From Phyllobacterium sp. OV277 (GTDB lineage: Bacteria; Pseudomonadota; Alphaproteobacteria; Rhizobiales; Rhizobiaceae): a DNA stretch of 64,000 nt. The notes beneath the pieces are model-generated. The model was given only the letters and a program-made list of their open reading frames with translations. It ran no database searches and was not told the origin of the DNA. The DNA lies in contig NZ_FNIY01000001.1 in NCBI RefSeq assembly GCF_900104355.1, positions 1,116,001 to 1,180,000 of the forward strand, read 5' to 3'. A program made the position numbers and the translations under genes. The stretch's first letter is position 1, and each line of letters begins with the position of its first letter. Below are positions 1 to 64,000 of this stretch, piece by piece.

Positions 1-891
1 ATCAGCATCGGCGGCAAGGACGTCGTCAACCTCAAGCCGAACCAGCGCAATATCGGCATGGTGTTTCAGGCCTATGCCCTCTTCCCCAACATGACAGTGG
101 CGCAGAATGTCGCCTTTGGTCTGAAGGTCGCCAAGAAGCCGCAAGCCGAAATCAACGCGACGGTGCATGAGATGTTGTCGCTGATCAAACTCGATCATCT
201 TGCCGAACGTTTCCCCTATCAACTGTCAGGCGGTCAGCAGCAGCGCGTTGCGCTTGCCCGCGCGCTTGCCACCAAGCCGCAGGTTCTGTTGCTTGACGAG
301 CCGCTGTCGGCGCTCGATGCAAAAATCCGTGTTTCCCTGCGCGAAGAAATCCGCGCGATCCAGCGCAAGCTCGGCATCACCACGATTTTCGTCACCCACG
401 ATCAGGAAGAAGCCCTGTCGATCTCCGACCGCATCGTCGTTATGTATGAAGGCCGCGCCGAACAGGTCGGTACACCATTCGAGATTTATAACCAGCCGGC
501 GACACGCTTCGTCGCTTCCTTCGTTGGCACGTTAAACACGCTGGATGCTGTCGTGCGCGATGCGGCAACAGGCGTTATTACCGTCGACGGCAAGGACGTC
601 TCGATTGGCTTGAAGCGCCTCAATGGCCACAAAACGGGCGATAAGATTTCCCTCGCCGTGCGCCCGGAAGCCGTCAGTCTTGGCGAAGCAACCGACAAGC
701 GTGAAACAACACTGGACGGCCGCATCAACAGCGTGCACTTCCTCGGCTCGGTCATCCGTATCCGCGCATCGCTTGGCGAAAACATCGTCTCGTTCGACAC
801 GTTCAACAACCCAAGCGCCCCCCCACCCACACCGGGCGAAGACGTCAAGGTCAGCCTCGCCGCCAAGGATTTGCTGGTTCTGGAGCATTAG
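1..891 (+). CDS. ABC transporter ATP-binding protein, MalK/PotA-like (5' end outside window)
   Basis: This is the ATPase subunit of a binding-protein-dependent importer; the reading frame is open from base 1, so the Walker A region lies upstream of the window. Visible in order are the Q-loop (MVFQAYALFPN, bases 58-90), the signature LSGGQQQRVALARAL (near 223-267), Walker B LLLDEPLSALD (near 286-318) and the H-loop FVTHDQEEAL (near 388-417). A C-terminal extension of about 120 residues follows, as in the TOBE domain of importers for polyamines, sugars, iron or phosphonates. The substrate cannot be read from this subunit alone, and the permease and binding-protein genes are not in the window. 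Confidence 0.9.
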   Translation: MSIGGKDVVNLKPNQRNIGMVFQAYALFPNMTVAQNVAFGLKVAKKPQAEINATVHEMLSLIKLDHLAERFPYQLSGGQQQRVALARALATKPQVLLLDEPLSALDAKIRVSLREEIRAIQRKLGITTIFVTHDQEEALSISDRIVVMYEGRAEQVGTPFEIYNQPATRFVASFVGTLNTLDAVVRDAATGVITVDGKDVSIGLKRLNGHKTGDKISLAVRPEAVSLGEATDKRETTLDGRINSVHFLGSVIRIRASLGENIVSFDTFNNPSAPPPTPGEDVKVSLAAKDLLVLEH

Positions 892-977
892 GAATTTCCA
901 GCGATTAGCACACGGTTCCAGCTGTGAATCTCGCGATGTACATAACCGATTTGGTGCTCGGCTAAACGGATTTCATC

Positions 978-1220
978 ATGGTTGCAATCGACGTCGTTGA
1001 AGCTGTGGCCCAATTATCAACTCTGGTGGAAAGCTTGGAGCTTGGCCGCGAGAGCGAAATCATTCTGACGCGTAATGGGATGCCCGTTGCCAAACTGATG
1101 CCATTTCCGGCTCCCAAGCGTGTTGGAGCAGCACGGCACATTCTTGCTGGTCTCAACCTGCCAAAAACTGTCGACGAATTTAATGCCGGTGATGAAGATC
1201 TTGCGGATTTATTCCGCTGA
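978..1220 (+). CDS. Phd/YefM-type antitoxin without adjacent toxin
   Basis: An 80-residue protein with the N-terminal fold pattern of Phd/YefM antitoxins: a short strand-helix start (MVAIDVVEAVAQLSTLVE), then the family core ILTRNGMPVAKLMPF near residues 29-43. The acidic tail (DEFNAGDEDLADLFR) resembles toxin-neutralising C-termini. AACGGA about 7 bases before the ATG can serve as ribosome binding site. A PIN-domain or RelE-type toxin gene would normally follow on the same strand within a few bases. Instead the last 12 bases overlap the end of a convergent membrane-protein gene. It therefore looks like an orphan or a remnant of a VapBC-like module. Confidence 0.75.
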   Translation: MVAIDVVEAVAQLSTLVESLELGRESEIILTRNGMPVAKLMPFPAPKRVGAARHILAGLNLPKTVDEFNAGDEDLADLFR

Positions 1221-1625
1221 ATGCTTGCGTGGCGGAATTGCCATGAGCAGCATGACACCGAGGTTAATTGCGAAGAAAATGCCAAAGGTCTCGAGGGTTT
1301 CATCAATCGGTAAACCGGGTTTCCAAGCATAGACGGTAAACCACGCTGGAAACGCCAGCGCCTCGAAAAAGCGGTATATGAACAGTCTTGGCCAGGATTC
1401 GGTATCGGACTTCGAAAAGCTCTTACCGGTTCGCCCCCAACCCATCGTAACAACCACGTAGAGACCAGAAGCAAGGGTTTTTATCAGAGCAAGACCGGCT
1501 GAATCACCCTGCAAATAGGTTGCGCCTCCCATGACGGCCATGAATGTTATGCACAGCAGCAGCTTTCCCCATATAGGCGGAATTTTGCGTATCCCGATCA
1601 TCAGTCTCGATAGACCCTCTGTCAC
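1209..1625 (-). CDS. Small integral membrane protein, unknown function
   Basis: 138 residues with about four hydrophobic stretches (near residues 20-36, 46-62, 84-100 and 112-130), so probably a four-helix inner-membrane protein. I do not recognise the family. The longest frame begins with GTG at 1625; an internal ATG at 1601 is possible. The gene converges on the orphan antitoxin and overlaps it by 12 bases, so the two could share antisense 3' ends. A hydrophobic pattern in one frame with no disruption argues that it is real. Confidence 0.6.
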   Translation of the reverse strand: MTEGLSRLMIGIRKIPPIWGKLLLCITFMAVMGGATYLQGDSAGLALIKTLASGLYVVVTMGWGRTGKSFSKSDTESWPRLFIYRFFEALAFPAWFTVYAWKPGLPIDETLETFGIFFAINLGVMLLMAIPPRKHSAE

Positions 1626-1710
1626 TTCTTTTCATCAAAAATAATATCAGATGCGTCGACAAAAACTATACGACTCTAGTCGCATATGGCGGCTTCATCC
1701 TTGTACAAAA

Positions 1711-1733
1711 AAGGGCGCCTCCCGGCGCCCTTT
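1711..1733 (-). terminator. Rho-independent terminator of the ADH-ALDH-GS cluster
   Basis: GGGCGCC-TCCC-GGCGCCC forms a 7-bp GC stem with a 4-base loop. A run of A on the plus strand just before it (1707-1712) reads as a T tract on the minus strand. It lies about 26 bases after the stop of the alcohol dehydrogenase. Confidence 0.8.
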
Positions 1734-1758
1734 CGCTTGTTCTTCCGCGTGGCTTCAA

Positions 1759-2925
1759 TCAGCCTTCAATCGCTTCATCCAGCAGTTTCAGCGCTGCTTT
1801 CTTTGTCAGTTTGACCGGGTTACCGCCCGCAGTCGGATCGACTATGGCCATGTCGGCAATCAGCTCTTTCTGCTTCTTGCTCATGCTCAGATCCTTGATC
1901 AGGCCGGGCAATGTGTGCGGCACTTTCAGCTCCTTGCGCAGCTTGATAATCGACTTGGCAAAGCCATCGAACCCACCCTTGATGCCGATATAGTTGGCGA
2001 GCCGTCCAACGCGCTCCTCCACCGCATCGCGGTTGAACGCCAGTACATAGGGCATGAACACCGCATTGGTCATGCCGTGATGGGTATCATAAAGCGCGCC
2101 GATCGGATGCGACAGGGAATGGATCGCGCCGAGACCTTTCTGGAAGGCCGTAGCACCCATCGCAGCGGCACTCATCATATGCGCCCGCGCCGTCAAATCT
2201 TTGCCATTGGCATAGGCTTTCGGCAGATTTTCAAAGACAAGCCGAATGCCTTCAACGGCGATACCATCGGCCATCGGATGATAGCCCGGTGCGCAATAAG
2301 ACTCCAGGCAATGCGCCAGCGCATCCATGCCAGTGCCTGCCGTAATGAAGGCTGGCATACCGACAGAGAGTTCCGGATCGGCGATAACAATCGCTGGTAG
2401 AAGTTTTGGATGGAAGATGACCTTCTTGGTGTGGGTCTCTTCATTGGTGATGACACCGGCGCGGCCAACCTCGGAGCCAGTTCCCGCCGTTGTCGGCACC
2501 GCGATGATCGGCGCAATCACGTTGCTATTGGCGCGCGTCCACCAGTCATCGACATCCTCGAAATCCCAGACCGGCCGGGTCTGGCCCGCCTGAAAGGCAA
2601 TGAGCTTGCCAAGGTCAAGCGCCGAGCCGCCGCCAAAGGCGATAACGCCGTCATGCTTGCCCTTTTTGAACACGGCAATACCGGCGGTCAGGTTGGATTC
2701 AACCGGGTTTGGCTTCACCTCGGAGAAAACACCATAGGGGATTTTCGCATCATCGAGGATTTTCAGCGTGCTTGCCACAACGGGAAGTTTGGCAAGTCCG
2801 GGATCGGTGACGAAAAGCGGCTTCTTGATGCCGGTTGCTTCGAGAACTTCAGGCAGTTCCTTGATGCGGCCCGCACCGAAGCGAACGGTGGTTGGATAGT
2901 TCCATTTGGAAATCAGTTTGCTCAT
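1759..2925 (-). CDS. Iron-containing (group III) alcohol dehydrogenase
   Basis: 388 residues, the usual length for the family. It oxidises a primary alcohol (or reduces an aldehyde) with NAD(P). The nucleotide-binding GGGSALDLGK is near residues 98-107, followed by TTAGTGSEV (145-153). The metal-ligand set is complete: Asp201 and His205 in DALAH, His269/His273 in HSLSHP and His283 in THHG. It is the last gene of the minus-strand cluster, 20 bases after the aldehyde dehydrogenase. That order suggests it oxidises an alcohol whose aldehyde the neighbour then converts to acid, possibly gamma-glutamyl-ethanolamide or a related amide. The natural substrate is inferred only from context. Confidence 0.93.
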   Translation of the reverse strand: MSKLISKWNYPTTVRFGAGRIKELPEVLEATGIKKPLFVTDPGLAKLPVVASTLKILDDAKIPYGVFSEVKPNPVESNLTAGIAVFKKGKHDGVIAFGGGSALDLGKLIAFQAGQTRPVWDFEDVDDWWTRANSNVIAPIIAVPTTAGTGSEVGRAGVITNEETHTKKVIFHPKLLPAIVIADPELSVGMPAFITAGTGMDALAHCLESYCAPGYHPMADGIAVEGIRLVFENLPKAYANGKDLTARAHMMSAAAMGATAFQKGLGAIHSLSHPIGALYDTHHGMTNAVFMPYVLAFNRDAVEERVGRLANYIGIKGGFDGFAKSIIKLRKELKVPHTLPGLIKDLSMSKKQKELIADMAIVDPTAGGNPVKLTKKAALKLLDEAIEG

Positions 2926-2945
2926 TGTGTGTCTCTTTCAGAAAG

Positions 2946-4331
2946 TCAGATCGCTTCGCGCAGGTGGAAGGATTTTGGTCGGGTCAGATTGCCATAACCG
3001 ATTGCAGACATGGCACCGCCCTTGCCGGTTTCCTTGACGCCGGTCCACACCAGCGCGGGATCGATATAATCGCAGCGGTTCATGAAGACTGTGCCGGTTT
3101 CGATCTTGTCGCCGATATCAGCAGCCCGGTCCGTGTCGGTGGTCCAGAGCGAAGCCGTCAGGCCGTATTGGCTGTCATTCATCAGCGCCAAGGCTTCCTC
3201 GTCATTGCGCACCTTCATAATGCCGACAATGGGGCCAAAGCTTTCCTCACGCATCACACTCATCTGGTGATCAACACCGGTGAGCACTTCGGGCGCAAGA
3301 TAGGGCGATCCCGCCTTGTCATTGGCAACGCTCATATTGACATGCGCCTTTGCACCCTTGCGCAAGGCTTCCGCCTTCTGCTCGCGGATCAGTTCGGCAA
3401 AGCGTGTCTGCGCCATCGGTCCCATAGTCGTTGCCGCATCCAGCGGATTGCCGACCACATACTGCTTGGTGAGGTCAATAAACCCGTCAACAAAACGGTC
3501 ATAGACATCCGCATGCACATAGATGCGCTCGATGCCGCAGCAGCATTGGCCGGAGTTGAAGAAAGCGCCATCGACCAGATTGGCAACGGCGTGATCCAGA
3601 TTGACATCCGGCAACACATAAGCCGGGTCCTTGCCGCCAAGCTCAAGCCCGAGCGTCATGAATGTCCCCGCAGCCGCCTTCTCGATGGCGCGCCCACCAC
3701 CGACGGAGCCGGTGAAATTGACATGATCAATGCGGCCCGAACCCAAAAGCTTTTCGGTCTGCGCATGGCCAAGCACGATGTTCTGGAAAACACCCTTCGG
3801 CAATCCGGCCTTTTCGAAAGCCTGCGCAAAGCGCTCACCCACAAGCAACGTCTGCGCCGCGTGTTTGAGGATGACGGTGTTGCCAGCCATCAGCGCCGGG
3901 ATGATCGTGTTGACGGCTGTGAGGTATGGATAATTCCATGGCGCAATGACCATGACCACGCCAAGCGGCACATGCTTGATGTAGCGCCGAAAGCCCGGTC
4001 TGTCGTTTTCAATGATAGGCGCAAGCGCCTGTTCAGCAATCTTGACCATATAACGCGTGCGCTCTTCAACGCCGCCCTTTTCCCCGCCGTAACGCACAGG
4101 ACGGCCCATCTGCCATGCGATTTCAGGCACGATCTCGTCGTTCATAGCAAGCAGTGCATCCAGTGCCGCAAGGCAGAGCTGGCCGCGCTCGGCAATGCTC
4201 GTTTGCAACCAACTTACCTGCGCCAGCTTCGCCGCTTCCACAGCGGCATCAATCGCCTTATCAGTTGCAATGGGGCGTTCCGCATAAATGGAACCGTCAA
4301 TGGGGGTGATCAGTTTGACCGTCTCGGTCAT
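2946..4331 (-). CDS. NAD(P)-dependent aldehyde dehydrogenase
   Basis: 461 residues from the ATG at 4331, chosen because the protein from there (MTETVKLITPIDGS) aligns with a normal aldehyde dehydrogenase N-terminus. The frame continues upstream but only into sequence antisense to the preceding intergenic region and gene end. Catalytic residues are present: Asn133 in APWNYP, Glu230 in LELGGKDP, and the nucleophile in GQCCC near residue 264. FTGSVGGG near 206-213 belongs to the cofactor fold. It sits between the Fe-alcohol dehydrogenase and the glutamine-synthetase-like ligase, a position equivalent to PuuC in the gamma-glutamyl-putrescine pathway. The exact aldehyde is unknown. Confidence 0.93.
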   Translation of the reverse strand: MTETVKLITPIDGSIYAERPIATDKAIDAAVEAAKLAQVSWLQTSIAERGQLCLAALDALLAMNDEIVPEIAWQMGRPVRYGGEKGGVEERTRYMVKIAEQALAPIIENDRPGFRRYIKHVPLGVVMVIAPWNYPYLTAVNTIIPALMAGNTVILKHAAQTLLVGERFAQAFEKAGLPKGVFQNIVLGHAQTEKLLGSGRIDHVNFTGSVGGGRAIEKAAAGTFMTLGLELGGKDPAYVLPDVNLDHAVANLVDGAFFNSGQCCCGIERIYVHADVYDRFVDGFIDLTKQYVVGNPLDAATTMGPMAQTRFAELIREQKAEALRKGAKAHVNMSVANDKAGSPYLAPEVLTGVDHQMSVMREESFGPIVGIMKVRNDEEALALMNDSQYGLTASLWTTDTDRAADIGDKIETGTVFMNRCDYIDPALVWTGVKETGKGGAMSAIGYGNLTRPKSFHLREAI

Positions 4332-4413
4332 GGGGAAACCTCTAGTCTGTGTTTTTTTAAAACTGGACCTGTCCCGCAACTTGAAATCGCGGGACAGGCT
4401 TTTGGTGTGATCT

Positions 4414-5790
4414 TCAATACCGTTCGAAACCGCGATGCAACTCCCAATCGGTGACGCGGCGGTCATATTCGAACTGTTCCCACTTGGCCGTATGCACATA
4501 GTGCTCGACCACATCTTCGCCGAGTGCCGTTTTGAGCATTTTGGATTTCGCCAATGTGTCGGTGGCTTCGCGCAAAGTTTTTGGAATTTCGCGCAGCTTT
4601 GCGCCACCATAGGCGTCGCCCTGGAACGGCTTGTCCAATTCCAGCTTCTCGTCGATACCGGCAAGACCCGAGGCGATCAAACCGGCAAAGGCGAGATAGG
4701 GATTAAGGTCTGCACCGCCGATACGGCATTCAATGCGGATGCCCTTGGTGCCCTCACCGCACAGGCGGAAACCCGCTGTCCGGTTATCAAGACTCCACAC
4801 ATTCTTCGTCGGCGCGAAGGTGCCCGCCTGAAAGCGCTTGTAGGAGTTGATGTAGGGCGCGAGGAAGAAGGTGAAATCATCGGCATATTTCAGCTGACCC
4901 GCCACCCATTGCCGCATTAGCGGCGACATGGTGTGTTCGGCATTCTTGTCGAAGAACAACGGCGTCTTGCCATCGGCACTCCACAGGGAATTGTGGACAT
5001 GGCTGGAGCTACCGGCCAGCGAATAATCATATTTTGCCATGAAGGTGATCGCCTTGCCCATCTGGGTGGCAATTTCCTTGCAGCCGTTTTTCATGACGAC
5101 ATGACGATCCGCCATTTCAAGCGCTTCGGCATAGCGCACATTGATTTCTTCCTGACCCGGACCCCACTCGCCCTTGGAATTTTCGACAGGAATACCCGCA
5201 TCAAACAGACCATTGCGGATGGCGCGCATAACGGCGTCTTCCTTGGTGGTCATCTGGATCACATAATCCTGAATGTAGGGGGAAGCAGTGCTCATGCCCT
5301 TCCAGTGTTTGGCCCGGGCGCTCTCATAGGTTTCGTCAAAGAGATAGAATTCCAGCTCCGACGCAAAATAGGCGAGATAGCCACGCTCTTTCAGTCGTGC
5401 GAGCTGACGCTTCAGGATTGCGCGCGGCGAATGGGCGAGGTCCTCATGATGGTGATGATCGAGAATATCGCACAGGACCAGCGCACATTTTTCCAGCCAT
5501 GGAATATGGCGGATGGTGGAAAGGTCAGGCTTGATGACAAAGTCGCCATAGCCCTGTTTCCAGCTGGCAGCCTTGTAGCCGGGCACCGGCTCCATATCGA
5601 TATCATTGGCCAAAAGATAGTTGCAGCCATGGGTCTCGTCATGGGCAGATTCGACAAAAAAGCTCGCATGAAAGCGCTTGCCGATCAGGCGGCCCTGCAT
5701 ATCGACGAAGCAGGCCAGCACCGTGTCTATTTCGCCATTGGTAACGTGGCGCTTTAATTCGTCGAAACTCCAATGTCCGGGCATTATCAT
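4414..5790 (-). CDS. Glutamine-synthetase-family gamma-glutamyl ligase (GlnA-like, PuuA-like)
   Basis: 458 residues with a beta-grasp N-terminus and a full glutamine synthetase catalytic domain. ELEFYLF carries the metal-binding Glu near residue 145, PGQEEINV lies near 210, and SSSHVHNSLW and the arginine-rich NRTAGFR follow. It would use ATP to join the gamma-carboxyl of glutamate to an amine. Its operon partners (permease, alcohol and aldehyde dehydrogenases, amide hydrolase) point to an alternative amine substrate, as for PuuA (putrescine) or Streptomyces GlnA4 (ethanolamine), not ammonia assimilation. The C-terminal adenylylation region typical of housekeeping GlnA is not obvious. GAGG just upstream of the ATG at 5790 supports the start. 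Confidence 0.9.
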   Translation of the reverse strand: MIMPGHWSFDELKRHVTNGEIDTVLACFVDMQGRLIGKRFHASFFVESAHDETHGCNYLLANDIDMEPVPGYKAASWKQGYGDFVIKPDLSTIRHIPWLEKCALVLCDILDHHHHEDLAHSPRAILKRQLARLKERGYLAYFASELEFYLFDETYESARAKHWKGMSTASPYIQDYVIQMTTKEDAVMRAIRNGLFDAGIPVENSKGEWGPGQEEINVRYAEALEMADRHVVMKNGCKEIATQMGKAITFMAKYDYSLAGSSSHVHNSLWSADGKTPLFFDKNAEHTMSPLMRQWVAGQLKYADDFTFFLAPYINSYKRFQAGTFAPTKNVWSLDNRTAGFRLCGEGTKGIRIECRIGGADLNPYLAFAGLIASGLAGIDEKLELDKPFQGDAYGGAKLREIPKTLREATDTLAKSKMLKTALGEDVVEHYVHTAKWEQFEYDRRVTDWELHRGFERY

Positions 5791-5864
5791 CTATCCTCAA
5801 GCAGAAATGTGATCAGGGTCAAAAGTCAGGGCAACCGGCGCAAGCCGGTCGCCCCATCTTGCAA

Positions 5865-7445
5865 TCAGCTTCTTTCACCCACAGCCTTTTCGGCAGCAGC
5901 GATTTCCGCGGCGCGCTTGGCCACGGCATCGCCAATGGGCGGCCCCTGAAAGCGGCGGCGTTCAAAGCCGAACCAGACAATGGCCGTCACGATAAGGAAG
6001 CCCACGGTGATATAGAGCGCCCATTCATTCGGTGGCTGGATGCCAAGAACGAAGATCAGTGCCATGGCAAGGATCGATAGGACAGCGAACAGCTTGAACA
6101 GGCCTTCACCCAGATTCCATGGTCCCATCTTGTTCCATTTCGGTGTGCCCCAGGCAAAAAGTCCCAAGGCAATCGGAATAGCGAAGGAGAAGAACAGGAA
6201 GATGACCGTGCAGGAAACGACGATCGTATACACAGGCGTATCGCCAATCGTCACAAGCGAAGAACCCCAGACAAACAGCACGGAGAGCGTTGCGCCCGTC
6301 CATGTGGCGGCGACCGGCGTGCGGTATTTCGGGCTGACCTTGGAGAGGACGCTCGAAGCCGGAAGCCCCTTGTCACGGGCAAAGGCGAAGATCATGCGCG
6401 AGACGGACGTCACCGTCGCAAGACCGCACAGGAACTGGCAGATGAAGATCAGGAAGTAGAGAATATCCTTCACCAGCGGATTGACCTGTTCATTCATCGC
6501 CCAGAAGAAAACGTTCCAGCCCTGAGATGCAGCAGCGTCCATGCTTGGCAGCATCAGCACGAACGAGCACAGCATGATGTAGCCGAAAACAGCAGACCAG
6601 AGCACCGAGGAGATCATGCCGCGCGGCACTGAATGGGCGGCCTTGACGGTTTCTTCCGACGTATGAGCCGAAGCATCATAACCGGTGATCGTATAGATCG
6701 GCAGCAACAGGCCAAGCAGGAATACCCAGCTTTGCGAAAGGGTTGGCCAGACGGATGCGCCGGTCAATGTCCCATCCGCTGCCATTGTTGGTTGGCCCGA
6801 ATAATTTCCGAATGTGAAGAGCCGCGCAAAATCATAGGTATCAGCGACGGAGAGGCACACCACGGAAAGCGCAATTGCGGTTACAAAGATCAGGTAACCG
6901 GAAAAGTCCGTGAGCTTGGCAGTGAGACCGATGCCCATATGGTTGATCAGGGCTTGAATACCGGTCAGGACGACAAGGAAAAGGATACGAACCGTTGTCG
7001 TATCTTCCATGCCGAGATAACCGCCGAATGCACCGACAAAGAAGTAGTAGGTGCCGACATTGATGGCACCCAAAACCGTGATGAGACCGAGGAGGTTGAA
7101 CCATGCGGTCAGCCAGCCCGTGCCGCGATTGCCGAGGATTGAGCCCCAGTGGTAAAGCCCGCCCGCTGTCGGATAGGCCGAGCTGATCTGCGCCATGGCA
7201 ATGGCGAAAACCGCCGAGACAAGACAGCCGAGCGGCCAGCCGATGCCGATAGCAGCACCACCGGCACCGGAGGTTGCCTGCGCCAGCGAATTGATGCCGC
7301 CGGACAGAATGCAGATAATCGAAAATGAAATGGCAAAGTTCGAGAAACGGCTCATGCGCCGTTCCAGTTCCTGGGCATATCCCATGCCGTGGAGGACTTT
7401 GGTGTCCTCCGACTTATCAACATCAGTATAATCTTGGTGTGTCAT
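5865..7445 (-). CDS. APC-superfamily permease, amino acid/choline transporter (ACT) type
   Basis: 526 residues from the ATG at 7445 (a GTG nine bases further upstream is possible). The N-terminal GYAQELERRMSRFSNFAISF is the hallmark start of the amino acid/choline transporter branch, which includes yeast Hnm1 (choline, ethanolamine) and Uga4 (GABA). About twelve hydrophobic segments follow. The glycine-rich ITGYDASAHTSEE lies after the sixth segment, as in the family's conserved loop. It imports the presumed amine or amino acid used by the downstream ligase and dehydrogenases; the exact substrate is unresolved. It is 74 bases downstream of the ligase-cluster partner at 7501. Confidence 0.88.
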   Translation of the reverse strand: MTHQDYTDVDKSEDTKVLHGMGYAQELERRMSRFSNFAISFSIICILSGGINSLAQATSGAGGAAIGIGWPLGCLVSAVFAIAMAQISSAYPTAGGLYHWGSILGNRGTGWLTAWFNLLGLITVLGAINVGTYYFFVGAFGGYLGMEDTTTVRILFLVVLTGIQALINHMGIGLTAKLTDFSGYLIFVTAIALSVVCLSVADTYDFARLFTFGNYSGQPTMAADGTLTGASVWPTLSQSWVFLLGLLLPIYTITGYDASAHTSEETVKAAHSVPRGMISSVLWSAVFGYIMLCSFVLMLPSMDAAASQGWNVFFWAMNEQVNPLVKDILYFLIFICQFLCGLATVTSVSRMIFAFARDKGLPASSVLSKVSPKYRTPVAATWTGATLSVLFVWGSSLVTIGDTPVYTIVVSCTVIFLFFSFAIPIALGLFAWGTPKWNKMGPWNLGEGLFKLFAVLSILAMALIFVLGIQPPNEWALYITVGFLIVTAIVWFGFERRRFQGPPIGDAVAKRAAEIAAAEKAVGERS

Positions 7446-7500
7446 CGTACTCACGTTCCCCGTTATTTTTGAGAGATTTCTAACGTCAGATACCAGTCAT

Positions 7501-8301
7501 TCAGCGTATGTTTGCCGCCTTCCCCATTATGGAAAGCGGCCCTTGGGCAATTTCCTTCAAAAGGACCGAGAGTATCCCGGCCCATGTTTTTTCTTCTTTT
7601 GTATTGGTGATGAGATCGTTGCGGATCTCGATCATGACCGCCGCAAGGCCATGCGCCGAGGCATGGCGTTCCAGCGTGTAATAGACCCGGTCAGCGGGCG
7701 AATAGGGCTCGTTGATACCGACACAGAATTGATCCAGTGCCTGCAAGCCCGCAATCAGCGGCGCGGCGACCTGATCATATTCGTCATGGATGATGCCGAT
7801 GTGCCAGGGGCGTTCGACGCCGCGATAGACAGGCGTGAACGAATGCACCGCGACATAAACAGGCGCTGGAAAACCCTTCGTCGCGCGCGCCTTTGCCAAT
7901 TGTTCAATCGCCTGATGATAGGGCTGATGCGATAGCGCTATGCGCCGCCGCTTTTCTGCCTCGTCCAAATCCACATTATCAGGAACGCTGGTGAGTTCGC
8001 TGGTAGCTGGGATCAGGTCATGCGCCTCAAGCGGCCGGTTGCAATCAATGATCAGCCGCGACACACAGGATTCGACCAGCGGCGCATCGAGCAGCGCGCT
8101 CATCACCTGACTGACACCCAGCGCACCGGGGTCCCAGGCTATATGCTTTTGTAAATCACCGGCCTCAAGTCCAAGACGACCGTATGGCGCGGGGATATGA
8201 TTGGATGCATGATCGCAGAGTATGATAAACGGCGAGCTGCCATCGGGGTTGGATACCCGAACCGGCTCCCAGACACTTTGCGTGGCCTGCGATAATCCCA
8301 T
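7501..8301 (-). CDS. N-formylglutamate amidohydrolase family enzyme (cluster copy)
   Basis: 266 residues of the HutG/FGase family, zinc-dependent hydrolases that release glutamate from N-formylglutamate. Family signatures are LCDHASNHIP near the N-terminus, RLIIDCNRP, AVHSFTPVYRG and MIEIRNDLI near the C-terminus. There are no histidine-degradation genes nearby. As first gene of the minus-strand cluster it could cleave a gamma-glutamyl amide, the step done by PuuD in the putrescine pathway; that is inference. A second, more distant paralogue is at 62967-63857. Start is the ATG at 8301. Confidence 0.88.
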   Translation of the reverse strand: MGLSQATQSVWEPVRVSNPDGSSPFIILCDHASNHIPAPYGRLGLEAGDLQKHIAWDPGALGVSQVMSALLDAPLVESCVSRLIIDCNRPLEAHDLIPATSELTSVPDNVDLDEAEKRRRIALSHQPYHQAIEQLAKARATKGFPAPVYVAVHSFTPVYRGVERPWHIGIIHDEYDQVAAPLIAGLQALDQFCVGINEPYSPADRVYYTLERHASAHGLAAVMIEIRNDLITNTKEEKTWAGILSVLLKEIAQGPLSIMGKAANIR

Positions 8302-8436
8302 TTTGCCCTCTTCGGCAATTTGTACTTTACATTACATTTTGTATTTTTATTTCCACTCTCGTATGATTTGATACATAAGTCACAAAATTGTCAAATGCGA
8401 AAATCGCGATTCTGAACTCTGTTCGAAAGAAGTTTG
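8302..8436 (+). promoter_or_regulatory. Divergent control region between amide hydrolase cluster and RpiR regulator
   Basis: 135 AT-rich bases separate the two divergent starts, enough for back-to-back promoters and an operator. Near-repeats of TTTGTA/TTTACATT lie at 8320-8350 and a TATGATTTGATACATA partial palindrome at 8362-8377. These are possible RpiR sites but I cannot choose between them. GAAAGAAG before the ATG at 8437 is the regulator's ribosome binding site. Confidence 0.4.
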
Positions 8437-9270
8437 ATGGGGACCAGTATTTCCGAACTGATCAGCGAGAAAATCGATGCCATGTCGGCCTCGGAACGCA
8501 AGGCCGCGCAGACGCTCATCGCCAACTACCCGCTGATCGGCCTGCGCACAGTGGCCGAATTTTCGGCTCAGGCGGGGGTGAGTTCACCGACGATCCTGCG
8601 TTTCGTCTCACGCCTCGGCTTCCAGAGTTACCCCGAGTTTCAGCAGGCGTTGCAACAGGAACTGGCGGCGCAGATTCAGTCGCCACTCAATCGCACGACA
8701 ATCGTTCAATCATCAAGGGAAGGCGCCGCCTACCCACTGATGGAAGCAGCCATCGAGAACATCCGAGAAACGTTTCATCACCTCTCCACCCAGCAATTGG
8801 ATGATGTCACAGACGCACTCAGCCGAACCCGCACCCATGTCTATCTGCTTGGCGGACGCTTCACCGATCCAATCGCCATCTATATGGCGGCGCACCTGAA
8901 AATCATCCGCTCCGGCGTCACCCATCTCACGGGACAGGAAAGCAACTGGCGCGATCAGCTGATCGATATGGGCAAGAAGGATGTCCTCGTTATCTTCGAC
9001 ATCAGACGCTATCAGGACAGCCTTATCCGCTTTGCCGAGAAGGCACAGGCACGCGGCGTGGAAATTGTTTTGATCACCGATCAGTGGCTCTCACCCATCG
9101 CCCGTTTTGCCCGCCATGTGATTGCGGGACGCACGGCAGTGCCCTCGCCATGGGACTCCTCCACCACGCTTTTTCTCATGGCTGAAACACTGATTGCCGG
9201 GGTGACGCAGAAGCTGCAAAACAGCAGCGCCGAGCGCATCAGCGACATGGAACAGTTGCGTGATGGCTGA
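8437..9270 (+). CDS. MurR/RpiR-family transcriptional regulator
   Basis: 277 residues: an N-terminal RpiR helix-turn-helix (about residues 1-77, with TVAEFSAQAGVSSPTILRF as recognition helices) and a C-terminal SIS domain (about 110-270). The frame also has a TTG three bases upstream, but the ATG at 8437 is better spaced from GAAAGAAG. It is divergent from the gamma-glutamyl ligase/permease cluster and most likely controls it. The SIS domain normally binds phosphosugars; here it may have been recruited for an amine-derived effector. Confidence 0.88.
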   Translation: MGTSISELISEKIDAMSASERKAAQTLIANYPLIGLRTVAEFSAQAGVSSPTILRFVSRLGFQSYPEFQQALQQELAAQIQSPLNRTTIVQSSREGAAYPLMEAAIENIRETFHHLSTQQLDDVTDALSRTRTHVYLLGGRFTDPIAIYMAAHLKIIRSGVTHLTGQESNWRDQLIDMGKKDVLVIFDIRRYQDSLIRFAEKAQARGVEIVLITDQWLSPIARFARHVIAGRTAVPSPWDSSTTLFLMAETLIAGVTQKLQNSSAERISDMEQLRDG

Positions 9271-9371
9271 GATTGTCATTGCTCGAATAGCACATTGATA
9301 TACAAATGTTCACCCGGGCCGGGGTTCCCCCAAGCGCCCGCGTTCGAATCGAATAAAGCAAGGACATAATC

Positions 9372-10790
9372 ATGCAGCAAGCTGACATTGGATTGATCGG
9401 CCTTGGCGTCATGGGTGCCAATCTGGCGCTCAACATCGCCGAAAACGGCTATCGCGTCGCGGTTTTCAACAGAACGGTCGAAAAGACCCACGCCTTCCAT
9501 CAGGAAGCAGGCGCGCTCAAAGACAAGATCATTCCTTGCGAAACGCTGGAGGAACTCGCCAAGAACATCCGCGCACCACGCCCGATCATCCTGATGGTGA
9601 AAGCTGGCGACGCCGTTGATGAGCAGATCGCCGCGCTAAAACCGTTCCTTGCCAAGGAAGATATCATCATCGACGCGGGCAATGCCAACTTCCACGATAC
9701 TGTCCGCCGCCTGAAGGAACTCGGCGCCAACGATCCGACATTCGTCGGCATGGGTGTATCCGGCGGTGAAGAAGGCGCACGCCATGGCCCGTCCATCATG
9801 GTTGGCGGCACGCCCGAATCCTATGCGCGCATCGAGCCTGTACTAACCGCGATTTCGGCAAAATATGAAGGCGAATCCTGTTCGGCATTGCTCGGCCCCG
9901 ATGGCGCAGGTCATTTCGTCAAGACGATCCACAATGGCATTGAATATGCCGACATGCAGATGATCGCCGAAATCTACGGCATTTTGCGCGATGGCCTCGG
10001 CCTTGCACCTGCCGAGATCGGCAAGATTTTCGACAAGTGGAACAAAGGCCCGCTCAATTCGTACCTCATCGAGATCACCGCAAAAGTTCTTGCCGCGACC
10101 GACAAGGATACCGGCAAACCAGCCGTCGAAATCATCGTCGACAGCGCGGGCCAGAAGGGCACCGGCCGCTGGGCGGCCATTGAGGCGCAAATGCTCGGCA
10201 TTCCCGCCACCGGCATTGAAGCCGCCGTTGCCGCCCGCTCCATTTCCGCCCTTGGCGGCGAACGTGCCAAGGCGGCAAAAGCCTATGCGTCGCTCGGCAC
10301 ACCAAAGCTCGCTGGCACCGACCAGTCATTCATCGATGCACTGGAACAGGGCCTGCTCGCGGGTAAAATCGCCGCCTACGCTCAAGGCTTTGCCGTGATG
10401 TCCGGTGCTTCGGCAGAGCATGGCTGGAATATCCCGCTCGACACCACAGCCAAAATCTGGCGCGCGGGTTGCATTATCCGCTCACAATTCCTCGATGAAA
10501 TCGCCTCGGCTTTCGCCGGCGGCGGACAGGACAATCTGCTGCTCGCCCCTTCCTTCGTCGAACGCATGAAAACCGCTTCGAACGCCCTGCGCGATGTGGT
10601 GGCAAAAGCGGCCCTTGCCGGTCTGCCCACCCCTGCACTCGCCGCCGCCCTCAGCTATTTCGATGGCTACCGTCAGGCACGTGGCACGGCCAATCTCATT
10701 CAGGCCCAGCGGGACTTTTTTGGCGCGCATGGCTTCAAACGTGTGGACAAGGGCGGTGATTTCCACGGTCCATGGTCTGATATTGGGTGA
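9372..10790 (+). CDS. gnd: 6-phosphogluconate dehydrogenase, decarboxylating
   Basis: 472 residues, the full long form. It converts 6-phosphogluconate to ribulose 5-phosphate with NADP in the oxidative pentose-phosphate pathway. The Rossmann motif GLGVMGANLALN is at residues 8-19, GVSGGEEGARHGPS and HFVKTIHNGIEY carry the substrate and catalytic residues (Lys and Asn), and the family signature DSAGQKGTGRW is near 255. The ATG at 9372 is preceded by AAGGA. It stands alone between the RpiR gene and a repeat-filled gap. Confidence 0.96.
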   Translation: MQQADIGLIGLGVMGANLALNIAENGYRVAVFNRTVEKTHAFHQEAGALKDKIIPCETLEELAKNIRAPRPIILMVKAGDAVDEQIAALKPFLAKEDIIIDAGNANFHDTVRRLKELGANDPTFVGMGVSGGEEGARHGPSIMVGGTPESYARIEPVLTAISAKYEGESCSALLGPDGAGHFVKTIHNGIEYADMQMIAEIYGILRDGLGLAPAEIGKIFDKWNKGPLNSYLIEITAKVLAATDKDTGKPAVEIIVDSAGQKGTGRWAAIEAQMLGIPATGIEAAVAARSISALGGERAKAAKAYASLGTPKLAGTDQSFIDALEQGLLAGKIAAYAQGFAVMSGASAEHGWNIPLDTTAKIWRAGCIIRSQFLDEIASAFAGGGQDNLLLAPSFVERMKTASNALRDVVAKAALAGLPTPALAAALSYFDGYRQARGTANLIQAQRDFFGAHGFKRVDKGGDFHGPWSDIG

Positions 10791-10792
10791 GA

Positions 10793-11040
10793 GGTGGGTT
10801 GCAGTGCCAATCGGAAGCGGTGCAGAACTTGACCCCCCTACCGCACCCCTCTCCGTCATCCTCGGGCTTGACCCGAGGACCCATCAATTGAAAGCGCAGA
10901 CATCCGGGCTCGTTTGAGCCTCTTAGCCGTGGGTCCTCGGGTCAAGCCCGAGGATGACGGAGAGAGATCTCCAAAGGAGAAGGTTGGCTTGTAGCTCATC
11001 CCTTTCCCTCACGGTTGTCATATCGAACCACGAATCACAG
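10793..11040. repeat. Degenerate family B hairpin carrying element A1
   Basis: Worn remnants of the B repeat flank A1: GGTGGGTTGCA and GTGCAGAACTTGAC on the left, and a decayed CCCTCACGGTTGT...CGAACCACGAA on the right. They fill the whole gap between gnd and the GlxA-type gene. Confidence 0.55.
10853..10960. repeat. Palindromic element A1 (family A)
   Basis: Two perfect 31-bp inverted arms (10853-10883 and 10930-10960) surround a 46-base centre; total 108 bp. Each arm contains the core CCTCGGGCTTGACCCGAGGA or its complement, itself a small hairpin. Confidence 0.95.
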
Positions 11041-11042
11041 TT

Positions 11043-12041
11043 CTACAGCGGTCCACGCACTGAACTTGGTGGCATGGCATGAACGCGGCCCCAGGCGCGG
11101 CGCAATTGCCGTGCCGAGGCAAAGCCGGTGCGCTCAGCCACACTCTCCATATCAAGTCTGGAATGACCGAGAATTTCCCGTGCCAGCGCTATGCGCAGAC
11201 CATTGAGATAATCAGGGATGCTCATCCCCGCATGTTCATTAAACAATCGCGACAGATGCCTCGGGCTGGTTGCGGCGATATCAGCCAAACTCTCCAGCGA
11301 CCAGCGCTGCGCGGGGTCAGCGGCCAGTCTGTCCTGCACCCTGTGGATGGCCGGATGGATATGATTGCGCCCATCAAGCCACGGCGACCATTGCGGGTCG
11401 CTGCCGCTGCGCCGCAAATACACCACAAGAAAGCGTGCAACGGCCACGGCACAGGCAGGCCCTACAATCTGGCTGACAAGGTGCAGCATCAGGTCGATTC
11501 CCGCGGTGATACCGGCGCTTGAATAGCGATTGCCATCCTCGACATAAAGCCGGTTATCAAACACCCGGGCCGTTGGCACCAGTTCGCGTAATTCATCGAC
11601 GGAGCCAAAATGGCTGGTGCAGGCCCGACCATCAAACAGACCGGCGCGTCCCGCCAGGAGTGCGCCTGAACAGATCGATACCAGCTTCTGGCTTTCACCC
11701 ACATGCGCCTTCAGCCAATCGATAATTTCCGTATCGCCCTGCCCCTGCGCCTCAGCTTCCAGACTGGCCGGAGTGTCGAGCAATATAGTCGCATCACCTG
11801 CCAGAATAATCATGGCATCATCGGACACCTTGTCCGGTAGGGGTGCTATGCCGCTGATCGTCAATCCGATGGATGAGGTCACATTTGCCAGCGGGCCGAC
11901 ATAGCGCACATCGAAATGCACATTACTCTGCTCAAGATTGGCTTTGCGCAGAACTTCAATCGGCCCGGCAATATCCAGCAGCAGCGCCCTTGCGGGCACC
12001 ACCACCAGAACCTCGATATGCTTCGGCTCGTCAGCACTCAT
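11043..12041 (-). CDS. GlxA-family AraC-type transcriptional regulator
   Basis: 332 residues: an N-terminal DJ-1/PfpI-like domain (about 8-190, with the nucleophile-elbow-like SICSGALLAGRAGL) and a C-terminal AraC double helix-turn-helix (about 225-325, ending SVAERTGFASARQLRRAW). Such regulators often sense small nitrogenous metabolites. The start codon overlaps the stop of the upstream isochorismatase-family gene (ATGA at 12038-12041), so the two are translationally coupled and probably functionally linked. Confidence 0.92.
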   Translation of the reverse strand: MSADEPKHIEVLVVVPARALLLDIAGPIEVLRKANLEQSNVHFDVRYVGPLANVTSSIGLTISGIAPLPDKVSDDAMIILAGDATILLDTPASLEAEAQGQGDTEIIDWLKAHVGESQKLVSICSGALLAGRAGLFDGRACTSHFGSVDELRELVPTARVFDNRLYVEDGNRYSSAGITAGIDLMLHLVSQIVGPACAVAVARFLVVYLRRSGSDPQWSPWLDGRNHIHPAIHRVQDRLAADPAQRWSLESLADIAATSPRHLSRLFNEHAGMSIPDYLNGLRIALAREILGHSRLDMESVAERTGFASARQLRRAWGRVHAMPPSSVRGPL

Positions 12042-12601
12042 GCGGCTATCGCGCGCTCCACTCCATCAAGGGCTTCATCAACCGTCACAATGCGTGCAAA
12101 GCGCCCGGCCAATACCAGTTCCGTGCGCGCCCGGATTTCATCGGCACTAAAAGTACGCCCCGCCGCATTGGTCATGGCAAAGGTCAGCGTTGCCTCGGAG
12201 ACGAAATCAACCTCGTAGCCACTGTCAGATGCATGACGCGTCGTCGTCTCACAACACTGTTCCGTGCGGATACCTGATACCAGCAGCTTACGGATACGAT
12301 TTTCCGTCAACCAGACGTCAAGCCCGCTGCCAACAAGCGCGCTGTGGCGGGCCTTGTTGAACACGACATCCGCTTCAAGCGAAACCGGTGCCAACGGCTT
12401 GATAAAGCCTGAATCAAGCGCAAATGGACCATCGCCGTCGACGTGAAAAATCTGGATAACAGGCAGGCCCCTCGCCTTCGCACCATCAATCAACCGCTGG
12501 ATATTGGCAATGAAAGGCTGTGCCTCAACTTCGTTCCAGTAACCGCGCTGGCGAAAGGATTCCTGCACGTCAATAACGATAAGAGCAGTATCTGCGGACA
12601 T
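12038..12601 (-). CDS. Isochorismatase-family cysteine hydrolase
   Basis: 187 residues from the ATG at 12601, which has AGGAG at a spacing of 9; an ATG nine bases earlier abuts that AGGAG and is unlikely. The fold signature is TALIVIDVQESF (catalytic Asp) near the N-terminus, a lysine-bearing strand near residue 45, and the nucleophile region SGIRTEQCCETTTR (Cys near 115). Members hydrolyse amides or vinyl ethers such as nicotinamide, N-carbamoyl compounds or isochorismate. The substrate here is unknown; the coupled GlxA-type regulator suggests inducible use of a nitrogen compound. Confidence 0.88.
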   Translation of the reverse strand: MSADTALIVIDVQESFRQRGYWNEVEAQPFIANIQRLIDGAKARGLPVIQIFHVDGDGPFALDSGFIKPLAPVSLEADVVFNKARHSALVGSGLDVWLTENRIRKLLVSGIRTEQCCETTTRHASDSGYEVDFVSEATLTFAMTNAAGRTFSADEIRARTELVLAGRFARIVTVDEALDGVERAIAA

Positions 12602-12737
12602 TTTTGTCATCTCCTGTGTGTTGATACACTGACAATAAGGCTCGATTCAAGCGGATGATACGCATGAACAGGACGAGAAGCGGACAAAAAAAGACATCTA
12701 CTATGCCACTAACTCCTAAGTAGCAGCACCTTAGTGC

Positions 12738-12987
12738 GTGGTTCGACAAGCTCACCATGAGGGAGAGAGGTGGGTTGCAACGACAAGCGTAAATGTTGGA
12801 GGGCTCGATTCCCGACATCCACCCATCTCCGTCATCCTCGGGCTTGACCCGAGGACCCAAAATTCAAAAGCGCCAAGCTCTAGATTCGTTGAAAGCCCTT
12901 TGCGTGGGTCCTCGGGTCAAGCCCGAGGATGACGGGAGTGGTATGTTTCCATAGTGAACTCCTGAGCTTGTCGAAAGGCGAACCATG
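12738..12987. repeat. Family B hairpin B1 carrying element A2
   Basis: Left end GTGGTTCGACAAGCTCACC (12738 on) and a decayed inverted right end (CCTGAGCTTGTCGAA at 12961 on) enclose A2. It occupies most of the gap between the isochorismatase and esterase genes; 12988-13175 shows nothing else I can name. Confidence 0.8.
12829..12935. repeat. Palindromic element A2 (family A)
   Basis: 31-bp perfect inverted arms at 12829-12859 and 12905-12935, 45-base centre, total 107 bp. Same arm sequence as A1. Confidence 0.95.
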
Positions 12988-13175
12988 CGATTGTGCAGCG
13001 GGTTATCCTGGGTAAGATGTCAATAATTCGACGCCAATATTCCCCCACTGTCTCCACCACATAGACAATCCATCAAACAGCAGACAACTTCCCTCGAACT
13101 CTTTCCCGCTCCATATCTCAATCAACAAACACACCCATGAAGCATGGCCCTAAAACATGGCCGGAAAGGCACGAC

Positions 13176-13784
13176 ATGTCTGCCAATTCCTATCAGCATC
13201 GTATCCATTCAGCCGCAGAGCCGAACAGCCCGCTCTTCTTCGTCTTTCACGGCACCGGCGGCGATGAAAACCAGTTCTTTGATTTCGCTCAGCGGTTAAT
13301 CCCGTCAGCCGGGATTGTTTCGCCGCGCGGCGATGTTTCGGAACACGGCGCTTCGCGCTTCTTCCGGCGCACGGCAGAGGGCGTTTATGACATGGCTGAT
13401 CTTGCCACCCGGACCCGCGCAATGGCGGATTTCGTCAGGGCGCATAAGGATACAGCCACTCCATCAAACACAATCGGCCTTGGCTATTCGAACGGTGCCA
13501 ATATTCTGGCTTCGGTGATGCTGGAAGAACCTGAACTGTTCGATTCAGCCATCCTGATGCATCCGCTGATTCCGTGGACGCCAGCGCCGCAGCCAAAACT
13601 TGCCGGAAAGCGCGTGCTTATCACAGCGGGACAACGCGACCCGATCTGCCCGCCAGCCCAGACACAGGCTCTATCGAATTATCTCACCGCACAGGGAACC
13701 GATGTCCATATTGCCTGGCATCCGGGCGGCCATGAAATCCAGCAAAGCGAGATCGGCGCGATACAGGCGTTTCTGGCGCGCTAA
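13176..13784 (+). CDS. Alpha/beta hydrolase, phospholipase/carboxylesterase family (MhqD/YpfH-like)
   Basis: 202 residues from the ATG at 13176, preceded by GGAAAGG at 6 bases; an upstream in-frame ATG at 13137 lacks this. FVFHGTGGDENQF holds the oxyanion strand, GLGYSNGANILAS the nucleophile Ser, AGQRDPICPP the acid region, and HPGGHEI the catalytic His near the C-terminus. It probably hydrolyses a small ester or thioester. Similar enzymes are often linked to quinone or electrophile stress. It is a single gene with a hairpin after it. Confidence 0.88.
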   Translation: MSANSYQHRIHSAAEPNSPLFFVFHGTGGDENQFFDFAQRLIPSAGIVSPRGDVSEHGASRFFRRTAEGVYDMADLATRTRAMADFVRAHKDTATPSNTIGLGYSNGANILASVMLEEPELFDSAILMHPLIPWTPAPQPKLAGKRVLITAGQRDPICPPAQTQALSNYLTAQGTDVHIAWHPGGHEIQQSEIGAIQAFLAR

Positions 13785-13803
13785 CAAGAACCGACTTTTG
13801 CGG

Positions 13804-13825
13804 GGCTCCATCGGAAGATGGAGCC
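13804..13825. terminator. Hairpin between convergent genes (possible bidirectional terminator)
   Basis: GGCTCCATC-GGAA-GATGGAGCC: a perfect 9-bp stem with a GNRA tetraloop, midway between two convergent stops. There is no clear T run on either side, so intrinsic termination is plausible but not certain. Confidence 0.5.
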
Positions 13826-13843
13826 TCTGTCTCACGTCACGGA

Positions 13844-14479
13844 TCAGCGCAGATAGGAACAGATCAGGTGAACAAGTTCCTGTCTCAATTCCTGTGATTT
13901 CAGCATTCCCCTTCGCACGGCATTGTGAATCACTCCTTCCACTGCCGAGGATAATACCTGTGCCGCGACATCAATGGTTGCGCCGCTCTGGCGCGTGCCG
14001 AAGGCCGTGATAATCGCCTTGTAGCGATCCATATACTCAGCCTCAAAGAGGCCATGTATTGATCTTGCGCCCTCATATCGCGGCGCCTCATCAAGCAGCA
14101 CCCGATGAAGCGCGGGCTGGATGCTGTGTACAGCGATCATGCCGTCAACGAGTTCTCCCGCAAGTTCTTTGAGGGATCGGTTGTCCTGCCCCGTTCCGCG
14201 CAGCACAGTAAGGACATCATCAAGGTGGCGACGACGGATGGCATCAATCAGCGAAAGCTTATCCGGAAAATACTGATACAGCGAACCGATGCTGACGCCT
14301 GCGATCTCTGCTGCCTCATTGGTCGTAAACCCATCAAAGCCCCGATCGCCCAGAACGCGAGCGCCTGCCCGTATGATAACCTCGACGGTCGCACGCGAAC
14401 GCGCCTGTCGTGGCTCCTTTCGCATCGCCGGAGGTTCTTTTTCCGCCTGATGTGGCGAAGGGGGAATGCGAGTAGACAT
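13844..14479 (-). CDS. TetR-family transcriptional repressor
   Basis: 211 residues from the ATG at 14479, which has GAGG at five bases; a GTG six bases further up overlaps that site. The N-terminal DNA-binding domain (about residues 20-68) contains FTTNEAAEIAGVSIGSLYQYF, the standard TetR recognition helix pattern. The rest is a helical ligand domain of unknown specificity. It is divergent from a DinB-family gene with 68 bases between starts, so it probably represses that gene and itself. Confidence 0.9.
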   Translation of the reverse strand: MSTRIPPSPHQAEKEPPAMRKEPRQARSRATVEVIIRAGARVLGDRGFDGFTTNEAAEIAGVSIGSLYQYFPDKLSLIDAIRRRHLDDVLTVLRGTGQDNRSLKELAGELVDGMIAVHSIQPALHRVLLDEAPRYEGARSIHGLFEAEYMDRYKAIITAFGTRQSGATIDVAAQVLSSAVEGVIHNAVRRGMLKSQELRQELVHLICSYLR

Positions 14480-14485
14480 GCGCAC

Positions 14486-14516
14486 CTCGTTCTATGAAGA
14501 TACGAGCATATTACTC
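14486..14516. promoter_or_regulatory. Candidate TetR operator between tetR-like and dinB-like genes
   Basis: CTCGT (14486-14490) and ACGAG (14502-14506) form an inverted repeat, and GAGCATATTACTC (14504-14516) is an overlapping imperfect palindrome. They lie where both divergent promoters must be. The assignment is inferred from position and symmetry only. Confidence 0.35.
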
Positions 14517-14547
14517 ACATTTTTCATGGGAACGGAAGGACATCACC

Positions 14548-15087
14548 ATGAGCGCTTCAACATTGCTCCACACCCTTTTCCGCTATCAGGCTTGGGCCAA
14601 TAACGATCTGCTGGATAAAATCGAGAGCATCGACCCTTTATTGCATCAGGAAGAGTTGCATACGGTTATACGGCTGATCAATCACTGCCATGTGGTGAAC
14701 CGGATATTTGCAGCGCATCTCGTCGGCACCAAGCATAACTATACTTCAGACAACACGGCTGATACGCCCCTGTTACCGGACTTGCGTGCTGCTGTTGCGG
14801 CATCGGATCGCTGGTATCTCCAATATCTGGAGACCGTGACGCCGGAACAGCTGAGTGAATCTGTGCCCTTTACATTTACCGATGGAGATCGCGGCTGCAT
14901 GTCGCGTGAAGAAATGCTCGCACATGTCGTGACCCACGGCGGCTATCATCGTGGTGAAGGGGGACGCCTTCTCGCTCAGATTTCCATCAGTCCGCCATGG
15001 GATACTCTTGCCGTGCATCTGCACCAAACCGAGCCTTCGCGGCGGTTGAAAACACCGAGGCTGGAGAATGCCCTCTCAGCCTCCTGA
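14548..15087 (+). CDS. DinB-family (YfiT/DinB-like) metal-dependent protein
   Basis: 179 residues from the ATG at 14548 (AAGGA upstream); an upstream ATG at 14494 lies inside the control region. It shows the four-helix DinB pattern, with LINHCHVVNRIFAAHL giving the first metal His and LAHVVTHGGYHRGE the conserved H-xxx-H-xxx-HR motif. The family includes DNA-damage-induced proteins and thiol (bacillithiol, mycothiol) transferases. Which reaction it performs cannot be told. Likely controlled by the divergent TetR-type repressor. Confidence 0.85.
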   Translation: MSASTLLHTLFRYQAWANNDLLDKIESIDPLLHQEELHTVIRLINHCHVVNRIFAAHLVGTKHNYTSDNTADTPLLPDLRAAVAASDRWYLQYLETVTPEQLSESVPFTFTDGDRGCMSREEMLAHVVTHGGYHRGEGGRLLAQISISPPWDTLAVHLHQTEPSRRLKTPRLENALSAS

Positions 15088-15107
15088 ATGGTGTAAGTTT
15101 GAATGAA

Positions 15108-15137
15108 AACGGGTCCGCGTTTTTCAACGGGGACCCG
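15108..15137 (-). terminator. Terminator downstream of the GNAT gene
   Basis: CGGGTCC (15110-15116) pairs with GGACCCG (15131-15137). On the minus strand the stem is followed by TTTTC. It sits between convergent dinB-like and GNAT stops and can serve the minus-strand transcript. Confidence 0.6.
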
Positions 15138-15164
15138 ATCAGTTTCACAAAGCCTTAATTCCGT

Positions 15165-15794
15165 TCAGGCGGAGAACCGCAGCGAGACCGGAATGATCCG
15201 CATGGCACGCGACGAGCGGCGGCCCTTGGATGTCAAAAGGCCCTTGGCACCGTCGAGATATCCCGGCTTCAGCTCAAGCGCCAGAAAACGGCGACGCTCG
15301 ACAGGACCGGGCATGGCAAGACCTGCGGTCTTTGCGCCGGTAAAGCCAAAGCGCTCGTAATATTCAGGATCGCCAACCAGAATGATGGCGCCGTGTCCGA
15401 GACGCGCGGCTTCCTTGATCGCATGGCGCATCAGCGCCGAACCAATGCCCAGATCCTTTGTCCCGGGATCAACGGCGAGCGGTCCGAGCAGCAGCGCGCG
15501 CACGCCCTTGCCCGAGGCATCATGGCCGGCCTGAATGTCCCAGAGCCGTACTGTTCCAAGCAAGGCACCACCGGCACCGCGCGCGGAAAAGGCAAGGCCT
15601 TCCGACGGCAGACGGCCGCGACGCAGCTTTTCCGACGACTTGCGGCGACGGCCCTCGCCCATGGCGCGATCAAGCAGGTCTTCGCGGGCTTTTTCGTCCT
15701 GCGGCACTTCGTTGACGATGGCATAGGCTCCGGCACCGGCGAAATAGAGTCCGTCGGGAACCAGGTTCTGTTCGATATTTTCTGCTGCACTCAT
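15165..15794 (-). CDS. GNAT-family N-acetyltransferase (YhbS-like)
   Basis: 209 residues. The acetyl-CoA binding motif A is LLGPLAVDPGTKDLGIGSAL near residues 105-124, followed by ILVGDPEYYERFGF, typical of the YhbS-like branch. A basic tail follows. It lies 86 bases downstream of the ornithine decarboxylase on the same strand, with a GC-rich hairpin (15831-15853) between them. They may be one transcription unit, suggesting an acetylation role near polyamine metabolism. The acceptor is unknown. Confidence 0.88.
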   Translation of the reverse strand: MSAAENIEQNLVPDGLYFAGAGAYAIVNEVPQDEKAREDLLDRAMGEGRRRKSSEKLRRGRLPSEGLAFSARGAGGALLGTVRLWDIQAGHDASGKGVRALLLGPLAVDPGTKDLGIGSALMRHAIKEAARLGHGAIILVGDPEYYERFGFTGAKTAGLAMPGPVERRRFLALELKPGYLDGAKGLLTSKGRRSSRAMRIIPVSLRFSA

Positions 15795-15880
15795 TGTCTT
15801 AAACCAATCTGGTCATGTCGTGGGTCATCGCTGCCCGGAGTGATCCCGGGCAGACCTTCTCAACCGGGTTCAAAACCGGT

Positions 15881-17014
15881 TTAGATGACGTATGATCGGA
15901 GTGGTTCGAAGCCGTTGAAGGCAACAGCGGAATAGGTCGTGGTGTAGGCCCCTGTTCCCTCGATCAGCACCTCGTCGCCGATGGTCAGCGAAACGGGGAG
16001 CGGATAGGGGTTCTTTTCGTACATCACATCAGCGGAGTCGCAGGTCGGGCCAGCCAGAACGCAAGGTTCGCTGCGATCGCCATCCCGAGGGGTGGTGATC
16101 TGGTAGCGAATGGCTTCGTCCATGGTTTCGGCGAGGCCACCGAACTTGCCGATGTCGAGATAGACCCAGCGAACATTGTCGTTGGCAGCCTTCTTCGAAA
16201 CCAGCACAACCTCAGCCTTGATGACACCGGCATTGCCGACCATACCGCGGCCGGGTTCAATGATGGTCTCTGGCAGACGGTTGCCGAAATGCTTGCTCAG
16301 CGCCTGAAAAATAGCCTGTCCATAGGCCTGTGCGGTTGGCACATCCTTGAGGTAACGGGTCGGGAAACCACCGCCCATATTGACCATCTTCAGTGTGATG
16401 CCTTCCTTGGAAAGCGCATCGAAAACCTGCTTGGCATCGCCCAATGCGCGGTCCCATGCAGCCAGATCTGTCTGCTGCGAACCCACATGGAACGAAACGC
16501 CGTAGGAATCGAGGCCGAGCTTCTGGGCAACGCGCAGAACATCGACAGCCATGGCAGGCACACAACCAAACTTGCGCGACAGCGGCCATTCGGCACCGGC
16601 ACCATCGGTCAGGACACGGCAGAATACGCGGGCGCCGGGGGCTGCACGGGCAACCTTTTCGACTTCCTCAACGCAATCGACAGCGAACAGGCGAATGCCG
16701 AGTTCGAAAGCGCGCGCAATATCGCGTTCCTTCTTGATCGTGTTGCCGAAGGAAATACGGTCAGCCGATGCACCGGCATCAAGCGCCATTTCGACTTCTG
16801 CAACCGAAGCTGTGTCGAAGTTTGAACCGAGCGAAGCCAGCAGGCGCAGAATCTCCGGCGCAGGATTGGCTTTCACCGCGTAGAAAATCTTCGAGTCCGG
16901 CAGGGCCATCTCGAAATTGTGGAAATTTTCGCGCACGACTTCAAGGTCGAGCACCATGCAAGGGCCGTTCGGGCGTCGGGTATTGATAAAATCGAGAATG
17001 CGCTGTGTAGCCAT
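15881..17014 (-). CDS. Ornithine (lysine/ornithine) decarboxylase, alanine-racemase fold
   Basis: 377 residues, PLP-dependent fold type III. FYAVKANPAP contains the cofactor lysine (Lys48), FHVGSQ and GGGFPTRY follow, EPGRGMVGNAG binds the phosphate, and LAGPTCDSADV carries the catalytic Cys and the substrate Asp. It makes putrescine from ornithine (and perhaps cadaverine from lysine). Putrescine is the precursor for the homospermidine synthase encoded at 36179. The start ATG at 17014 follows GGAGACTCAAG. About 450 bases of structured leader precede it, so regulation is probably at the RNA level. Confidence 0.93.
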   Translation of the reverse strand: MATQRILDFINTRRPNGPCMVLDLEVVRENFHNFEMALPDSKIFYAVKANPAPEILRLLASLGSNFDTASVAEVEMALDAGASADRISFGNTIKKERDIARAFELGIRLFAVDCVEEVEKVARAAPGARVFCRVLTDGAGAEWPLSRKFGCVPAMAVDVLRVAQKLGLDSYGVSFHVGSQQTDLAAWDRALGDAKQVFDALSKEGITLKMVNMGGGFPTRYLKDVPTAQAYGQAIFQALSKHFGNRLPETIIEPGRGMVGNAGVIKAEVVLVSKKAANDNVRWVYLDIGKFGGLAETMDEAIRYQITTPRDGDRSEPCVLAGPTCDSADVMYEKNPYPLPVSLTIGDEVLIEGTGAYTTTYSAVAFNGFEPLRSYVI

Positions 17015-17460
17015 CTTGAGTCTCCAATCGTGACGGCACTTCCGGCCGTCTTAACAAGTTGCGATCGCAGGGGTTTCTCCCCCGTATGATCGCCAGGACA
17101 AAGTGCATGAATCCATCTCACGCGAAGCCAGCCTTTGGAGATGCTGGAAACACGGACGAGTTCATGCGGCGATGGATCTACGCTAAGCCAGCGTTGATCC
17201 GCTTTGTCTGCCTTGGTTTGGATGATCCCATCCGCACTACCGGCAATGAAGGTGTGCCTCTTCAGTAATTCCGGCTTATGGACAGCCGAAAGACACCAGA
17301 AAGGCCCGCACCGTCGTTGCTTCAAGATGTCCTCAGTCTGGCAGTAGGCCGTCAAACTGACTGGAGGGGTTAGTTCCAGGTACCATACCGTTTCCTCACC
17401 ATAATGAGGATCGGCGGACACCCATGGGGCACGTGCGACTTTGGGCAAGGGCGATATAAG
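17015..17460 (-). ncRNA. Long 5' leader of ornithine decarboxylase, candidate speF RNA motif
   Basis: The gene-free stretch before the decarboxylase is over 500 bases. Reading the minus strand towards the start codon there is a stem GCGATC...GATCGC (17061-17066 with 17088-17093) enclosing a GGGG/CCCC inner helix. Next comes a GACGGC/GCCGTC hairpin (17032-17050) immediately before the ribosome binding site. Upstream, repeated GGCT(T/G)...GCGT and GATCCATC/GATGGATT segments (17104-17190) can pair. The speF motif of alphaproteobacteria is known as a long cis-element exactly upstream of this gene. The assignment rests on position, length and stems; I did not run a covariance search. Confidence 0.6.
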
Positions 17461-17555
17461 TCCAAACTTGTGTCCAATCAATGACAAATCTCGCATTTGC
17501 GAATTTTTTTTATTCATTGAACAAACGGACTCAAATCACATAGAATTATTGAACG

Positions 17556-18746
17556 ATGAAGACGATTTCACCCCTGAATGCCCTGCTGGACCTGCCTTTT
17601 CAGGCCTTTCCCGCCGTGGAAGGCCCGCTGAGCGGATACACGCTCGCCGTCAAGGATATCTTCGATATTGCGGGCCTGCCGACGCAATGTGGCAATCCTG
17701 GGAAAAATCACGAATCAGCCGCAAGTATTACCGCGCCTTCCGTGCAGAAATTGCTGGATTCCGGTGCCCAATTCATCGGCAAGACACAGACGGATGAGCT
17801 GGCTTTTTCGCTGATGGGGCAGAACAGTCATTATCCCTTCCCTATCAATCCAAAGGCACCCGGCCGGGTGACCGGCGGATCATCCTCGGGATCAGCTTCT
17901 GCCGTGGCGGGCGGCCTAGCCGACATCGCCATCGGATCGGATACAGGCGGCTCCATCCGCGCACCGGCAAGCTTCTGCGGGCTGATTGGCCTGCGCACCA
18001 CCCATGGCCGCTTGTCGCTTGGCGGTGCCATGCCGCTCGCGCCGTCTCTCGACACTTTCGGCTGGTTCACACGGGATATGGCGCTCTATGAAAAAGTGGG
18101 CGCAGTCCTGCTCGGGCCAGATGAAACCGACTTCAAGCTCAACCGCCCATTGTTCATCCCGCTTTTGGAGCACTACCTGCTTGGCGAGGCTGAGGATGCG
18201 GCGTTCCGCGCCATGTACGGGCATGTCGCCGCGCATCTCGGCCATGCCAAGTCCTCCCGCCAGTCGACAGCCTCGATGGATGATCTTTATCTCTGCTTCC
18301 GGCAGATACAGGGCTTTGAAGCTTGGGCCGCCCATGGCGCATGGATATCGGCAGCAGATCGCCATCTTGGCCCCGGCGTCAAAGAGCGGTTCGAATATGG
18401 CTCGACCATCGATGCGCAAACCTATGAAGCCCAGACAAAGCGCCGCGATCTTTTCCGCAGCGAGCTTGCCGATGTGCTCAGAGAGGATGGCGTGATGGTT
18501 CTGCCAACGGTTCCCGGTGCCGCTCCGTTAGTCAACTCGACATTTGACGACCTGCAAGCCTATCGCGAACGAGCGCTGCGATTGCTTTGCCTCTCCGGCC
18601 TTTCCGGTTTTCCGCAAATCACCTTGCCGCTCGGCGAAGTGCACGGCGCACCGTTCGGCATTTCCCTCATTGGACCCAAGGGCAGCGACAGCGCCCTGAT
18701 CCGTCTTGGCAGCGCCATTCTGTCATCAGCAGAAGCAAGGACCTGA
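17556..18746 (+). CDS. Amidase (amidase signature family)
   Basis: 396 residues, slightly short for the family but with the full Ser-cisSer-Lys triad: Lys in YTLAVKDIFDIAG (near 31), the GGSSSGSASAVAGG loop with the cis-Ser, and the nucleophile Ser in SDTGGSIRAPAS. It hydrolyses a carboxylic amide to acid and ammonia. It is not GatA by context, since gatB and gatC are absent. A LysR regulator gene begins one base after its stop on the same strand, which is an unusual tandem, not divergent, arrangement. The substrate is unknown. Confidence 0.9.
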   Translation: MKTISPLNALLDLPFQAFPAVEGPLSGYTLAVKDIFDIAGLPTQCGNPGKNHESAASITAPSVQKLLDSGAQFIGKTQTDELAFSLMGQNSHYPFPINPKAPGRVTGGSSSGSASAVAGGLADIAIGSDTGGSIRAPASFCGLIGLRTTHGRLSLGGAMPLAPSLDTFGWFTRDMALYEKVGAVLLGPDETDFKLNRPLFIPLLEHYLLGEAEDAAFRAMYGHVAAHLGHAKSSRQSTASMDDLYLCFRQIQGFEAWAAHGAWISAADRHLGPGVKERFEYGSTIDAQTYEAQTKRRDLFRSELADVLREDGVMVLPTVPGAAPLVNSTFDDLQAYRERALRLLCLSGLSGFPQITLPLGEVHGAPFGISLIGPKGSDSALIRLGSAILSSAEART

Positions 18747-18747
18747 C

Positions 18748-19647
18748 ATGGACACACTCACCCGCATGCGCGCCTATATCGATGTGGTGGAAGCGGAAGG
18801 GTTTTCCGCCGCCGCGCGCAAGATCGGCCGGTCAAAGGCGCTGCTCTCCAAATATGTCCGTGAACTGGAAGATGAACTTGGCGCGCTGCTGCTTAACCGC
18901 ACCACGCGACAGTTTTCACTGACCGAGGCAGGGCACACCTATTACCAACGCGCCAGCGAAATCCTGCGCGAAGTGGAAAACCTGCAGGAAACGGTGCGCG
19001 AATCGAGCAGCGACGTCAAAGGCCGGATCAAGGTTTCTGCACCCCGCACCTTTGCGGATGCGGATATCGGCCAGTGCCTGATCGATTTCTGCATCGAGCA
19101 GCCGGATATCGTGCTTGACGTGCGCCTCGATGACCGCTTTGTCGATCTGGTGGAAGAAGGCTTTGACCTTGCCATCCGCATTACGCGTTTGCAGGATTCA
19201 TCGCTGATCGCCAAACGCATTGCCCCCTTCGGCACCGTGCTCTGCGCCTCGCCCGATCTGATCGAGCGCGTCGGGCGACCGACACGGCCTGAACAACTGG
19301 CATCCCTGCCCTGCATCATCGACACCAACAACCGCTCACGCAACAGCTGGCAGTTTTACAATGAGAACGGCCCGACAATTTCGGTGCAGGTTTCCGGACG
19401 CATGGAAATCAACAGCCCGCTTTCCACCCGCCGCGCTGTGCTTGCCGGTCTTGGCTTTGCCTCCATGCCGGATTTCATTGCCAAACCGGATATTGAAAGC
19501 GGCAGGCTGATCAGCGTCCTCGATGAATTCTCGCTGCGCGATGGCGGCATCTACGCGGTTTACCCGCACCGCCGCTATCTTCCGGCAAAAGTACGCGTGC
19601 TGGTTGACTATCTTGCAAAATGGTTCAAGGACAATCGTAGGGTATGA
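18748..19647 (+). CDS. LysR-family transcriptional regulator
   Basis: 299 residues from the ATG at 18748, one base after the amidase stop; AGCAAGGA in the amidase tail is its ribosome binding site. It has an N-terminal winged helix-turn-helix (MRAYIDVVEAEGFSAAARKI...) and a C-terminal periplasmic-binding-like effector domain from about residue 90. It belongs to the branch with a short acidic-aromatic sensor domain seen in many proteobacterial regulators. Co-transcription with the amidase suggests autogenous control of amide use. Its last codons overlap the control region of the DUF1007 gene. Confidence 0.9.
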   Translation: MDTLTRMRAYIDVVEAEGFSAAARKIGRSKALLSKYVRELEDELGALLLNRTTRQFSLTEAGHTYYQRASEILREVENLQETVRESSSDVKGRIKVSAPRTFADADIGQCLIDFCIEQPDIVLDVRLDDRFVDLVEEGFDLAIRITRLQDSSLIAKRIAPFGTVLCASPDLIERVGRPTRPEQLASLPCIIDTNNRSRNSWQFYNENGPTISVQVSGRMEINSPLSTRRAVLAGLGFASMPDFIAKPDIESGRLISVLDEFSLRDGGIYAVYPHRRYLPAKVRVLVDYLAKWFKDNRRV

Positions 19648-19714
19648 ATATGTTATATCGTCCCAATTTCGACACGTTCGGAATGTCCTTTGCGCACATG
19701 ATACGGGCGGAATA

Positions 19715-20374
19715 ATGCACCAAAGATTCGCGATTTTCGTCGCAATACTCAGCTTGGGAATGATGATCGCCACACCGGCGTATGTACATCCGCACGTCTT
19801 TGCCGAAGCGCGCCTCGACGTGACGATCAACCCCGATGGGACCGTGCAGAAACTCGGCCATGTCTGGCGTTTTGACGATCTCTTTTCCAGCACGGTCCTT
19901 GTCGAATTCGACAAGAATGGCGATCTGCAACTGGACCAGAAAGAACTCGCTGAACTGGCCAATACCATCAATTCATCGATTTCAGAATTCGACTATTTCC
20001 AGTCGGTGATGCTGGATAACAAGAAGGTGGTGATGGCCGCGCCGGAGCATCTGATTGCGGATTTCCAGAACAACCAGCTGCTGATCATCTTCGAGAGCAA
20101 ACCGAAACAGCCGTTGAAACTCGGCAAGGTAACCAGTTTCGGCGTCTATGATCCGACATTCTACACGGCCATCGACTACGTTAACGATACGGATATTCAC
20201 GTCACCGGCATGCCTGCAAACTGCAAGTCAAAGGTTGTACGACCCAATCCGGATGAAGCAATTGCCGCCAATCAGTCAACATTGACGGACTCCTTCTTTA
20301 ATGACCCGACTGGGACTAATATGTCGAAAATCTTCGCCACCCGGCTGGAAATAGACTGCCCGGCAAAAGGATAA
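19715..20374 (+). CDS. DUF1007-family periplasmic protein
   Basis: 219 residues from the ATG at 19715, the first start that gives a signal peptide (hydrophobic residues 6-22 ending before HPHVFAEARL). The HPHVF motif just after the expected cleavage site and the following beta-rich domain are typical of DUF1007 proteins. A His-rich mature N-terminus could bind metal. The stop is one base before the NicO-type transporter start. In other bacteria this family is found with nickel/cobalt or zinc transport genes, so a periplasmic metal-delivery role is likely. Confidence 0.85.
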   Translation: MHQRFAIFVAILSLGMMIATPAYVHPHVFAEARLDVTINPDGTVQKLGHVWRFDDLFSSTVLVEFDKNGDLQLDQKELAELANTINSSISEFDYFQSVMLDNKKVVMAAPEHLIADFQNNQLLIIFESKPKQPLKLGKVTSFGVYDPTFYTAIDYVNDTDIHVTGMPANCKSKVVRPNPDEAIAANQSTLTDSFFNDPTGTNMSKIFATRLEIDCPAKG

Positions 20375-20375
20375 G

Positions 20376-21530
20376 ATGATGCGGAAAACAACCCTTGTTT
20401 GTGCGCTGGTTCTTGCGGCTCTGTTTGGCGGTCACGCGCTGGCGCAGACCTCGTCGCTGGGTATTGGCTCGAACGAAGTGGCCATGCAGCCAACCGGGCC
20501 TTTCGCTGAAATCATCCTCTGGATCAACCTGCAGCAGCGCAATTTCTATCTGGCCATGACCCATGCGCTGAAAGCCATGCGCGAAGACCCGTGGCAGGCT
20601 TCCGTTCTCGTCGGCCTCTCTTTCCTTTATGGTATCCTGCATGCCGTCGGGCCCGGCCACGGCAAGGCGGTCATTTCGTCCTACATGCTGGCCAATGAAA
20701 CCACGCTGAAGCGCGGCATTCTCCTGTCCTTTGCCTCGTCCATGCTTCAGGCGCTTACCGCACTGTTCATCGTGGGTCTGGCTTGGCTCGTTCTGCGCGG
20801 CACCACCGTGTCAATGAACGATGCGGCCCGTTATATGGAAATCGCCAGTTTCGTGCTGATTATCGCCTTCGGCCTGTCGCTGCTGTGGCGCAAGCTGCCG
20901 CTGATGTTTGGCCCGCGCGTCGCGCATCTGGTGCCTGAGAAACACGATCATGGCTCTGTCCTGACCGATCACCATCATGACCATCATCACAGCCATGACG
21001 ATGATTGCGGTTGCGGGCATGATCACCACGATCACGATCATGGGCATAGCCATGCAGCGCATGCACCGGTTGCCCATGTCCACAGCCACGCCAATCACGC
21101 ACATGATTATCACGATCATAAACATGATCACGCTCACAACCATGCAGCGGGCGAAGTCTGCGCCACCTGCGGCCATTCCCATGCGCCTGATCCGGCAATG
21201 CTGGCGGGTGAGTTCAACTGGAAAACCGCATGGGCCGCCATTGTCGCCGTCGGCCTGCGCCCCTGCTCCGGCGCACTGATCGTTCTGACATTCTCATTGC
21301 TGAACGGCCTGATGCTCGGCGGCGTGCTTTCTGTCTTCGCCATGGCACTTGGCACGTTCATTACAGTTGCCACGCTGGCAACGCTCGCGGTTATGGCGAA
21401 GAATGTTGCGTTGAAGATTTCCGGCGGTGGAGCGCTTTCGAGCCGGGTGCAGAACACGATCGAAGTTGGTGGTGCACTGTTTATCGTACTGGTCGGTGTG
21501 TTGCTGCTGACGGCCGCAATTCGGTTTTAG
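20376..21530 (+). CDS. NicO-family nickel/cobalt (or other divalent metal) transporter, RcnA-like
   Basis: 384 residues. A signal-anchor-like start, then membrane segments with GPGHGKAVISSYMLAN (a family motif with His and Gly) near residue 92 and LRPCSGALIVLTF near 295. Between them is a very His- and Asp-rich cytoplasmic or periplasmic loop (about residues 188-270, around 30 His) that would bind metal. RcnA exports Ni and Co in E. coli, while NicO homologues with DUF1007 partners are also linked to uptake. Direction cannot be read from sequence. It starts one base after the DUF1007 stop. Confidence 0.9.
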   Translation: MMRKTTLVCALVLAALFGGHALAQTSSLGIGSNEVAMQPTGPFAEIILWINLQQRNFYLAMTHALKAMREDPWQASVLVGLSFLYGILHAVGPGHGKAVISSYMLANETTLKRGILLSFASSMLQALTALFIVGLAWLVLRGTTVSMNDAARYMEIASFVLIIAFGLSLLWRKLPLMFGPRVAHLVPEKHDHGSVLTDHHHDHHHSHDDDCGCGHDHHDHDHGHSHAAHAPVAHVHSHANHAHDYHDHKHDHAHNHAAGEVCATCGHSHAPDPAMLAGEFNWKTAWAAIVAVGLRPCSGALIVLTFSLLNGLMLGGVLSVFAMALGTFITVATLATLAVMAKNVALKISGGGALSSRVQNTIEVGGALFIVLVGVLLLTAAIRF

Positions 21531-21587
21531 AGAGAGTAGTGAGTGTTTGGTGGTGAGTAGTCAGTAGTAGTGCGTGGTTCGTGGTTC

Positions 21588-21881
21588 GTGGTTCGACAAG
21601 CTCACCATGAGGGGCTTGGGTGGATGCAACGCTAATCACCAATGTTGCAGAACTTGACTGTCGACAACCCACCCACCTCTCCGTCATCCTCGGGCTTGAC
21701 CCGAGGACCCTTGGCTAAGGAGATTAGATGAATCCGGATATTCAGCACTTTTGAATTGTGGGTCCTCGGGTCAAGCCCGAGGATGACGGAGAGAGGTAGG
21801 TTGAAGGGGTGCTATATTCTGCAACATTGGCGATTAGCGTTGCATCCACCCAAGCCCCTCATGGTGAGCTTGTCGAACCAC
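21588..21881. repeat. Family B hairpin B2 carrying element A3 (best-preserved composite)
   Basis: 62-bp arms (21588-21649 and 21820-21881) are reverse complements with one mismatch, and A3 lies between them. Outside the left arm GTGGTTC is repeated in tandem three times, and GAACCAC is repeated outside the right arm. The element fills most of the gap between the NicO gene and the small membrane protein. Confidence 0.95.
21681..21789. repeat. Palindromic element A3 (family A)
   Basis: Inverted arms of 30-31 bp at 21681-21710 and 21759-21789, total 109 bp. The centre matches the reverse complement of the A1 centre, so A3 is inserted in the opposite orientation. Confidence 0.95.
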
Positions 21882-21927
21882 GAACCACACACTATTGACT
21901 ATTGACTATTGACTACCCACCAACCAG

Positions 21928-22140
21928 CTAATCCTTACGCCGTTGCCTTCTCGCTCTCAGCCAGAAAACAACGAAAAAACCAAACACAAACAGCGCACCG
22001 AAAACACCGGCCAACGCAGGAGAATGGGCGCCCAGCGCCAGCATCATGGTGGGCATGTAGAACGCGGCAAAACCGAAACCAAGCATGATACAGGCTGCGG
22101 CGATGGCAGCGTTGCGGGTTTTGGGATCACTCACGGGCAT
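21928..22140 (-). CDS. Small two-helix membrane protein, unknown function
   Basis: 70 residues from the ATG at 22140 (AGAAAG upstream). Two hydrophobic segments (about residues 10-30 and 36-58) are separated by ALGAHSPALAG, with a very basic tail RARRQRRKD. The frame extends upstream to 22197, but that part has no membrane character. Function unknown. It lies 60 bases upstream of, and in the opposite direction from, nothing functional that I can identify; a GNAT gene on the same strand ends at 22201 just before it. Confidence 0.6.
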   Translation of the reverse strand: MPVSDPKTRNAAIAAACIMLGFGFAAFYMPTMMLALGAHSPALAGVFGALFVFGFFVVFWLRARRQRRKD

Positions 22141-22200
22141 GGGTCTTTCTTCTGGCAGCATTCGCAGCCTTTGTAGCTCCGTTGCATCCGAACGCAAGCA

Positions 22201-22875
22201 CTACCTTGCGCGGAAATCCTCCAGCCGCTTGATCTGCTGTCCATCCGCGTCGAAATTATCCGGCGACAGCCACGCCTGATAGGCGGCTTTCAGCGCCGGC
22301 CATTCGCTGTCGATAATCGAGAACCACGCCGTATCGCGGTTTTGATCCTTCTGCACCATATGCTGGCGGAAAATACCTTCGAACGTAAAGCCAAAACGTT
22401 CCGCCGCCCGCTTGGACGGCTCATTGGCGTTGTTGCATTTCCACTCGTAGCGGCGATATCCCAACGTATCGAATATATAGGACGCGAAGAGATATTGGGC
22501 TTCGGTGGCAGCCGGTTTGCGCGAGATCAGCGGTCCCCAATAAATATTGCCGATTTCGATCACGCCGAATGTCGGATCGATCCGCATCAAAGTCTGGCGG
22601 CCTGCAACCTTGCCTGATTTCTTGTCGATGACCGCAAAAAACAGTGGGTCCTTGCTGGCGGATACTTTTTCCAGCCAGGCATCAAAAGCCGGGCGGTCGC
22701 CTGCTGCGGTTTCAAACAGATAGCGAAACCGGTCTCCGGCATCCTCGACACTCGATGCCTCGTAGAGCCCGTCGCCATGTTTGGCCACATCCAGCGGCTC
22801 AAGGGTGACATAGTGCCCCTCGATGGTTTCACGGGCAGGAGATGGGCGCGGCGTCCAGTCTTTGAGATCGATCAT
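22201..22875 (-). CDS. GNAT-family acetyltransferase, RimJ/RimL-like
   Basis: 224 residues. The pattern HYVTLEPLDVAKHGDGLYEA near the N-terminus, IGNIYWGPLISRKPAATEA as acetyl-CoA region and the tail VQKDQNRDTAWFSIIDSEW are typical of RimJ-like acetyltransferases that modify N-termini or small molecules. The acceptor is unknown. It is divergent from the aminotransferase gene at 22966 with 90 bases between. Confidence 0.88.
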   Translation of the reverse strand: MIDLKDWTPRPSPARETIEGHYVTLEPLDVAKHGDGLYEASSVEDAGDRFRYLFETAAGDRPAFDAWLEKVSASKDPLFFAVIDKKSGKVAGRQTLMRIDPTFGVIEIGNIYWGPLISRKPAATEAQYLFASYIFDTLGYRRYEWKCNNANEPSKRAAERFGFTFEGIFRQHMVQKDQNRDTAWFSIIDSEWPALKAAYQAWLSPDNFDADGQQIKRLEDFRAR

Positions 22876-22965
22876 GATAGCGGCCTGTTTTGCATATGAG
22901 TATTTGACTCCATACAGTCAGAGCAGCACAAAGCTGAAGTCATAAATTGTATGTAGGACAAGATA

Positions 22966-24135
22966 ATGCTGCGTACCATCTCCGGTTTCGACCGTATTGG
23001 TGAAGAAAATGCCTTTGCTGTTCTCGCCCGCGCAACGGCCCTCGCCTCCCAAGGCAAAGACATCATCAATCTTGGGATCGGCCAACCGGATTTCAGAACA
23101 CCCGAACATATCGTCGAAGCGGCGATCAAGGCGTTGAGAGACGGCCACCATGGTTATACGCCAGCAACCGGACTGCTCGCTGCGCGTGAGGCTGTGGCCC
23201 GGCGCACGCTGACCACGACAGGCGTCGAAGTCTCCCCTGACAATGTGATTATCGTTCCGGGCGGCAAGGTCACGATGTTTGCCGCCATCATGATTTTTGG
23301 CGAACCCGGTGCAGAAATTCTCTACCCCGACCCCGGCTTTCCCATCTATCGCTCGATGATTGAATTCACAGGCGCAACGCCGGTTCCCGTGCCTATCCGC
23401 GAAGAGAACAGCTTTGCCTTCTCCGCTGAAGAAACGCTGGCGCTTATCACGCCCAAAACACGATTGTTGATCCTCAATTCTCCGGCTAATCCGACCGGCG
23501 GCGTTACGCCGAAATCCGAGATTGAAAAGCTGGTAAAGGGCCTCGAAGCCCACCCACACGTCGCCATCATGTCCGATGAGATTTATGACGTCATGACCTA
23601 TGATGGCGAGGAACATTGTTCGCTGCTGACCTTCCCCTCCATTCGCGACCGGCTGATTGTTCTCAATGGCTGGTCGAAAACATGGGCCATGACCGGCTGG
23701 CGCATGGGCTGGTCGATCTGGCCCGATAGCCTTTATGACAAGGTGCGCAAGCTTGCGGTCAATTGCTGGTCCTGTGTCAATGCACCGAGCCAATATGCCG
23801 GTATTGCCGCCATTGATGGCCCGCAGGATGATGTGGAAAAAATGTGCCGCGCTTTTGATAGCCGTCGCAGGATTGTTGTTGATGGTCTGAACAGCCTGCC
23901 GGGCATCAGCTGCGCCACACCGAAGGGCGCATTCTATGCCTTCCCCAACATCAAGGACACCGGTTGGCCCGCCAAGCAGCTCGCAGCCGCATTGCTTGAT
24001 GAAGCGGGTGTGGCGCTGATCGGCGGCCCGGATTTCGGCATTCTCGGCGAGGGCTATATCCGGCTTTCCTATGCCAATTCCGAGGAAAACATTGTGCGCG
24101 CCATTGAGCGGATCGAGCGGTTCCTCGTGAAATAA
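22966..24135 (+). CDS. PLP-dependent aminotransferase, class I/II
   Basis: 389 residues, fold type I. NSPANPTGG binds substrate and cofactor near residue 169, SDEIYDVMTYDG follows, and NGWSKTWAMTGWRMGW holds the PLP lysine near 236. The C-terminal RLSYANSEENI has the carboxylate-binding Arg. It is of the aspartate aminotransferase subgroup with broad specificity, so the exact amino acid pair is open. AGGA precedes the ATG. It converges on modC with two bases between stops. Confidence 0.92.
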   Translation: MLRTISGFDRIGEENAFAVLARATALASQGKDIINLGIGQPDFRTPEHIVEAAIKALRDGHHGYTPATGLLAAREAVARRTLTTTGVEVSPDNVIIVPGGKVTMFAAIMIFGEPGAEILYPDPGFPIYRSMIEFTGATPVPVPIREENSFAFSAEETLALITPKTRLLILNSPANPTGGVTPKSEIEKLVKGLEAHPHVAIMSDEIYDVMTYDGEEHCSLLTFPSIRDRLIVLNGWSKTWAMTGWRMGWSIWPDSLYDKVRKLAVNCWSCVNAPSQYAGIAAIDGPQDDVEKMCRAFDSRRRIVVDGLNSLPGISCATPKGAFYAFPNIKDTGWPAKQLAAALLDEAGVALIGGPDFGILGEGYIRLSYANSEENIVRAIERIERFLVK

Positions 24136-24137
24136 TT

Positions 24138-25214
24138 TTAGCCGCGCAACACGCCGCGATCGACGGAAGCGGCTTTCACCAGGGCGAAAACAGTGTCGCC
24201 CTGCTTGAGAGCAAGCTCGCTGGCGGATTTGCGCGTCAGCCGCGCGCTGATCGTTTGGCCGCCAATATCGAGCGTGAGATCACAGTCCGGGCCATCATTG
24301 GTAGTAATGAAAACAATACGCGCAGGCAAAATGTTACGAATGCTGATCGCTTCCGGTAGCGCGCGGGCAATCGAAACATCGCGCGCTCTTATGCGCAGCC
24401 GCAGTTTGGTCCCGTCGGCAAAGCCGAGCTTGGCAATCTGAAACGGATGACCGCCAATATCAATCGAGGTCAGCCCGAAGGCGTCATCGCTTGCTGTGAC
24501 GGTGCCCGAAACAAGCGCTCCCGCATCGTCATGACTTCCAAGCCGCGAGAAGATGGTTTCGGCAGGCCCGCTTGCGGTTACGCGGCCAGCCTGTAGCAGC
24601 ACGATCTCGTCTGCCAGCCGCGCCACCTCATCAATCTCATGGCTGACATAGAGGATCGGCAAGCCGGTCTCGTCGCGCAGGGTTTCAAGGAAGGGTAGAA
24701 TTTCCTGCCGCCTGTTATGGTCAAGCGATGAGAGCGGCTCATCCATGAGAAGCAGTGACGGATTGGAGAGCAGTGCCCGCCCGATGGCAACGCGCTGGCG
24801 TTCACCGCCCGAAAGCGTTGTCGGCGAGCGCTGCTGCAAATGCTCAAGCCCAAGCAGCGCCACCACCCTGTCATAGGGCAAGCCCTCGCTGCGCCGTCCG
24901 GCCCAGCGCGCATAGGTCAAATTGGTCTTGACTGAAAGATGCGGAAACAACCGCGCATCCTGAAAGACATAGCCGATACGCCGCTGTTCCGGCGGCAGGT
25001 TGATCCCGTTGGCGCTGTCGAACAGCACGTGATCCCGGATGGTGATGCGGCCCTGTTTGGGACGTGTCACACCAGCGATCATTTTCAGAAGTGTTGTCTT
25101 GCCCGCGCCGGATTCTCCAAACAGCGCGGTGACACCGCCGCCTGCGGTAAACTCGGCAGCGACCGGAAACGATCCGACCTGCCCACTGACCGAAACGAAC
25201 AGCGTATCGCTCAT
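24138..25214 (-). CDS. modC: Molybdate ABC transporter ATP-binding protein
   Basis: 358 residues from the ATG at 25214, which overlaps the modB stop (ATGA), the usual coupling. Walker A GESGAGKTT, signature LSGGERQRVAIGRAL and Walker B LLLMDEPLSSLD lie in the first 170 residues. The last 70 residues form the TOBE/mop-like molybdate-binding domain (LKQGDTVFALVKAASV). It energises molybdate uptake with ModB and ModA for molybdenum cofactor enzymes. Confidence 0.96.
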   Translation of the reverse strand: MSDTLFVSVSGQVGSFPVAAEFTAGGGVTALFGESGAGKTTLLKMIAGVTRPKQGRITIRDHVLFDSANGINLPPEQRRIGYVFQDARLFPHLSVKTNLTYARWAGRRSEGLPYDRVVALLGLEHLQQRSPTTLSGGERQRVAIGRALLSNPSLLLMDEPLSSLDHNRRQEILPFLETLRDETGLPILYVSHEIDEVARLADEIVLLQAGRVTASGPAETIFSRLGSHDDAGALVSGTVTASDDAFGLTSIDIGGHPFQIAKLGFADGTKLRLRIRARDVSIARALPEAISIRNILPARIVFITTNDGPDCDLTLDIGGQTISARLTRKSASELALKQGDTVFALVKAASVDRGVLRG

Positions 25215-25894
25215 GACCGCCCTCCGCTTAAGCGCCGCTGCAACCATTCTGAGGCAACAACAGCAACAATGGAGATCACCACCGAAACGAGGATCAGCCG
25301 CAGGGCGGCGATATCACCATTCGGGCTTTGCAGCAGGGAATAGATCGCAAGCGACATGGTCTGCGTTTCACCGGGAATATTCGACACAAAGGTAATCGTT
25401 GCGCCAAACTCACCCAGCGCTTTGGCAAAGCCGAGTACGGCACCGGCCAATATACCCGGCAACAGCAGAGGCAGCGTCACCGTGAAGAAGACGACAACGC
25501 GCCCTGCCCCAAGCGAGCGCGCCGCCTCTTCAAGACCGCGATCAAGGCTCTCAATGGAAAGACGCATTGGCCGGACCAGCAAGGGAAAGGCCATGACACC
25601 CGCAGCCAGCGCAGCGCCGGTCCAGCGAAACGCGAAGGTCAGCCCGAAAATATCATTGAGAAAACCGCCAATGGTGCCGCGTGCGCCAAACCACACCAAA
25701 AGCAGATAGCCCGTCACCACAGGCGGGATAACCAGCGGCATGGTGATGACAGCCTGCAAGAGGCTCTTACCCCAAAAGGAATAACGCGCCAGAATCCACG
25801 CAATGATGAAAGCAAATGGCAGGGCAACGAGGATCGCGACCAGCGCGACCCTCAGCGACAGAAGAACAATGGCCCATTCTGCCTCACCCAGCAC
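25211..25894 (-). CDS. modB: Molybdate ABC transporter permease
   Basis: 227 residues with five to six membrane segments and the permease EAA-like loop EEAARSLGAGRVVVFF near residue 140. LPLVIPPVVTGYLLL and FAKALGEFGATITFV are strongly ModB-like. It overlaps modC by four bases and follows modA by two bases, so the three form one operon on the minus strand. Confidence 0.96.
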   Translation of the reverse strand: MLGEAEWAIVLLSLRVALVAILVALPFAFIIAWILARYSFWGKSLLQAVITMPLVIPPVVTGYLLLVWFGARGTIGGFLNDIFGLTFAFRWTGAALAAGVMAFPLLVRPMRLSIESLDRGLEEAARSLGAGRVVVFFTVTLPLLLPGILAGAVLGFAKALGEFGATITFVSNIPGETQTMSLAIYSLLQSPNGDIAALRLILVSVVISIVAVVASEWLQRRLSGGRS

Positions 25895-25896
25895 TA

Positions 25897-26646
25897 TCAG
25901 CCCGCCTTGCCTGCGCCAACAAAGCCCTTCGACTTGATGATTTCCTGGCCCTCATCGCTGGCGAGGAAATCAAGGAAGGCCTTGCCTTCAGCCGATGGCT
26001 CCTTGCCAACAAGTGCAGCCGGATAGAGGATCGGCTTGTGAGTTGAATCGGCGAAACGATAGGCCTCAACCAGATCCGGCGCAGCGGTGTGATCCGAGGC
26101 ATAGACAATGGATGCATTGGCTTCGCCGCGGCTGACAAATTCCAGCGCAGCACGCACATTCTCGGTGAACACAGCATTCTTGCTGACTTCATCCCAGATT
26201 TTCAGCGTTTCCAGCGCTGCCTTGCCGTACTTTCCAGCGGGAACGTTTGTGGGATCACCCATGGCAAAACGCCCGGCTTTCAGGATTTCAGCCGCGTCGC
26301 CCTTGTCCTTCTTGGTCAGGATAACAAGCGCGTTGCCCGCAATGACCTTGCGCGATGGCTTGTCGATCAGGTTGCGCTGTTCGAGATAATCCATCCAGTC
26401 AAGATCAGCCGAGATGAAGAGATTGGCGGGCGCGCCCTGCTCGATCTGCTTGGCCAGCGCCGACGATGCAGCGAATGAAGAAGTGACTTTCGTGCCCGTC
26501 TTGGCCTCGAACTTGGCAGCGGCAGTGTCGATCACTTCCTTCATGCTTGCCGCCGCAAAAACCGTTACTTTTTCGGCAGCAATGGCGCCATTGACACCCG
26601 CCATCGCCGCCAGAACCATAAAGCCCAAAATGAGAAATTTTTTCAT
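25897..26646 (-). CDS. modA: Molybdate-binding periplasmic protein
   Basis: 249 residues from the ATG at 26646, with AGGGG upstream; a GTG nine bases earlier is less likely. A signal peptide (MKKFLILGFMVLAAMAGV...AIAAEK) is followed by VTVFAAASMKEV, the start of the mature ModA fold, and SSFAASSALAKQIEQGAP, which contains oxyanion ligands. It captures molybdate or tungstate for ModBC. I found no convincing ModE-type palindrome in the 230 bases upstream. Confidence 0.95.
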   Translation of the reverse strand: MKKFLILGFMVLAAMAGVNGAIAAEKVTVFAAASMKEVIDTAAAKFEAKTGTKVTSSFAASSALAKQIEQGAPANLFISADLDWMDYLEQRNLIDKPSRKVIAGNALVILTKKDKGDAAEILKAGRFAMGDPTNVPAGKYGKAALETLKIWDEVSKNAVFTENVRAALEFVSRGEANASIVYASDHTAAPDLVEAYRFADSTHKPILYPAALVGKEPSAEGKAFLDFLASDEGQEIIKSKGFVGAGKAG

Positions 26647-26876
26647 GAGGTCCACCCCTGTCAGGAATCCATGGCGGTCTCACACCGGCCATGAATCCAG
26701 TTGCATTATACAGACATGATGGTGGGTCCGAACAAAGCGCGCGCGACCCGGACGCTCCCAAAACCCTTGACGCAGCGGCAGCCATCGACACTGCCAGAAT
26801 GTCCTGAATGAACCCTCGGCCCCGAGTCAGAACGCGCCAAACTAGACTGGACTTGTTTGTCTTGTCGAGAGACAAA

Positions 26877-26904
26877 ACACCCGCCAGTGACAGCGGGTGT
26901 TTTT
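26877..26904 (-). terminator. Terminator after the DUF533 gene
   Basis: ACACCCGC (26877-26884) and GCGGGTGT (26893-26900) form an 8-bp stem. T runs lie on both sides, so it can end minus-strand transcription of the DUF533 gene and plus-strand read-through towards it. Confidence 0.8.
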
Positions 26905-26919
26905 GGTTTCGATTTGTGA

Positions 26920-27645
26920 TTACGCCTGCGGTGTTGGCGTTTTCACATTGGCGATTGTCGCCTCGATATGATCGATGAGACTATCGGGCAATTTGAGACG
27001 CCCAGCCAGAAGATCAAGATAGCCGCGCTCGGCGCGGGTCTTTGCCTCAATGGCAAGGCGCGAAGCCGTATAAAGCTCAACCTTTTGCGCGTCGGTGACC
27101 GCCGCGGCAACCAGCGCATCAATATCGACAGGCGCATTGAGTTCCTGGGTCAAGAATTCCTGCGTGTCGCTGTTCAGACCCGACAGCGACAGCTTTTCGG
27201 CGATCCGCGCACGTTCCGCATCATCCACCTGCCCGTCAGCACGGGCGGCGGCAATCATGGCCCGCACCAGCACGAGAGCAAACTCATGCTCGCCCTGCGG
27301 CGCTGTTGCCGGATGGAAGCTTGAATCATCCGGCGGCGGCAACAGTTCCGGCTCGCCCGCCTTTGCCGTTTCAGCGGGGGTAGCTGGTGCATTGCCTGAC
27401 TGGTAATTCTGATAGGCCTTGTAGGCGAGCCCAGCGACAGCGGCGAGACCACCAAGTTTCAGCGCACCGCCTGCGATGTCACGCCCTGTGCCTGTGCCCA
27501 AAAGCACGGCTGCCAGAGCGCCTGCGGCCAGCGGATTATCCTTGGCCATTTGTGTAGCCTTGCCGGCCGTATCTCGAACGGAGCTTCCAGTTCCGGGAAT
27601 ACTGCTTCCCAGAAAATCATCAAGAATCTTCTTCGGGTCGAACAT
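26920..27645 (-). CDS. DUF533/TerB-like protein (YebE type)
   Basis: 241 residues. The N-terminus MFDPKKILDDFLG and a glycine-rich central hydrophobic region (about 38-75, GALAAVLLGTGTGRDIAGG) are typical of YebE-like DUF533 proteins. The C-terminal half (about 120-235) is a helical TerB-like domain with acidic EF-like residues (RADGQVDDAERARI). It is probably an inner-membrane-associated protein of unknown role. GGAG at six bases supports the ATG at 27645. Confidence 0.85.
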   Translation of the reverse strand: MFDPKKILDDFLGSSIPGTGSSVRDTAGKATQMAKDNPLAAGALAAVLLGTGTGRDIAGGALKLGGLAAVAGLAYKAYQNYQSGNAPATPAETAKAGEPELLPPPDDSSFHPATAPQGEHEFALVLVRAMIAAARADGQVDDAERARIAEKLSLSGLNSDTQEFLTQELNAPVDIDALVAAAVTDAQKVELYTASRLAIEAKTRAERGYLDLLAGRLKLPDSLIDHIEATIANVKTPTPQA

Positions 27646-27732
27646 GCAAATCTCCTCATGGCTGCACGAATGCGTTCCGACCTAGTTAGGGTCGGCACCG
27701 TGGCATTGCAATGACAGATGGATTTTTTGTGA

Positions 27733-28662
27733 TCAGGAACCGATATGGTGCTTTTCGCCGCGCATTTTGGCGAGTTTCACCTGTTTTTGCCGTTCCGCAA
27801 AGCGAGCGCGGTCTTCAGCCGTCCGCTCATGATAGCATTTCGGGCAGGAGACGCCTTCCTCGAACAGGGTGGACATTTTGTCCTCGGGGGCAATCGGATT
27901 GCGGCAGGCGTGGCAAAGCTCCGCCTCGCCTTCAATGAGACCATGGCCGACCGATACGCGCTCGTCAAAGACGAAACATTCGCCTTCCCAGCGGCTTTCC
28001 TCGGCGGGAACCTCTTCGAGATATTTCAAAATACCGCCCTTCAGATGAAACACATCATCAAAGCCAAGGCCCTTGACGTAAGCTGTCGCCTTTTCGCAGC
28101 GGATACCGCCGGTGCAGAACATGGCGATCTTTTTGCCTTCCAGCTCTTCCCGGTGGTTTTCCACCCATTGCGGAAACTCGCGAAACGTTTTTGTCTGCGG
28201 ATCAACCGCATTGGCAAAGGTACCAATGGCCGTTTCGTAATCATTGCGGGTATCGATGACGATGGTGTCAGGATCGGCAATCAGCGCGTTCCAGTCCTGC
28301 GCCGGAACATAGGTCCCAACGCTTTTCAGCGGATCGATATCCTCGACACCCATGGTGACGATTTCCTTTTTCAGCCGCACCTTCATGCGCTTGAAAGGCA
28401 TTTCGCTCGCATAGGAATATTTCAGTTCCATGCCCGCAATGGCAGGCTCAGCCTCCAGAAACGCCACAAGCTTGTCGATGGCATCATGCGATCCCGCCAC
28501 CGTACCGTTGATACCTTCGGCGGCCAGCAGCAGCGTGCCCTTGATCCCCGCGCCACAGCACAGCTGCGCCAACGGTTCCTGCAGCGACTGATAGTGCTCC
28601 AGACGGGCAAAACGATAAAGTGCTGCCACTTTGAAGGGCAAGTTTGCGGAATGATCGATCAT
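27733..28662 (-). CDS. trhO: tRNA uridine(34) hydroxylase TrhO (UPF0176, rhodanese domain)
   Basis: 309 residues from the ATG at 28662; a TTG at 28674 with its own GGGAG is an alternative. The N-terminal acylphosphatase-like part has [14 protein letters not shown], and the rhodanese domain carries the active loop [14 protein letters not shown] (Cys near 178). The C-terminus has a Cys-rich zinc-like module (CHACRNP...CPKCYHER), as in longer TrhO forms. It uses O2 or prephenate-independent chemistry to make ho5U34 in tRNA, according to work on the family. No partner genes lie nearby. Confidence 0.93.
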
Positions 28663-28778
28663 GATCCCCTGCAACTACTGCTCCCAAGCGATGATTTCAA
28701 GAGATTTGCATGGGATACGGGTATTAATGGGCGCTATATGCCTGATGGGTGGTGGCGCGATGGTGTGGTATTACAAAA

Positions 28779-29048
28779 GGTGCAGAACTTAGCTCACCCG
28801 CAACCCACTCCTCCCCGTCATCCTCGGGCTTGACCCGAGGACCCACGGTTAGGGAAATCAAACAGATCCAGATGTTTGGCTCTTTTATATTATGGGTCCT
28901 CGGGTCAAGCCCGAGGATGACGGGGGAAGGGTGAGTTACGGGGGGAGCCAAGTTCTGCACCTTTTGTGATTTGCAACCTTTTTGATCAGCAATCTTTGCG
29001 ATTAGCGTTGCATCCACACTCTCCCTCATGGTGAGCTTGTCGAACCAC
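28779..29048. repeat. Family B hairpin B3 (left arm truncated) carrying element A4
   Basis: The right arm is intact (AGCGTTGCATCCAC...GAGCTTGTCGAACCAC, ending near 29048). The left arm keeps only GGTGCAGAACTTAGC before A4. An additional tandem-like stretch of TTTGCAACCTTTTTGATCAG lies between A4 and the right arm. The rest of the 490-base gap (28663-29154) shows nothing further. Confidence 0.85.
28815..28923. repeat. Palindromic element A4 (family A)
   Basis: 31-bp inverted arms at 28815-28845 and 28893-28923, total 109 bp. The centre starts CGGTTAGGG, the same orientation as A3. Confidence 0.95.
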
Positions 29049-29154
29049 GAACCACGCTCACACACCACCCACACACCATCGCGATACCCAATACTTATCC
29101 AACAGACCCGAAAGCCCCCGATAATTCCCTTGCAACTAAACACAAGGGATCGCC

Positions 29155-29787
29155 ATGTTTTCAGAACAGAACATCAGGGATATCAGCAGCGAAGCCAAAC
29201 GGGCGGGCATGGAACCGGCAGCACTTCTTGCCGTCGCACAGGTTGAGAGCGGCGGTGTCTGCTTCTACAAGGTTGATGGCCGCGATGAACCGCCCATTCG
29301 CTTTGAGGGGCATTATTTCGACCAACGCCTGTCGGGCAATCAGCGGCGGAACGCTCGCGACAAGGGCCTTGCAAACCCCGTGGCGGGTGCGGTTCGCAAT
29401 CCGGTATCGCAGGCGGCGCGCTGGCAGTTGCTGGGTGCAGCCGTCGCAATCAACCGGCAGGCCGCCTATGAATCCGTGTCATGGGGGATCGGGCAGGTGA
29501 TGGGCGCCCATTGGAAATGGCTTGGTTATGACAGCATCGACGCCCTTGTGGATGAGGCACGCGGATCGCTGAAAGGGCAACTTCGCCTGATGATCCGCTT
29601 CATCGACAAGAGTGGCCTCACCCCTGTTTTGGCGCGGCACGACTGGAAGGCTTTTGCACGCGCCTATAATGGTCCAAACTTCACACAGAACCGCTATGAT
29701 ACCAAATTGTCGCTCGCCTGGCGCCGATATGCTGCGGTTGAATCTCTCGATAGGGCAGCAAGCGGTAGACAAAGCGGCTTCGTATGA
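29155..29787 (+). CDS. N-acetylmuramidase-domain (DUF3380-like) protein without signal peptide
   Basis: 210 residues. The sequence PAALLAVAQVESGG near residue 22 places a conserved Glu where DUF3380/N-acetylmuramidase domains have their catalytic acid. IRFEGHYF, WGIGQVMGAHWKWLGY and FARAYNGPNF continue the family pattern through the C-terminus. This is the endolysin-type peptidoglycan lyase fold, yet there is no signal peptide, peptidoglycan-binding module or holin nearby. It may be a domesticated phage lysin. AAGGGA precedes the ATG. The eda start lies 38 bases after its stop. Confidence 0.82.
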   Translation: MFSEQNIRDISSEAKRAGMEPAALLAVAQVESGGVCFYKVDGRDEPPIRFEGHYFDQRLSGNQRRNARDKGLANPVAGAVRNPVSQAARWQLLGAAVAINRQAAYESVSWGIGQVMGAHWKWLGYDSIDALVDEARGSLKGQLRLMIRFIDKSGLTPVLARHDWKAFARAYNGPNFTQNRYDTKLSLAWRRYAAVESLDRAASGRQSGFV

Positions 29788-29825
29788 CTAAATCGATTGA
29801 ACCCATAAACAGCGGAGAGTTTGAC

Positions 29826-30464
29826 ATGGCCCAGAAGACCGATTTGCTATTACCCGTTCTGAAAGGCCAGCCGGTTATTCCTGTTATTCTCGTCCATAAC
29901 GTTGCCGATGCCGTACCTCTGGCGCGCGCGCTTGCAGCCGGTGGACTTCCAGCCATCGAAATCACCCTGCGCACAGCGGCAGCACTTGAAGCGATCCGCG
30001 CCGTTGCCAATGAAGTGCCTGAAGCCATTGTCGGTGCCGGCACTATTCTCAATGCGCGCCAGTATGAAGAGGCGAGTGCCGCCGGATCGCGTTTTATCGT
30101 CAGCCCCGGCGCGACGCCGCAGTTGCTGAAGGCCGCGGCTGCGGGCAAGGTTCCCCTGCTTCCCGGTGCCATTACCCCGGCAGAAATCATGAGCCTGCGC
30201 GAAGAGGGCTACACGATGCTCAAATTCTTCCCCGCCGAACAGGCTGGCGGCGCTTCGTTCCTCAAATCCCTGTCGTCGCCGTTTGCTGGCATTCAATTCT
30301 GCCCGACTGGTGGTATCGGCGCTGGCAATGCCAAAACCTATCTTGACCTGCCCAACGTTGTTTGTGTTGGCGGCTCATGGGTTGCCCCTGACAATCTGGT
30401 TCAGGCCGGAAAATGGGACGAGATTACCGCGCTTGCCGCTGAGGCTGCAAAATTGGCGAGGTAA
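29826..30464 (+). CDS. eda: 2-dehydro-3-deoxy-phosphogluconate aldolase / 4-hydroxy-2-oxoglutarate aldolase
   Basis: 212 residues from the ATG at 29826 (GGAGAG at seven bases). The class I aldolase pattern is complete: EITLRTAAALEAI with the catalytic Glu, VGAGTILN, FIVSPGATP, and MLKFFPAEQAGG with the Schiff-base Lys near 132. It cleaves KDPG to pyruvate and glyceraldehyde 3-phosphate in the Entner-Doudoroff pathway. No edd gene is near. The upstream muramidase gene is close enough to be co-transcribed, but a functional link is not evident. Confidence 0.95.
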   Translation: MAQKTDLLLPVLKGQPVIPVILVHNVADAVPLARALAAGGLPAIEITLRTAAALEAIRAVANEVPEAIVGAGTILNARQYEEASAAGSRFIVSPGATPQLLKAAAAGKVPLLPGAITPAEIMSLREEGYTMLKFFPAEQAGGASFLKSLSSPFAGIQFCPTGGIGAGNAKTYLDLPNVVCVGGSWVAPDNLVQAGKWDEITALAAEAAKLAR

Positions 30465-30526
30465 GACTGATATCTCTCATCGGTATCGCTGGGTGATATA
30501 TCCGGCATTCGTGGCTCTGCCGGGGT

Positions 30527-30688
30527 TCACCCCCCTCTGTCCTGTCGGACATCTCCCCCACAAGGGGGGAGATCAGCTGTACTCCTGCCTTTGCACAACT
30601 TGAAACGTTTCCTGTTGTGGGAAAGCGTTCATGCCAATGTGATCTCCCCCCTTGTGGGGGAGATGTCCGACAGGACAGAGGGGGGTGA
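30527..30688. repeat. Palindromic element C1 (family C)
   Basis: Exact 49-bp inverted arms at 30527-30575 and 30640-30688 with a 64-base centre; total 162 bp. The arms are rich in C/G runs (CCCCCCTCTGTCCTGTCGGA on the left). It sits directly before element B4. Confidence 0.95.
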
Positions 30689-30708
30689 GCACCGCCGATG
30701 CATGGTTC

Positions 30709-30837
30709 GTGGTTCGACAAGCTCACCATGAGGGAGAGTGAGGATGTAACGCTAATCGCCAGCATTGCAGGTCATTAAGGTCGCAGAACTCGCTCTCTTC
30801 ATCACCCCTCACCCTCATGGTGAGCTTGTCGAACCAC
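30709..30837. repeat. Family B hairpin B4 without an A element
   Basis: GTGGTTCGACAAGCTCACC at 30709 is mirrored by GAGCTTGTCGAACCAC ending at 30837. The centre is a short version (CGCTAATCGCCAGC...) without any family A palindrome. Confidence 0.9.
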
Positions 30838-30885
30838 GAACCGCCCACCACCCACTCCCACACATGCAGCAACCACCCATCAAAC

Positions 30886-30919
30886 AAAAAGGGCGGCCCG
30901 TTTCGGAGCCGCCCTTTTT
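30886..30919 (-). terminator. Terminator of the DUF882 gene
   Basis: AAAAAGGGCGGC and GCCGCCCTTTTT form a 12-bp stem with a 10-base loop, flanked by an A tract and T tract. It lies 22 bases past the minus-strand stop at 30941 and can act in both directions. Confidence 0.88.
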
Positions 30920-30940
30920 GTTTAAACTCTAAAACAGCAA

Positions 30941-32920
30941 TCAGTTCGTGGAAGTGAACTTTGCAATCGACAGGAACGTAACAGCCTTGCCCGTGAACTT
31001 GTTGGCATCGGATACCGGCAGAGCCTGCTGGAAACCTGCGGTGTAAACGGTTGTAGGAGCGGCACGCATTGCCTCGTTGCGCAAAACAGCCGGTTCAACA
31101 TTCGGCGACGTCTCGGCGACCTGCTGGTTCGACAATGCACGATCCGACACATCCGAGGACACCTGAATGGCCTTGGCGCCCTGATTCTGCGCTGCCTGAC
31201 GACGCGGCTTCGATGTCTTGCTGGTGGTGATCACGCCGCTATCAAGCATGGCGACTGGATCGGCAGAACCACCGGCATCCAGCATCGTGCGGCGCAGCGA
31301 AGGCTGAGGCTCATTGGAAGCCACTTGTGTATTCTGTGTCGGCGCAGGCTTGTTGCGAACAACGCGGCCACCCGTGGTCGCAGGCAATGTCGGCATGGCT
31401 TGCGCCGTTGCAACGGTCGGAGCTTTGCCACGGGTCTTATCAGACTGCTTGATAATCGCTTCCAGATCGTCATTGGGAACTGGAATGACATCATGCTCGG
31501 TTGCAGCCGCAACCTCGGGTGCAGACGCACCCTGGGGTGCAGCAGCAACCTGTGCAGTCGGCATGGCCGGACGCGGGTTCGGCACAACTGATGCGACCAT
31601 CATGTCACTGTGCTTTGGACCGGTCTGCGGCTTGTCAAAGGGAACAGGAACCAGCGCATTGACCATTTCCGGTTGAGCCGGTGCCTGCTCATTGGCTGGC
31701 GTGTTCACATTGGCCGCGATCATGTCACGAATAGCGCTTGCACTGTCGGTCGGACGCGGTGTCGGCAAAGCAGCCACAACGGTCGACGGTTCTTCGGCCA
31801 GTGCATTAAGTGTTGCCGGAGCAGCAGGTTCGGGTGTCGGCGCATAATCAGGACGGCGCAGCGGAACAGGAACATTGAATGCCAGAGCAGCATTGTCCTC
31901 GGGACCCGCAACAAGTGGCGCATCAGGACGCGGTGCTTCAACCGGTGCTGGCGCATTGCGTGTCGGCAAAGCCGGTGCGATAGGGGTCGATGCGGGCTGC
32001 GCACCAGCGACACCCGGCAAGGACGAACCACCCTCGTCATCATCCGATGCCGCGGCTGGTGCAGCACGGGCTACACTGCGCGATGGGGTTGGGGCCGAAG
32101 CCACGGCAACCCCGGCTTCGCCGGAATCCTCCTCGTCGTCGGCACCACCGCCGCCAAAGAGCATACCAAAGAGCGTCTTGCTGCGACCGCCGGATCTGGA
32201 GGAATTGCTGGCAACCTGAACGGAGCCACCGCTACGCTTGCGGGATTCATAGGCAGCAACAGCCTGCTCATAACCGGGCAATGGCTTACCATCAGCAGGA
32301 ATATGCATTGTCTTGCCATCGGGGAACACGGCCAGCAATTCGCGGCGGCTCATGCGCGGCCACATGCGGACATTGCCGACATCGGTGTGGACGAACGGCG
32401 AGCCAGATGTCGGGTAGTAGCCCACACCGCCTGCCTGGAATTTCAGCGCGGTAACGCGCAGGGTCGAGAGCTTTACACCGGGCAGATACCAATCCATCGC
32501 CTTGCCGAGCATGTGCTGGCTTGTCTTGGCAACGCCGCGGCTACGCGAGCGCAGCATCGAATTGGTTGCAGGAGAGCGATAGGCCGAAACCACATGAATA
32601 TAGTCTGATCCGCCAACCGTCTGATAAACCTGCCAGACCAGATCGAACAGGCGGGGGTCCATGTTCGTTGGTTCATTGCGACGCCAGTCGCGCAGGAATC
32701 GATTGAGCTTGTTCAGGCCGTCCTGCTGATAACGTCCATTCTTCTTGAACGTGATTTCAGCGCGCTCTTTCGTGTGGATGAAATAGAGTTTGAGAGTCCG
32801 GGTCTCAGCGGAAGCCTGCGCCGATGCAAACAGCATCGAGCCGAAGACCATGAGGAACACAAACCAGCTGGCGCGTACAAAAGAAACTGCCGTTGATTTG
32901 CCGTTCTGTGCATGATTCAT
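30941..32920 (-). CDS. DUF882 / YcbK-like peptidase M15-fold protein with long low-complexity tail
   Basis: 659 residues from an ATG near 32920; a TTG nine bases upstream is possible. A signal-anchor region (about 15-38) is followed by a DUF882 domain (about 40-200) with SAYRSPATNSMLR, SQHMLGKAMDWYL and GSPFVHTDVG. These are the His/Asp zinc positions of M15-type D-Ala-D-Ala carboxypeptidase or L,D-type relatives. The remaining 450 residues are Ala-, Pro-, Thr- and Val-rich with short repeats of PxP and no evident fold. It probably trims or binds peptidoglycan from the periplasm; the tail may span or anchor it. Confidence 0.85.
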   Translation of the reverse strand: MNHAQNGKSTAVSFVRASWFVFLMVFGSMLFASAQASAETRTLKLYFIHTKERAEITFKKNGRYQQDGLNKLNRFLRDWRRNEPTNMDPRLFDLVWQVYQTVGGSDYIHVVSAYRSPATNSMLRSRSRGVAKTSQHMLGKAMDWYLPGVKLSTLRVTALKFQAGGVGYYPTSGSPFVHTDVGNVRMWPRMSRRELLAVFPDGKTMHIPADGKPLPGYEQAVAAYESRKRSGGSVQVASNSSRSGGRSKTLFGMLFGGGGADDEEDSGEAGVAVASAPTPSRSVARAAPAAASDDDEGGSSLPGVAGAQPASTPIAPALPTRNAPAPVEAPRPDAPLVAGPEDNAALAFNVPVPLRRPDYAPTPEPAAPATLNALAEEPSTVVAALPTPRPTDSASAIRDMIAANVNTPANEQAPAQPEMVNALVPVPFDKPQTGPKHSDMMVASVVPNPRPAMPTAQVAAAPQGASAPEVAAATEHDVIPVPNDDLEAIIKQSDKTRGKAPTVATAQAMPTLPATTGGRVVRNKPAPTQNTQVASNEPQPSLRRTMLDAGGSADPVAMLDSGVITTSKTSKPRRQAAQNQGAKAIQVSSDVSDRALSNQQVAETSPNVEPAVLRNEAMRAAPTTVYTAGFQQALPVSDANKFTGKAVTFLSIAKFTSTN

Positions 32921-33268
32921 GTTTGACAATGTCGTCCCAACCTTGACCGTTTTTCCAGTCCCCGAATATCTGGATTATCCGATTTAATGGTTAATGGTCA
33001 CTTATTGAAGAACAAATACGTTGAGAGCATGGCAAAAACCGACGCGCAAAGAGCTGATTTAAGACATGGTCAACGGATGGTTAACAGCACAATTAAGACG
33101 TTTTGGTGATAGAATCCACCCTTCATAGGTCTTAACCATGCACGTTTTGTAACCAAAGAATACGCTACTGGAACAAACACAGAGGAACTTTTAAGCTTTA
33201 GCTTATCGAAACTATCCTCCATGATTCGCGTTTGAACAAGCTGCAGACACGCAAAAAACGGTGCTTAA
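32921..33268. other. Gene-free stretch between DUF882 gene and pepF
   Basis: 348 bases between divergent genes. It contains several TTAA-rich motifs (TTAATGGTTAA near 32984-32994, TTAACAGCACAATTAA near 33080-33095, TTAACCAT near 33132) that resemble CtrA half-sites, but none with the canonical 7-base spacing. I see no RNA gene or repeat here. Confidence 0.5.
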
Positions 33269-35128
33269 ATGAATATCCACAGCCGCCATTATCCATACGC
33301 CGCCGCCGGAAAGTCGGGCGCAGCAACCGCGAAAGCCGAACAGACCGCGTTGGGCGCCCTGCCCGAATGGAACCTTGCTGATCTTTATCCCTCCGCTGAT
33401 AGCAGCGAGCTGAAAGCAGATCTGAAAAAGGCCGATGAGCTTGCGGTGCTGTTTGCCAATCGCTGGAAAGGCAATCTGGCTGACGAAGCGGCAAAGCCAA
33501 AAGGTGGCAACTTTGCTGAAGCCATTAAGGAATTCGAGGCGCTGGATGAACTCATCGGCAAGATCGTCTCCTATGCCGGGCTTGTTTATGCGGGCGATAC
33601 ATCCGATCCCAAACGCGCCAAGCTCTATGGCGACATTCAGGAAAAGATGACCAACGCCAGTGCCCATCTCATCTTTTTCAGCCTTGAACTCAACCGCATT
33701 GATGATGCGGTGATTGAAAAGGCGATGGATGATAACCCTGCCATCGGCCATTACCGCCCGTGGCTGGTGGACCTGCGCAAGGACAAGCCGTACCAGCTCG
33801 AAGACAAGATCGAACAGCTTTTCCATGAAAAGTCGATCACCGGCCGCGGCGCATGGAACCGCCTGTTCGATGAAACCATGACGGCGCTGCGCTTTGAGGT
33901 TGATGGCGAGGACCTCGCGCTCGAACCGACACTCAATATGCTGCAGGATGCCGACGGTTCCGTGCGCAAAAAGGCCTCCGATGCACTGGCGAAGACCTTC
34001 AAGGAAAATCTGCGCACCTTCACGCTGATCACCAACACCCTGTCCAAGGACAAGGAAATTTCCGATCGCTGGCGCGGTTTTCAGGATATTGCCGACAGCC
34101 GCCACCTCGCCAACCGTGTTGAACGGGAAGTGGTGGATGCACTGGCGGAAGCCGTGCAGGCCGCCTATCCACGTCTATCGCACCGGTATTATGCACTGAA
34201 AGCCAAATGGCTCGGCCTTGATTATTTGAACAATTGGGACCGCAACGCTCCGCTGCCGGAAACACCGCAGGCGGTGATCCCGTGGACGGAAGCCAAGGAA
34301 ACGGTGCTATCGGCCTATCGCGGCTTTGCCCCTGAAATGGCTGATATTGCTCGCGATTTCTTCGACAAGAACTGGATCGATGCGCCGACCCGCCCCGGGA
34401 AATCACCGGGTGCCTTTGCTCATCCCACGGTGCCTTCGGTCCACCCTTACGTGCTGCTCAACTATATGGGCAAGCCGCGCGATGTGATGACGCTTGCCCA
34501 TGAACTTGGCCACGGCGTGCATCAGGTGCTTGCTGGCGATCAGGGCGCGCTGATGGCGTCGACACCGCTGACGCTGGCCGAAACAGCTTCGGTTTTCGGC
34601 GAAATGCTGACCTTCCGCTCGCTGCTGGAAAAGACGAAGGACAAGCGCGAACGCAAGGCCATGCTGGCACAAAAGGCCGAGGACATGATCAATACGGTCG
34701 TGCGCCAGATCGCCTTCTATCTGTTCGAGCGCCGGGTGCATACGGAACGCGCCCATGGCGAACTCACATCCGACCGTATCGGTGAAATCTGGCTGGATGT
34801 ACAGAAGGAGAGCCTTGGACCGGCGATCAAGTTCGGCCCCGGCTATGAGACCTTCTGGACCTATATTCCGCACTTCATCCATTCACCATTCTACGTCTAT
34901 GCCTATGCTTTCGGCGATTGTCTGGTGAATTCGCTTTACGCTGTTTACCAGAATGCCGAGGCGGGCTTTCAGGAGAAATATTTCGATATGCTGAAGGCTG
35001 GCGGCACGAAGCACCATTCGGAACTGCTGGCACCATTCGGCCTCGACGCCACGGACCCGGCTTTCTGGCAAAAGGGTCTTTCGGTCATTGAAGGCATTAT
35101 TGACGAGCTGGAGGCGATGGACTCGTAA
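33269..35128 (+). CDS. pepF: M3-family oligoendopeptidase F
   Basis: 619 residues, full length. The zinc motif LAHELGHGVHQ lies near residue 411, followed about 25 residues later by ETASVFGEML with the third ligand Glu. The C-terminal YAYAFGDCLVNSLY substrate-binding segment is typical of the family. It is a cytosolic zinc peptidase that cuts short peptides. There is no strong ribosome binding site before the ATG at 33269. The DUF3445 gene begins two bases after its stop. Confidence 0.94.
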   Translation: MNIHSRHYPYAAAGKSGAATAKAEQTALGALPEWNLADLYPSADSSELKADLKKADELAVLFANRWKGNLADEAAKPKGGNFAEAIKEFEALDELIGKIVSYAGLVYAGDTSDPKRAKLYGDIQEKMTNASAHLIFFSLELNRIDDAVIEKAMDDNPAIGHYRPWLVDLRKDKPYQLEDKIEQLFHEKSITGRGAWNRLFDETMTALRFEVDGEDLALEPTLNMLQDADGSVRKKASDALAKTFKENLRTFTLITNTLSKDKEISDRWRGFQDIADSRHLANRVEREVVDALAEAVQAAYPRLSHRYYALKAKWLGLDYLNNWDRNAPLPETPQAVIPWTEAKETVLSAYRGFAPEMADIARDFFDKNWIDAPTRPGKSPGAFAHPTVPSVHPYVLLNYMGKPRDVMTLAHELGHGVHQVLAGDQGALMASTPLTLAETASVFGEMLTFRSLLEKTKDKRERKAMLAQKAEDMINTVVRQIAFYLFERRVHTERAHGELTSDRIGEIWLDVQKESLGPAIKFGPGYETFWTYIPHFIHSPFYVYAYAFGDCLVNSLYAVYQNAEAGFQEKYFDMLKAGGTKHHSELLAPFGLDATDPAFWQKGLSVIEGIIDELEAMDS

Positions 35129-35130
35129 GA

Positions 35131-36027
35131 ATGCATGTTCCCGCCCACACGCCATATGATGGTTCGGCGCAACCCTTCACCATAGGCTTGCATCAGCTTG
35201 ACCTGAAGGACTGGATCGAGATTGACGGCAATCTCGTCCCCTACCTTGCGGAAAAACGCCGTCTGTTCGGGCTGCACGGGCAGAAGATTTTCGTCGAAGA
35301 GCCGGGGACAGGGGAAGCGCAGAAGGAAGTGCTCGAGCTTTTGAGCGATCATCTCGTCGCACATTATCCCGCGCACTATGTACGGAATGGCGGGAATATC
35401 GGCATTATGGGATGGGATGAAATGGTCCCGCTTGGCAAAGCCGATGCGCCGTTTCTGCATCGCGCCGCCAAACTTGTGCAGGAAGATCTTGTCCTGATGC
35501 GCAAGGACGATGCGCGCGGTTGGCATCTGGCAGCCGCATCTCTTTCTTTCCCGTCATCATGGACGCTTCTGGAAAAATTCGGCCGGTCCATGGAGGATAT
35601 TCATGCGCCGGTGCCGGATTTTGGTACGGGCACGCGCAATGCCGGACTTATCAGCCGCATGTTCGACAATCTTCGGCCCGATCGTTCCGTCTATCGCATG
35701 AACTGGTCGCTGCAACCGGATGCCAATCTCTACCACCCGCTTTCCAGCCACCAGAAGGGCGCACGCTATACGGACGAGGATATCGTCGCGCAGAGCTTTG
35801 TCCGCGTCGAGCGCCAGACCTTGCGCAAGCTGCCCGCGTCGGGCGACATTCTCTTCACCATTCGCATTCATCTCGATCCGGTTGCCACATTGAAAAAACA
35901 TCCGGAATGCCGCGCTGTCGCCGAAGCATTTGCTGCGCAACTTCTGTCTCTTAATGAGGCACAAGCCCAATATAAAGGCATTATTGCCATTCGGAACCGG
36001 TTGATCGACGCACTAAACGCACTTTAA
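35131..36027 (+). CDS. DUF3445, heme-dependent oxidative N-demethylase (HODM) alpha-subunit-like
   Basis: 298 residues with typical DUF3445 sequence: WIEIDGNLVPYLAEKR, VLELLSDHLVAHYP, VQEDLVLMRKD, FPSSWTLLEKFGRSMEDIHAPVP and RVERQTLRKLP. Characterised HODM proteins use a heme to N-demethylate dimethylamine-type substrates. The fold is known, but this solitary gene lacks the other HODM subunits. It begins two bases after pepF, so they are one unit. Its true reaction is unknown. Confidence 0.88.
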   Translation: MHVPAHTPYDGSAQPFTIGLHQLDLKDWIEIDGNLVPYLAEKRRLFGLHGQKIFVEEPGTGEAQKEVLELLSDHLVAHYPAHYVRNGGNIGIMGWDEMVPLGKADAPFLHRAAKLVQEDLVLMRKDDARGWHLAAASLSFPSSWTLLEKFGRSMEDIHAPVPDFGTGTRNAGLISRMFDNLRPDRSVYRMNWSLQPDANLYHPLSSHQKGARYTDEDIVAQSFVRVERQTLRKLPASGDILFTIRIHLDPVATLKKHPECRAVAEAFAAQLLSLNEAQAQYKGIIAIRNRLIDALNAL

Positions 36028-36178
36028 TGCGCTTCAATTAACAGTAGTTGCAGTTTTACCCGTTCCGGGTGAACGGTTGTTTGCTCTTTGTCATGACAAT
36101 GCTCTATGGTTTCTTTGAAGCGGTGAAATAACCGCTGCCCTCATTGATGGAGATTAAAAAATTAGGAGTAGCAAAAAA

Positions 36179-37621
36179 ATGGCGAAGGCGAATTGGCCTG
36201 TACATGGAGAAATTACTGGTCCGATTGTGATGATCGGTTTCGGGTCCATCGGACGGGGTACCCTGCCCCTCATAGAGCGCCACTTCAAATTCGATAAATC
36301 CCGCGTGGTCGTCATCGACCCGAGTGATGCCAACAAGAAACTGCTCGACGAGCGTGGCATCCGCTTCATTCAGGAAGCCGTTACCAAGGAAAATTACAAG
36401 ACGCTGTTGAAGCCATTGCTGACTGCAGGCGGTGGCCAGGGTTTTTGCGTCAATCTGTCCGTCGACACGTCGTCAGTCGATATTATGCGCCTTTGCCGTA
36501 AGGTTGGCTCGCTCTATATCGACACGGTTATCGAGCCATGGGCCGGTTTTTATTACGCAGGCGGCGACAATGCCAAGCGCACCAATTACGCGCTGCGCGA
36601 GACATTGCTGGCGGAAAAGCGCCGTAAGCCCGGGGGTACGACAGCCGTATCGTGCAGTGGCGCCAATCCGGGCATGGTGTCGTGGTTTGTCAAACAGGCC
36701 ATGGTCAATCTTGCCAAAGACATGGGCATCGAACACGCCGAACCAGCGCGCGATGATCGCGATGGTTGGGCGCGCCTGATGCGCAAGACCGGCATCAAGG
36801 GCATCCATATTGCCGAGCGCGACACGCAGCGCGCCAGCGGTCCAAAGCCCTTTGGTGTGTTCTGGAACACATGGTCGGTTGATGGCTTTATCTCCGAAGG
36901 TTTGCAGCCCGCAGAACTTGGCTGGGGAACCCACGAGAAGTGGCTGCCCAAAAACGCCCGCAAGCAGAAGAAGGGCAACAAGGCGGCAATCTTCCTCGAA
37001 CAGCCCGGCGCCGATACCCGTATCCGCACCTGGTGCCCCACCGAGGGACCGCAGTTCGGCCTGCTTGTCACCCACAATGAAGCAATCTCCATTGCGGATT
37101 TCTTCACGGTCTTCGACAAGAAGGGCAAGGCTGCCTATCGCCCGACCTGCCACTACGCCTATCATCCGTCCAATGTGGCAACGCTGTCGCTCGATGAGAT
37201 GTTCGGTGCCGCGGGCCAACCGCAGCCGATCCATCACGTTCTGGAAGAATCCGAGATCGTTGATGGCGCGGATGAGCTTGGCGTGTTGCTCTATGGCCAC
37301 GACAGGAATGCCTACTGGTATGGCTCACAGCTGACCATCGAGGAAGCGCGCAAGATGGCACCTTACCAGAATGCGACGGGTCTGCAGGTCAGTTCTGCCG
37401 TTCTCTCGGGCATGGTCTGGGCACTGGAAAACCCGGAAGCCGGTATCGTCGAAACCGACGAAATCGATTTCCGCCGCTGCCTTGAAATCCAAAAACCCTA
37501 TCTCGGCCCGCTCAAGGGCCATTATACGGACTGGACACCACTGGAAAATCGCCCCGGTTTCTTCAAGGAAGATATCGACACCAGCGACCCCTGGCAGTTC
37601 CGCAACATTCTCGTGCATTGA
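36179..37621 (+). CDS. hss: Homospermidine synthase
   Basis: 480 residues. The N-terminal Rossmann motif is IVMIGFGSIGRG, with DPSD after the second strand, then IEPWAG, SCSGANPGMVSWF, and long catalytic regions matching the bacterial enzyme. It condenses two putrescines to sym-homospermidine with NAD as prosthetic group, releasing ammonia. It complements the ornithine decarboxylase at 15881. AGGAG at about nine bases precedes the ATG. A terminator follows immediately. Confidence 0.95.
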   Translation: MAKANWPVHGEITGPIVMIGFGSIGRGTLPLIERHFKFDKSRVVVIDPSDANKKLLDERGIRFIQEAVTKENYKTLLKPLLTAGGGQGFCVNLSVDTSSVDIMRLCRKVGSLYIDTVIEPWAGFYYAGGDNAKRTNYALRETLLAEKRRKPGGTTAVSCSGANPGMVSWFVKQAMVNLAKDMGIEHAEPARDDRDGWARLMRKTGIKGIHIAERDTQRASGPKPFGVFWNTWSVDGFISEGLQPAELGWGTHEKWLPKNARKQKKGNKAAIFLEQPGADTRIRTWCPTEGPQFGLLVTHNEAISIADFFTVFDKKGKAAYRPTCHYAYHPSNVATLSLDEMFGAAGQPQPIHHVLEESEIVDGADELGVLLYGHDRNAYWYGSQLTIEEARKMAPYQNATGLQVSSAVLSGMVWALENPEAGIVETDEIDFRRCLEIQKPYLGPLKGHYTDWTPLENRPGFFKEDIDTSDPWQFRNILVH

Positions 37622-37622
37622 T

Positions 37623-37652
37623 AAAAACGGCAACCCCAGGGTTGCCGTTTTT
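37623..37652 (+). terminator. Terminator of homospermidine synthase
   Basis: AAAAACGGCAACC and GGTTGCCGTTTTT pair over 9-13 bp with a short loop, ending in a T run. It starts two bases after the stop. Confidence 0.92.
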
Positions 37653-37668
37653 GTTTCCGGCGCTGTCC

Positions 37669-38028
37669 GTGGTTTGCCATGCGACGGGCTCAGGAAGCTC
37701 ACCATAAAGGAGATGGATGCAACGCGAATCGCGAAGGTTGCAGAAAAAGGTTGCAGAACTTGACTCCCCGGCCCCCACCCTACCGCAACCCACCCCACCG
37801 TCATCCTCGGGCTTGACCCGAGGACCCATGTTGATAACTGCTGAGTATCGGTTCGCTTATTCTCCTTAGCCGTGGGTCCTCGGGTCAAGCCCGAGGATGA
37901 CGGTGGGTAGGTTGCGGTGGGGTAGATTGCGGTAAGGTGGGTTGCTGGGAAGCCAAGTTCTGCAATGGTGGAGATTAGTTTTGCAACCAAACCAAACCCC
38001 TCATCCTGAGCTTGTCGAAGGGCGCAAC
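37669..38028. repeat. Family B hairpin B5 (decayed ends) carrying element A5
   Basis: The left end (GTGGTTTGCCATGCGACGGG) and right end (CCTGAGCTTGTCGAAGGGCG) are partly degraded copies of the B ends. Inner parts (GATGCAACGCGAATCGC, CCAAGTTCTGCAATGG) are recognisable. A5 is at the tip. Confidence 0.8.
37798..37903. repeat. Palindromic element A5 (family A)
   Basis: 31-bp perfect inverted arms at 37798-37828 and 37873-37903, total 106 bp. The centre ends in CTTAGCCG, the same orientation as A1. Confidence 0.95.
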
Positions 38029-38422
38029 AATCGATTTGCAGCCGACCAAATTATACCCTCCCCGTTACCACGCCCGCTTTTGCGTCTGGCTATTGAAAGG
38101 TGGGAAAGACGGGCGATCCAAAAGGGAACGCGGGGTCTTGGTATTGGTAGTGTAGTCATGCGTTCCCCGGAGATTTTCCTGTTTGAACCAAGAAAATAAC
38201 CGGATCACCCGTCCCGATGACTGGTTTTACCCTTGTGAGATAAAACCCTTCCTCTGCGGTTGGGTTCTCCCCGCAGATGAAATCACCGATCCTTTCCTGA
38301 CTTCAGAAGGTTTCCGGAGCATTCCCGCCGGAAAGGACACCATCAGAATAAGCGAGGTGGGATGGTGTTGGATAAGTTGGTGTGATTTTTTTTGAAAATG
38401 GGTGGTTGCATCAGCATGGTGC

Positions 38423-38567
38423 GTGGTTCGACAAGCTCACCATGAGGGAGAGAGGTGGGTTGCAGGGAGCCAAGTTCTGCAAGCTTTGCGCTGCACCTTT
38501 TGCGCTGCGATCTCTGCGATTAGCGTTACATCCGCCCAAGCCCCTCATGGTGAGCTTGTCGAACCAC
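38423..38567. repeat. Family B hairpin B6 without an A element
   Basis: GTGGTTCGACAAGCTCACC on the left and GAGCTTGTCGAACCAC on the right. The centre has AGCCAAGTTCTGCAAGC and GATTAGCGTTACATCC, i.e. mainly the right-arm interior. The 394 bases before it (38029-38422) hold nothing I recognise. Confidence 0.9.
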
Positions 38568-38582
38568 GAACCACAGCGGCAT

Positions 38583-38778
38583 TCACCCCCCTCTGCCCTG
38601 TCGGGCATCTCCCCCACAAGGGGGGAGATCAGCCTTCACTACTGCCTTTGCACAATCTGCAATATTTCCTGTTGTGCAAAAGCGTTCATGTCCATGTGAT
38701 CTCCCCCCTTGTGGGGGGTCCGAAGGACGGGCGAGACCCGTGGCTCGCCCCGGAGTCCGACAGGACAGAGGGGGGTGA
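38583..38778. repeat. Palindromic element C2 (family C) with a 34-base insertion in the right arm
   Basis: Same ends and left arm as C1 (two base changes). The right arm is interrupted after CCCTTGTGGGG by an insert that itself contains GTCC-GAA-GGAC and GGGCGAG...CTCGCCC hairpins. Total 196 bp instead of 162. Confidence 0.93.
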
Positions 38779-38937
38779 AAGTAAGAGAAGATACCATCTC
38801 GCCAACATTTAAGTATGCTGCAAAGGCACCCAACCACAAAACAACAGCCCTCTCCGCTACCCACCCACAATTGACAATATAACAATTTGTACATATCCTC
38901 ATATAAACAAATCATTATATCATTATGGGTGACTCTC

Positions 38938-39540
38938 ATGAACATTCTCAATGTCGGGTTGTTTTCTCTCGCCGCGATTGTCCTGTTGGGTTCACCGGGC
39001 CCCGGCATTGCCGCCTTGATTGCTGTTGGCCGCGAAAAGGGGTTTGCCGGAGGGCTCGGCTTTTACGGTGGATTGCAGATCGGGCTTGCCCTTGCTGCCG
39101 GGATCAGCGCGGCCGGACTGTTTTCCATCATTCAGGCCATACCCATGGCAATGACCGCCATGACAATTCTGGCAACGCTCTATCTGCTTTATCTTGCCTA
39201 CAGCATCGTTACCGCCCCGGTTGGCATGGATGCAGGCAGGCAAGATACAGGTTTTGCCGGAACCGCTCTTGGCGGCTTTCTTCTTGGAATCACCAACCCC
39301 AAGGCCTACATCGCCTTCATATCCCTGATGGCGTCCTACCCTATCATCAACGCCAACAATTCCGCCGACGTGACCGTCAAATGGCTGGTATGTATCATCG
39401 TGATGGTGGTGGTCGACATTCTCTGGCTATGGTTGGGCGTGATCATTCAGAAAGCCAATATGAAGCCCCGCTCCGAGCGCCTTCTCAATATCGCAATGGG
39501 CAGTATCATAGCGGGAACCACCGTTATCGCCCTGATATGA
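38938..39540 (+). CDS. LysE/RhtB-family exporter
   Basis: 200 residues from the ATG at 38938, which gives the normal LysE N-terminus (NILNVGLFSLAAIVLLGSPGP, with the conserved SPGP near 20). Six hydrophobic segments follow, with GITNPKAYIAF near 120 as the family's second signature. It exports an amino acid or similar small metabolite; the substrate is unknown. It follows directly after repeat C2 and an AT-rich promoter region. Confidence 0.9.
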   Translation: MNILNVGLFSLAAIVLLGSPGPGIAALIAVGREKGFAGGLGFYGGLQIGLALAAGISAAGLFSIIQAIPMAMTAMTILATLYLLYLAYSIVTAPVGMDAGRQDTGFAGTALGGFLLGITNPKAYIAFISLMASYPIINANNSADVTVKWLVCIIVMVVVDILWLWLGVIIQKANMKPRSERLLNIAMGSIIAGTTVIALI

Positions 39541-39634
39541 TCCGGCACCCCGCGCCAATTCATTAAACTTATATCTTGTTTTTGCTCGATTTTCGCGGCA
39601 TTGAAGAGGGCAACCTCATCAGGAGATTGATCGG

Positions 39635-40030
39635 ATGAAACGTATTTCACTGGCCTTCAGCGCAGCGACCATGGCTCTGGCACTCAGCGCTTGCCAGACA
39701 GGCCCTATCAGGGACAGCGGACCGGTGGAGGCTTCCCGACCGACAGATGCCATTCAGGGCCAATGGTTTGATACTTCGGGCGTTGCTTTTTCGAATTTCA
39801 ACAATGGCGTTTTCGAAAGCCGGGCTAACGACACCAAGGAAAAAATTGCTGAAGGTAGCTATCGCTTTGTTTCAGCCACCTTAATCCAGATCAACTTTCG
39901 CGCTTTTGCCCGTCAGGGCGCGCAATCCTTGGTTAATTGCTCGCTTGTAAATGCAGGGCAGCAGTTGAACTGCACTTCATCCACTAACCAGCAATTCTCG
40001 CTGACGCGCCGCGGCGGCCAGACGGGCTGA
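39635..40030 (+). CDS. omp10: Omp10-family outer-membrane lipoprotein
   Basis: 131 residues. A lipoprotein signal peptide ends in LALSAC with the lipidated Cys at position 20. The mature part has IQGQWFDTSGVAFSNFNNG, FESRANDTKEKIAEGSY and the C-terminal NCTSSTNQQFSLTRR, which resembles Brucella Omp10 along its whole length at moderate identity by eye (from memory of that protein). Omp10 is a surface-exposed lipoprotein and antigen in Brucella; its biochemical role is unclear. AGGAG precedes the ATG. Confidence 0.82.
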   Translation: MKRISLAFSAATMALALSACQTGPIRDSGPVEASRPTDAIQGQWFDTSGVAFSNFNNGVFESRANDTKEKIAEGSYRFVSATLIQINFRAFARQGAQSLVNCSLVNAGQQLNCTSSTNQQFSLTRRGGQTG

Positions 40031-40037
40031 CAACACC

Positions 40038-40066
40038 TGGTCAGCCCTAACCACCCGGGCTGACCA
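40038..40066 (+). terminator. Hairpin after omp10 (probable terminator)
   Basis: TGGTCAGCCC and GGGCTGACCA make a perfect 10-bp stem with a 9-base loop just past the stop. The following TCTTCCTAT is only weakly T-rich. Confidence 0.6.
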
Positions 40067-40203
40067 TCTTCCTATAGTTTAGCGGCGAAAACTGCCGCCA
40101 TTCCCTTGCATGCCACGCCAACTAATGAAAGCATCGGCGCATCTGTCAGACAGGTGCCAACGACCGATGACAACATCAGGCGATCTCAACAGGGGAACAC
40201 TTC

Positions 40204-42081
40204 ATGTCAAAAATCCTCGCCAGAATTCTGCTCACCACCTCCGCCCTCACCATGACGGCTGGAGCAGCGCTAGCCGACTACACACTCAATATTCTTCACA
40301 TCAATGATTTCCACTCGCGGCAGGAATCGATCAACAAATATGATTCAACCTGCTCAGCTGAAGAGGAAACCAAGAACGAGTGTTTTGGCGGCATTGCCCG
40401 GGTAAAAACCAAGGTTGATGAGCGCCGTGCAGCCCTGTCCAAGGACGGCGGCAACGTGATCCTCCTCAATGCCGGTGATGAGTTTCAGGGATCGCTGTTC
40501 TATACAACCTATAAGGGCGACGACACAGCCGAGTTCATGAACGGCATTGGCTATGACGTCATGGCTCTCGGCAATCATGAATTCGACGACGGTGTGGATA
40601 CACTGGCAAAATTCCTCGGCAAGGTGAAATTCCCGGTCATTTCGGCCAATACACAGGCCGCAGAAGGCTCGCCAATATCAGGCAAATACAAACCCTATGT
40701 GATCAAGGAAATCGGCGGGCAAAAAATCGGCATTGTGTCGGTTATCACAACCGACACCGCTGACATCTCGACACCCGGACCCACTGTCAAGTTTGCCGAC
40801 GAAATCGAAACTCTGAAAAAAGAAGTCGAGGCGCTCAAAGCCGAAGGCGTCAACAAGATCATCGCCCTCAACCATGATGGCTATGTCAAGGACAAGGAGA
40901 TCGCCGCCGCCGTCGATGGCATCGATGTGATCGTTGGCGGCCACAGCCATACACTGTTGTCGAACACCGATCCGCAGGCCCTTGGACCCTATCCAACATT
41001 GGTCAAGGGACCATCCGGCCGTGATGTGCCCATCGTTCAGGCTAAATCCTATTCCAAATATCTCGGTGAATTGAAAGTGACCTTCGATGATGACGGCAAT
41101 GTCATCAAAAGCGAAGGCGCGCCGATCCTGCTCGATTTCTCCGTCGTGCCTGACGCTGCCTATCTCGCGCGGGTCAAGGAACTCGCCAAGCCGATTGAGG
41201 CCCTGAAAGCCCTTAAAGTGGCCGAATCCAGCGGCGTCATAGAAGCCGCGCGTGAAGTCTGCCGCGCTGTCGAATGCTCCATGGGCAACCTTGTTGCCGA
41301 TGCCATGGTCGACCGGGTCAAGGATCAGGGCATGACCATTGCCATTATCAATGGCGGCGGTCTGCGCGCCTCCATCGACGCCGGTGATGTGACGATGGGC
41401 GAAGTGCTGACAGTCCTGCCCTTCCAGAACACATTGTCGACCTTCCAGCTCAAGGGTGCTGATGTGGTGGTGGCGCTTGAAAATGGTGTCAGCCAGATTG
41501 ATCAGGGTGCGGGCCGTTTTGCGCAGGTTTCCGGCCTCAAATACGCTTTCGACGTATCGAAGCCGGTTGGCCAGCGCGTATCAGCGGTTGAAGTGCGCGA
41601 TGGCGACAATTGGAAGCCGATTGATACGGCGGCAACCTATGGTGTTGTCTCCAACAACTATATGCGGGCGGGTGGTGACGGCTACAAGATTTTCGCCACC
41701 AATGCTGTTAATGCCTATGATTTCGGCCCTGGCCTTGAAGCAGTGGTTTCCGACTATCTGGCCAAGAATACGCCATATAAGCCCTATACGGATGGCCGGA
41801 TAACGGTTCTTGCCGCCGCAGCACAGACGGCACCCGCGGCAACTGATCCGGCTCCGCCGGTCAAGCCCACTGCAGAACCGGCCAAGCCTGTAGCTGCAGC
41901 CCCGGCATCTACCGCAGCCGCACCATCCACCTATACCATCAAACGCGGCGACAATTTCTGGAACATTGCCAAGCAGGTTTATGGCAACGGTTTCGACTGG
42001 AAAAAACTGGCGGAGGCCAATCCGAAAATGATCGCCATGAAGCTGCCGATCGGCAGTGAAATGAAAATCCCGCCGAAATAG
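40204..42081 (+). CDS. Periplasmic 5'-nucleotidase/metallophosphatase with C-terminal LysM domain
   Basis: 625 residues. A signal peptide ends before DYTLNIL. The metallophosphatase domain has ILHINDFHSR, NAGDEFQGSLFY, LGNHEFDDGVDTL and GGHSHTLL (all metal ligands). The 5'-nucleotidase C-terminal domain has NGGGLRASIDAG and VLPFQNTL. A Pro/Ala linker (about 545-578) leads to a LysM module (YTIKRGDNFWNIAKQVYG, residues about 579-622). LysM should hold the enzyme on peptidoglycan. It dephosphorylates nucleotides or similar for salvage. Confidence 0.93.
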   Translation: MSKILARILLTTSALTMTAGAALADYTLNILHINDFHSRQESINKYDSTCSAEEETKNECFGGIARVKTKVDERRAALSKDGGNVILLNAGDEFQGSLFYTTYKGDDTAEFMNGIGYDVMALGNHEFDDGVDTLAKFLGKVKFPVISANTQAAEGSPISGKYKPYVIKEIGGQKIGIVSVITTDTADISTPGPTVKFADEIETLKKEVEALKAEGVNKIIALNHDGYVKDKEIAAAVDGIDVIVGGHSHTLLSNTDPQALGPYPTLVKGPSGRDVPIVQAKSYSKYLGELKVTFDDDGNVIKSEGAPILLDFSVVPDAAYLARVKELAKPIEALKALKVAESSGVIEAAREVCRAVECSMGNLVADAMVDRVKDQGMTIAIINGGGLRASIDAGDVTMGEVLTVLPFQNTLSTFQLKGADVVVALENGVSQIDQGAGRFAQVSGLKYAFDVSKPVGQRVSAVEVRDGDNWKPIDTAATYGVVSNNYMRAGGDGYKIFATNAVNAYDFGPGLEAVVSDYLAKNTPYKPYTDGRITVLAAAAQTAPAATDPAPPVKPTAEPAKPVAAAPASTAAAPSTYTIKRGDNFWNIAKQVYGNGFDWKKLAEANPKMIAMKLPIGSEMKIPPK

Positions 42082-42117
42082 CCTCGGCTAGGACAAACAG
42101 TCCTAGGGGTGCTTTTT

Positions 42118-42154
42118 GAACCCGGTATAACTTGAATGTTGTGCCGGGTTCTTT
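42118..42154 (+). terminator. Terminator of the 5'-nucleotidase gene
   Basis: GAACCCGG and CCGGGTTC pair, with further partial pairing inside, then TTTC. It lies 37 bases after the stop. Confidence 0.75.
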
Positions 42155-42274
42155 CATATCTCGCCTGATTTGTGCGTCGGATTGCAATTTACCCCCTATC
42201 GCTGCGTCTTTTCGCGCCCTTGCAATCCCGGCCTTCACCACTAGGTTCCAACCGCAAAGCAGGAGTTGAAAGAG

Positions 42275-43324
42275 ATGACGATGTCTGGTGAGGTTGGTGT
42301 GGCAATCAAGAAGCCCGGCGACCATCCGCGCATCGAAACGTCAAAAATTGGCGTTCTTCTTGTCAATCTGGGTACGCCAGATGGCACCGATGTCACCTCC
42401 ATGCGCCGTTACCTCAGGGAATTCCTGTCAGACAAACGCGTCATCGAATGGCCGCGCGCCATCTGGCTGCCAGTGCTCTACGGCATTGTTCTGAACACCC
42501 GCCCGAAAAAATCCGGTGCCCTTTACGACAAGATCTGGAACCGCGAGCGCAATGAATCGCCGCTGCGTACCTATACCCGCGCGCAGAGCGAAAAGCTGGC
42601 GGCGGCCCTGTCATCGCAGCCTGGTGTGATCGTCGACTGGGGTATGCGCTATGGACAACCCTCGATTGAGGAGGCTCTGCTGCGTCTCGATAGCCAAGGT
42701 TGCAAGCGCATCGTCATGTTCCCGCTCTATCCGCAATATTCGGCAACGACGACGGCAACCGTGAACGACAAATTCTTCGAAGCGCTGATCAAGATGCGCT
42801 TCATGCCGGCGACACGCACCGTGCCATCCTATCAGGATGAGGCTGTTTATATCGATGCCCTCGCGGTTTCCATCGAGAAGCATTTCGCCACGCTCGATTT
42901 CGAGCCGGAAGTGGTCATTGCCTCCTATCACGGTATCCCGCAAAGCTATTTCAAACGCGGCGACCCCTATCCCTGCCATTGCTGGAAGACGACGCGGCTG
43001 TTGCGCGAGCGGCTTGGTTGGGACGAGAAGAAGCTGATCACCTGTTTCCAGTCCCGCTTCGGTCCCGAAGAATGGATGCAGCCCTATACGGACAAGACAG
43101 TTGAAAAACTTGGCCGGGAAGGCGTGAAATCCATCGCCGTTTTCAATCCCGGCTTTGTGGCCGATTGTCTGGAAACGCTGGAGGAAATTGCCGTTGAGGC
43201 CGGGAAAACCTTCCGTGACAGTGGCGGCGTCAACTTCACCCATATCCCCTGCCTCAATGATTCCGACGAGGGCATGAAGGTGATTGAAGCGCTGGTCCGG
43301 CGCGAATTGCAGGGCTGGATCTGA
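42275..43324 (+). CDS. hemH: Ferrochelatase
   Basis: 349 residues from the ATG at 42275 (AGGAG at nine bases); another ATG six bases later is possible, and a TTG at 42266 is less likely. GVLLVNLGTPDGTD opens the domain, SYHGIPQSYFKRGDPYPCHC holds the catalytic His region and substrate pocket, and FNPGFVADCLETLEEI carries the conserved Glu. It inserts Fe(II) into protoporphyrin IX as the last step of heme synthesis, at the inner membrane. It is separated from its neighbours by terminators or gaps. Confidence 0.96.
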   Translation: MTMSGEVGVAIKKPGDHPRIETSKIGVLLVNLGTPDGTDVTSMRRYLREFLSDKRVIEWPRAIWLPVLYGIVLNTRPKKSGALYDKIWNRERNESPLRTYTRAQSEKLAAALSSQPGVIVDWGMRYGQPSIEEALLRLDSQGCKRIVMFPLYPQYSATTTATVNDKFFEALIKMRFMPATRTVPSYQDEAVYIDALAVSIEKHFATLDFEPEVVIASYHGIPQSYFKRGDPYPCHCWKTTRLLRERLGWDEKKLITCFQSRFGPEEWMQPYTDKTVEKLGREGVKSIAVFNPGFVADCLETLEEIAVEAGKTFRDSGGVNFTHIPCLNDSDEGMKVIEALVRRELQGWI

Positions 43325-43457
43325 ACGGGCGGAACCCCTGTATAATTGATGCTCAAGCCTTTCTGAGATCATGACTTTAGTCTATCTTGGCATTACCCCT
43401 GCAAAGGGCAATGATACGAGATGACATTGGTCCTGATGTCACGCAAGGGAGAGTATA

Positions 43458-44471
43458 ATGCCGTTCAACGGTTTTGATTTTACCATTCCGGTACTGGTTG
43501 TTCTGGTGCTGGTTGTACTTTTCGCAGGTGTTAAAACCGTACCGCAAGGTTACAACTATACCATCGAGCGTTTTGGTAAGTATACCCGCACCCTTGCGCC
43601 CGGCCTCAGCCTTATCGTCCCGTTCTTTGATCGCATCGGCGCCAAGCTGAACATGATGGAACAGGTGCTCGACGTTCAGACACAGGAAGTCATCACCAAG
43701 GACAATGCCAACATCGCTGTCGACGGTATCGCCTTCTATCAGATTCTCAATGCACCACAGGCCGCCTATCAGGTCAGCGGATTGCAGAACGCCATTTTGA
43801 ACCTCACCATGACCAATATCCGTACGGTCATGGGCTCGATGGACCTCGATGAACTCCTGTCCAACCGCGATGCAATCAATGACCGTCTCCTGCGTGTGGT
43901 TGACGAGGCCGCACATTCCTGGGGCATCAAGATGACCCGCGTTATGATCAAGGACATCAATCCACCCAAGGATCTGCTCGACTCCATGGCGCGCCAGATG
44001 AAGGCGGAGCGTGAGAAGCGTGCATTGGTTCTGGAAGCAGAAGGCAACCGCAACGCGCAAATCCTGCGCGCCGAGGGGCTGAAGCAGGCGCAAATTCTTG
44101 AAGCCGAGGGCAAGCGTGAAGCCGCCTATCGCGAGGCCGAAGGCCGTGAACGTCTGGCGCTGGCTGAAGCCAAAGCAACCGAGCTTGTTTCGGCGGCGAT
44201 CAGCAATGGTAACGTGCAGGCAATCAACTACTTTGTTGCCCAGAAATACACCGAGGCTTTCGGCAAATTCGCAACCAGCAACAACCAGAAACTCATTCTG
44301 ATGCCGATGGAAGCATCGTCACTGGTCGGTACCCTCGGCGGCATCGGCGCTATTGCCCGGGAGGTCTTTGGCGATACGGCTCAGACGACGGAGCGGGCAG
44401 CAAGCCCGGCACAGCCGGCGCGAGGACGCACCGTTCCGGGCACCACAGGTGGTTCCGGCCAGTCGTCGTAA
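43458..44471 (+). CDS. SPFH/Band 7 (stomatin-like) membrane protein, QmcA-like
   Basis: 337 residues. One N-terminal transmembrane segment (about 10-30) is followed by the SPFH domain ([18 protein letters not shown] onward to about 190) and a coiled-coil rich in Glu, Ala and Arg (about 180-260). It assembles into membrane rings or rafts and often acts with a membrane protease or NfeD. The NfeD-family gene starts 25 bases after its stop. GGAGAG precedes the ATG. Confidence 0.93.
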
Positions 44472-44495
44472 CCAACCAGCGGAGGAGTTGCACTG

Positions 44496-44957
44496 ATGTT
44501 GGAACATCTCTTCTACGAACTTGGTCCCTGGAACTGGGTAGTGCTCGGCTTTGCCCTGCTTATTTTTGAAGTGGCAGCGCCCGGCATCTTCCTTCTATGG
44601 TTCGGTATCGCCGCCATTATCGTCGGCTTCCTGACAATCCTCGTGCTTGGACCGCTATTCGCCATTGGCTGGCAGATCCAGATCATCCTGTTTCTGGTTT
44701 TGTCGGTGATTTCGGTGTTCATCGGGCGGCGGTTCATGGGCGCAACCGATGTGCCCACGGATGAACCGCTGCTCAACCGGCGCAATGACCAGCTGATTGG
44801 CCAGATCGTCGTGCTCGAAGAGGCAACGGTCAACGGGCGTGGACGCGCACGGATTGGCGACAGCCTCTGGCGTGTCAAAGGCCCCGATTTAGCTGCTGGC
44901 AGCCAAGTGAGAATTACCGGAACCGATCAGGGAACGCTGACGGTGGAAGCGGCTTGA
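44496..44957 (+). CDS. NfeD-family membrane protein
   Basis: 153 residues: hydrophobic segments at about 10-32, 32-52 and 55-75, then a soluble OB-like domain (about 90-150, GQIVVLEEATVNGRGRARI...VRITGTDQGTLTVE). This is the short NfeD form lacking the ClpP-like protease domain. Coupled to the upstream SPFH gene, it forms the common stomatin/NfeD pair thought to influence membrane organisation. GGAGGAG precedes the ATG at 44496. Confidence 0.92.
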   Translation: MLEHLFYELGPWNWVVLGFALLIFEVAAPGIFLLWFGIAAIIVGFLTILVLGPLFAIGWQIQIILFLVLSVISVFIGRRFMGATDVPTDEPLLNRRNDQLIGQIVVLEEATVNGRGRARIGDSLWRVKGPDLAAGSQVRITGTDQGTLTVEAA

Positions 44958-44979
44958 GTTGATTGCGCGATGGTGGTTC

Positions 44980-45101
44980 GTGGTTCGACAAGCTCACCAT
45001 GAGGGAAAGTGTGGATGCAATGCTATTCACAAAGATTGCAGAATAAAGCTCCCCTCATTCTGAGCCTGTCAAAGGGCCTCATGGTGAGCTTGTCGAACCA
45101 C
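44980..45101. repeat. Family B hairpin B7 without an A element
   Basis: GTGGTTCGACAAGCTCACC left end and GAGCTTGTCGAACCAC right end, only 122 bp. There is an extra degraded copy of the end motif (CATTCTGAGCCTGTCAAAGG) just inside the right arm. Confidence 0.85.
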
Positions 45102-45137
45102 GAACCCACGAACCACGCGCAATAACCCCTGCAGCCC

Positions 45138-46133
45138 TCAGGCAGCACCGATCCGCAGCAGATCGTGGAAATGCACGATACCGACGGGGAAATTATCCTC
45201 GGTAACGATCAACGCGCCGATGTTATACTCGTTGAGCAAAGCCAACGCCGCACTTGCGAGCATGCTTGTCGGCACGGTTTTCGGATTGCGCGTCATCACT
45301 TCCTCAACCTTCATGCCCACCAGATTGCGGTGAAGGTTGCGCGACAGATCGCCATCGGTGATGATTCCGGCCAGCGAGCCATCATCATTTTGCACGGCAA
45401 TACAGCCAAAGCGCTTGTCCGACAGCACCTTCATCGCATCGGGAATGGAGGTTCCCAGCGGAACCAGCGGAATCTGGTCACCGCGATGCATGATCTCGCG
45501 CACATGGGTCAGGCTCGCGCCCAGCGATCCGCCCGGATGGAATGTCTTGAAGTCAATAGCCGTGAAACCCCGCGCCTCAAGCAGAGCGATGGCTATCGCA
45601 TCCCCTACGGCCAGTTGCACCAGCGGCGATGTGGTCGGCGCAAGCCCATGCGGGCATGCTTCGGTAATTTTTGGCAGCAACAGCACCACGTCTGCGGCCG
45701 TTGCCAGTGCCGAGTTTTCACCCGCCGTCAAGGCGATCAGCGGAATACGGAACCGTCTGGAATAGCTGACGATACCTTTGAGTTCTGCCGTATCACCCGA
45801 CCAGGAGATGGCGAGAATGGCATCGTCACTACCAATCATGCCGAGATCGCCATGATTGGCTTCGGCTGGATGCACGAAAAAAGCGGGCGTGCCCGTCGAG
45901 GCAAAGGTCGCCGCAATCTTGGCACCGATATGGCCGCTCTTGCCGACGCCCGTTACGATAATTCTGCCGCGCACCGCTGCAATGCTCTCAACAGCCCGAG
46001 CGAAAGCATCAGCCAGATTTCCATCCAGCGCTTCGCGCAATGCGCTCAGCCCGTCTCTCTCGGTTGAAATTGTCCGCTTTGCTGAATCGATCGCTGCGGA
46101 TTTGTCGAGTTTGGTGTCGTTTATTGCCTGCAT
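45138..46133 (-). CDS. kdsD: Arabinose-5-phosphate isomerase (KdsD/KpsF/GutQ family)
   Basis: 331 residues from the ATG at 46133, which matches the usual length. The frame stays open to an ATG at 46235 that has a better AGGG at nine bases but would add 34 residues of no known fold. An N-terminal SIS domain (IIVTGVGKSGHIGAKIA, ANHGDLGMI, GDTAELKGIV, FHPGGSLG) and two CBS domains (about 210-330, with GIITDGDLSRNL) are complete. It interconverts ribulose 5-phosphate and arabinose 5-phosphate for KDO of lipopolysaccharide. It is divergent from the outer-membrane barrel gene. Confidence 0.92.
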   Translation of the reverse strand: MQAINDTKLDKSAAIDSAKRTISTERDGLSALREALDGNLADAFARAVESIAAVRGRIIVTGVGKSGHIGAKIAATFASTGTPAFFVHPAEANHGDLGMIGSDDAILAISWSGDTAELKGIVSYSRRFRIPLIALTAGENSALATAADVVLLLPKITEACPHGLAPTTSPLVQLAVGDAIAIALLEARGFTAIDFKTFHPGGSLGASLTHVREIMHRGDQIPLVPLGTSIPDAMKVLSDKRFGCIAVQNDDGSLAGIITDGDLSRNLHRNLVGMKVEEVMTRNPKTVPTSMLASAALALLNEYNIGALIVTEDNFPVGIVHFHDLLRIGAA

Positions 46134-46283
46134 GGCCAGAACCGTTAGCGCTTTGCTGGCGCGCTGTCCATTTTTTGTTGTGAGCAGGTCCTGAAACGCC
46201 GTCACCCTCCGGCCCGGAAACCAGTCATTAACCATGACAGTTTACCCTCCGGAAAGGTTCGAACTCATTGGCAATGCTCATTC

Positions 46284-48050
46284 ATGCATCATCGGCAACC
46301 ACGCATCGAAGCACCGCCCTGCAGCGGCAGCTTCAAGTCTGTGATCAACTTCTGTCTGTGGACAGGGTTGATGAGCAGCGTTGCGTTTGCCTTAAGCGGA
46401 ACAGCTTTTGCCCAGCAGGCGACGCCTTTGCGCGGGCCTGTGGATGAAAATGTCCTGCAAACTCAACAGAATACGCCGCCCCGCCCCGCCACTCGCCCGG
46501 CAGCAAATTCATCCACGCCGACGCCTGCCCCCGGCAACAATGATGGCATTCCGTCCACGCCCTATCAGCCTGTCAGCCCCGGTGCCTTGCCCGATGATGA
46601 TGCGGGCAATCTTGGTCTGAACGGCGTACCGGTGAATGACGGCTCGCCGCCATCGGGACCTGTGGATAACAGCGGCGGTCTCAACCCTCCGCCCACCACG
46701 GTGCCCGCCGAGATCCCGATTCCCGCCGACCGCGCGACAGCGGCAACCCAGCGAACGCGACCGGGTCAGCGACCATTGCGGCCCGGCCAGACACCCGATG
46801 CGCTGACAACAGGTGCGCTGGAAGACGAGACAACTGGCAACCCCAAGGCGCAACGCGCCGACAAGGATAATTTGCCTGAAGCCGCAATCGAGCGCCGCTT
46901 CGTCAAGCCGGACCCTGAACCCTTTGCGCCGCTTGGCATCAGGGCGGGCACTGTCACGCTGCGTCCATCCATCTCGCAGGGTATTCGCGCCACGACGAAT
47001 GCTGACGATAGTTCCGATGGCAAAAGCGCTGTTCTGTCGGAAACCCGGCTGCGCATGCGCGCCACCACCGATTGGTCGCGCCATTCTGCCTTTCTTGATT
47101 TTGACGGCACCTACGACAAGACGATTTCCGGCGAAGATTATTCGGCGCCGAATATTGGGCTGCGCGGCGGCTTCAAGCTTGATCTTGGCGAACGGACCAC
47201 CGTAACAGGCGAAGGCGGCTACCGCTACCGGCAGGAAGATGCCAGCGCACCAACAGCCGTTGTCGGCGCATCGAACCGGCCCGCCGTGCAGGAACTCGAT
47301 GCCACATTGGGCGTGCGGCATGAATTTGGCCGGTTCTTCGGCGAGGTAAAGGGCAAAGTCGACCATACCACCTATGGAAAGGCGGAATTTCCTGACGGAA
47401 CCACGATCAGCCAGAAGGACCGCGACAACACCTTTGCCAGCATCGCCCTGCGTGGTGGCTTTGAAATGTCACCGGCTATCAAGCCGTTCGCCGAAGTTGA
47501 AATCGGCAAGCTGATGTATGATCAGACCGAAGACTCCAACGGGTACCGCCGCTCCGGTTTGCGCACCGCCCTGCGCGGCGGCATCGAGGCGGATTTTGGC
47601 GAAAAACTTTCCGGCGAATTGGCCCTTGGCTATCTGCGGCAGGGTATTGATGACAACAGGCTATCGGATGTGGATGGTGTCAGCGTTGACGGGGCAATCA
47701 AATGGTCGCCGCAGCGCGGGACAGATGTTAATCTTGGCCTGCTGACTCGCGTCGAGGGCGCGACAGCCCCCAATGATAGCGGCTCGATCTTTTATGAGGG
47801 AAGGCTCGGCATCAAACGCCAGATCCGCTCCAACCTGAGCGTCAATGCGGAACTCACCGCATCCCTGCGCGACAACAAGGATGGCAGTGGTCTCGACAAA
47901 GGCTTTGGGGCGGAGGTCGGTGCAACCTACTGGTTCAACCGTTTCCTCGGGCTTGATGTGAGCGCCCGCCACCGCATAACGCGCAGTGAGGTCGATACCC
48001 GCCAGACCACGGAAAGCAGTGTTTATATGGGGCTGACGCTGCAGCGGTGA
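46284..48050 (+). CDS. Outer-membrane beta-barrel protein (BBP2-like, PF10082 type)
   Basis: 588 residues. Signal region (about 15-44, ending ALSGTAFAQQ) followed by a Pro/Asn/Thr-rich disordered stretch (to about 190). A C-terminal beta-barrel of alternating hydrophobic strands (from about 220) ends in MGLTLQR. The pattern matches family 2 outer-membrane barrels seen in alphaproteobacteria. Substrate or role unknown; neighbours make LPS precursors, so an envelope function is likely. No clear ribosome binding site before the ATG at 46284. Confidence 0.82.
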   Translation: MHHRQPRIEAPPCSGSFKSVINFCLWTGLMSSVAFALSGTAFAQQATPLRGPVDENVLQTQQNTPPRPATRPAANSSTPTPAPGNNDGIPSTPYQPVSPGALPDDDAGNLGLNGVPVNDGSPPSGPVDNSGGLNPPPTTVPAEIPIPADRATAATQRTRPGQRPLRPGQTPDALTTGALEDETTGNPKAQRADKDNLPEAAIERRFVKPDPEPFAPLGIRAGTVTLRPSISQGIRATTNADDSSDGKSAVLSETRLRMRATTDWSRHSAFLDFDGTYDKTISGEDYSAPNIGLRGGFKLDLGERTTVTGEGGYRYRQEDASAPTAVVGASNRPAVQELDATLGVRHEFGRFFGEVKGKVDHTTYGKAEFPDGTTISQKDRDNTFASIALRGGFEMSPAIKPFAEVEIGKLMYDQTEDSNGYRRSGLRTALRGGIEADFGEKLSGELALGYLRQGIDDNRLSDVDGVSVDGAIKWSPQRGTDVNLGLLTRVEGATAPNDSGSIFYEGRLGIKRQIRSNLSVNAELTASLRDNKDGSGLDKGFGAEVGATYWFNRFLGLDVSARHRITRSEVDTRQTTESSVYMGLTLQR

Positions 48051-48107
48051 GGTTGGCCTGTCGGCGCAGAAGGCACCACCGGCGCGGCAGCGGTGGGGAT
48101 GAGACAT

Positions 48108-48269
48108 TCACCCCCCTCTGTCCTGTCGGACATCTCCCCCACAAGGGGGGAGATCAGCTTGTATATTCGTTTCAACCAACCTTCAGCGTTGCAGTTTACG
48201 CGAAAGCCTTCATGTCGATGTGATCTCCCCCCTTGTGGGGGAGATGTCCGACAGGACAGAGGGGGGTGA
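48108..48269. repeat. Palindromic element C3 (family C)
   Basis: Same 49-bp perfect inverted arms as C1 and exactly the same total length, 162 bp; only the 64-base centre differs. It fills the gap between the barrel gene and galU. Confidence 0.95.
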
Positions 48270-48306
48270 AATACGAGAGGAAATCAAATGCCCCTCTTGC
48301 AATCTC

Positions 48307-49209
48307 TCAATCCTTGCGCGGTTGAATTGTCTTCAGCATGTTGCCGATATTGTCGATAACGCCATTACGAATGTCATTGCGCCACAGCGCAAACGCCACG
48401 TTGGCCTCGACAAAACCTTCCTTGGAGCCCGTATCATAGGTGCGCCCACGGAAGTGATACCCGAAGAAATCCTGCTGCTTGGCCAGTTTCAACATCCCGT
48501 CGGTCAGCTGAATTTCATTGCCCGCACCGCGTTCCTGATGTTCCAGAATATCAAAAATCTCCGGCTGCAGGATATAGCGGCCATTGATATAGAGATTGGA
48601 CGGTGCCGTGCCCTTGGCTGGCTTTTCGACCATCTCGGTCAGTTCAAAGCCATTGCCGACATCCTTGCCCTTGCCGACAATACCATATTTGTGGGCTTCC
48701 TCAGGATCGCATTCCTGCACGGCAACAATATTGCCGCCAGCCTGATTGTAGAGTTCCACCATATCGGCGAGGCAGCCCTTCTTCTCCGGCTGCATGATCA
48801 TATCTGGCAGAAGCAGCGCGAAAGGCTCGTCGCCGACGATATCGCGGGCGCACCATACCGCATGGCCAAGTCCCATCGGCACCTGCTGGCGGGTAAAGCT
48901 TGTTGTTCCCGGTCCCGGCTGAATACCCTGCAATTCATCGAGCAGTGCAGTCTTTCCCCGTTCGGCGAGCGTCGCGTAAAGTTCGTACTGCGCATCGAAG
49001 TAATCCTCGATAACCGCCTTGTTGCGGCCGGTTACGAAGATGAAATGTTCTATCCCGGCTTCGCGGGCTTCATCCACCACATACTGAATGACCGGCTTGT
49101 CAACGACCGTCAGCATTTCTTTAGGAATGGATTTGGTGGCCGGAAGAACGCGGGTACCAAAACCTGCGACTGGAAGAACGGCTTTGCGGATTTTTTTCGC
49201 TGTGGTCAC
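48307..49209 (-). CDS. galU: UTP-glucose-1-phosphate uridylyltransferase
   Basis: 300 residues. The nucleotidyltransferase signature [20 protein letters not shown] is near the N-terminus, with [24 protein letters not shown] and FALLLPDM (metal Asp) following. The start is a GTG at 49209 preceded by GGGGAG at seven bases. It makes UDP-glucose for surface polysaccharides and cyclic glucans. It is convergent with repeat C3 and divergent from the transglycosylase gene; 49210-49488 contains nothing else I can name. Confidence 0.95.
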
Positions 49210-49488
49210 AATATGCTCCCCATCTCTGCACTACATTCAATTAACATTGGTAATGGACATTTGAACCGCAAAGAATGAAAATAGTTTGTGCGGCGCAATA
49301 AACATTTTTTTCGCTTGGTAATGTTCGCGCATGAATGGCCAAATATTAGGCACCAAGTCTGAAGAAAAGCCCATTCACATGAACGAAATGGCGCCCGCCC
49401 GCCACGCATGGTAAACTAATTCCTAACTTTGATGTGCGTAATTTATCGTTTGACCGGAATAGGTGGCAACACAGTTCAAGGAGACAAC

Positions 49489-50715
49489 ATGTTTGAGAGT
49501 CCGTCGGCTTTCGCAAAGCGCATCATGATTTTGGCCGCAACCGCGAGCCTGGCTTTTGCAGTAACGGCGACGAACGCCTCCGCCGATGCAAAATTCCAGG
49601 GCTGGATTGCAGGCTTCCGTACCACTGCCATGCAGAGCGGCATTTCCGCATCAACGTTCCAGCGCGCCTTTGCCGGTATCACGGAAATTGATCCTGAGGT
49701 CCTGCAGAAGGCTTCATACCAGCCGGAATTTGTTGCTCCTGTCTGGGATTATGTTGACAATCGCGTCAATGAACACTCCATCACCACCGGCCGCGACATG
49801 GCGCGCAAATACAGCCGCTGGCTTGGCTCCATTGAGAAAAATTACGGCGTTGACCGCAATGTTCTCTTGGCGATCTGGTCCATGGAGACCAATTACGGCG
49901 AAGCCATGCAGCGCCCTGACATCATGCGCGATGCCGTGCGTTCGCTCGCGACCCTTGCCTATGCCGACCAGCGCCGGGCAAAATATGCACGCACGCAGCT
50001 GATTGCTGCCATGAAAATCCTGCAGACTGGCGATATTGACCGCAGCCACCTGACCGGTTCGTGGGCTGGGGCGCTTGGCCATACGCAGTTCATTCCCACC
50101 AGCTATCTGGCCTATGCCGTGGACATGGATGGCAATGGCAAACGTGATATCTGGACCTCCATTCCCGATGCGCTGGCGACAGCCGCCAATCTTCTGGCCA
50201 AGAACGGTTGGGAATCAGGCCGGACCTGGGGCTATGAAGTCACACTGCCAGCCGGACGCAAATTCCCTGCCGGTTCGCGCACGATGGCGGAATGGCAGAG
50301 CCTCGGTGTTGTCAGGGCCAATGGCAAACCCTTCCCGCGCGGCGGCGAAAAGGCCCAGCTCAAGGTTCTTGATGGCCGTGAAGGTCCTGCCTTCCTGATG
50401 ACCAAGAATTTCTCGGTGCTCAAGAACTACAACAATGCCGATAAATACGCGCTTGCTGTTGGTCTTCTCGCCGATCAGATCGGCGGCGCACCGGCCCTTC
50501 GTCAGGACTGGAATCGCCCCTTCACACCAATATCGATGAAGGAGCGCGAAGAATTGCAGACACATTTGCGCGCACTGGGCTATTATGATGGCGAAGTGGA
50601 CGGAAAAATTGGCTCCAGCTCGCGAAATGCCATTCAGGCATTCCAGAAGCGCATGGGCCTTGATCCGGATGGTCATCCCAGCAAGGAAGTATTGACCGTT
50701 ATCCGCAAGCGATAA
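49489..50715 (+). CDS. Lytic murein transglycosylase, MltB type with peptidoglycan-binding domain
   Basis: 408 residues from the ATG at 49489 (AAGGAG upstream); the frame opens earlier at 49429 without a ribosome site. A signal peptide (to about residue 34) is followed by an SLT_2 domain: IWSMETNYGE with catalytic Glu near 133, and LTGSWAGALGHTQFIPTSYL. A C-terminal PG_binding_1 module (about 340-405, LRALGYYDGEVDGKIGSSS) ends the protein. It cleaves glycan strands to anhydro-muropeptides. It lies in tandem with the DUF459 gene 14 bases downstream. Confidence 0.94.
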   Translation: MFESPSAFAKRIMILAATASLAFAVTATNASADAKFQGWIAGFRTTAMQSGISASTFQRAFAGITEIDPEVLQKASYQPEFVAPVWDYVDNRVNEHSITTGRDMARKYSRWLGSIEKNYGVDRNVLLAIWSMETNYGEAMQRPDIMRDAVRSLATLAYADQRRAKYARTQLIAAMKILQTGDIDRSHLTGSWAGALGHTQFIPTSYLAYAVDMDGNGKRDIWTSIPDALATAANLLAKNGWESGRTWGYEVTLPAGRKFPAGSRTMAEWQSLGVVRANGKPFPRGGEKAQLKVLDGREGPAFLMTKNFSVLKNYNNADKYALAVGLLADQIGGAPALRQDWNRPFTPISMKEREELQTHLRALGYYDGEVDGKIGSSSRNAIQAFQKRMGLDPDGHPSKEVLTVIRKR

Positions 50716-50729
50716 GGTTTGGAACTGTC

Positions 50730-51938
50730 ATGGACACAATGAAGCGACCGGCTCTGATTCGTTGCCTTGTTGTGTCCATATCCCTCGGTGCCGCTGGCGG
50801 ACTTGTATTTACCGATATTGCCGCCGCACAGCAGCGCACCCTGCTCGACATGCTGTTTGGTCAGCGCCGCGAGGTCTATCGCGAAAACACCGACCGGATG
50901 ATTTTCGACGAAAACAACCGTCCGACCCGTCCATCCAAGAATCGCACCACCAAGCGGGCCGAACGACCCAAGCCACAGCCCGCAGCACCCGCGAGTGAAA
51001 ACACGGCTCCAACGGCCGAACCCGTCATTCCGTCAAAACTGACTGACGCCAAAACCATTCTTGTTGTGGGTGACTTCATGGCCAGTGGCCTTGCCGAGGG
51101 CCTCGACGCGGCATTCATGGATTCGCCCGGCGTGCGCGTGGTCGACAAGAGCGACGGCTCCTCGGGCTTTGTGCGCAGCGATCACCGCGATTGGCCTGCC
51201 ACGGTTGGCAGCCTGATTGATGCGGAAAAGCCTGCCGTCGTTGTTGTGATGATCGGCGCCAATGACCGCCAGCAATTCCTCAATGGACCAGCCTTGCAAA
51301 GCGAGGAATGGGCCAAGCAATATCAGGCACGGATCAAGGCATTTCTGGAAGCCGTCAAGAAGTCGGGCCACCCCATTGTCTGGGTTGGGCAACCCTCATT
51401 CAAATTCAAGAACATGACGAATGACCTGCTCGCGTTCAACGAGCTTTATCGCAGCGCGACCGAAAAGGCCGAGGGCAAGTTCGTCGATGTCTGGGAAGGG
51501 TTTGTTGATCAGAGCGGCAGCTTTACGCTGTCGGGTTTTGACGTATCGGGCCAGACCGCGCGCCTGCGCAACAATGATGGTGTTGGATTGACCACCGCAG
51601 GCAAGCGCAAGCTCGCCTTCTACGCGGAAAAGCCACTGCGGCAGATGCTTGGCAATGCGACATCACCCGCCATTGCTGCGATCAAACCCGGCTCGCCGGT
51701 GCAGGCCCTGCCTGAAACACCGCAGGCACCCGTGAAGATTGATCGCATTGCGCCGATTAGCCTTAGTGACCCGGAACTGGATGGCGGGACTGATCTCTTG
51801 GGCGCGGTCCCAAAAGGCACGGCAGCCGATAAATCCGCACAGGACAAATTGCTGATCGAGGGATCGGCACCGGACGCCCAGCCTGGCCGTATCAATGATT
51901 ATTCCTGGCCCAAAAAGCCAGACGCGGCGACGAAATAG
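50730..51938 (+). CDS. SGNH/GDSL hydrolase-fold periplasmic protein (DUF459)
   Basis: 402 residues. Signal peptide (about 8-34). A Pro/Lys/Arg-rich linker leads to the DUF459 domain from about 105: ILVVGDFMASGLAEGL, VVVMIGANDRQQF and a C-terminal GLTTAGKRKLAFYAEKPL. The usual nucleophile Ser of GDSL is replaced by Asp-Phe-Met-Ala-Ser at this spot, so activity may be changed. Such proteins often occur next to transglycosylases and are thought to act on envelope polysaccharide. It follows the transglycosylase at 14 bases. Confidence 0.85.
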   Translation: MDTMKRPALIRCLVVSISLGAAGGLVFTDIAAAQQRTLLDMLFGQRREVYRENTDRMIFDENNRPTRPSKNRTTKRAERPKPQPAAPASENTAPTAEPVIPSKLTDAKTILVVGDFMASGLAEGLDAAFMDSPGVRVVDKSDGSSGFVRSDHRDWPATVGSLIDAEKPAVVVVMIGANDRQQFLNGPALQSEEWAKQYQARIKAFLEAVKKSGHPIVWVGQPSFKFKNMTNDLLAFNELYRSATEKAEGKFVDVWEGFVDQSGSFTLSGFDVSGQTARLRNNDGVGLTTAGKRKLAFYAEKPLRQMLGNATSPAIAAIKPGSPVQALPETPQAPVKIDRIAPISLSDPELDGGTDLLGAVPKGTAADKSAQDKLLIEGSAPDAQPGRINDYSWPKKPDAATK

Positions 51939-51946
51939 CAGCGGCT

Positions 51947-51972
51947 GACCCTTTCCTTTTGAGGAAAGGGTC
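51947..51972. terminator. Hairpin between DUF459 gene and gltD
   Basis: GACCCTTTCC and GGAAAGGGTC form a perfect 10-bp stem with a TTTTGA loop between convergent stops. No distinct T run, so a bidirectional terminator is plausible. Confidence 0.55.
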
Positions 51973-51980
51973 TAGAGCAT

Positions 51981-53435
51981 TTATCGCGGCAGAACCGACG
52001 TGCCCATCAGCGCTTCATCGATGGACTGCGCTGCCTGCCTGCCTTCACGGATAGCCCAGACGACCAGCGACTGGCCACGGCGGATATCGCCTGCCGTGAA
52101 AAGCTTGTCGACGCTGGTGCGGTAATCCTTCTCATTGGCGCTAAGCGAGCGATTGCCGCGACGATCCGCACGCATCTCCAGCGCATCGCCGAGTTCCTTG
52201 ACAACACTTGTCTCAAACGGGCCGGAGAAACCGATAGCAATGAATGCCAGATCCGCCTTGATATAAAACTCCGTACCGGCGATGGGCTTGCGCGCTTCAT
52301 CGACTTCACAGCATTTGACATGGGTCAGCGTGCCGTTTTCGCCAATGAATTCAAGTGTTGCGACCTGGAATTCGCGATCCGCACCTTCTGCCTGCGAGGA
52401 AGATGTACGCATTTTCGTTGCCCAATAGGGCCAGACGCTCAGCTTGTCTTCCTTTTCCGGCGGCTGCGGGCGGATATCAAGCTGCGTGACTTTTACCGCG
52501 CCCTGACGGAATGCTGTGCCAACACAATCCGAAGCTGTATCACCGCCGCCAACCACAACCACGTGGCGGCCTGAAGCAACGATTGGATCGCTCGGCCATG
52601 CCACCGATTCGATGTTCTCGCGGCCAACCCTGCGGTTCTGCTGCACGAGATAATTCATCGCGTCATGGACGCCTTCAAGTTCGGCGCCCGGAATACCCGC
52701 CGGGCGGGGTGTTTCCGCGCCGCCGCAATAAAGTACCGCATCATAGCTATCGAGCAGTTCCTGCACCGGCTTGTTGATACCGACATTGACGCCATAGAAG
52801 AAGGTAACGCCCTCGCCTTCCATCTGCGCCACGCGGCGATCGATGAAGTGCTTTTCCATCTTGAAATCAGGGATACCATAACGCAGCAGGCCACCGGCGC
52901 GGCTTTCGCGCTCATAGACGTGCACTTCGTGGCCAACACGGGCAAGCTGCTGCGCGGCGGCCATTCCTGCGGGACCAGAACCGATGATCGCTACGTTCTT
53001 GCCTGTTTTGGAAGCCGCAGGCTGCGGAATGATAAGGCCCTTTTCATAGGCCTTGTCGGAAATCGCCTGTTCCACCGTCTTGATGGAAACCGGCACATCT
53101 TCGAGGTTAAGCGTGCAGGCTTCCTCGCACGGCGCAGGACAGATACGGCCGGTGAATTCAGGAAAATTATTGGTGGAATGCAGATTGCGGATCGCCTCAT
53201 CCCAGTTGTCATTGTAGACGAGATCGTTCCAGTCAGGAATCTGGTTATGCACCGGACAGCCCGTCGGCCCATGGCAGAATGGAATACCGCAATCCATGCA
53301 GCGGGCCGCCTGCTTCTTCACCTCGCCATCGGTCATGGGAATGGTGAATTCGCGGAAATGACGAATGCGGTCAGACGCTGGCTGATACTTTCCGACCTGC
53401 CGGTCGATCTCTAGAAAACCTGTAACCTTACCCAT
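51981..53435 (-). CDS. gltD: Glutamate synthase small (beta) subunit
   Basis: 484 residues. The N-terminal Cys cluster (AARCMDCGIPFCHG and CPAPCEEACTLN) binds iron-sulfur centres. VAIIGSGPAGMAAAQ is the FAD Rossmann motif near 148, and VVVVGGGDTASDCVG the NADPH site near 280. It feeds electrons to GltB to make two glutamates from glutamine and 2-oxoglutarate. It lies 116 bases downstream of gltB on the same strand. Confidence 0.96.
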   Translation of the reverse strand: MGKVTGFLEIDRQVGKYQPASDRIRHFREFTIPMTDGEVKKQAARCMDCGIPFCHGPTGCPVHNQIPDWNDLVYNDNWDEAIRNLHSTNNFPEFTGRICPAPCEEACTLNLEDVPVSIKTVEQAISDKAYEKGLIIPQPAASKTGKNVAIIGSGPAGMAAAQQLARVGHEVHVYERESRAGGLLRYGIPDFKMEKHFIDRRVAQMEGEGVTFFYGVNVGINKPVQELLDSYDAVLYCGGAETPRPAGIPGAELEGVHDAMNYLVQQNRRVGRENIESVAWPSDPIVASGRHVVVVGGGDTASDCVGTAFRQGAVKVTQLDIRPQPPEKEDKLSVWPYWATKMRTSSSQAEGADREFQVATLEFIGENGTLTHVKCCEVDEARKPIAGTEFYIKADLAFIAIGFSGPFETSVVKELGDALEMRADRRGNRSLSANEKDYRTSVDKLFTAGDIRRGQSLVVWAIREGRQAAQSIDEALMGTSVLPR

Positions 53436-53551
53436 AAAACTGCTCCCCTCACCCTTGGAGGGCCACCCATTCCCAATCTTGGGTCAGGGCAGCATTGGAC
53501 CCCATGCCGAGCATCATTTTGATGACGCTCGAAGCATGGTGTGCGTTGATT

Positions 53552-56500
53552 TTATTCCGCTGCGACACCCATCCGCATGCGCTCCATATCTTCGAGCGCG
53601 CGGCGATATTCGACCGGCATGACTTTCACGAATTTTGGCCGGAAGGTTTCCCAATTATCGAGAATTTCCTTGGCCCGGCCCGAGCCCGTGTAATGCATGT
53701 GGTTCGAAATGAGCTGCACGAGACGTTCCTCGTCATGTCGGGTCATATTACCGGAGACATCGACGCGGCCCTTATGGGCCAGATCGCCACCGTGATGGTG
53801 CAGTTTTTCGAGAATATCGTCCTCTTCCGGCACCGGTTCCAGCTCAACCATCGCCATGTTGCAGCGCTGGGCAAAATCGCCTGCCTCATCAAGCACATAA
53901 GCTACGCCGCCGGACATACCAGCCGCGAAGTTACGTCCCGTCTGGCCGATAACCACGACGACACCGCCTGTCATATATTCGCAGCCGTGATCGCCCGTGC
54001 CTTCGACAACCGCGATGGCACCGGAGTTGCGCACTGCAAAGCGTTCACCCGCGACACCGCGGAAATAGGCTTCACCCTCGATGGCACCATAAAGCACCGT
54101 ATTGCCAACGATGATGGAGTTTTCAGGCACGATTTTTGTATCATCCGGCGGGCGAATGACGATGCGTCCGCCGCACAGGCCCTTGCCGACATAATCATTG
54201 CCATCGCCGATCAGCTCAAACGAAATACCGCGTGCGAGGAACGCCGCGAAGGACTGGCCCGCTGTACCGTTGAACTTGACCGAAATCGTATCCTCGGGCA
54301 GCCCCTTGTGCCGGTAGCGCTTGGCAACCTCGCCCGAAAGCATGGCACCGGCGGAACGGTCGACGTTCTTGATCGGCATTTCGATCTTCACCGGAATCTT
54401 GCTTTCCAGCGCCGTCTTGGCCTGCTCGATCAGCTTGCGATCCAAGATATCGACAATCGGATGGTTCTGCCGTTCGGTCCAGCGCGTCTTTTCCTCCGGT
54501 GCTTCCGGCTTGTGGAAGATGCGGGTGAAATCGAGGCCCTTGGCTTTCCAGTGATCGATCATCTCGCGCTTTTCGAGAAGTTCGGCCTTGCCGACGATCT
54601 CTTCAACTTTGGTATAACCCATCTCGGCCAGGAACTGCCGCACCTCTTCCGCCATGAAGAAGAAGAAGTTGATGACGTGCTCAGGCGTGCCCTTGAAGCG
54701 CTTGCGCAGGACCGGGTCCTGCGTTGCCACACCAACCGGACAGGTGTTGAGATGGCATTTGCGCATCATGATGCAACCGGCCGAAATCAGCGGCGCGGTT
54801 GAGAAGCCGAATTCATCGGCACCAAGCAGAGCCCCGATGATCACATCGCGGCCCGTACGCAGACCGCCATCGACCTGCAGCGCAATGCGGGAGCGCAGGC
54901 CATTGAGCACCAGCGTCTGCTGCGTTTCGGCAAGGCCCATCTCCCACGGGGAACCGGCATGCTTGAGCGATGTCAGCGGCGATGCACCCGTGCCGCCATC
55001 ATAACCTGAAATGGTGATGTGATCGGCACGCGCCTTGGCAACGCCTGCAGCAACCGTGCCAACGCCAACTTCCGACACCAGCTTGACCGAAACATCCGCT
55101 TCCGGATTGACGTTCTTCAGATCGTAAATGAGCTGCGCCAGATCCTCGATGGAATAGATATCATGGTGCGGCGGTGGTGAAATCAGACCAACGCCGGGTG
55201 TTGAGTGACGCGTCTTGGCAACCGTCGCATCGACCTTGTGACCGGGCAGCTGACCACCTTCGCCGGGTTTGGCACCCTGCGCAACCTTGATCTGCATCAT
55301 ATCGGAGTTGACGAGATATTCCGTCGTCACGCCAAAACGTCCTGATGCCACCTGCTTGATGGCCGAACGTTCGGGGTTCGGCTTACCATCAGGCAACGGA
55401 TAGAAACGATCCGGCTCCTCACCGCCCTCACCCGTGTTCGACTTGCCGCCGATCCGGTTCATGGCAATGGCCAGCGTTGTATGTGCCTCACGGCTGATCG
55501 AGCCGAATGACATGGCACCGGTCGAGAACCGCTTGACGATGTCCTTGGCTGGTTCAACATCATCAATGGAGACAGGCTTGCGCCCGGTATCGCCAGCCAT
55601 CTTGATCTTGAAGAGACCGCGAATGGTCTGCGCCCGCGCCGACTCGCTGTTCACCAGATCGGAATATTCGGTGAAGGTCGTGGCAGAGTCCGTGCGCACC
55701 GCATGCTGCAACTTCGCGACCGCATCCGGCGACCAGAGATGCGCCTCGCCGCGCATACGGTAGGCATATTCACCGCCCACTTCCAATGTGTTGAGCAGGA
55801 CAGGATCATTGCCGAACGCATCGCGGTGACGGCGAACCGTTTCCTCGGCCACTTCTTCCAGACCCACGCCTTCAATCGTTGTTGCCGTTCCGAAGAAGAA
55901 GCGGTCAACAAACTCAGACTTCAGGCCAACAGCATCGAAAATCTGCGCGCCGCAATAGGACTGGTAGGTGGAAATGCCCATCTTGGACATGACCTTGAGA
56001 ATGCCCTTGCCGATCGACTTGATGTAGCGCGATACGACTTCCTTTGAATCCACCTCCGGCGGAAACTCGCCGCGCTTATGCATGTCGAGCAGCGTATCGA
56101 AAGCGAGATAGGGGTTGATCGCTTCCGCACCATAACCGGCAAGGCAGCAGAAATGATGCACTTCGCGCGGCTCGCCGGATTCCACGACGAGGCCAACCGA
56201 TGTGCGCTGGCCCTTGCGGATCAGGTGATGGTGGACAGCTGCCGTTGCCAGAAGCGCCGGGATCGGAATGCGGTCCGGCCCAACCTGACGGTCAGACAGG
56301 ATGATGATGTTATAGCCGCCATGCACAGCCGCTTCGGCCCGCTCACACAGGCGCTCCAGCGCACCGGCAAGACCAGCGGCACCTTCCACGACATTGTAGG
56401 CGATATCCAGCGTCTTGGTATCGAAGCGATCTTCCGTATGACCAATGGAGCGGATCTTTTCGAGGTCGCCATTGGTCAGGATCGGCTGGCGCACTTCCAG

Positions 56501-58270
56501 ACGCTTGCGGCGCGAAGAGCCAACCAGATCGAAAATATTCGGGCGCGGCCCGATGAACGAGACAAGGCTCATCACCAGTTCTTCGCGGATAGGATCAATC
56601 GGCGGGTTGGTGACCTGCGCAAAGTTCTGCTTGAAATAGGTGTAAAGCATCTTCGACTTGTCGGACATGGCCGAAATCGGCGTATCCGTACCCATCGAGC
56701 CGATGGCTTCCTGACCCGTTGTCGCCATCGGCGACATCAGGAGCTTGGTGTCTTCCTGCGTATAGCCGAAGGACTGCTGGCGATCGAGCAGACTGACATC
56801 CTTGCGCAGCGCGCGCGGTTCAACCGGGCTCAACTCTTCAAGGATAAGCTGCGTGTTCTTCAGCCATGTCTTGTAGGGATGGCGGTTGGCGATCTCGGAC
56901 TTGATCGTGTCATCAGAAACGATCTCGCCCTTTTCCATGTCGATCAGCAGCATGCGGCCCGGCTGGAGCCGCCACTTCTTGACGATCTTCTCCTCCGGTA
57001 CCGGCAAGACACCAGCTTCCGACGCCATGATGACAAAATCATCATCGGTGACGATGTAGCGGGCCGGACGCAGGCCGTTACGATCAAGCGTCGCGCCGAT
57101 CTGGCGACCATCGGTGAAGGCAACGGCCGCAGGGCCATCCCATGGCTCCATCAGCGCCGCGTGATATTCATAGAACGCCTTGCGGTCATCCGACATCAGC
57201 TTGTTACCGGACCATGCCTCCGGGATGAGCATCATCATCGCATGGGCGAGCGAATAGCCACCCTGGAACAGGAATTCCAATGCATTGTCGAAGCAGGCGG
57301 TATCGGACTGGCCCTCATAGGAAATCGGCCACAGCTTGGAGATGTCGTTACCGAAGAATTCGGAGTCGACCGAAGCCTGACGCGCCGCCATCCAGTTGAC
57401 GTTGCCGCGCAGGGTGTTGATTTCACCATTATGGGCGACCATGCGATATGGATGCGCCAGCTTCCAGGACGGGAACGTGTTGGTCGAGAACCGCTGATGC
57501 ACCAGCGCGACGGCGCTGACAAAGCGCGGGTCCTTCAGATCCTTGTAATAGGCACCCACCTGATAGGCGAGGAACATGCCCTTATAGACGATGGTGCGCG
57601 CCGACATGGACACGACATAGAAGTCGCCCTCCTTGCCGCCATTCTCCTGATAGATGCGGTTCGAGATCACCTTGCGCAGGATAAACAGCCGGCCTTCGAA
57701 ATCCTCGTTGGATTCGATGTTCGGGTTGCGCCCGATAAACACCTGACGATGAAACGGCTCGGTCGCAGCGATGTGCGGGGCCTTCGACAGCGATGCGTTA
57801 TCGACAGGAACATCGCGGAAACCGATCAGCGTCTGGCCTTCCGAAGCAATGACTTCGGTGATGACGGCTTCAATATGCGCGCGCTCTTCAGCATCCTGCG
57901 GCATGAAGAGATAGCCGACCGCATAATGGTTGACCGCAGGCAGTTCAACGCCCTTCTCGGCCCATTCCGCGCGGAAAAACGCATCGGGAATCTGCACAAG
58001 CATACCCGCACCATCGCCCATCAGCGGATCAGCGCCGACGGCACCGCGATGCGTCAGGTTTTCGAGCATGAACAGCCCGTCTTCAATGATCTTGTGGGAT
58101 TTCACACCCTTCATATGCGCAACAAAGCCAACGCCGCAGGCATCATGTTCATTGCGCGGATCGTACAAGCCTTGTCGGGCGGGAATGCCTGACGATTTAT
58201 TGGTTTTGACCGCACGAGTCTGTACGGCCTGAGCAAGTTCAGTCGTTACAGATGGCGTCAAATCCGACAT
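53552..58270 (-). CDS. gltB: Glutamate synthase large (alpha) subunit
   Basis: 1572 residues from the ATG at 58270, chosen because GGAGG lies eight bases upstream; an ATG at 58285 overlaps that site. A 44-residue propeptide precedes Cys45 ([12 protein letters not shown]), the glutaminase nucleophile. The central domain, the FMN/Fe-S synthase domain (from about 860; [28 protein letters not shown]) and the C-terminal beta-helix domain ([12 protein letters not shown]) follow. It is the main ammonium assimilation enzyme with glutamine synthetase. Confidence 0.97.
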
Positions 58271-58724
58271 CGTCAATTCCTCCATATGAGCCCCTTGGGG
58301 CGGTCAATTTCTCGCAGGACGGAATAGCATATATTCCTGTCCCCTCTGGTGCGGCATATCTTCCGTTTGCAAACTGCAGTCACTGTTTTGAGGACGGAAG
58401 CACATTGCTTGCCATCCTCGCTTTGGGATCATGCAAATTAGGACAGCATTGCTGTCATATCCTCATATGCCAGAATAATTCCAAACAAACAAGATGGAAA
58501 AGCAAAAAATAACCGCATGGGACGAAATATCCTTGCGCTGAATGTCGCAAAATTATGCCGTTCATTTCGAAACAGGCGTTTTCCGCTAATTATACGAGAG
58601 AAAACAGAATGTTCCGCCGGACCGTTCAAAAATCACCGGCAAGAAAGGCACCCCGCTCACCTTTTCAGTCACAGAGGAAAAGCGTAAGCGTGGATATATC
58701 AGTTCCATACCCCGAGGTCATTTC
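58271..58724. promoter_or_regulatory. Divergent gap gltB-ltaE with two short palindromes
   Basis: 454 gene-free bases. GGAATA-GCATA-TATTCC (58321-58337) and GACAGC-ATT-GCTGTC (58442-58456, extendable by AGGA/TCCT) are symmetric and lie 50 to 190 bases before the gltB start. They may be operators for a nitrogen- or amino-acid-responsive regulator. The part nearer ltaE (58460-58700) shows nothing further. Confidence 0.4.
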
Positions 58725-59774
58725 ATGCATTTTGCATCCGATAATTGGGCCGGTGCCCATCCGAAAATTGCCGAAAATCTGACACGCCATGCGGGCGGTT
58801 TTGCTTCGGCCTATGGCACCGGAGATCTCGACCGGTCCGTGCACGAAACATTCAACACGATCTTTGAACGGGAAGTGGCAGTTTTCTTCGTCGGCACCGG
58901 CACGGCCGCCAATTCGCTTGGCCAAGCCGCCATGGCCAGACCGGGCGGTATCACCTTTGCTCATCGTGAAGCGCATATGATTGCCGATGAAGCAGGCGCG
59001 CCAAGCTTTTTCACAGGCGGAGCGCGCGTGCTGCCCTTGGATGGCGCAACCGGCCGCATCGATATTGCCAATCTTAAAGCCGCAATGAACGGCTTTCCAC
59101 CCGGTCATGTCCATGCCGGCCAACCCATGAGCGTCTCAATCACCCAATCGACCGAAAGCGGGACGATCTATGAACTGGCCGAGATCGCAGCCATCTCCAC
59201 CGTCTGCAAGGACAACGGTCTGCCTTTGCATATGGATGGCGCACGCTTTGCCAATGCGCTTGTATCACTTGGCTGCACCCCCGCCGAGATGACCTGGAAA
59301 CAGGGCGTCGATATCCTGTCGTTCGGCGGCACCAAGAATGGCTGCTGGTGTGCCGAAGCGCTGGTTTTCATGAATCCCGAACAGGCAAAGGATATGCCAT
59401 ACATCCGTATGCGCTCCGCCCAGAACTTTTCGAAATCGCGCTTCATCGCCGCGCAGTTCGAGGCCTATTTTGCTGACGGACTTTGGCTGGAAACCGCTGC
59501 TCACGCCAATGCCATGGCGGCGGAACTTGCCAAACTCATTCGTGCATCAAAAGATTTGCGCCTTGCCTGGCAACCGCGTGCCAATGAAGTCTTCGCCATC
59601 ATGAAAAAGCAGACATCGGCAAAGCTGCAATCATTAGGCGCAGCATTCTACGACTGGTTCACGCCTCACGCGGAAAAGGGCCTGTTGGAAGAAGATGAGA
59701 CAATCACCCGTTTCGTCACCAGCTTTGCCACAACGCCTGAAGATATCAACCGCTTTGGCGATCTTATCGCGTAA
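58725..59774 (+). CDS. ltaE: Low-specificity L-threonine aldolase
   Basis: 349 residues, PLP fold type I. MHFASDNWAGAHP is the typical N-terminus, HREAHMIADEAGAP follows, LPLHMDGARFANAL has the cofactor Asp, and LSFGGTKNGCW the PLP Lys near 205. It splits threonine or allo-threonine to glycine and acetaldehyde. GAGG at eight bases supports the ATG at 58725. Confidence 0.94.
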   Translation: MHFASDNWAGAHPKIAENLTRHAGGFASAYGTGDLDRSVHETFNTIFEREVAVFFVGTGTAANSLGQAAMARPGGITFAHREAHMIADEAGAPSFFTGGARVLPLDGATGRIDIANLKAAMNGFPPGHVHAGQPMSVSITQSTESGTIYELAEIAAISTVCKDNGLPLHMDGARFANALVSLGCTPAEMTWKQGVDILSFGGTKNGCWCAEALVFMNPEQAKDMPYIRMRSAQNFSKSRFIAAQFEAYFADGLWLETAAHANAMAAELAKLIRASKDLRLAWQPRANEVFAIMKKQTSAKLQSLGAAFYDWFTPHAEKGLLEEDETITRFVTSFATTPEDINRFGDLIA

Positions 59775-59832
59775 AGAACGGCAGAGATGGTGCCTTTTAT
59801 TTGCATGAGTGTGGGTGCGTGGTTCGTGGTGC

Positions 59833-59975
59833 GTGGTTCGACAAGCTCACCATGAGGGAGAGGGATGATGAAAGGGAGCCAAATTCTGCAACCTTTATGC
59901 TACAATCTTTACGCTGCGATCTTTGCGATTAGCGTTGCATCCTCCCTTTCCCTCATGGTGAGCTTGTCGAACCAC
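59833..59975. repeat. Family B hairpin B8 without an A element
   Basis: GTGGTTCGACAAGCTCACC left end and GAGCTTGTCGAACCAC right end. The centre has AGCCAAATTCTGCAACC and GCGATTAGCGTTGCATCC, as in B6, so it keeps the right-arm interior but has lost most of the left. Confidence 0.9.
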
Positions 59976-60002
59976 GCACCACTGGACATGCAACCCCCGC
60001 AT

Positions 60003-60030
60003 AAAAAAAGCGGCGCAATCGCGCCGCTTC
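60003..60030 (-). terminator. Terminator of the small heat-shock gene
   Basis: GCGGCGC-AATC-GCGCCGC forms a 7-bp GC stem with a 4-base loop. The seven A before it on the plus strand read as a T run on the minus strand. It lies about 24 bases beyond the hsp20 stop. Confidence 0.88.
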
Positions 60031-60050
60031 TTTCACTCTAGCCGTTATGC

Positions 60051-60521
60051 TTAGTTCGCAGTCTTGGCTTCGATCTGCTTGGCTGTCTTTTCAGACAGGG
60101 CAGTGACAGCAATCTTGCGCGGCTTCATTTCCTCGGGGATTTCACGCTTCAAATCAATGTGCAGCAAGCCATTTTTCAGGCTGGCACCACTGACTTCGAC
60201 GAAATCGGCAAGGTGGAAGCGGCGTTCGAAAGCACGCGAAGCAATGCCGCGATACAGCGTTTCAGCATTCTCGTCAGCGGTTTCGGTGCCCTTCTCGCCA
60301 GTTACCTTGAGCTGGTTGCGATGGGCTTCGATCTGGATTTCATCTTCCGAGAAACCGGCAACAGCCATGGTAATGCGATAGGCATTCTCGCCAGTCCGCT
60401 CGATATTATAGGGCGGATAGGTCTGAGCACCATCTGGCTGGGCCAGCGAATCAAGAATAGTGAAAAGCCGGTCGAAACCGACGGTCGAACGATAGAGTGG
60501 GGAAAAATCAACGTGACGCAT
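60051..60521 (-). CDS. Small heat-shock protein, Hsp20/IbpA type
   Basis: 156 residues. N-terminus MRHVDFSPLYRSTVGFDRLF is typical of rhizobial IbpA-like chaperones. The alpha-crystallin domain (about 35-125) has YPPYNIERTGENAYRIT and ends in the conserved GLLHIDLKREIPEE. It holds unfolding proteins in a refoldable state. AAAGGAGG lies just upstream of the ATG, within a possible RNA thermometer. Confidence 0.94.
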   Translation of the reverse strand: MRHVDFSPLYRSTVGFDRLFTILDSLAQPDGAQTYPPYNIERTGENAYRITMAVAGFSEDEIQIEAHRNQLKVTGEKGTETADENAETLYRGIASRAFERRFHLADFVEVSGASLKNGLLHIDLKREIPEEMKPRKIAVTALSEKTAKQIEAKTAN

Positions 60522-60620
60522 GGTAAGCCCTCCTTTAGAGCGACAAGGTTGCGTAATTCTGGTTCCTGAAGAGACTCCCTTATTGGCAAGTCCCGCTGAA
60601 CCAGTGATCCCGTTATGGCG
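60522..60620 (-). ncRNA. Candidate ROSE-type RNA thermometer before hsp20
   Basis: In the minus-strand leader, TCGCTCTAAAGGAGGGC places a UYGCU-like element directly before the Shine-Dalgarno GGAGG, so GCUC can pair with GGGC and mask the site. Rhizobial small heat-shock genes typically carry ROSE elements in exactly this place, with UYGCU opposite the ribosome site. Further upstream hairpins are not obvious by eye, so this is a candidate only. Confidence 0.4.
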
Positions 60621-60959
60621 ATCACAATAGATAGTTGGTAAAGGGCCAAAGCCATTTCAAGCCCCATTTTACCGCTGAGTTTCACGCCGCACCGGCTGTA
60701 AAACGCCTGCCGCAGTGATGAACGCAAAATGAACGCACCCTTCGGGATACGTTCACACGCCCCCTTCTATAAACATATTCATCGTTCCGGATGTAACGTC
60801 CCTTCCGTCCGGAGTGTACTGACCGGAAACCCTCCCAAGAGTTTCCGGTCATTTTTTTGCGCAAACGCGGTTTGACCTTTATGTCCGTGCATTTTATCAA
60901 ATGATGCAAATGCACAGCGCGACTCCCCCATGCGCGGGATGAGGACTGACCGGTATCCA

Positions 60960-61937
60960 ATGACCCATCCGCTTGTCGAAACAGCAGCCAATCCGACACC
61001 GCAGGATGCCCGCGTCGATACTTTACCGCTGAAAGGTGGCAAGGAACTGCGCTACGCGATTTTTCCAGCCACAACACACCCTGTTCAAGGCACCGTGCTT
61101 ATCCTGCAGGGCCGCAACGAGTGCATTGAAAAATATTTCGAAACCATCGGCGATATCACCAAGCGCGGCTTTGCCGTGGCCACTTTCGATTGGCGTGGTC
61201 AAGGCGGATCAAGCCGGATGTTGCGCGATCCGGCGCGCGGCCATGTCAGAAGCTTCGACCATTATGCCGCCGATCTGGAATTGCTGTTCGAAAACGTGCT
61301 TTTGCCCGATTGCCGTGGCCCGTTCTATGTTCTCGCCCATTCCACCGGCGCACTGATTGCGCTTCTCGCGGCTCCGGCTTTGGCAAACCGTATCCGCCGC
61401 ATGGTGCTTATGACGCCGCTTCTCGACGTCAGGGGCGGTCGTCTCGGCAAAATTCTGTTGAGCGCTGTTGCCAATACCTTGCGGACAACCGGTCTTGGCC
61501 GGGTCTATATTCGTGGTGGCAAACCCACGATAAAGCCATTTGCCATCAATGAAGTGACATCCGATGCCGCCCGCTACCTGCGCAACACCGAGATTCTCAA
61601 GGCAGCGCCGGAACTCGCCATTGGCGGTCCAACAGCCGGATGGATCGCCTCCGTTGCCAAGGCGATCCGCCGGGTGACACAGCCCGATTATATCGAGGCC
61701 ATCCGTATCCCGACGCTGGTTGTGGCGGCCGGCGCAGATCAGGTCGTATCCACACCGGCGATTGAACGGTTCGCAATGCAATTGCGCAATGCCACGCTGA
61801 TCACCATTGATGGCTCGAAGCATGAAATCCTTCAGGAAAAGGATTTTTACCGCGAACAGTTTTTCGCGGCCTTCGATGCCTTCATTCCGGGAACCGGCGG
61901 TGACGTAGCCGAAACCGAAAACGAACAGGCGACCTAA
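60960..61937 (+). CDS. Alpha/beta hydrolase, lysophospholipase-like (PldB family)
   Basis: 325 residues from the ATG at 60960, where the protein begins MTHPLVETAANPTPQ like its rhizobial relatives; earlier ATGs at 60930 and 60939 also lack good ribosome sites. FDWRGQGGS is the oxyanion region near 82, VLAHSTGALIAL contains the nucleophile Ser near 128, and DGSKHEILQE the catalytic His near 290. The family cleaves lysophospholipids or monoglycerides in the cytoplasm or inner membrane. It converges with hisN. Confidence 0.87.
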   Translation: MTHPLVETAANPTPQDARVDTLPLKGGKELRYAIFPATTHPVQGTVLILQGRNECIEKYFETIGDITKRGFAVATFDWRGQGGSSRMLRDPARGHVRSFDHYAADLELLFENVLLPDCRGPFYVLAHSTGALIALLAAPALANRIRRMVLMTPLLDVRGGRLGKILLSAVANTLRTTGLGRVYIRGGKPTIKPFAINEVTSDAARYLRNTEILKAAPELAIGGPTAGWIASVAKAIRRVTQPDYIEAIRIPTLVVAAGADQVVSTPAIERFAMQLRNATLITIDGSKHEILQEKDFYREQFFAAFDAFIPGTGGDVAETENEQAT

Positions 61938-61943
61938 CCGCTA

Positions 61944-62717
61944 TCAACGATTGAGCAGTTCCAGCGCCTGCGCGTGTAGTTCTTTCGAGCCTGCCGCCAC
62001 GATATCGCCAGCCTTTTCTGCCGGGCCACCGTCCCAATTGGTGATGACGCCACCGGCCTTTTCGATGATGGGCACCAGCGCGACAATATCGTAGGGGTGC
62101 AAGGCTGTTTCCACCACCAGATCGACGAAACCGGCAGCAATCATGGCATAGCCATAGCAATCTGCCCCATAACGCGGCATGCGCACGCTGCGTTCAACCC
62201 GGTCATACGCTTCGCGCTTCTTGTCCTTGAACAGCGCCGGTGTGGTGGTGAACAGCGTCGCTTGCGCGATATCAGGGTTTTGCCGGGTTTTCAGCTGACG
62301 TGGACCGCCCGGCCCCTCATAATAGGAGGCTGTGCCATCGCACATGAAAAGCTCGCCGGTAAAAGGCTGCGCCATGACACCGGCAACCGCATCGCCATTA
62401 ATGGTCAGACCCGCGAGCGTACCCCACACCGGAAGCCCTGAAATAAACGCCCGTGTGCCATCGATCGGATCGATGACCCAGACATGGGAAGCGTCCAGAT
62501 TTTCCGAGCCGAACTCCTCGCCCATGATGCCATGATCAGGATAGGTCGCGTTTATCAGTGCGCGAATCGCCCGTTCAGCTTCCTTGTCCGCTTCGGTAAC
62601 CGGGTCAAATCCGACCTGATATTTGTTGTCGATGGACGAAATGGTGCGAAAACGCGGCAGTGTCTGCTCGGCTGCAACTTGCGCGATTTGCCGTAAAAAC
62701 GAAAGTTCAATGGCCAA
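61944..62717 (-). CDS. hisN: Inositol-monophosphatase-family phosphatase, probably histidinol-phosphatase HisN
   Basis: 257 residues from a TTG at 62717 with GAGGA at six bases, the best supported start. GEEFG and WVIDPIDGTRAFISG hold the metal-binding Glu and Asp residues, and LHPYDIVALVPIIEKAGG is the C-terminal family motif. Alphaproteobacterial HisN makes histidinol from histidinol phosphate. An SuhB-like inositol phosphatase role cannot be excluded. A putative small RNA is encoded divergently just upstream. Confidence 0.9.
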   Translation of the reverse strand: MAIELSFLRQIAQVAAEQTLPRFRTISSIDNKYQVGFDPVTEADKEAERAIRALINATYPDHGIMGEEFGSENLDASHVWVIDPIDGTRAFISGLPVWGTLAGLTINGDAVAGVMAQPFTGELFMCDGTASYYEGPGGPRQLKTRQNPDIAQATLFTTTPALFKDKKREAYDRVERSVRMPRYGADCYGYAMIAAGFVDLVVETALHPYDIVALVPIIEKAGGVITNWDGGPAEKAGDIVAAGSKELHAQALELLNR

Positions 62718-62823
62718 AATGGTTCCTCACGATCAGAATTTTCTCATTTAACTGCATTGTCGGCTAAATTATTGCATTTTTTTTAGGCACATAAATATCA
62801 TGCTTAAAAAAACGCACAAATTG

Positions 62824-62851
62824 CTTGACCCTTTGTGCGATGCAGCATAGA
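62824..62851 (+). promoter_or_regulatory. Promoter of the alpha-r8-type small RNA
   Basis: CTTGAC (62824-62829) and CATAGA (62846-62851) with a 16-base spacer match the -35/-10 layout of rhizobial sRNA promoters (CTTGAC and CTATAT-like). The RNA would start about 62857-62860. Confidence 0.6.
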
Positions 62852-62857
62852 TTAGTT

Positions 62858-62938
62858 AACAGACGGGGCGACCTGTCTATGCCCTCCTTGGGCGTTTCCT
62901 CCCTAGACTTGGACCGCGCACCTGCGCGGTCTTTTTTT
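62858..62938 (+). ncRNA. mmgR-like: Small RNA of the alpha-r8/MmgR (suhB-motif) type
   Basis: About 80 bases. The internal segment TTGGGCGTTTCCTCCCTAGA contains an unpaired CCUCC-type anti-ribosome-site stretch, preceded by GACGGGGCG. It ends in an excellent terminator: GACCGCGC-ACCT-GCGCGGTC plus seven T (62912-62938). Size, promoter, terminator and a position upstream of and divergent from the suhB/hisN-like gene fit the rhizobial alpha-r8 family, the 'suhB' motif of early riboswitch screens. Identification is from memory of the family; I have not run a covariance search. Confidence 0.7.
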
Positions 62939-62966
62939 GTTTCAGGCCAGCAGAGACGTCCCGGCA

Positions 62967-63857
62967 CTATTCCGCAGCAAGCGGAACATCGAGGAAATGG
63001 AAGTCGGGCAGCGACACCAGATCGGCCAGAAACTGGCTGATATCCCGCTGCAACTGATCAAACCCCGATTTGCGTTCATAATTGTGCTCGTTGAGATAGA
63101 GCCCGCGATTGACCTCGATCTGCAGCGCATGGAAGCGCTTTAGCGGACGCCCGTAATGCTCGGTTATATAGCCCCCGGCATAGGGTTTGTTGTGGGCAAC
63201 CGCATAGCCCATTTCGCGCAAGAGATCGATTGCAGCATTGGCGAGCTCTGGCGAACAGCTGGTGCCAAAACGATCGCCGATGATGAAATCCGGTCGCAAA
63301 CCACTATCGGGGAAGCGAATGCCTGTTGGCATTGAGTGGCAATCAATCAGCACCCCGTAGCCAAAGCGGCTGCGTGTTTTCAGCAGCACCTCGGCAAGCA
63401 GCGCATGGTATGGCTTGTAGATTGTGTTGATACGTCCAAGCGCTTCCTCGACAGGCAATTTCTGCGCATAAATCTCCTGCCCTTCGCCGACGAGCCGCGG
63501 AATGGTGCCAAGACCACCGGCCACTCGCGTAGAATTTGCGTTGGCGTAGGAGGGAAGCGGATCGGAGAACATTTTCGCATCGAGCTCATAGGGCTCGCGA
63601 TTGACATCGAGATAGGCGCGCGGGAATTGCGCAGCCAGCAAGGGCGCACCCAGCATGACGCTGGCGGCAAACAGCTGATCGACAAAGCAGTCTTCCGATC
63701 GGCGAATCGTTTGTGCATCCAGCTGTGATTGCTTGAGGAAAGCTGGGGGATAAACCTGGCCGCTATGGGGCGAATTGAAAACGAAGGGAATGCGTTGTTC
63801 AGCCGGCCGGCGCAGTTCATAGGGCAGCTTGTCGGGGAAATCGCGCTCGAGGGTCAT
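62967..63857 (-). CDS. N-formylglutamate amidohydrolase family enzyme (second copy)
   Basis: 296 residues. PFVFNSPHSGQVYPPAF near the N-terminus, PRAYLDVNREPYELDA and CHSMPTGIRFPDSGLRPDF hold the zinc and substrate residues, and LQIEVNRGLYLNEHNY ends the domain. It differs from the copy at 7501 (30 residues longer; different motifs around the metal site), so the two are paralogues, not duplicates. No hut genes are adjacent. It may act on N-formylglutamate or another N-acyl glutamate. Confidence 0.9.
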   Translation of the reverse strand: MTLERDFPDKLPYELRRPAEQRIPFVFNSPHSGQVYPPAFLKQSQLDAQTIRRSEDCFVDQLFAASVMLGAPLLAAQFPRAYLDVNREPYELDAKMFSDPLPSYANANSTRVAGGLGTIPRLVGEGQEIYAQKLPVEEALGRINTIYKPYHALLAEVLLKTRSRFGYGVLIDCHSMPTGIRFPDSGLRPDFIIGDRFGTSCSPELANAAIDLLREMGYAVAHNKPYAGGYITEHYGRPLKRFHALQIEVNRGLYLNEHNYERKSGFDQLQRDISQFLADLVSLPDFHFLDVPLAAE

Positions 63858-63967
63858 TATTCACTTCGAAGGTTTGCTTGAATATACAGGCACTTTAGAG
63901 CAACTTCGCTCCGGAGGGAATTCTTCAACCATCAAAGTGCCGGAACTTTTCTGACGCGGTTGACCTT

Positions 63968-64000
63968 TCAGAATTCTTCGCCGCCATAACAGCGATCTTC
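63968..64000 (-). CDS. Possible 3' end of a further minus-strand gene (truncated)
   Basis: On the minus strand from base 64000 ten codons (EDRCYGGEEF) run into a TGA at 63970-63968. This could be the end of a gene lying outside the window, 110 bases upstream of the hydrolase. The stretch is too short to judge function or even reality. Confidence 0.3.
   Translation of the reverse strand, partial: EDRCYGGEEF

Follow-up and report, generated by a model that had tools for sequence, protein, structure and literature searches.

The window considered here, a stretch of 64,000 nucleotides from the soil bacterium Phyllobacterium sp. OV277, contains an intact cluster of six genes, with five of them on the minus strand and a divergent RpiR gene on the plus strand, as determined from open reading frames and Pfam families. 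The gene set, order, orientation and coordinates proposed in the initial annotation all hold, and the Pfam families agree with the names that had been given. The start of the aldehyde dehydrogenase (ALDH) gene was set at the ATG at 4331, and that of the RpiR gene is probably the ATG at 8437, directly after the listed TTG at 8434. The genes, together with the elements found in the RpiR-FGase intergenic region, are as follows:

1759..2925, minus strand: Fe-alcohol dehydrogenase (Fe-ADH), 388 aa, predicted gamma-glutamylethanolamide dehydrogenase (PF00465, 171 bits; PF25137, 145 bits)
2946..4331, minus strand: ALDH, 461 aa, predicted to convert gamma-glutamyl-aminoacetaldehyde to gamma-glutamylglycine (PF00171, 399 bits)
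4414..5790, minus strand: glutamine synthetase (GS)-like ligase, 458 aa, predicted ethanolamine gamma-glutamylase (PF00120, GS catalytic domain)
5865..7454, minus strand: APC-superfamily permease, 529 aa, predicted ethanolamine importer (PF13520, 171 bits; TIGR00907/ACT nearest)
7501..8301, minus strand: FGase-family hydrolase, 266 aa, predicted gamma-glutamylglycine amidohydrolase (PF05013, 147 bits)
8321..8336, minus strand: candidate operator 2, TGTA-N8-TACA, 39 bp from operator 1
8360..8375, minus strand: candidate operator 1, TGTA-N8-TACG, 16 bp
8390-8395, minus strand: TTTGAC element, conserved, upstream of operator 1
8437..9270, plus strand: RpiR-family regulator (HTH_6 + SIS), divergent (PF01418, 48 bits; PF01380, 70 bits)

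To our knowledge, no activity is known for any protein of the Phyllobacterium cluster. The ligase is 99% identical to those of Phyllobacterium sp. 628 and P. myrsinacearum AN3, and a PDB sequence search related it to Csal_0679 of Chromohalobacter (PDB 5dm3; 56% identity over 371 aligned residues) and to a Brucella melitensis protein (11zs; 73% identity), the other 48 entries among the PDB matches listed being at most 30% identical. Its GS fold, and the invariance of residues at the expected metal- and glutamate-binding positions (alignment, n=30; positions partly taken from PMC6529630), would suit an extra glutamine synthetase that merely happens to lie beside unrelated genes. This explanation is nevertheless very improbable, since the flap Glu is replaced by Phe in the sequence alignment, the genome has three GS-family genes besides the cluster ligase, and the neighbouring genes are conserved over many species. 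The statement on the flap is based on the sequence and not on the ligase model, the predicted structure being of low confidence across residues 314-326, which include the flap. The same change of the flap residue, from Glu to Phe, is reported for GlnA4 in the available part of PMC6529630, and it speaks for the ethanolamine reading.

Against the GGputSyn model the ligase scores 204 bits, a match that could be taken to indicate a gamma-glutamylputrescine (Puu-type) route or another polyamine route. The score is, however, far under the cut-off of 650, and a second GS-like gene of the same genome scores slightly higher (228 bits). The E. coli PuuABCD enzymes likewise glutamylate their substrate, oxidise it twice and hydrolyse the product, but in the window an alcohol dehydrogenase is present, no PuuB-type flavin oxidase is found among the six genes, and the hydrolase is of the FGase type rather than the PuuD type. 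A polyamine route has accordingly been given hardly any weight.

In the Fe-ADH, D201, H205, H269 and H283, which we take to be the places of the metal ligands in this family, are invariant over 80 sequences (the window protein and 79 loci), and the presumed catalytic pair of the ALDH, E231 and C265 in P0002 numbering (one residue ahead of the protein), is invariant over 76 sequences. The ALDH had no PDB sequence match at the strict threshold of 1e-70. The hydrolase, initially described as an amide hydrolase, can be assigned more precisely to the N-formylglutamate amidohydrolase (FGase) family PF05013; it reaches only 21.8 bits against the HutG model (cut-off 279) and 192 bits against PDB 2odf (hypothetical protein Atu2144).

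The co-occurrence of PF00465, PF00171 and PF05013 genes in one cluster with a PF00120 ligase corresponds to the families given for the gamma-glutamyl-ethanolamine pathway of C. salexigens in Table 2 of a 2022 review (PMC9397018, available in part). The same four enzyme families occur in the operon of Chromohalobacter salexigens and Agrobacterium tumefaciens (Csal_0678-0679 and neighbours), and according to the accessible sections of PMC10132767 closely related genes of C. salexigens and of A. tumefaciens C58 have been demonstrated to function in ethanolamine use. That 2023 work describes an operon in Phaeobacter sp. MED193 (MED193_10021-10056) that encodes, like the window, an RpiR protein, a gamma-glutamylglycine amidohydrolase, a ligase, an aldehyde dehydrogenase and a dehydrogenase for the alcohol step; growth with phosphorylethanolamine raised the levels of its enzymes, and the Kd of its binding protein for ethanolamine is 7.9 uM. 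Both systems differ from the window in uptake: Csal_0678 is the ethanolamine-binding TRAP protein of C. salexigens and Phaeobacter has the TRAP transporter EtoVWX (PMC10132767), whereas the window has a single APC permease. In the GlnA4 cluster of Streptomyces coelicolor (SCO1610-1615), gamma-glutamylethanolamide is the product of the ligase, and its conversion to glycine and glutamate was proposed to proceed through a dehydrogenase, an aldehyde dehydrogenase and a formylglutamate-amidohydrolase-type step (PMC6529630). The figure legend of that paper calls orf2 a short-chain dehydrogenase, PMC9397018 sets SCO1611 beside PF00465, the regulator EpuRI is described as a repressor, and a permease is missing in S. 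coelicolor (PMC6529630).

The match of four families, the Csal_0679-like ligase and the Phaeobacter operon together make the ethanolamine reading well supported, and with a probability of about 0.88 the cluster can be assigned, as judged from sequence, to the known gamma-glutamyl ethanolamine utilisation pathway. The route originally proposed, consisting of glutamylation, two oxidations and hydrolysis, and likely leading from ethanolamine to glycine and glutamate, agrees in this respect with what the available parts of these publications describe for Chromohalobacter, Agrobacterium, Streptomyces and Phaeobacter. In the pathway so predicted, ethanolamine would be imported by the APC permease and joined to glutamate by the GS-like ligase at the expense of ATP, giving gamma-glutamylethanolamide, a step suggested by the similarity to Csal_0679. 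The Fe-ADH and then the ALDH would take the alcohol through the aldehyde to the acid, gamma-glutamylglycine, from which the FGase-type hydrolase would free glycine and glutamate, the latter being recycled. The eut pathway, which depends on ethanolamine ammonia-lyase, was considered separately and rejected: EutB (PF06751) had no match in the Phyllobacterium sp. OV277 genome (completeness 99.79), and E. coli was the only one of 14 control genomes with a match.

A scan of named genomes for relatives found 107 ligase relatives, of which the best 80 were kept; because exact peptides of the window ligase were used, this sample is tilted to close relatives. All six genes occur in the same order and orientation, with the RpiR gene divergent, in 47 of the best 80 of the 107 loci, so that the arrangement cannot be attributed to chance, and the gene order that the initial annotation wished to see compared among relatives is indeed conserved. 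Taken singly and in the same best 80 of 107, the ADH gene is found in 79 loci, ALDH in 75 (one of these, in L074, being a weak and distant match), FGase in 66, RpiR in 64 and the window-type permease in 49. Within the genus, all 20 genomes searched (own included) have a ligase that is at least 94% identical; among the 19 genomes searched outside it, 11 have one at 58-72% identity and eight have distant GS-family matches only, the lack of a close ligase in these eight telling against the main reading.

The uptake protein is the variable part of the cluster. The best NCBIfam model for the window permease is TIGR00907 (2A0304), at 200 bits, well under the cut-off of 598, and no PDB sequence match was found at E 0.001. 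Presumably Hnm1, the yeast carrier of choline and ethanolamine, is a member of this ACT group as well. Among the best 80 of the 107 relatives, 48 loci have an ACT-type transporter, 15 an ethanolamine-permease-type one (a second APC type), five a TRAP set (DctM and DctP) and one both APC types, leaving 11 with none of the three types at the score used, a point against the ethanolamine reading; these 11 include L044, where a binding protein and an ABC-type permease lie behind the ADH gene, and L064, which is a 3.9 kb contig. All four second-type permeases examined (L022, L023, L067 and L075) have as best model TIGR00908, the ethanolamine permease, with 364-376 bits, slightly short of the cut-off of 381.75, and the window-type permease of L026 has TIGR00907, like that of the window. 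The one TRAP binding protein tested, that of L079, scores 492 bits against 4uab, which we take to be Csal_0678 with ethanolamine.

The window permease occupies the slot that in some relatives holds an ethanolamine-permease-type or a TRAP transporter. That transporters are exchanged while the enzymes stay constant is the strongest evidence in this analysis for ethanolamine as the putative substrate. It further points to ethanolamine import by the ACT-type permease, although its nearest model differs from the ethanolamine permeases, so that its substrate is read from its position only. This difference would equally suit the same chemistry acting on another amino alcohol, such as alaninol, 1-amino-2-propanol, 3-aminopropanol or serinol, and the order of the enzymes would fit any primary amino alcohol whose hydroxyl group is terminal. 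Such substrates are nonetheless improbable, if less so than the extra glutamine synthetase or the polyamine route, as the ligase shares 87-88% identity with those of loci L019-L023, which have an ethanolamine-permease-type transporter; moreover, a secondary alcohol such as 1-amino-2-propanol would yield a ketone, so that the ALDH would have no step to perform. With ethanolamine retained as the predicted substrate, the cluster is an ordinary relative of the described pathway with a different uptake protein.

While the enzymes of the operon stay the same, its transporter is drawn from at least three families. A probable ethanolamine importer and a candidate pair of RpiR operators can be named, and a known route for recycling of phospholipid headgroups is extended to Phyllobacterium and Mesorhizobium. 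A literature search retrieved no paper on the exact gene combination, and a search for Phyllobacterium with ethanolamine no title on the subject of the gene cluster. Searches for RpiR with ethanolamine or with gamma-glutamyl listed a single paper recognised as treating the pathway, PMC10132767.

That paper bears on the proposal that RpiR control would be a novelty for this kind of pathway, which does not stand as worded: an RpiR gene is named in the Phaeobacter operon in the legend of its Fig. 5C, and one is present in 64 of the best 80 of the 107 relatives. Both the pathway (PMC6529630, PMC9397018 and PMC10132767) and the occurrence of an RpiR gene with it (PMC10132767) have already been published; it is the presence of the gene beside the pathway that has been reported, and not the RpiR mechanism. 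Sequence comparison adds two conserved candidate RpiR operators and, within the SIS domains of the cluster RpiR proteins, a DxRRY motif.

The regulator belongs to the RpiR family (HTH_6 + SIS), with both PF01418 and PF01380 above their cut-offs. A survey of motifs covered the cluster loci, five RpiR genes of the own genome and PDB matches. A phosphosugar-type SIS loop in RpiR proteins has the form S-x-S-G; this loop is absent from the SIS domains of the cluster proteins, which have D[IV]RRY there in 64 of 64 orthologues. Over 65 sequences, no variation occurs at the GGRxT and DxRRY positions. At the place aligned with D[IV]RRY, the own paralogue L115 has YSLSGE and the solved RpiR regulator domain 3sho has W-R-Y. 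The contrast in the loop is limited, as L115 is the only one of the five own-genome genes to have it: L116 has EARRY, and L117 and L119 have neither an EARRY-like motif nor the loop. We tentatively infer that the effector of the cluster RpiR would not be a phosphosugar. It may be, as a tentative proposal to which slightly less than an even chance is given, that the cluster RpiR proteins form a branch no longer reading phosphosugars, whose GGRxT and DxRRY pocket would bind a carboxylate- or phosphate-bearing intermediate derived from ethanolamine (gamma-glutamylethanolamide, gamma-glutamylglycine or phosphoethanolamine), and jointly that the ACT-type permease would be an ethanolamine importer of a kind not known to have been described. 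The RpiR protein would most likely repress the operon from the two TGTA-N8-TACR sites and be released once such an intermediate binds its SIS domain.

These two sites are candidate RpiR operators that were chosen by eye from the alignment and then counted, with the reversed pattern as chance control. The 16-base block of operator 1, TGTATCAAATCATACG, is exact in 21 of 22 Phyllobacterium-type loci (window included), with one mismatch in the remaining locus, and the outer letters of operator 2 (TGTA-N8-TACA), the spacing of 39 bases between the operators and the upstream TTTGAC are invariant in 22 of 22. Mean column identity amounts to 0.997 in operator 1 and 0.884 in operator 2, compared with 0.736 over the 100 remaining positions of the gap. 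A scan for sigma-70 promoters between 8250 and 8500 returned no consensus promoter, with 0.6 expected from shuffles. Among the other 43 loci with both genes, ATGAAATCAT is found in the RpiR-FGase gap of 32 and absent from 11; the operator 2 pattern TGTA-N8-TAC[AG] occurs in only one of the 43, which makes the operator pair a feature of the Phyllobacterium group. In the own genome the operator 1 block has one exact copy and two copies with two mismatches, and its reversed control no copy.

Three scanned neighbours in the relatives (L067 5314-7077, L070 7357-8784 and L061 13266-14213) matched no Pfam family. A class III aminotransferase adjoins the ligase in L061 and in L074, so that the ligase family may serve other amines too.

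In the loci L061 and L074 (coordinates in each locus's own numbering), the gene for the ligase, the predicted ethanolamine gamma-glutamylase, is directly preceded upstream by an aminotransferase gene:

L061 7490-8863, class III aminotransferase
L074 7547-8917, class III aminotransferase

Because of this neighbour, and because neither an RpiR gene nor an FGase gene was detected in these two loci, the ligase family may act on a different amine there. In the distant loci L066, L071, L078, L081 and L082, an additional GS-like gene adjoins the cluster on the opposite strand; L082 contains a GMC oxidoreductase gene (5585-7249) as well.

The Phyllobacterium genome itself holds four matches to PF05013 (FGase), and a second match within the window lies apart from the cluster (63093-63788, minus strand).

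Regarding the flanks, an apparent ABC transporter, judged as such by reading, ends at the window's left edge, adjoining the cluster (window 58-891 and locus L127 2858-6892); its genes encode a binding protein together with an ATPase and two permeases. Directly behind the RpiR gene lies a gene (window 9372-10790) that, likewise by reading, looks like one for 6-phosphogluconate dehydrogenase.
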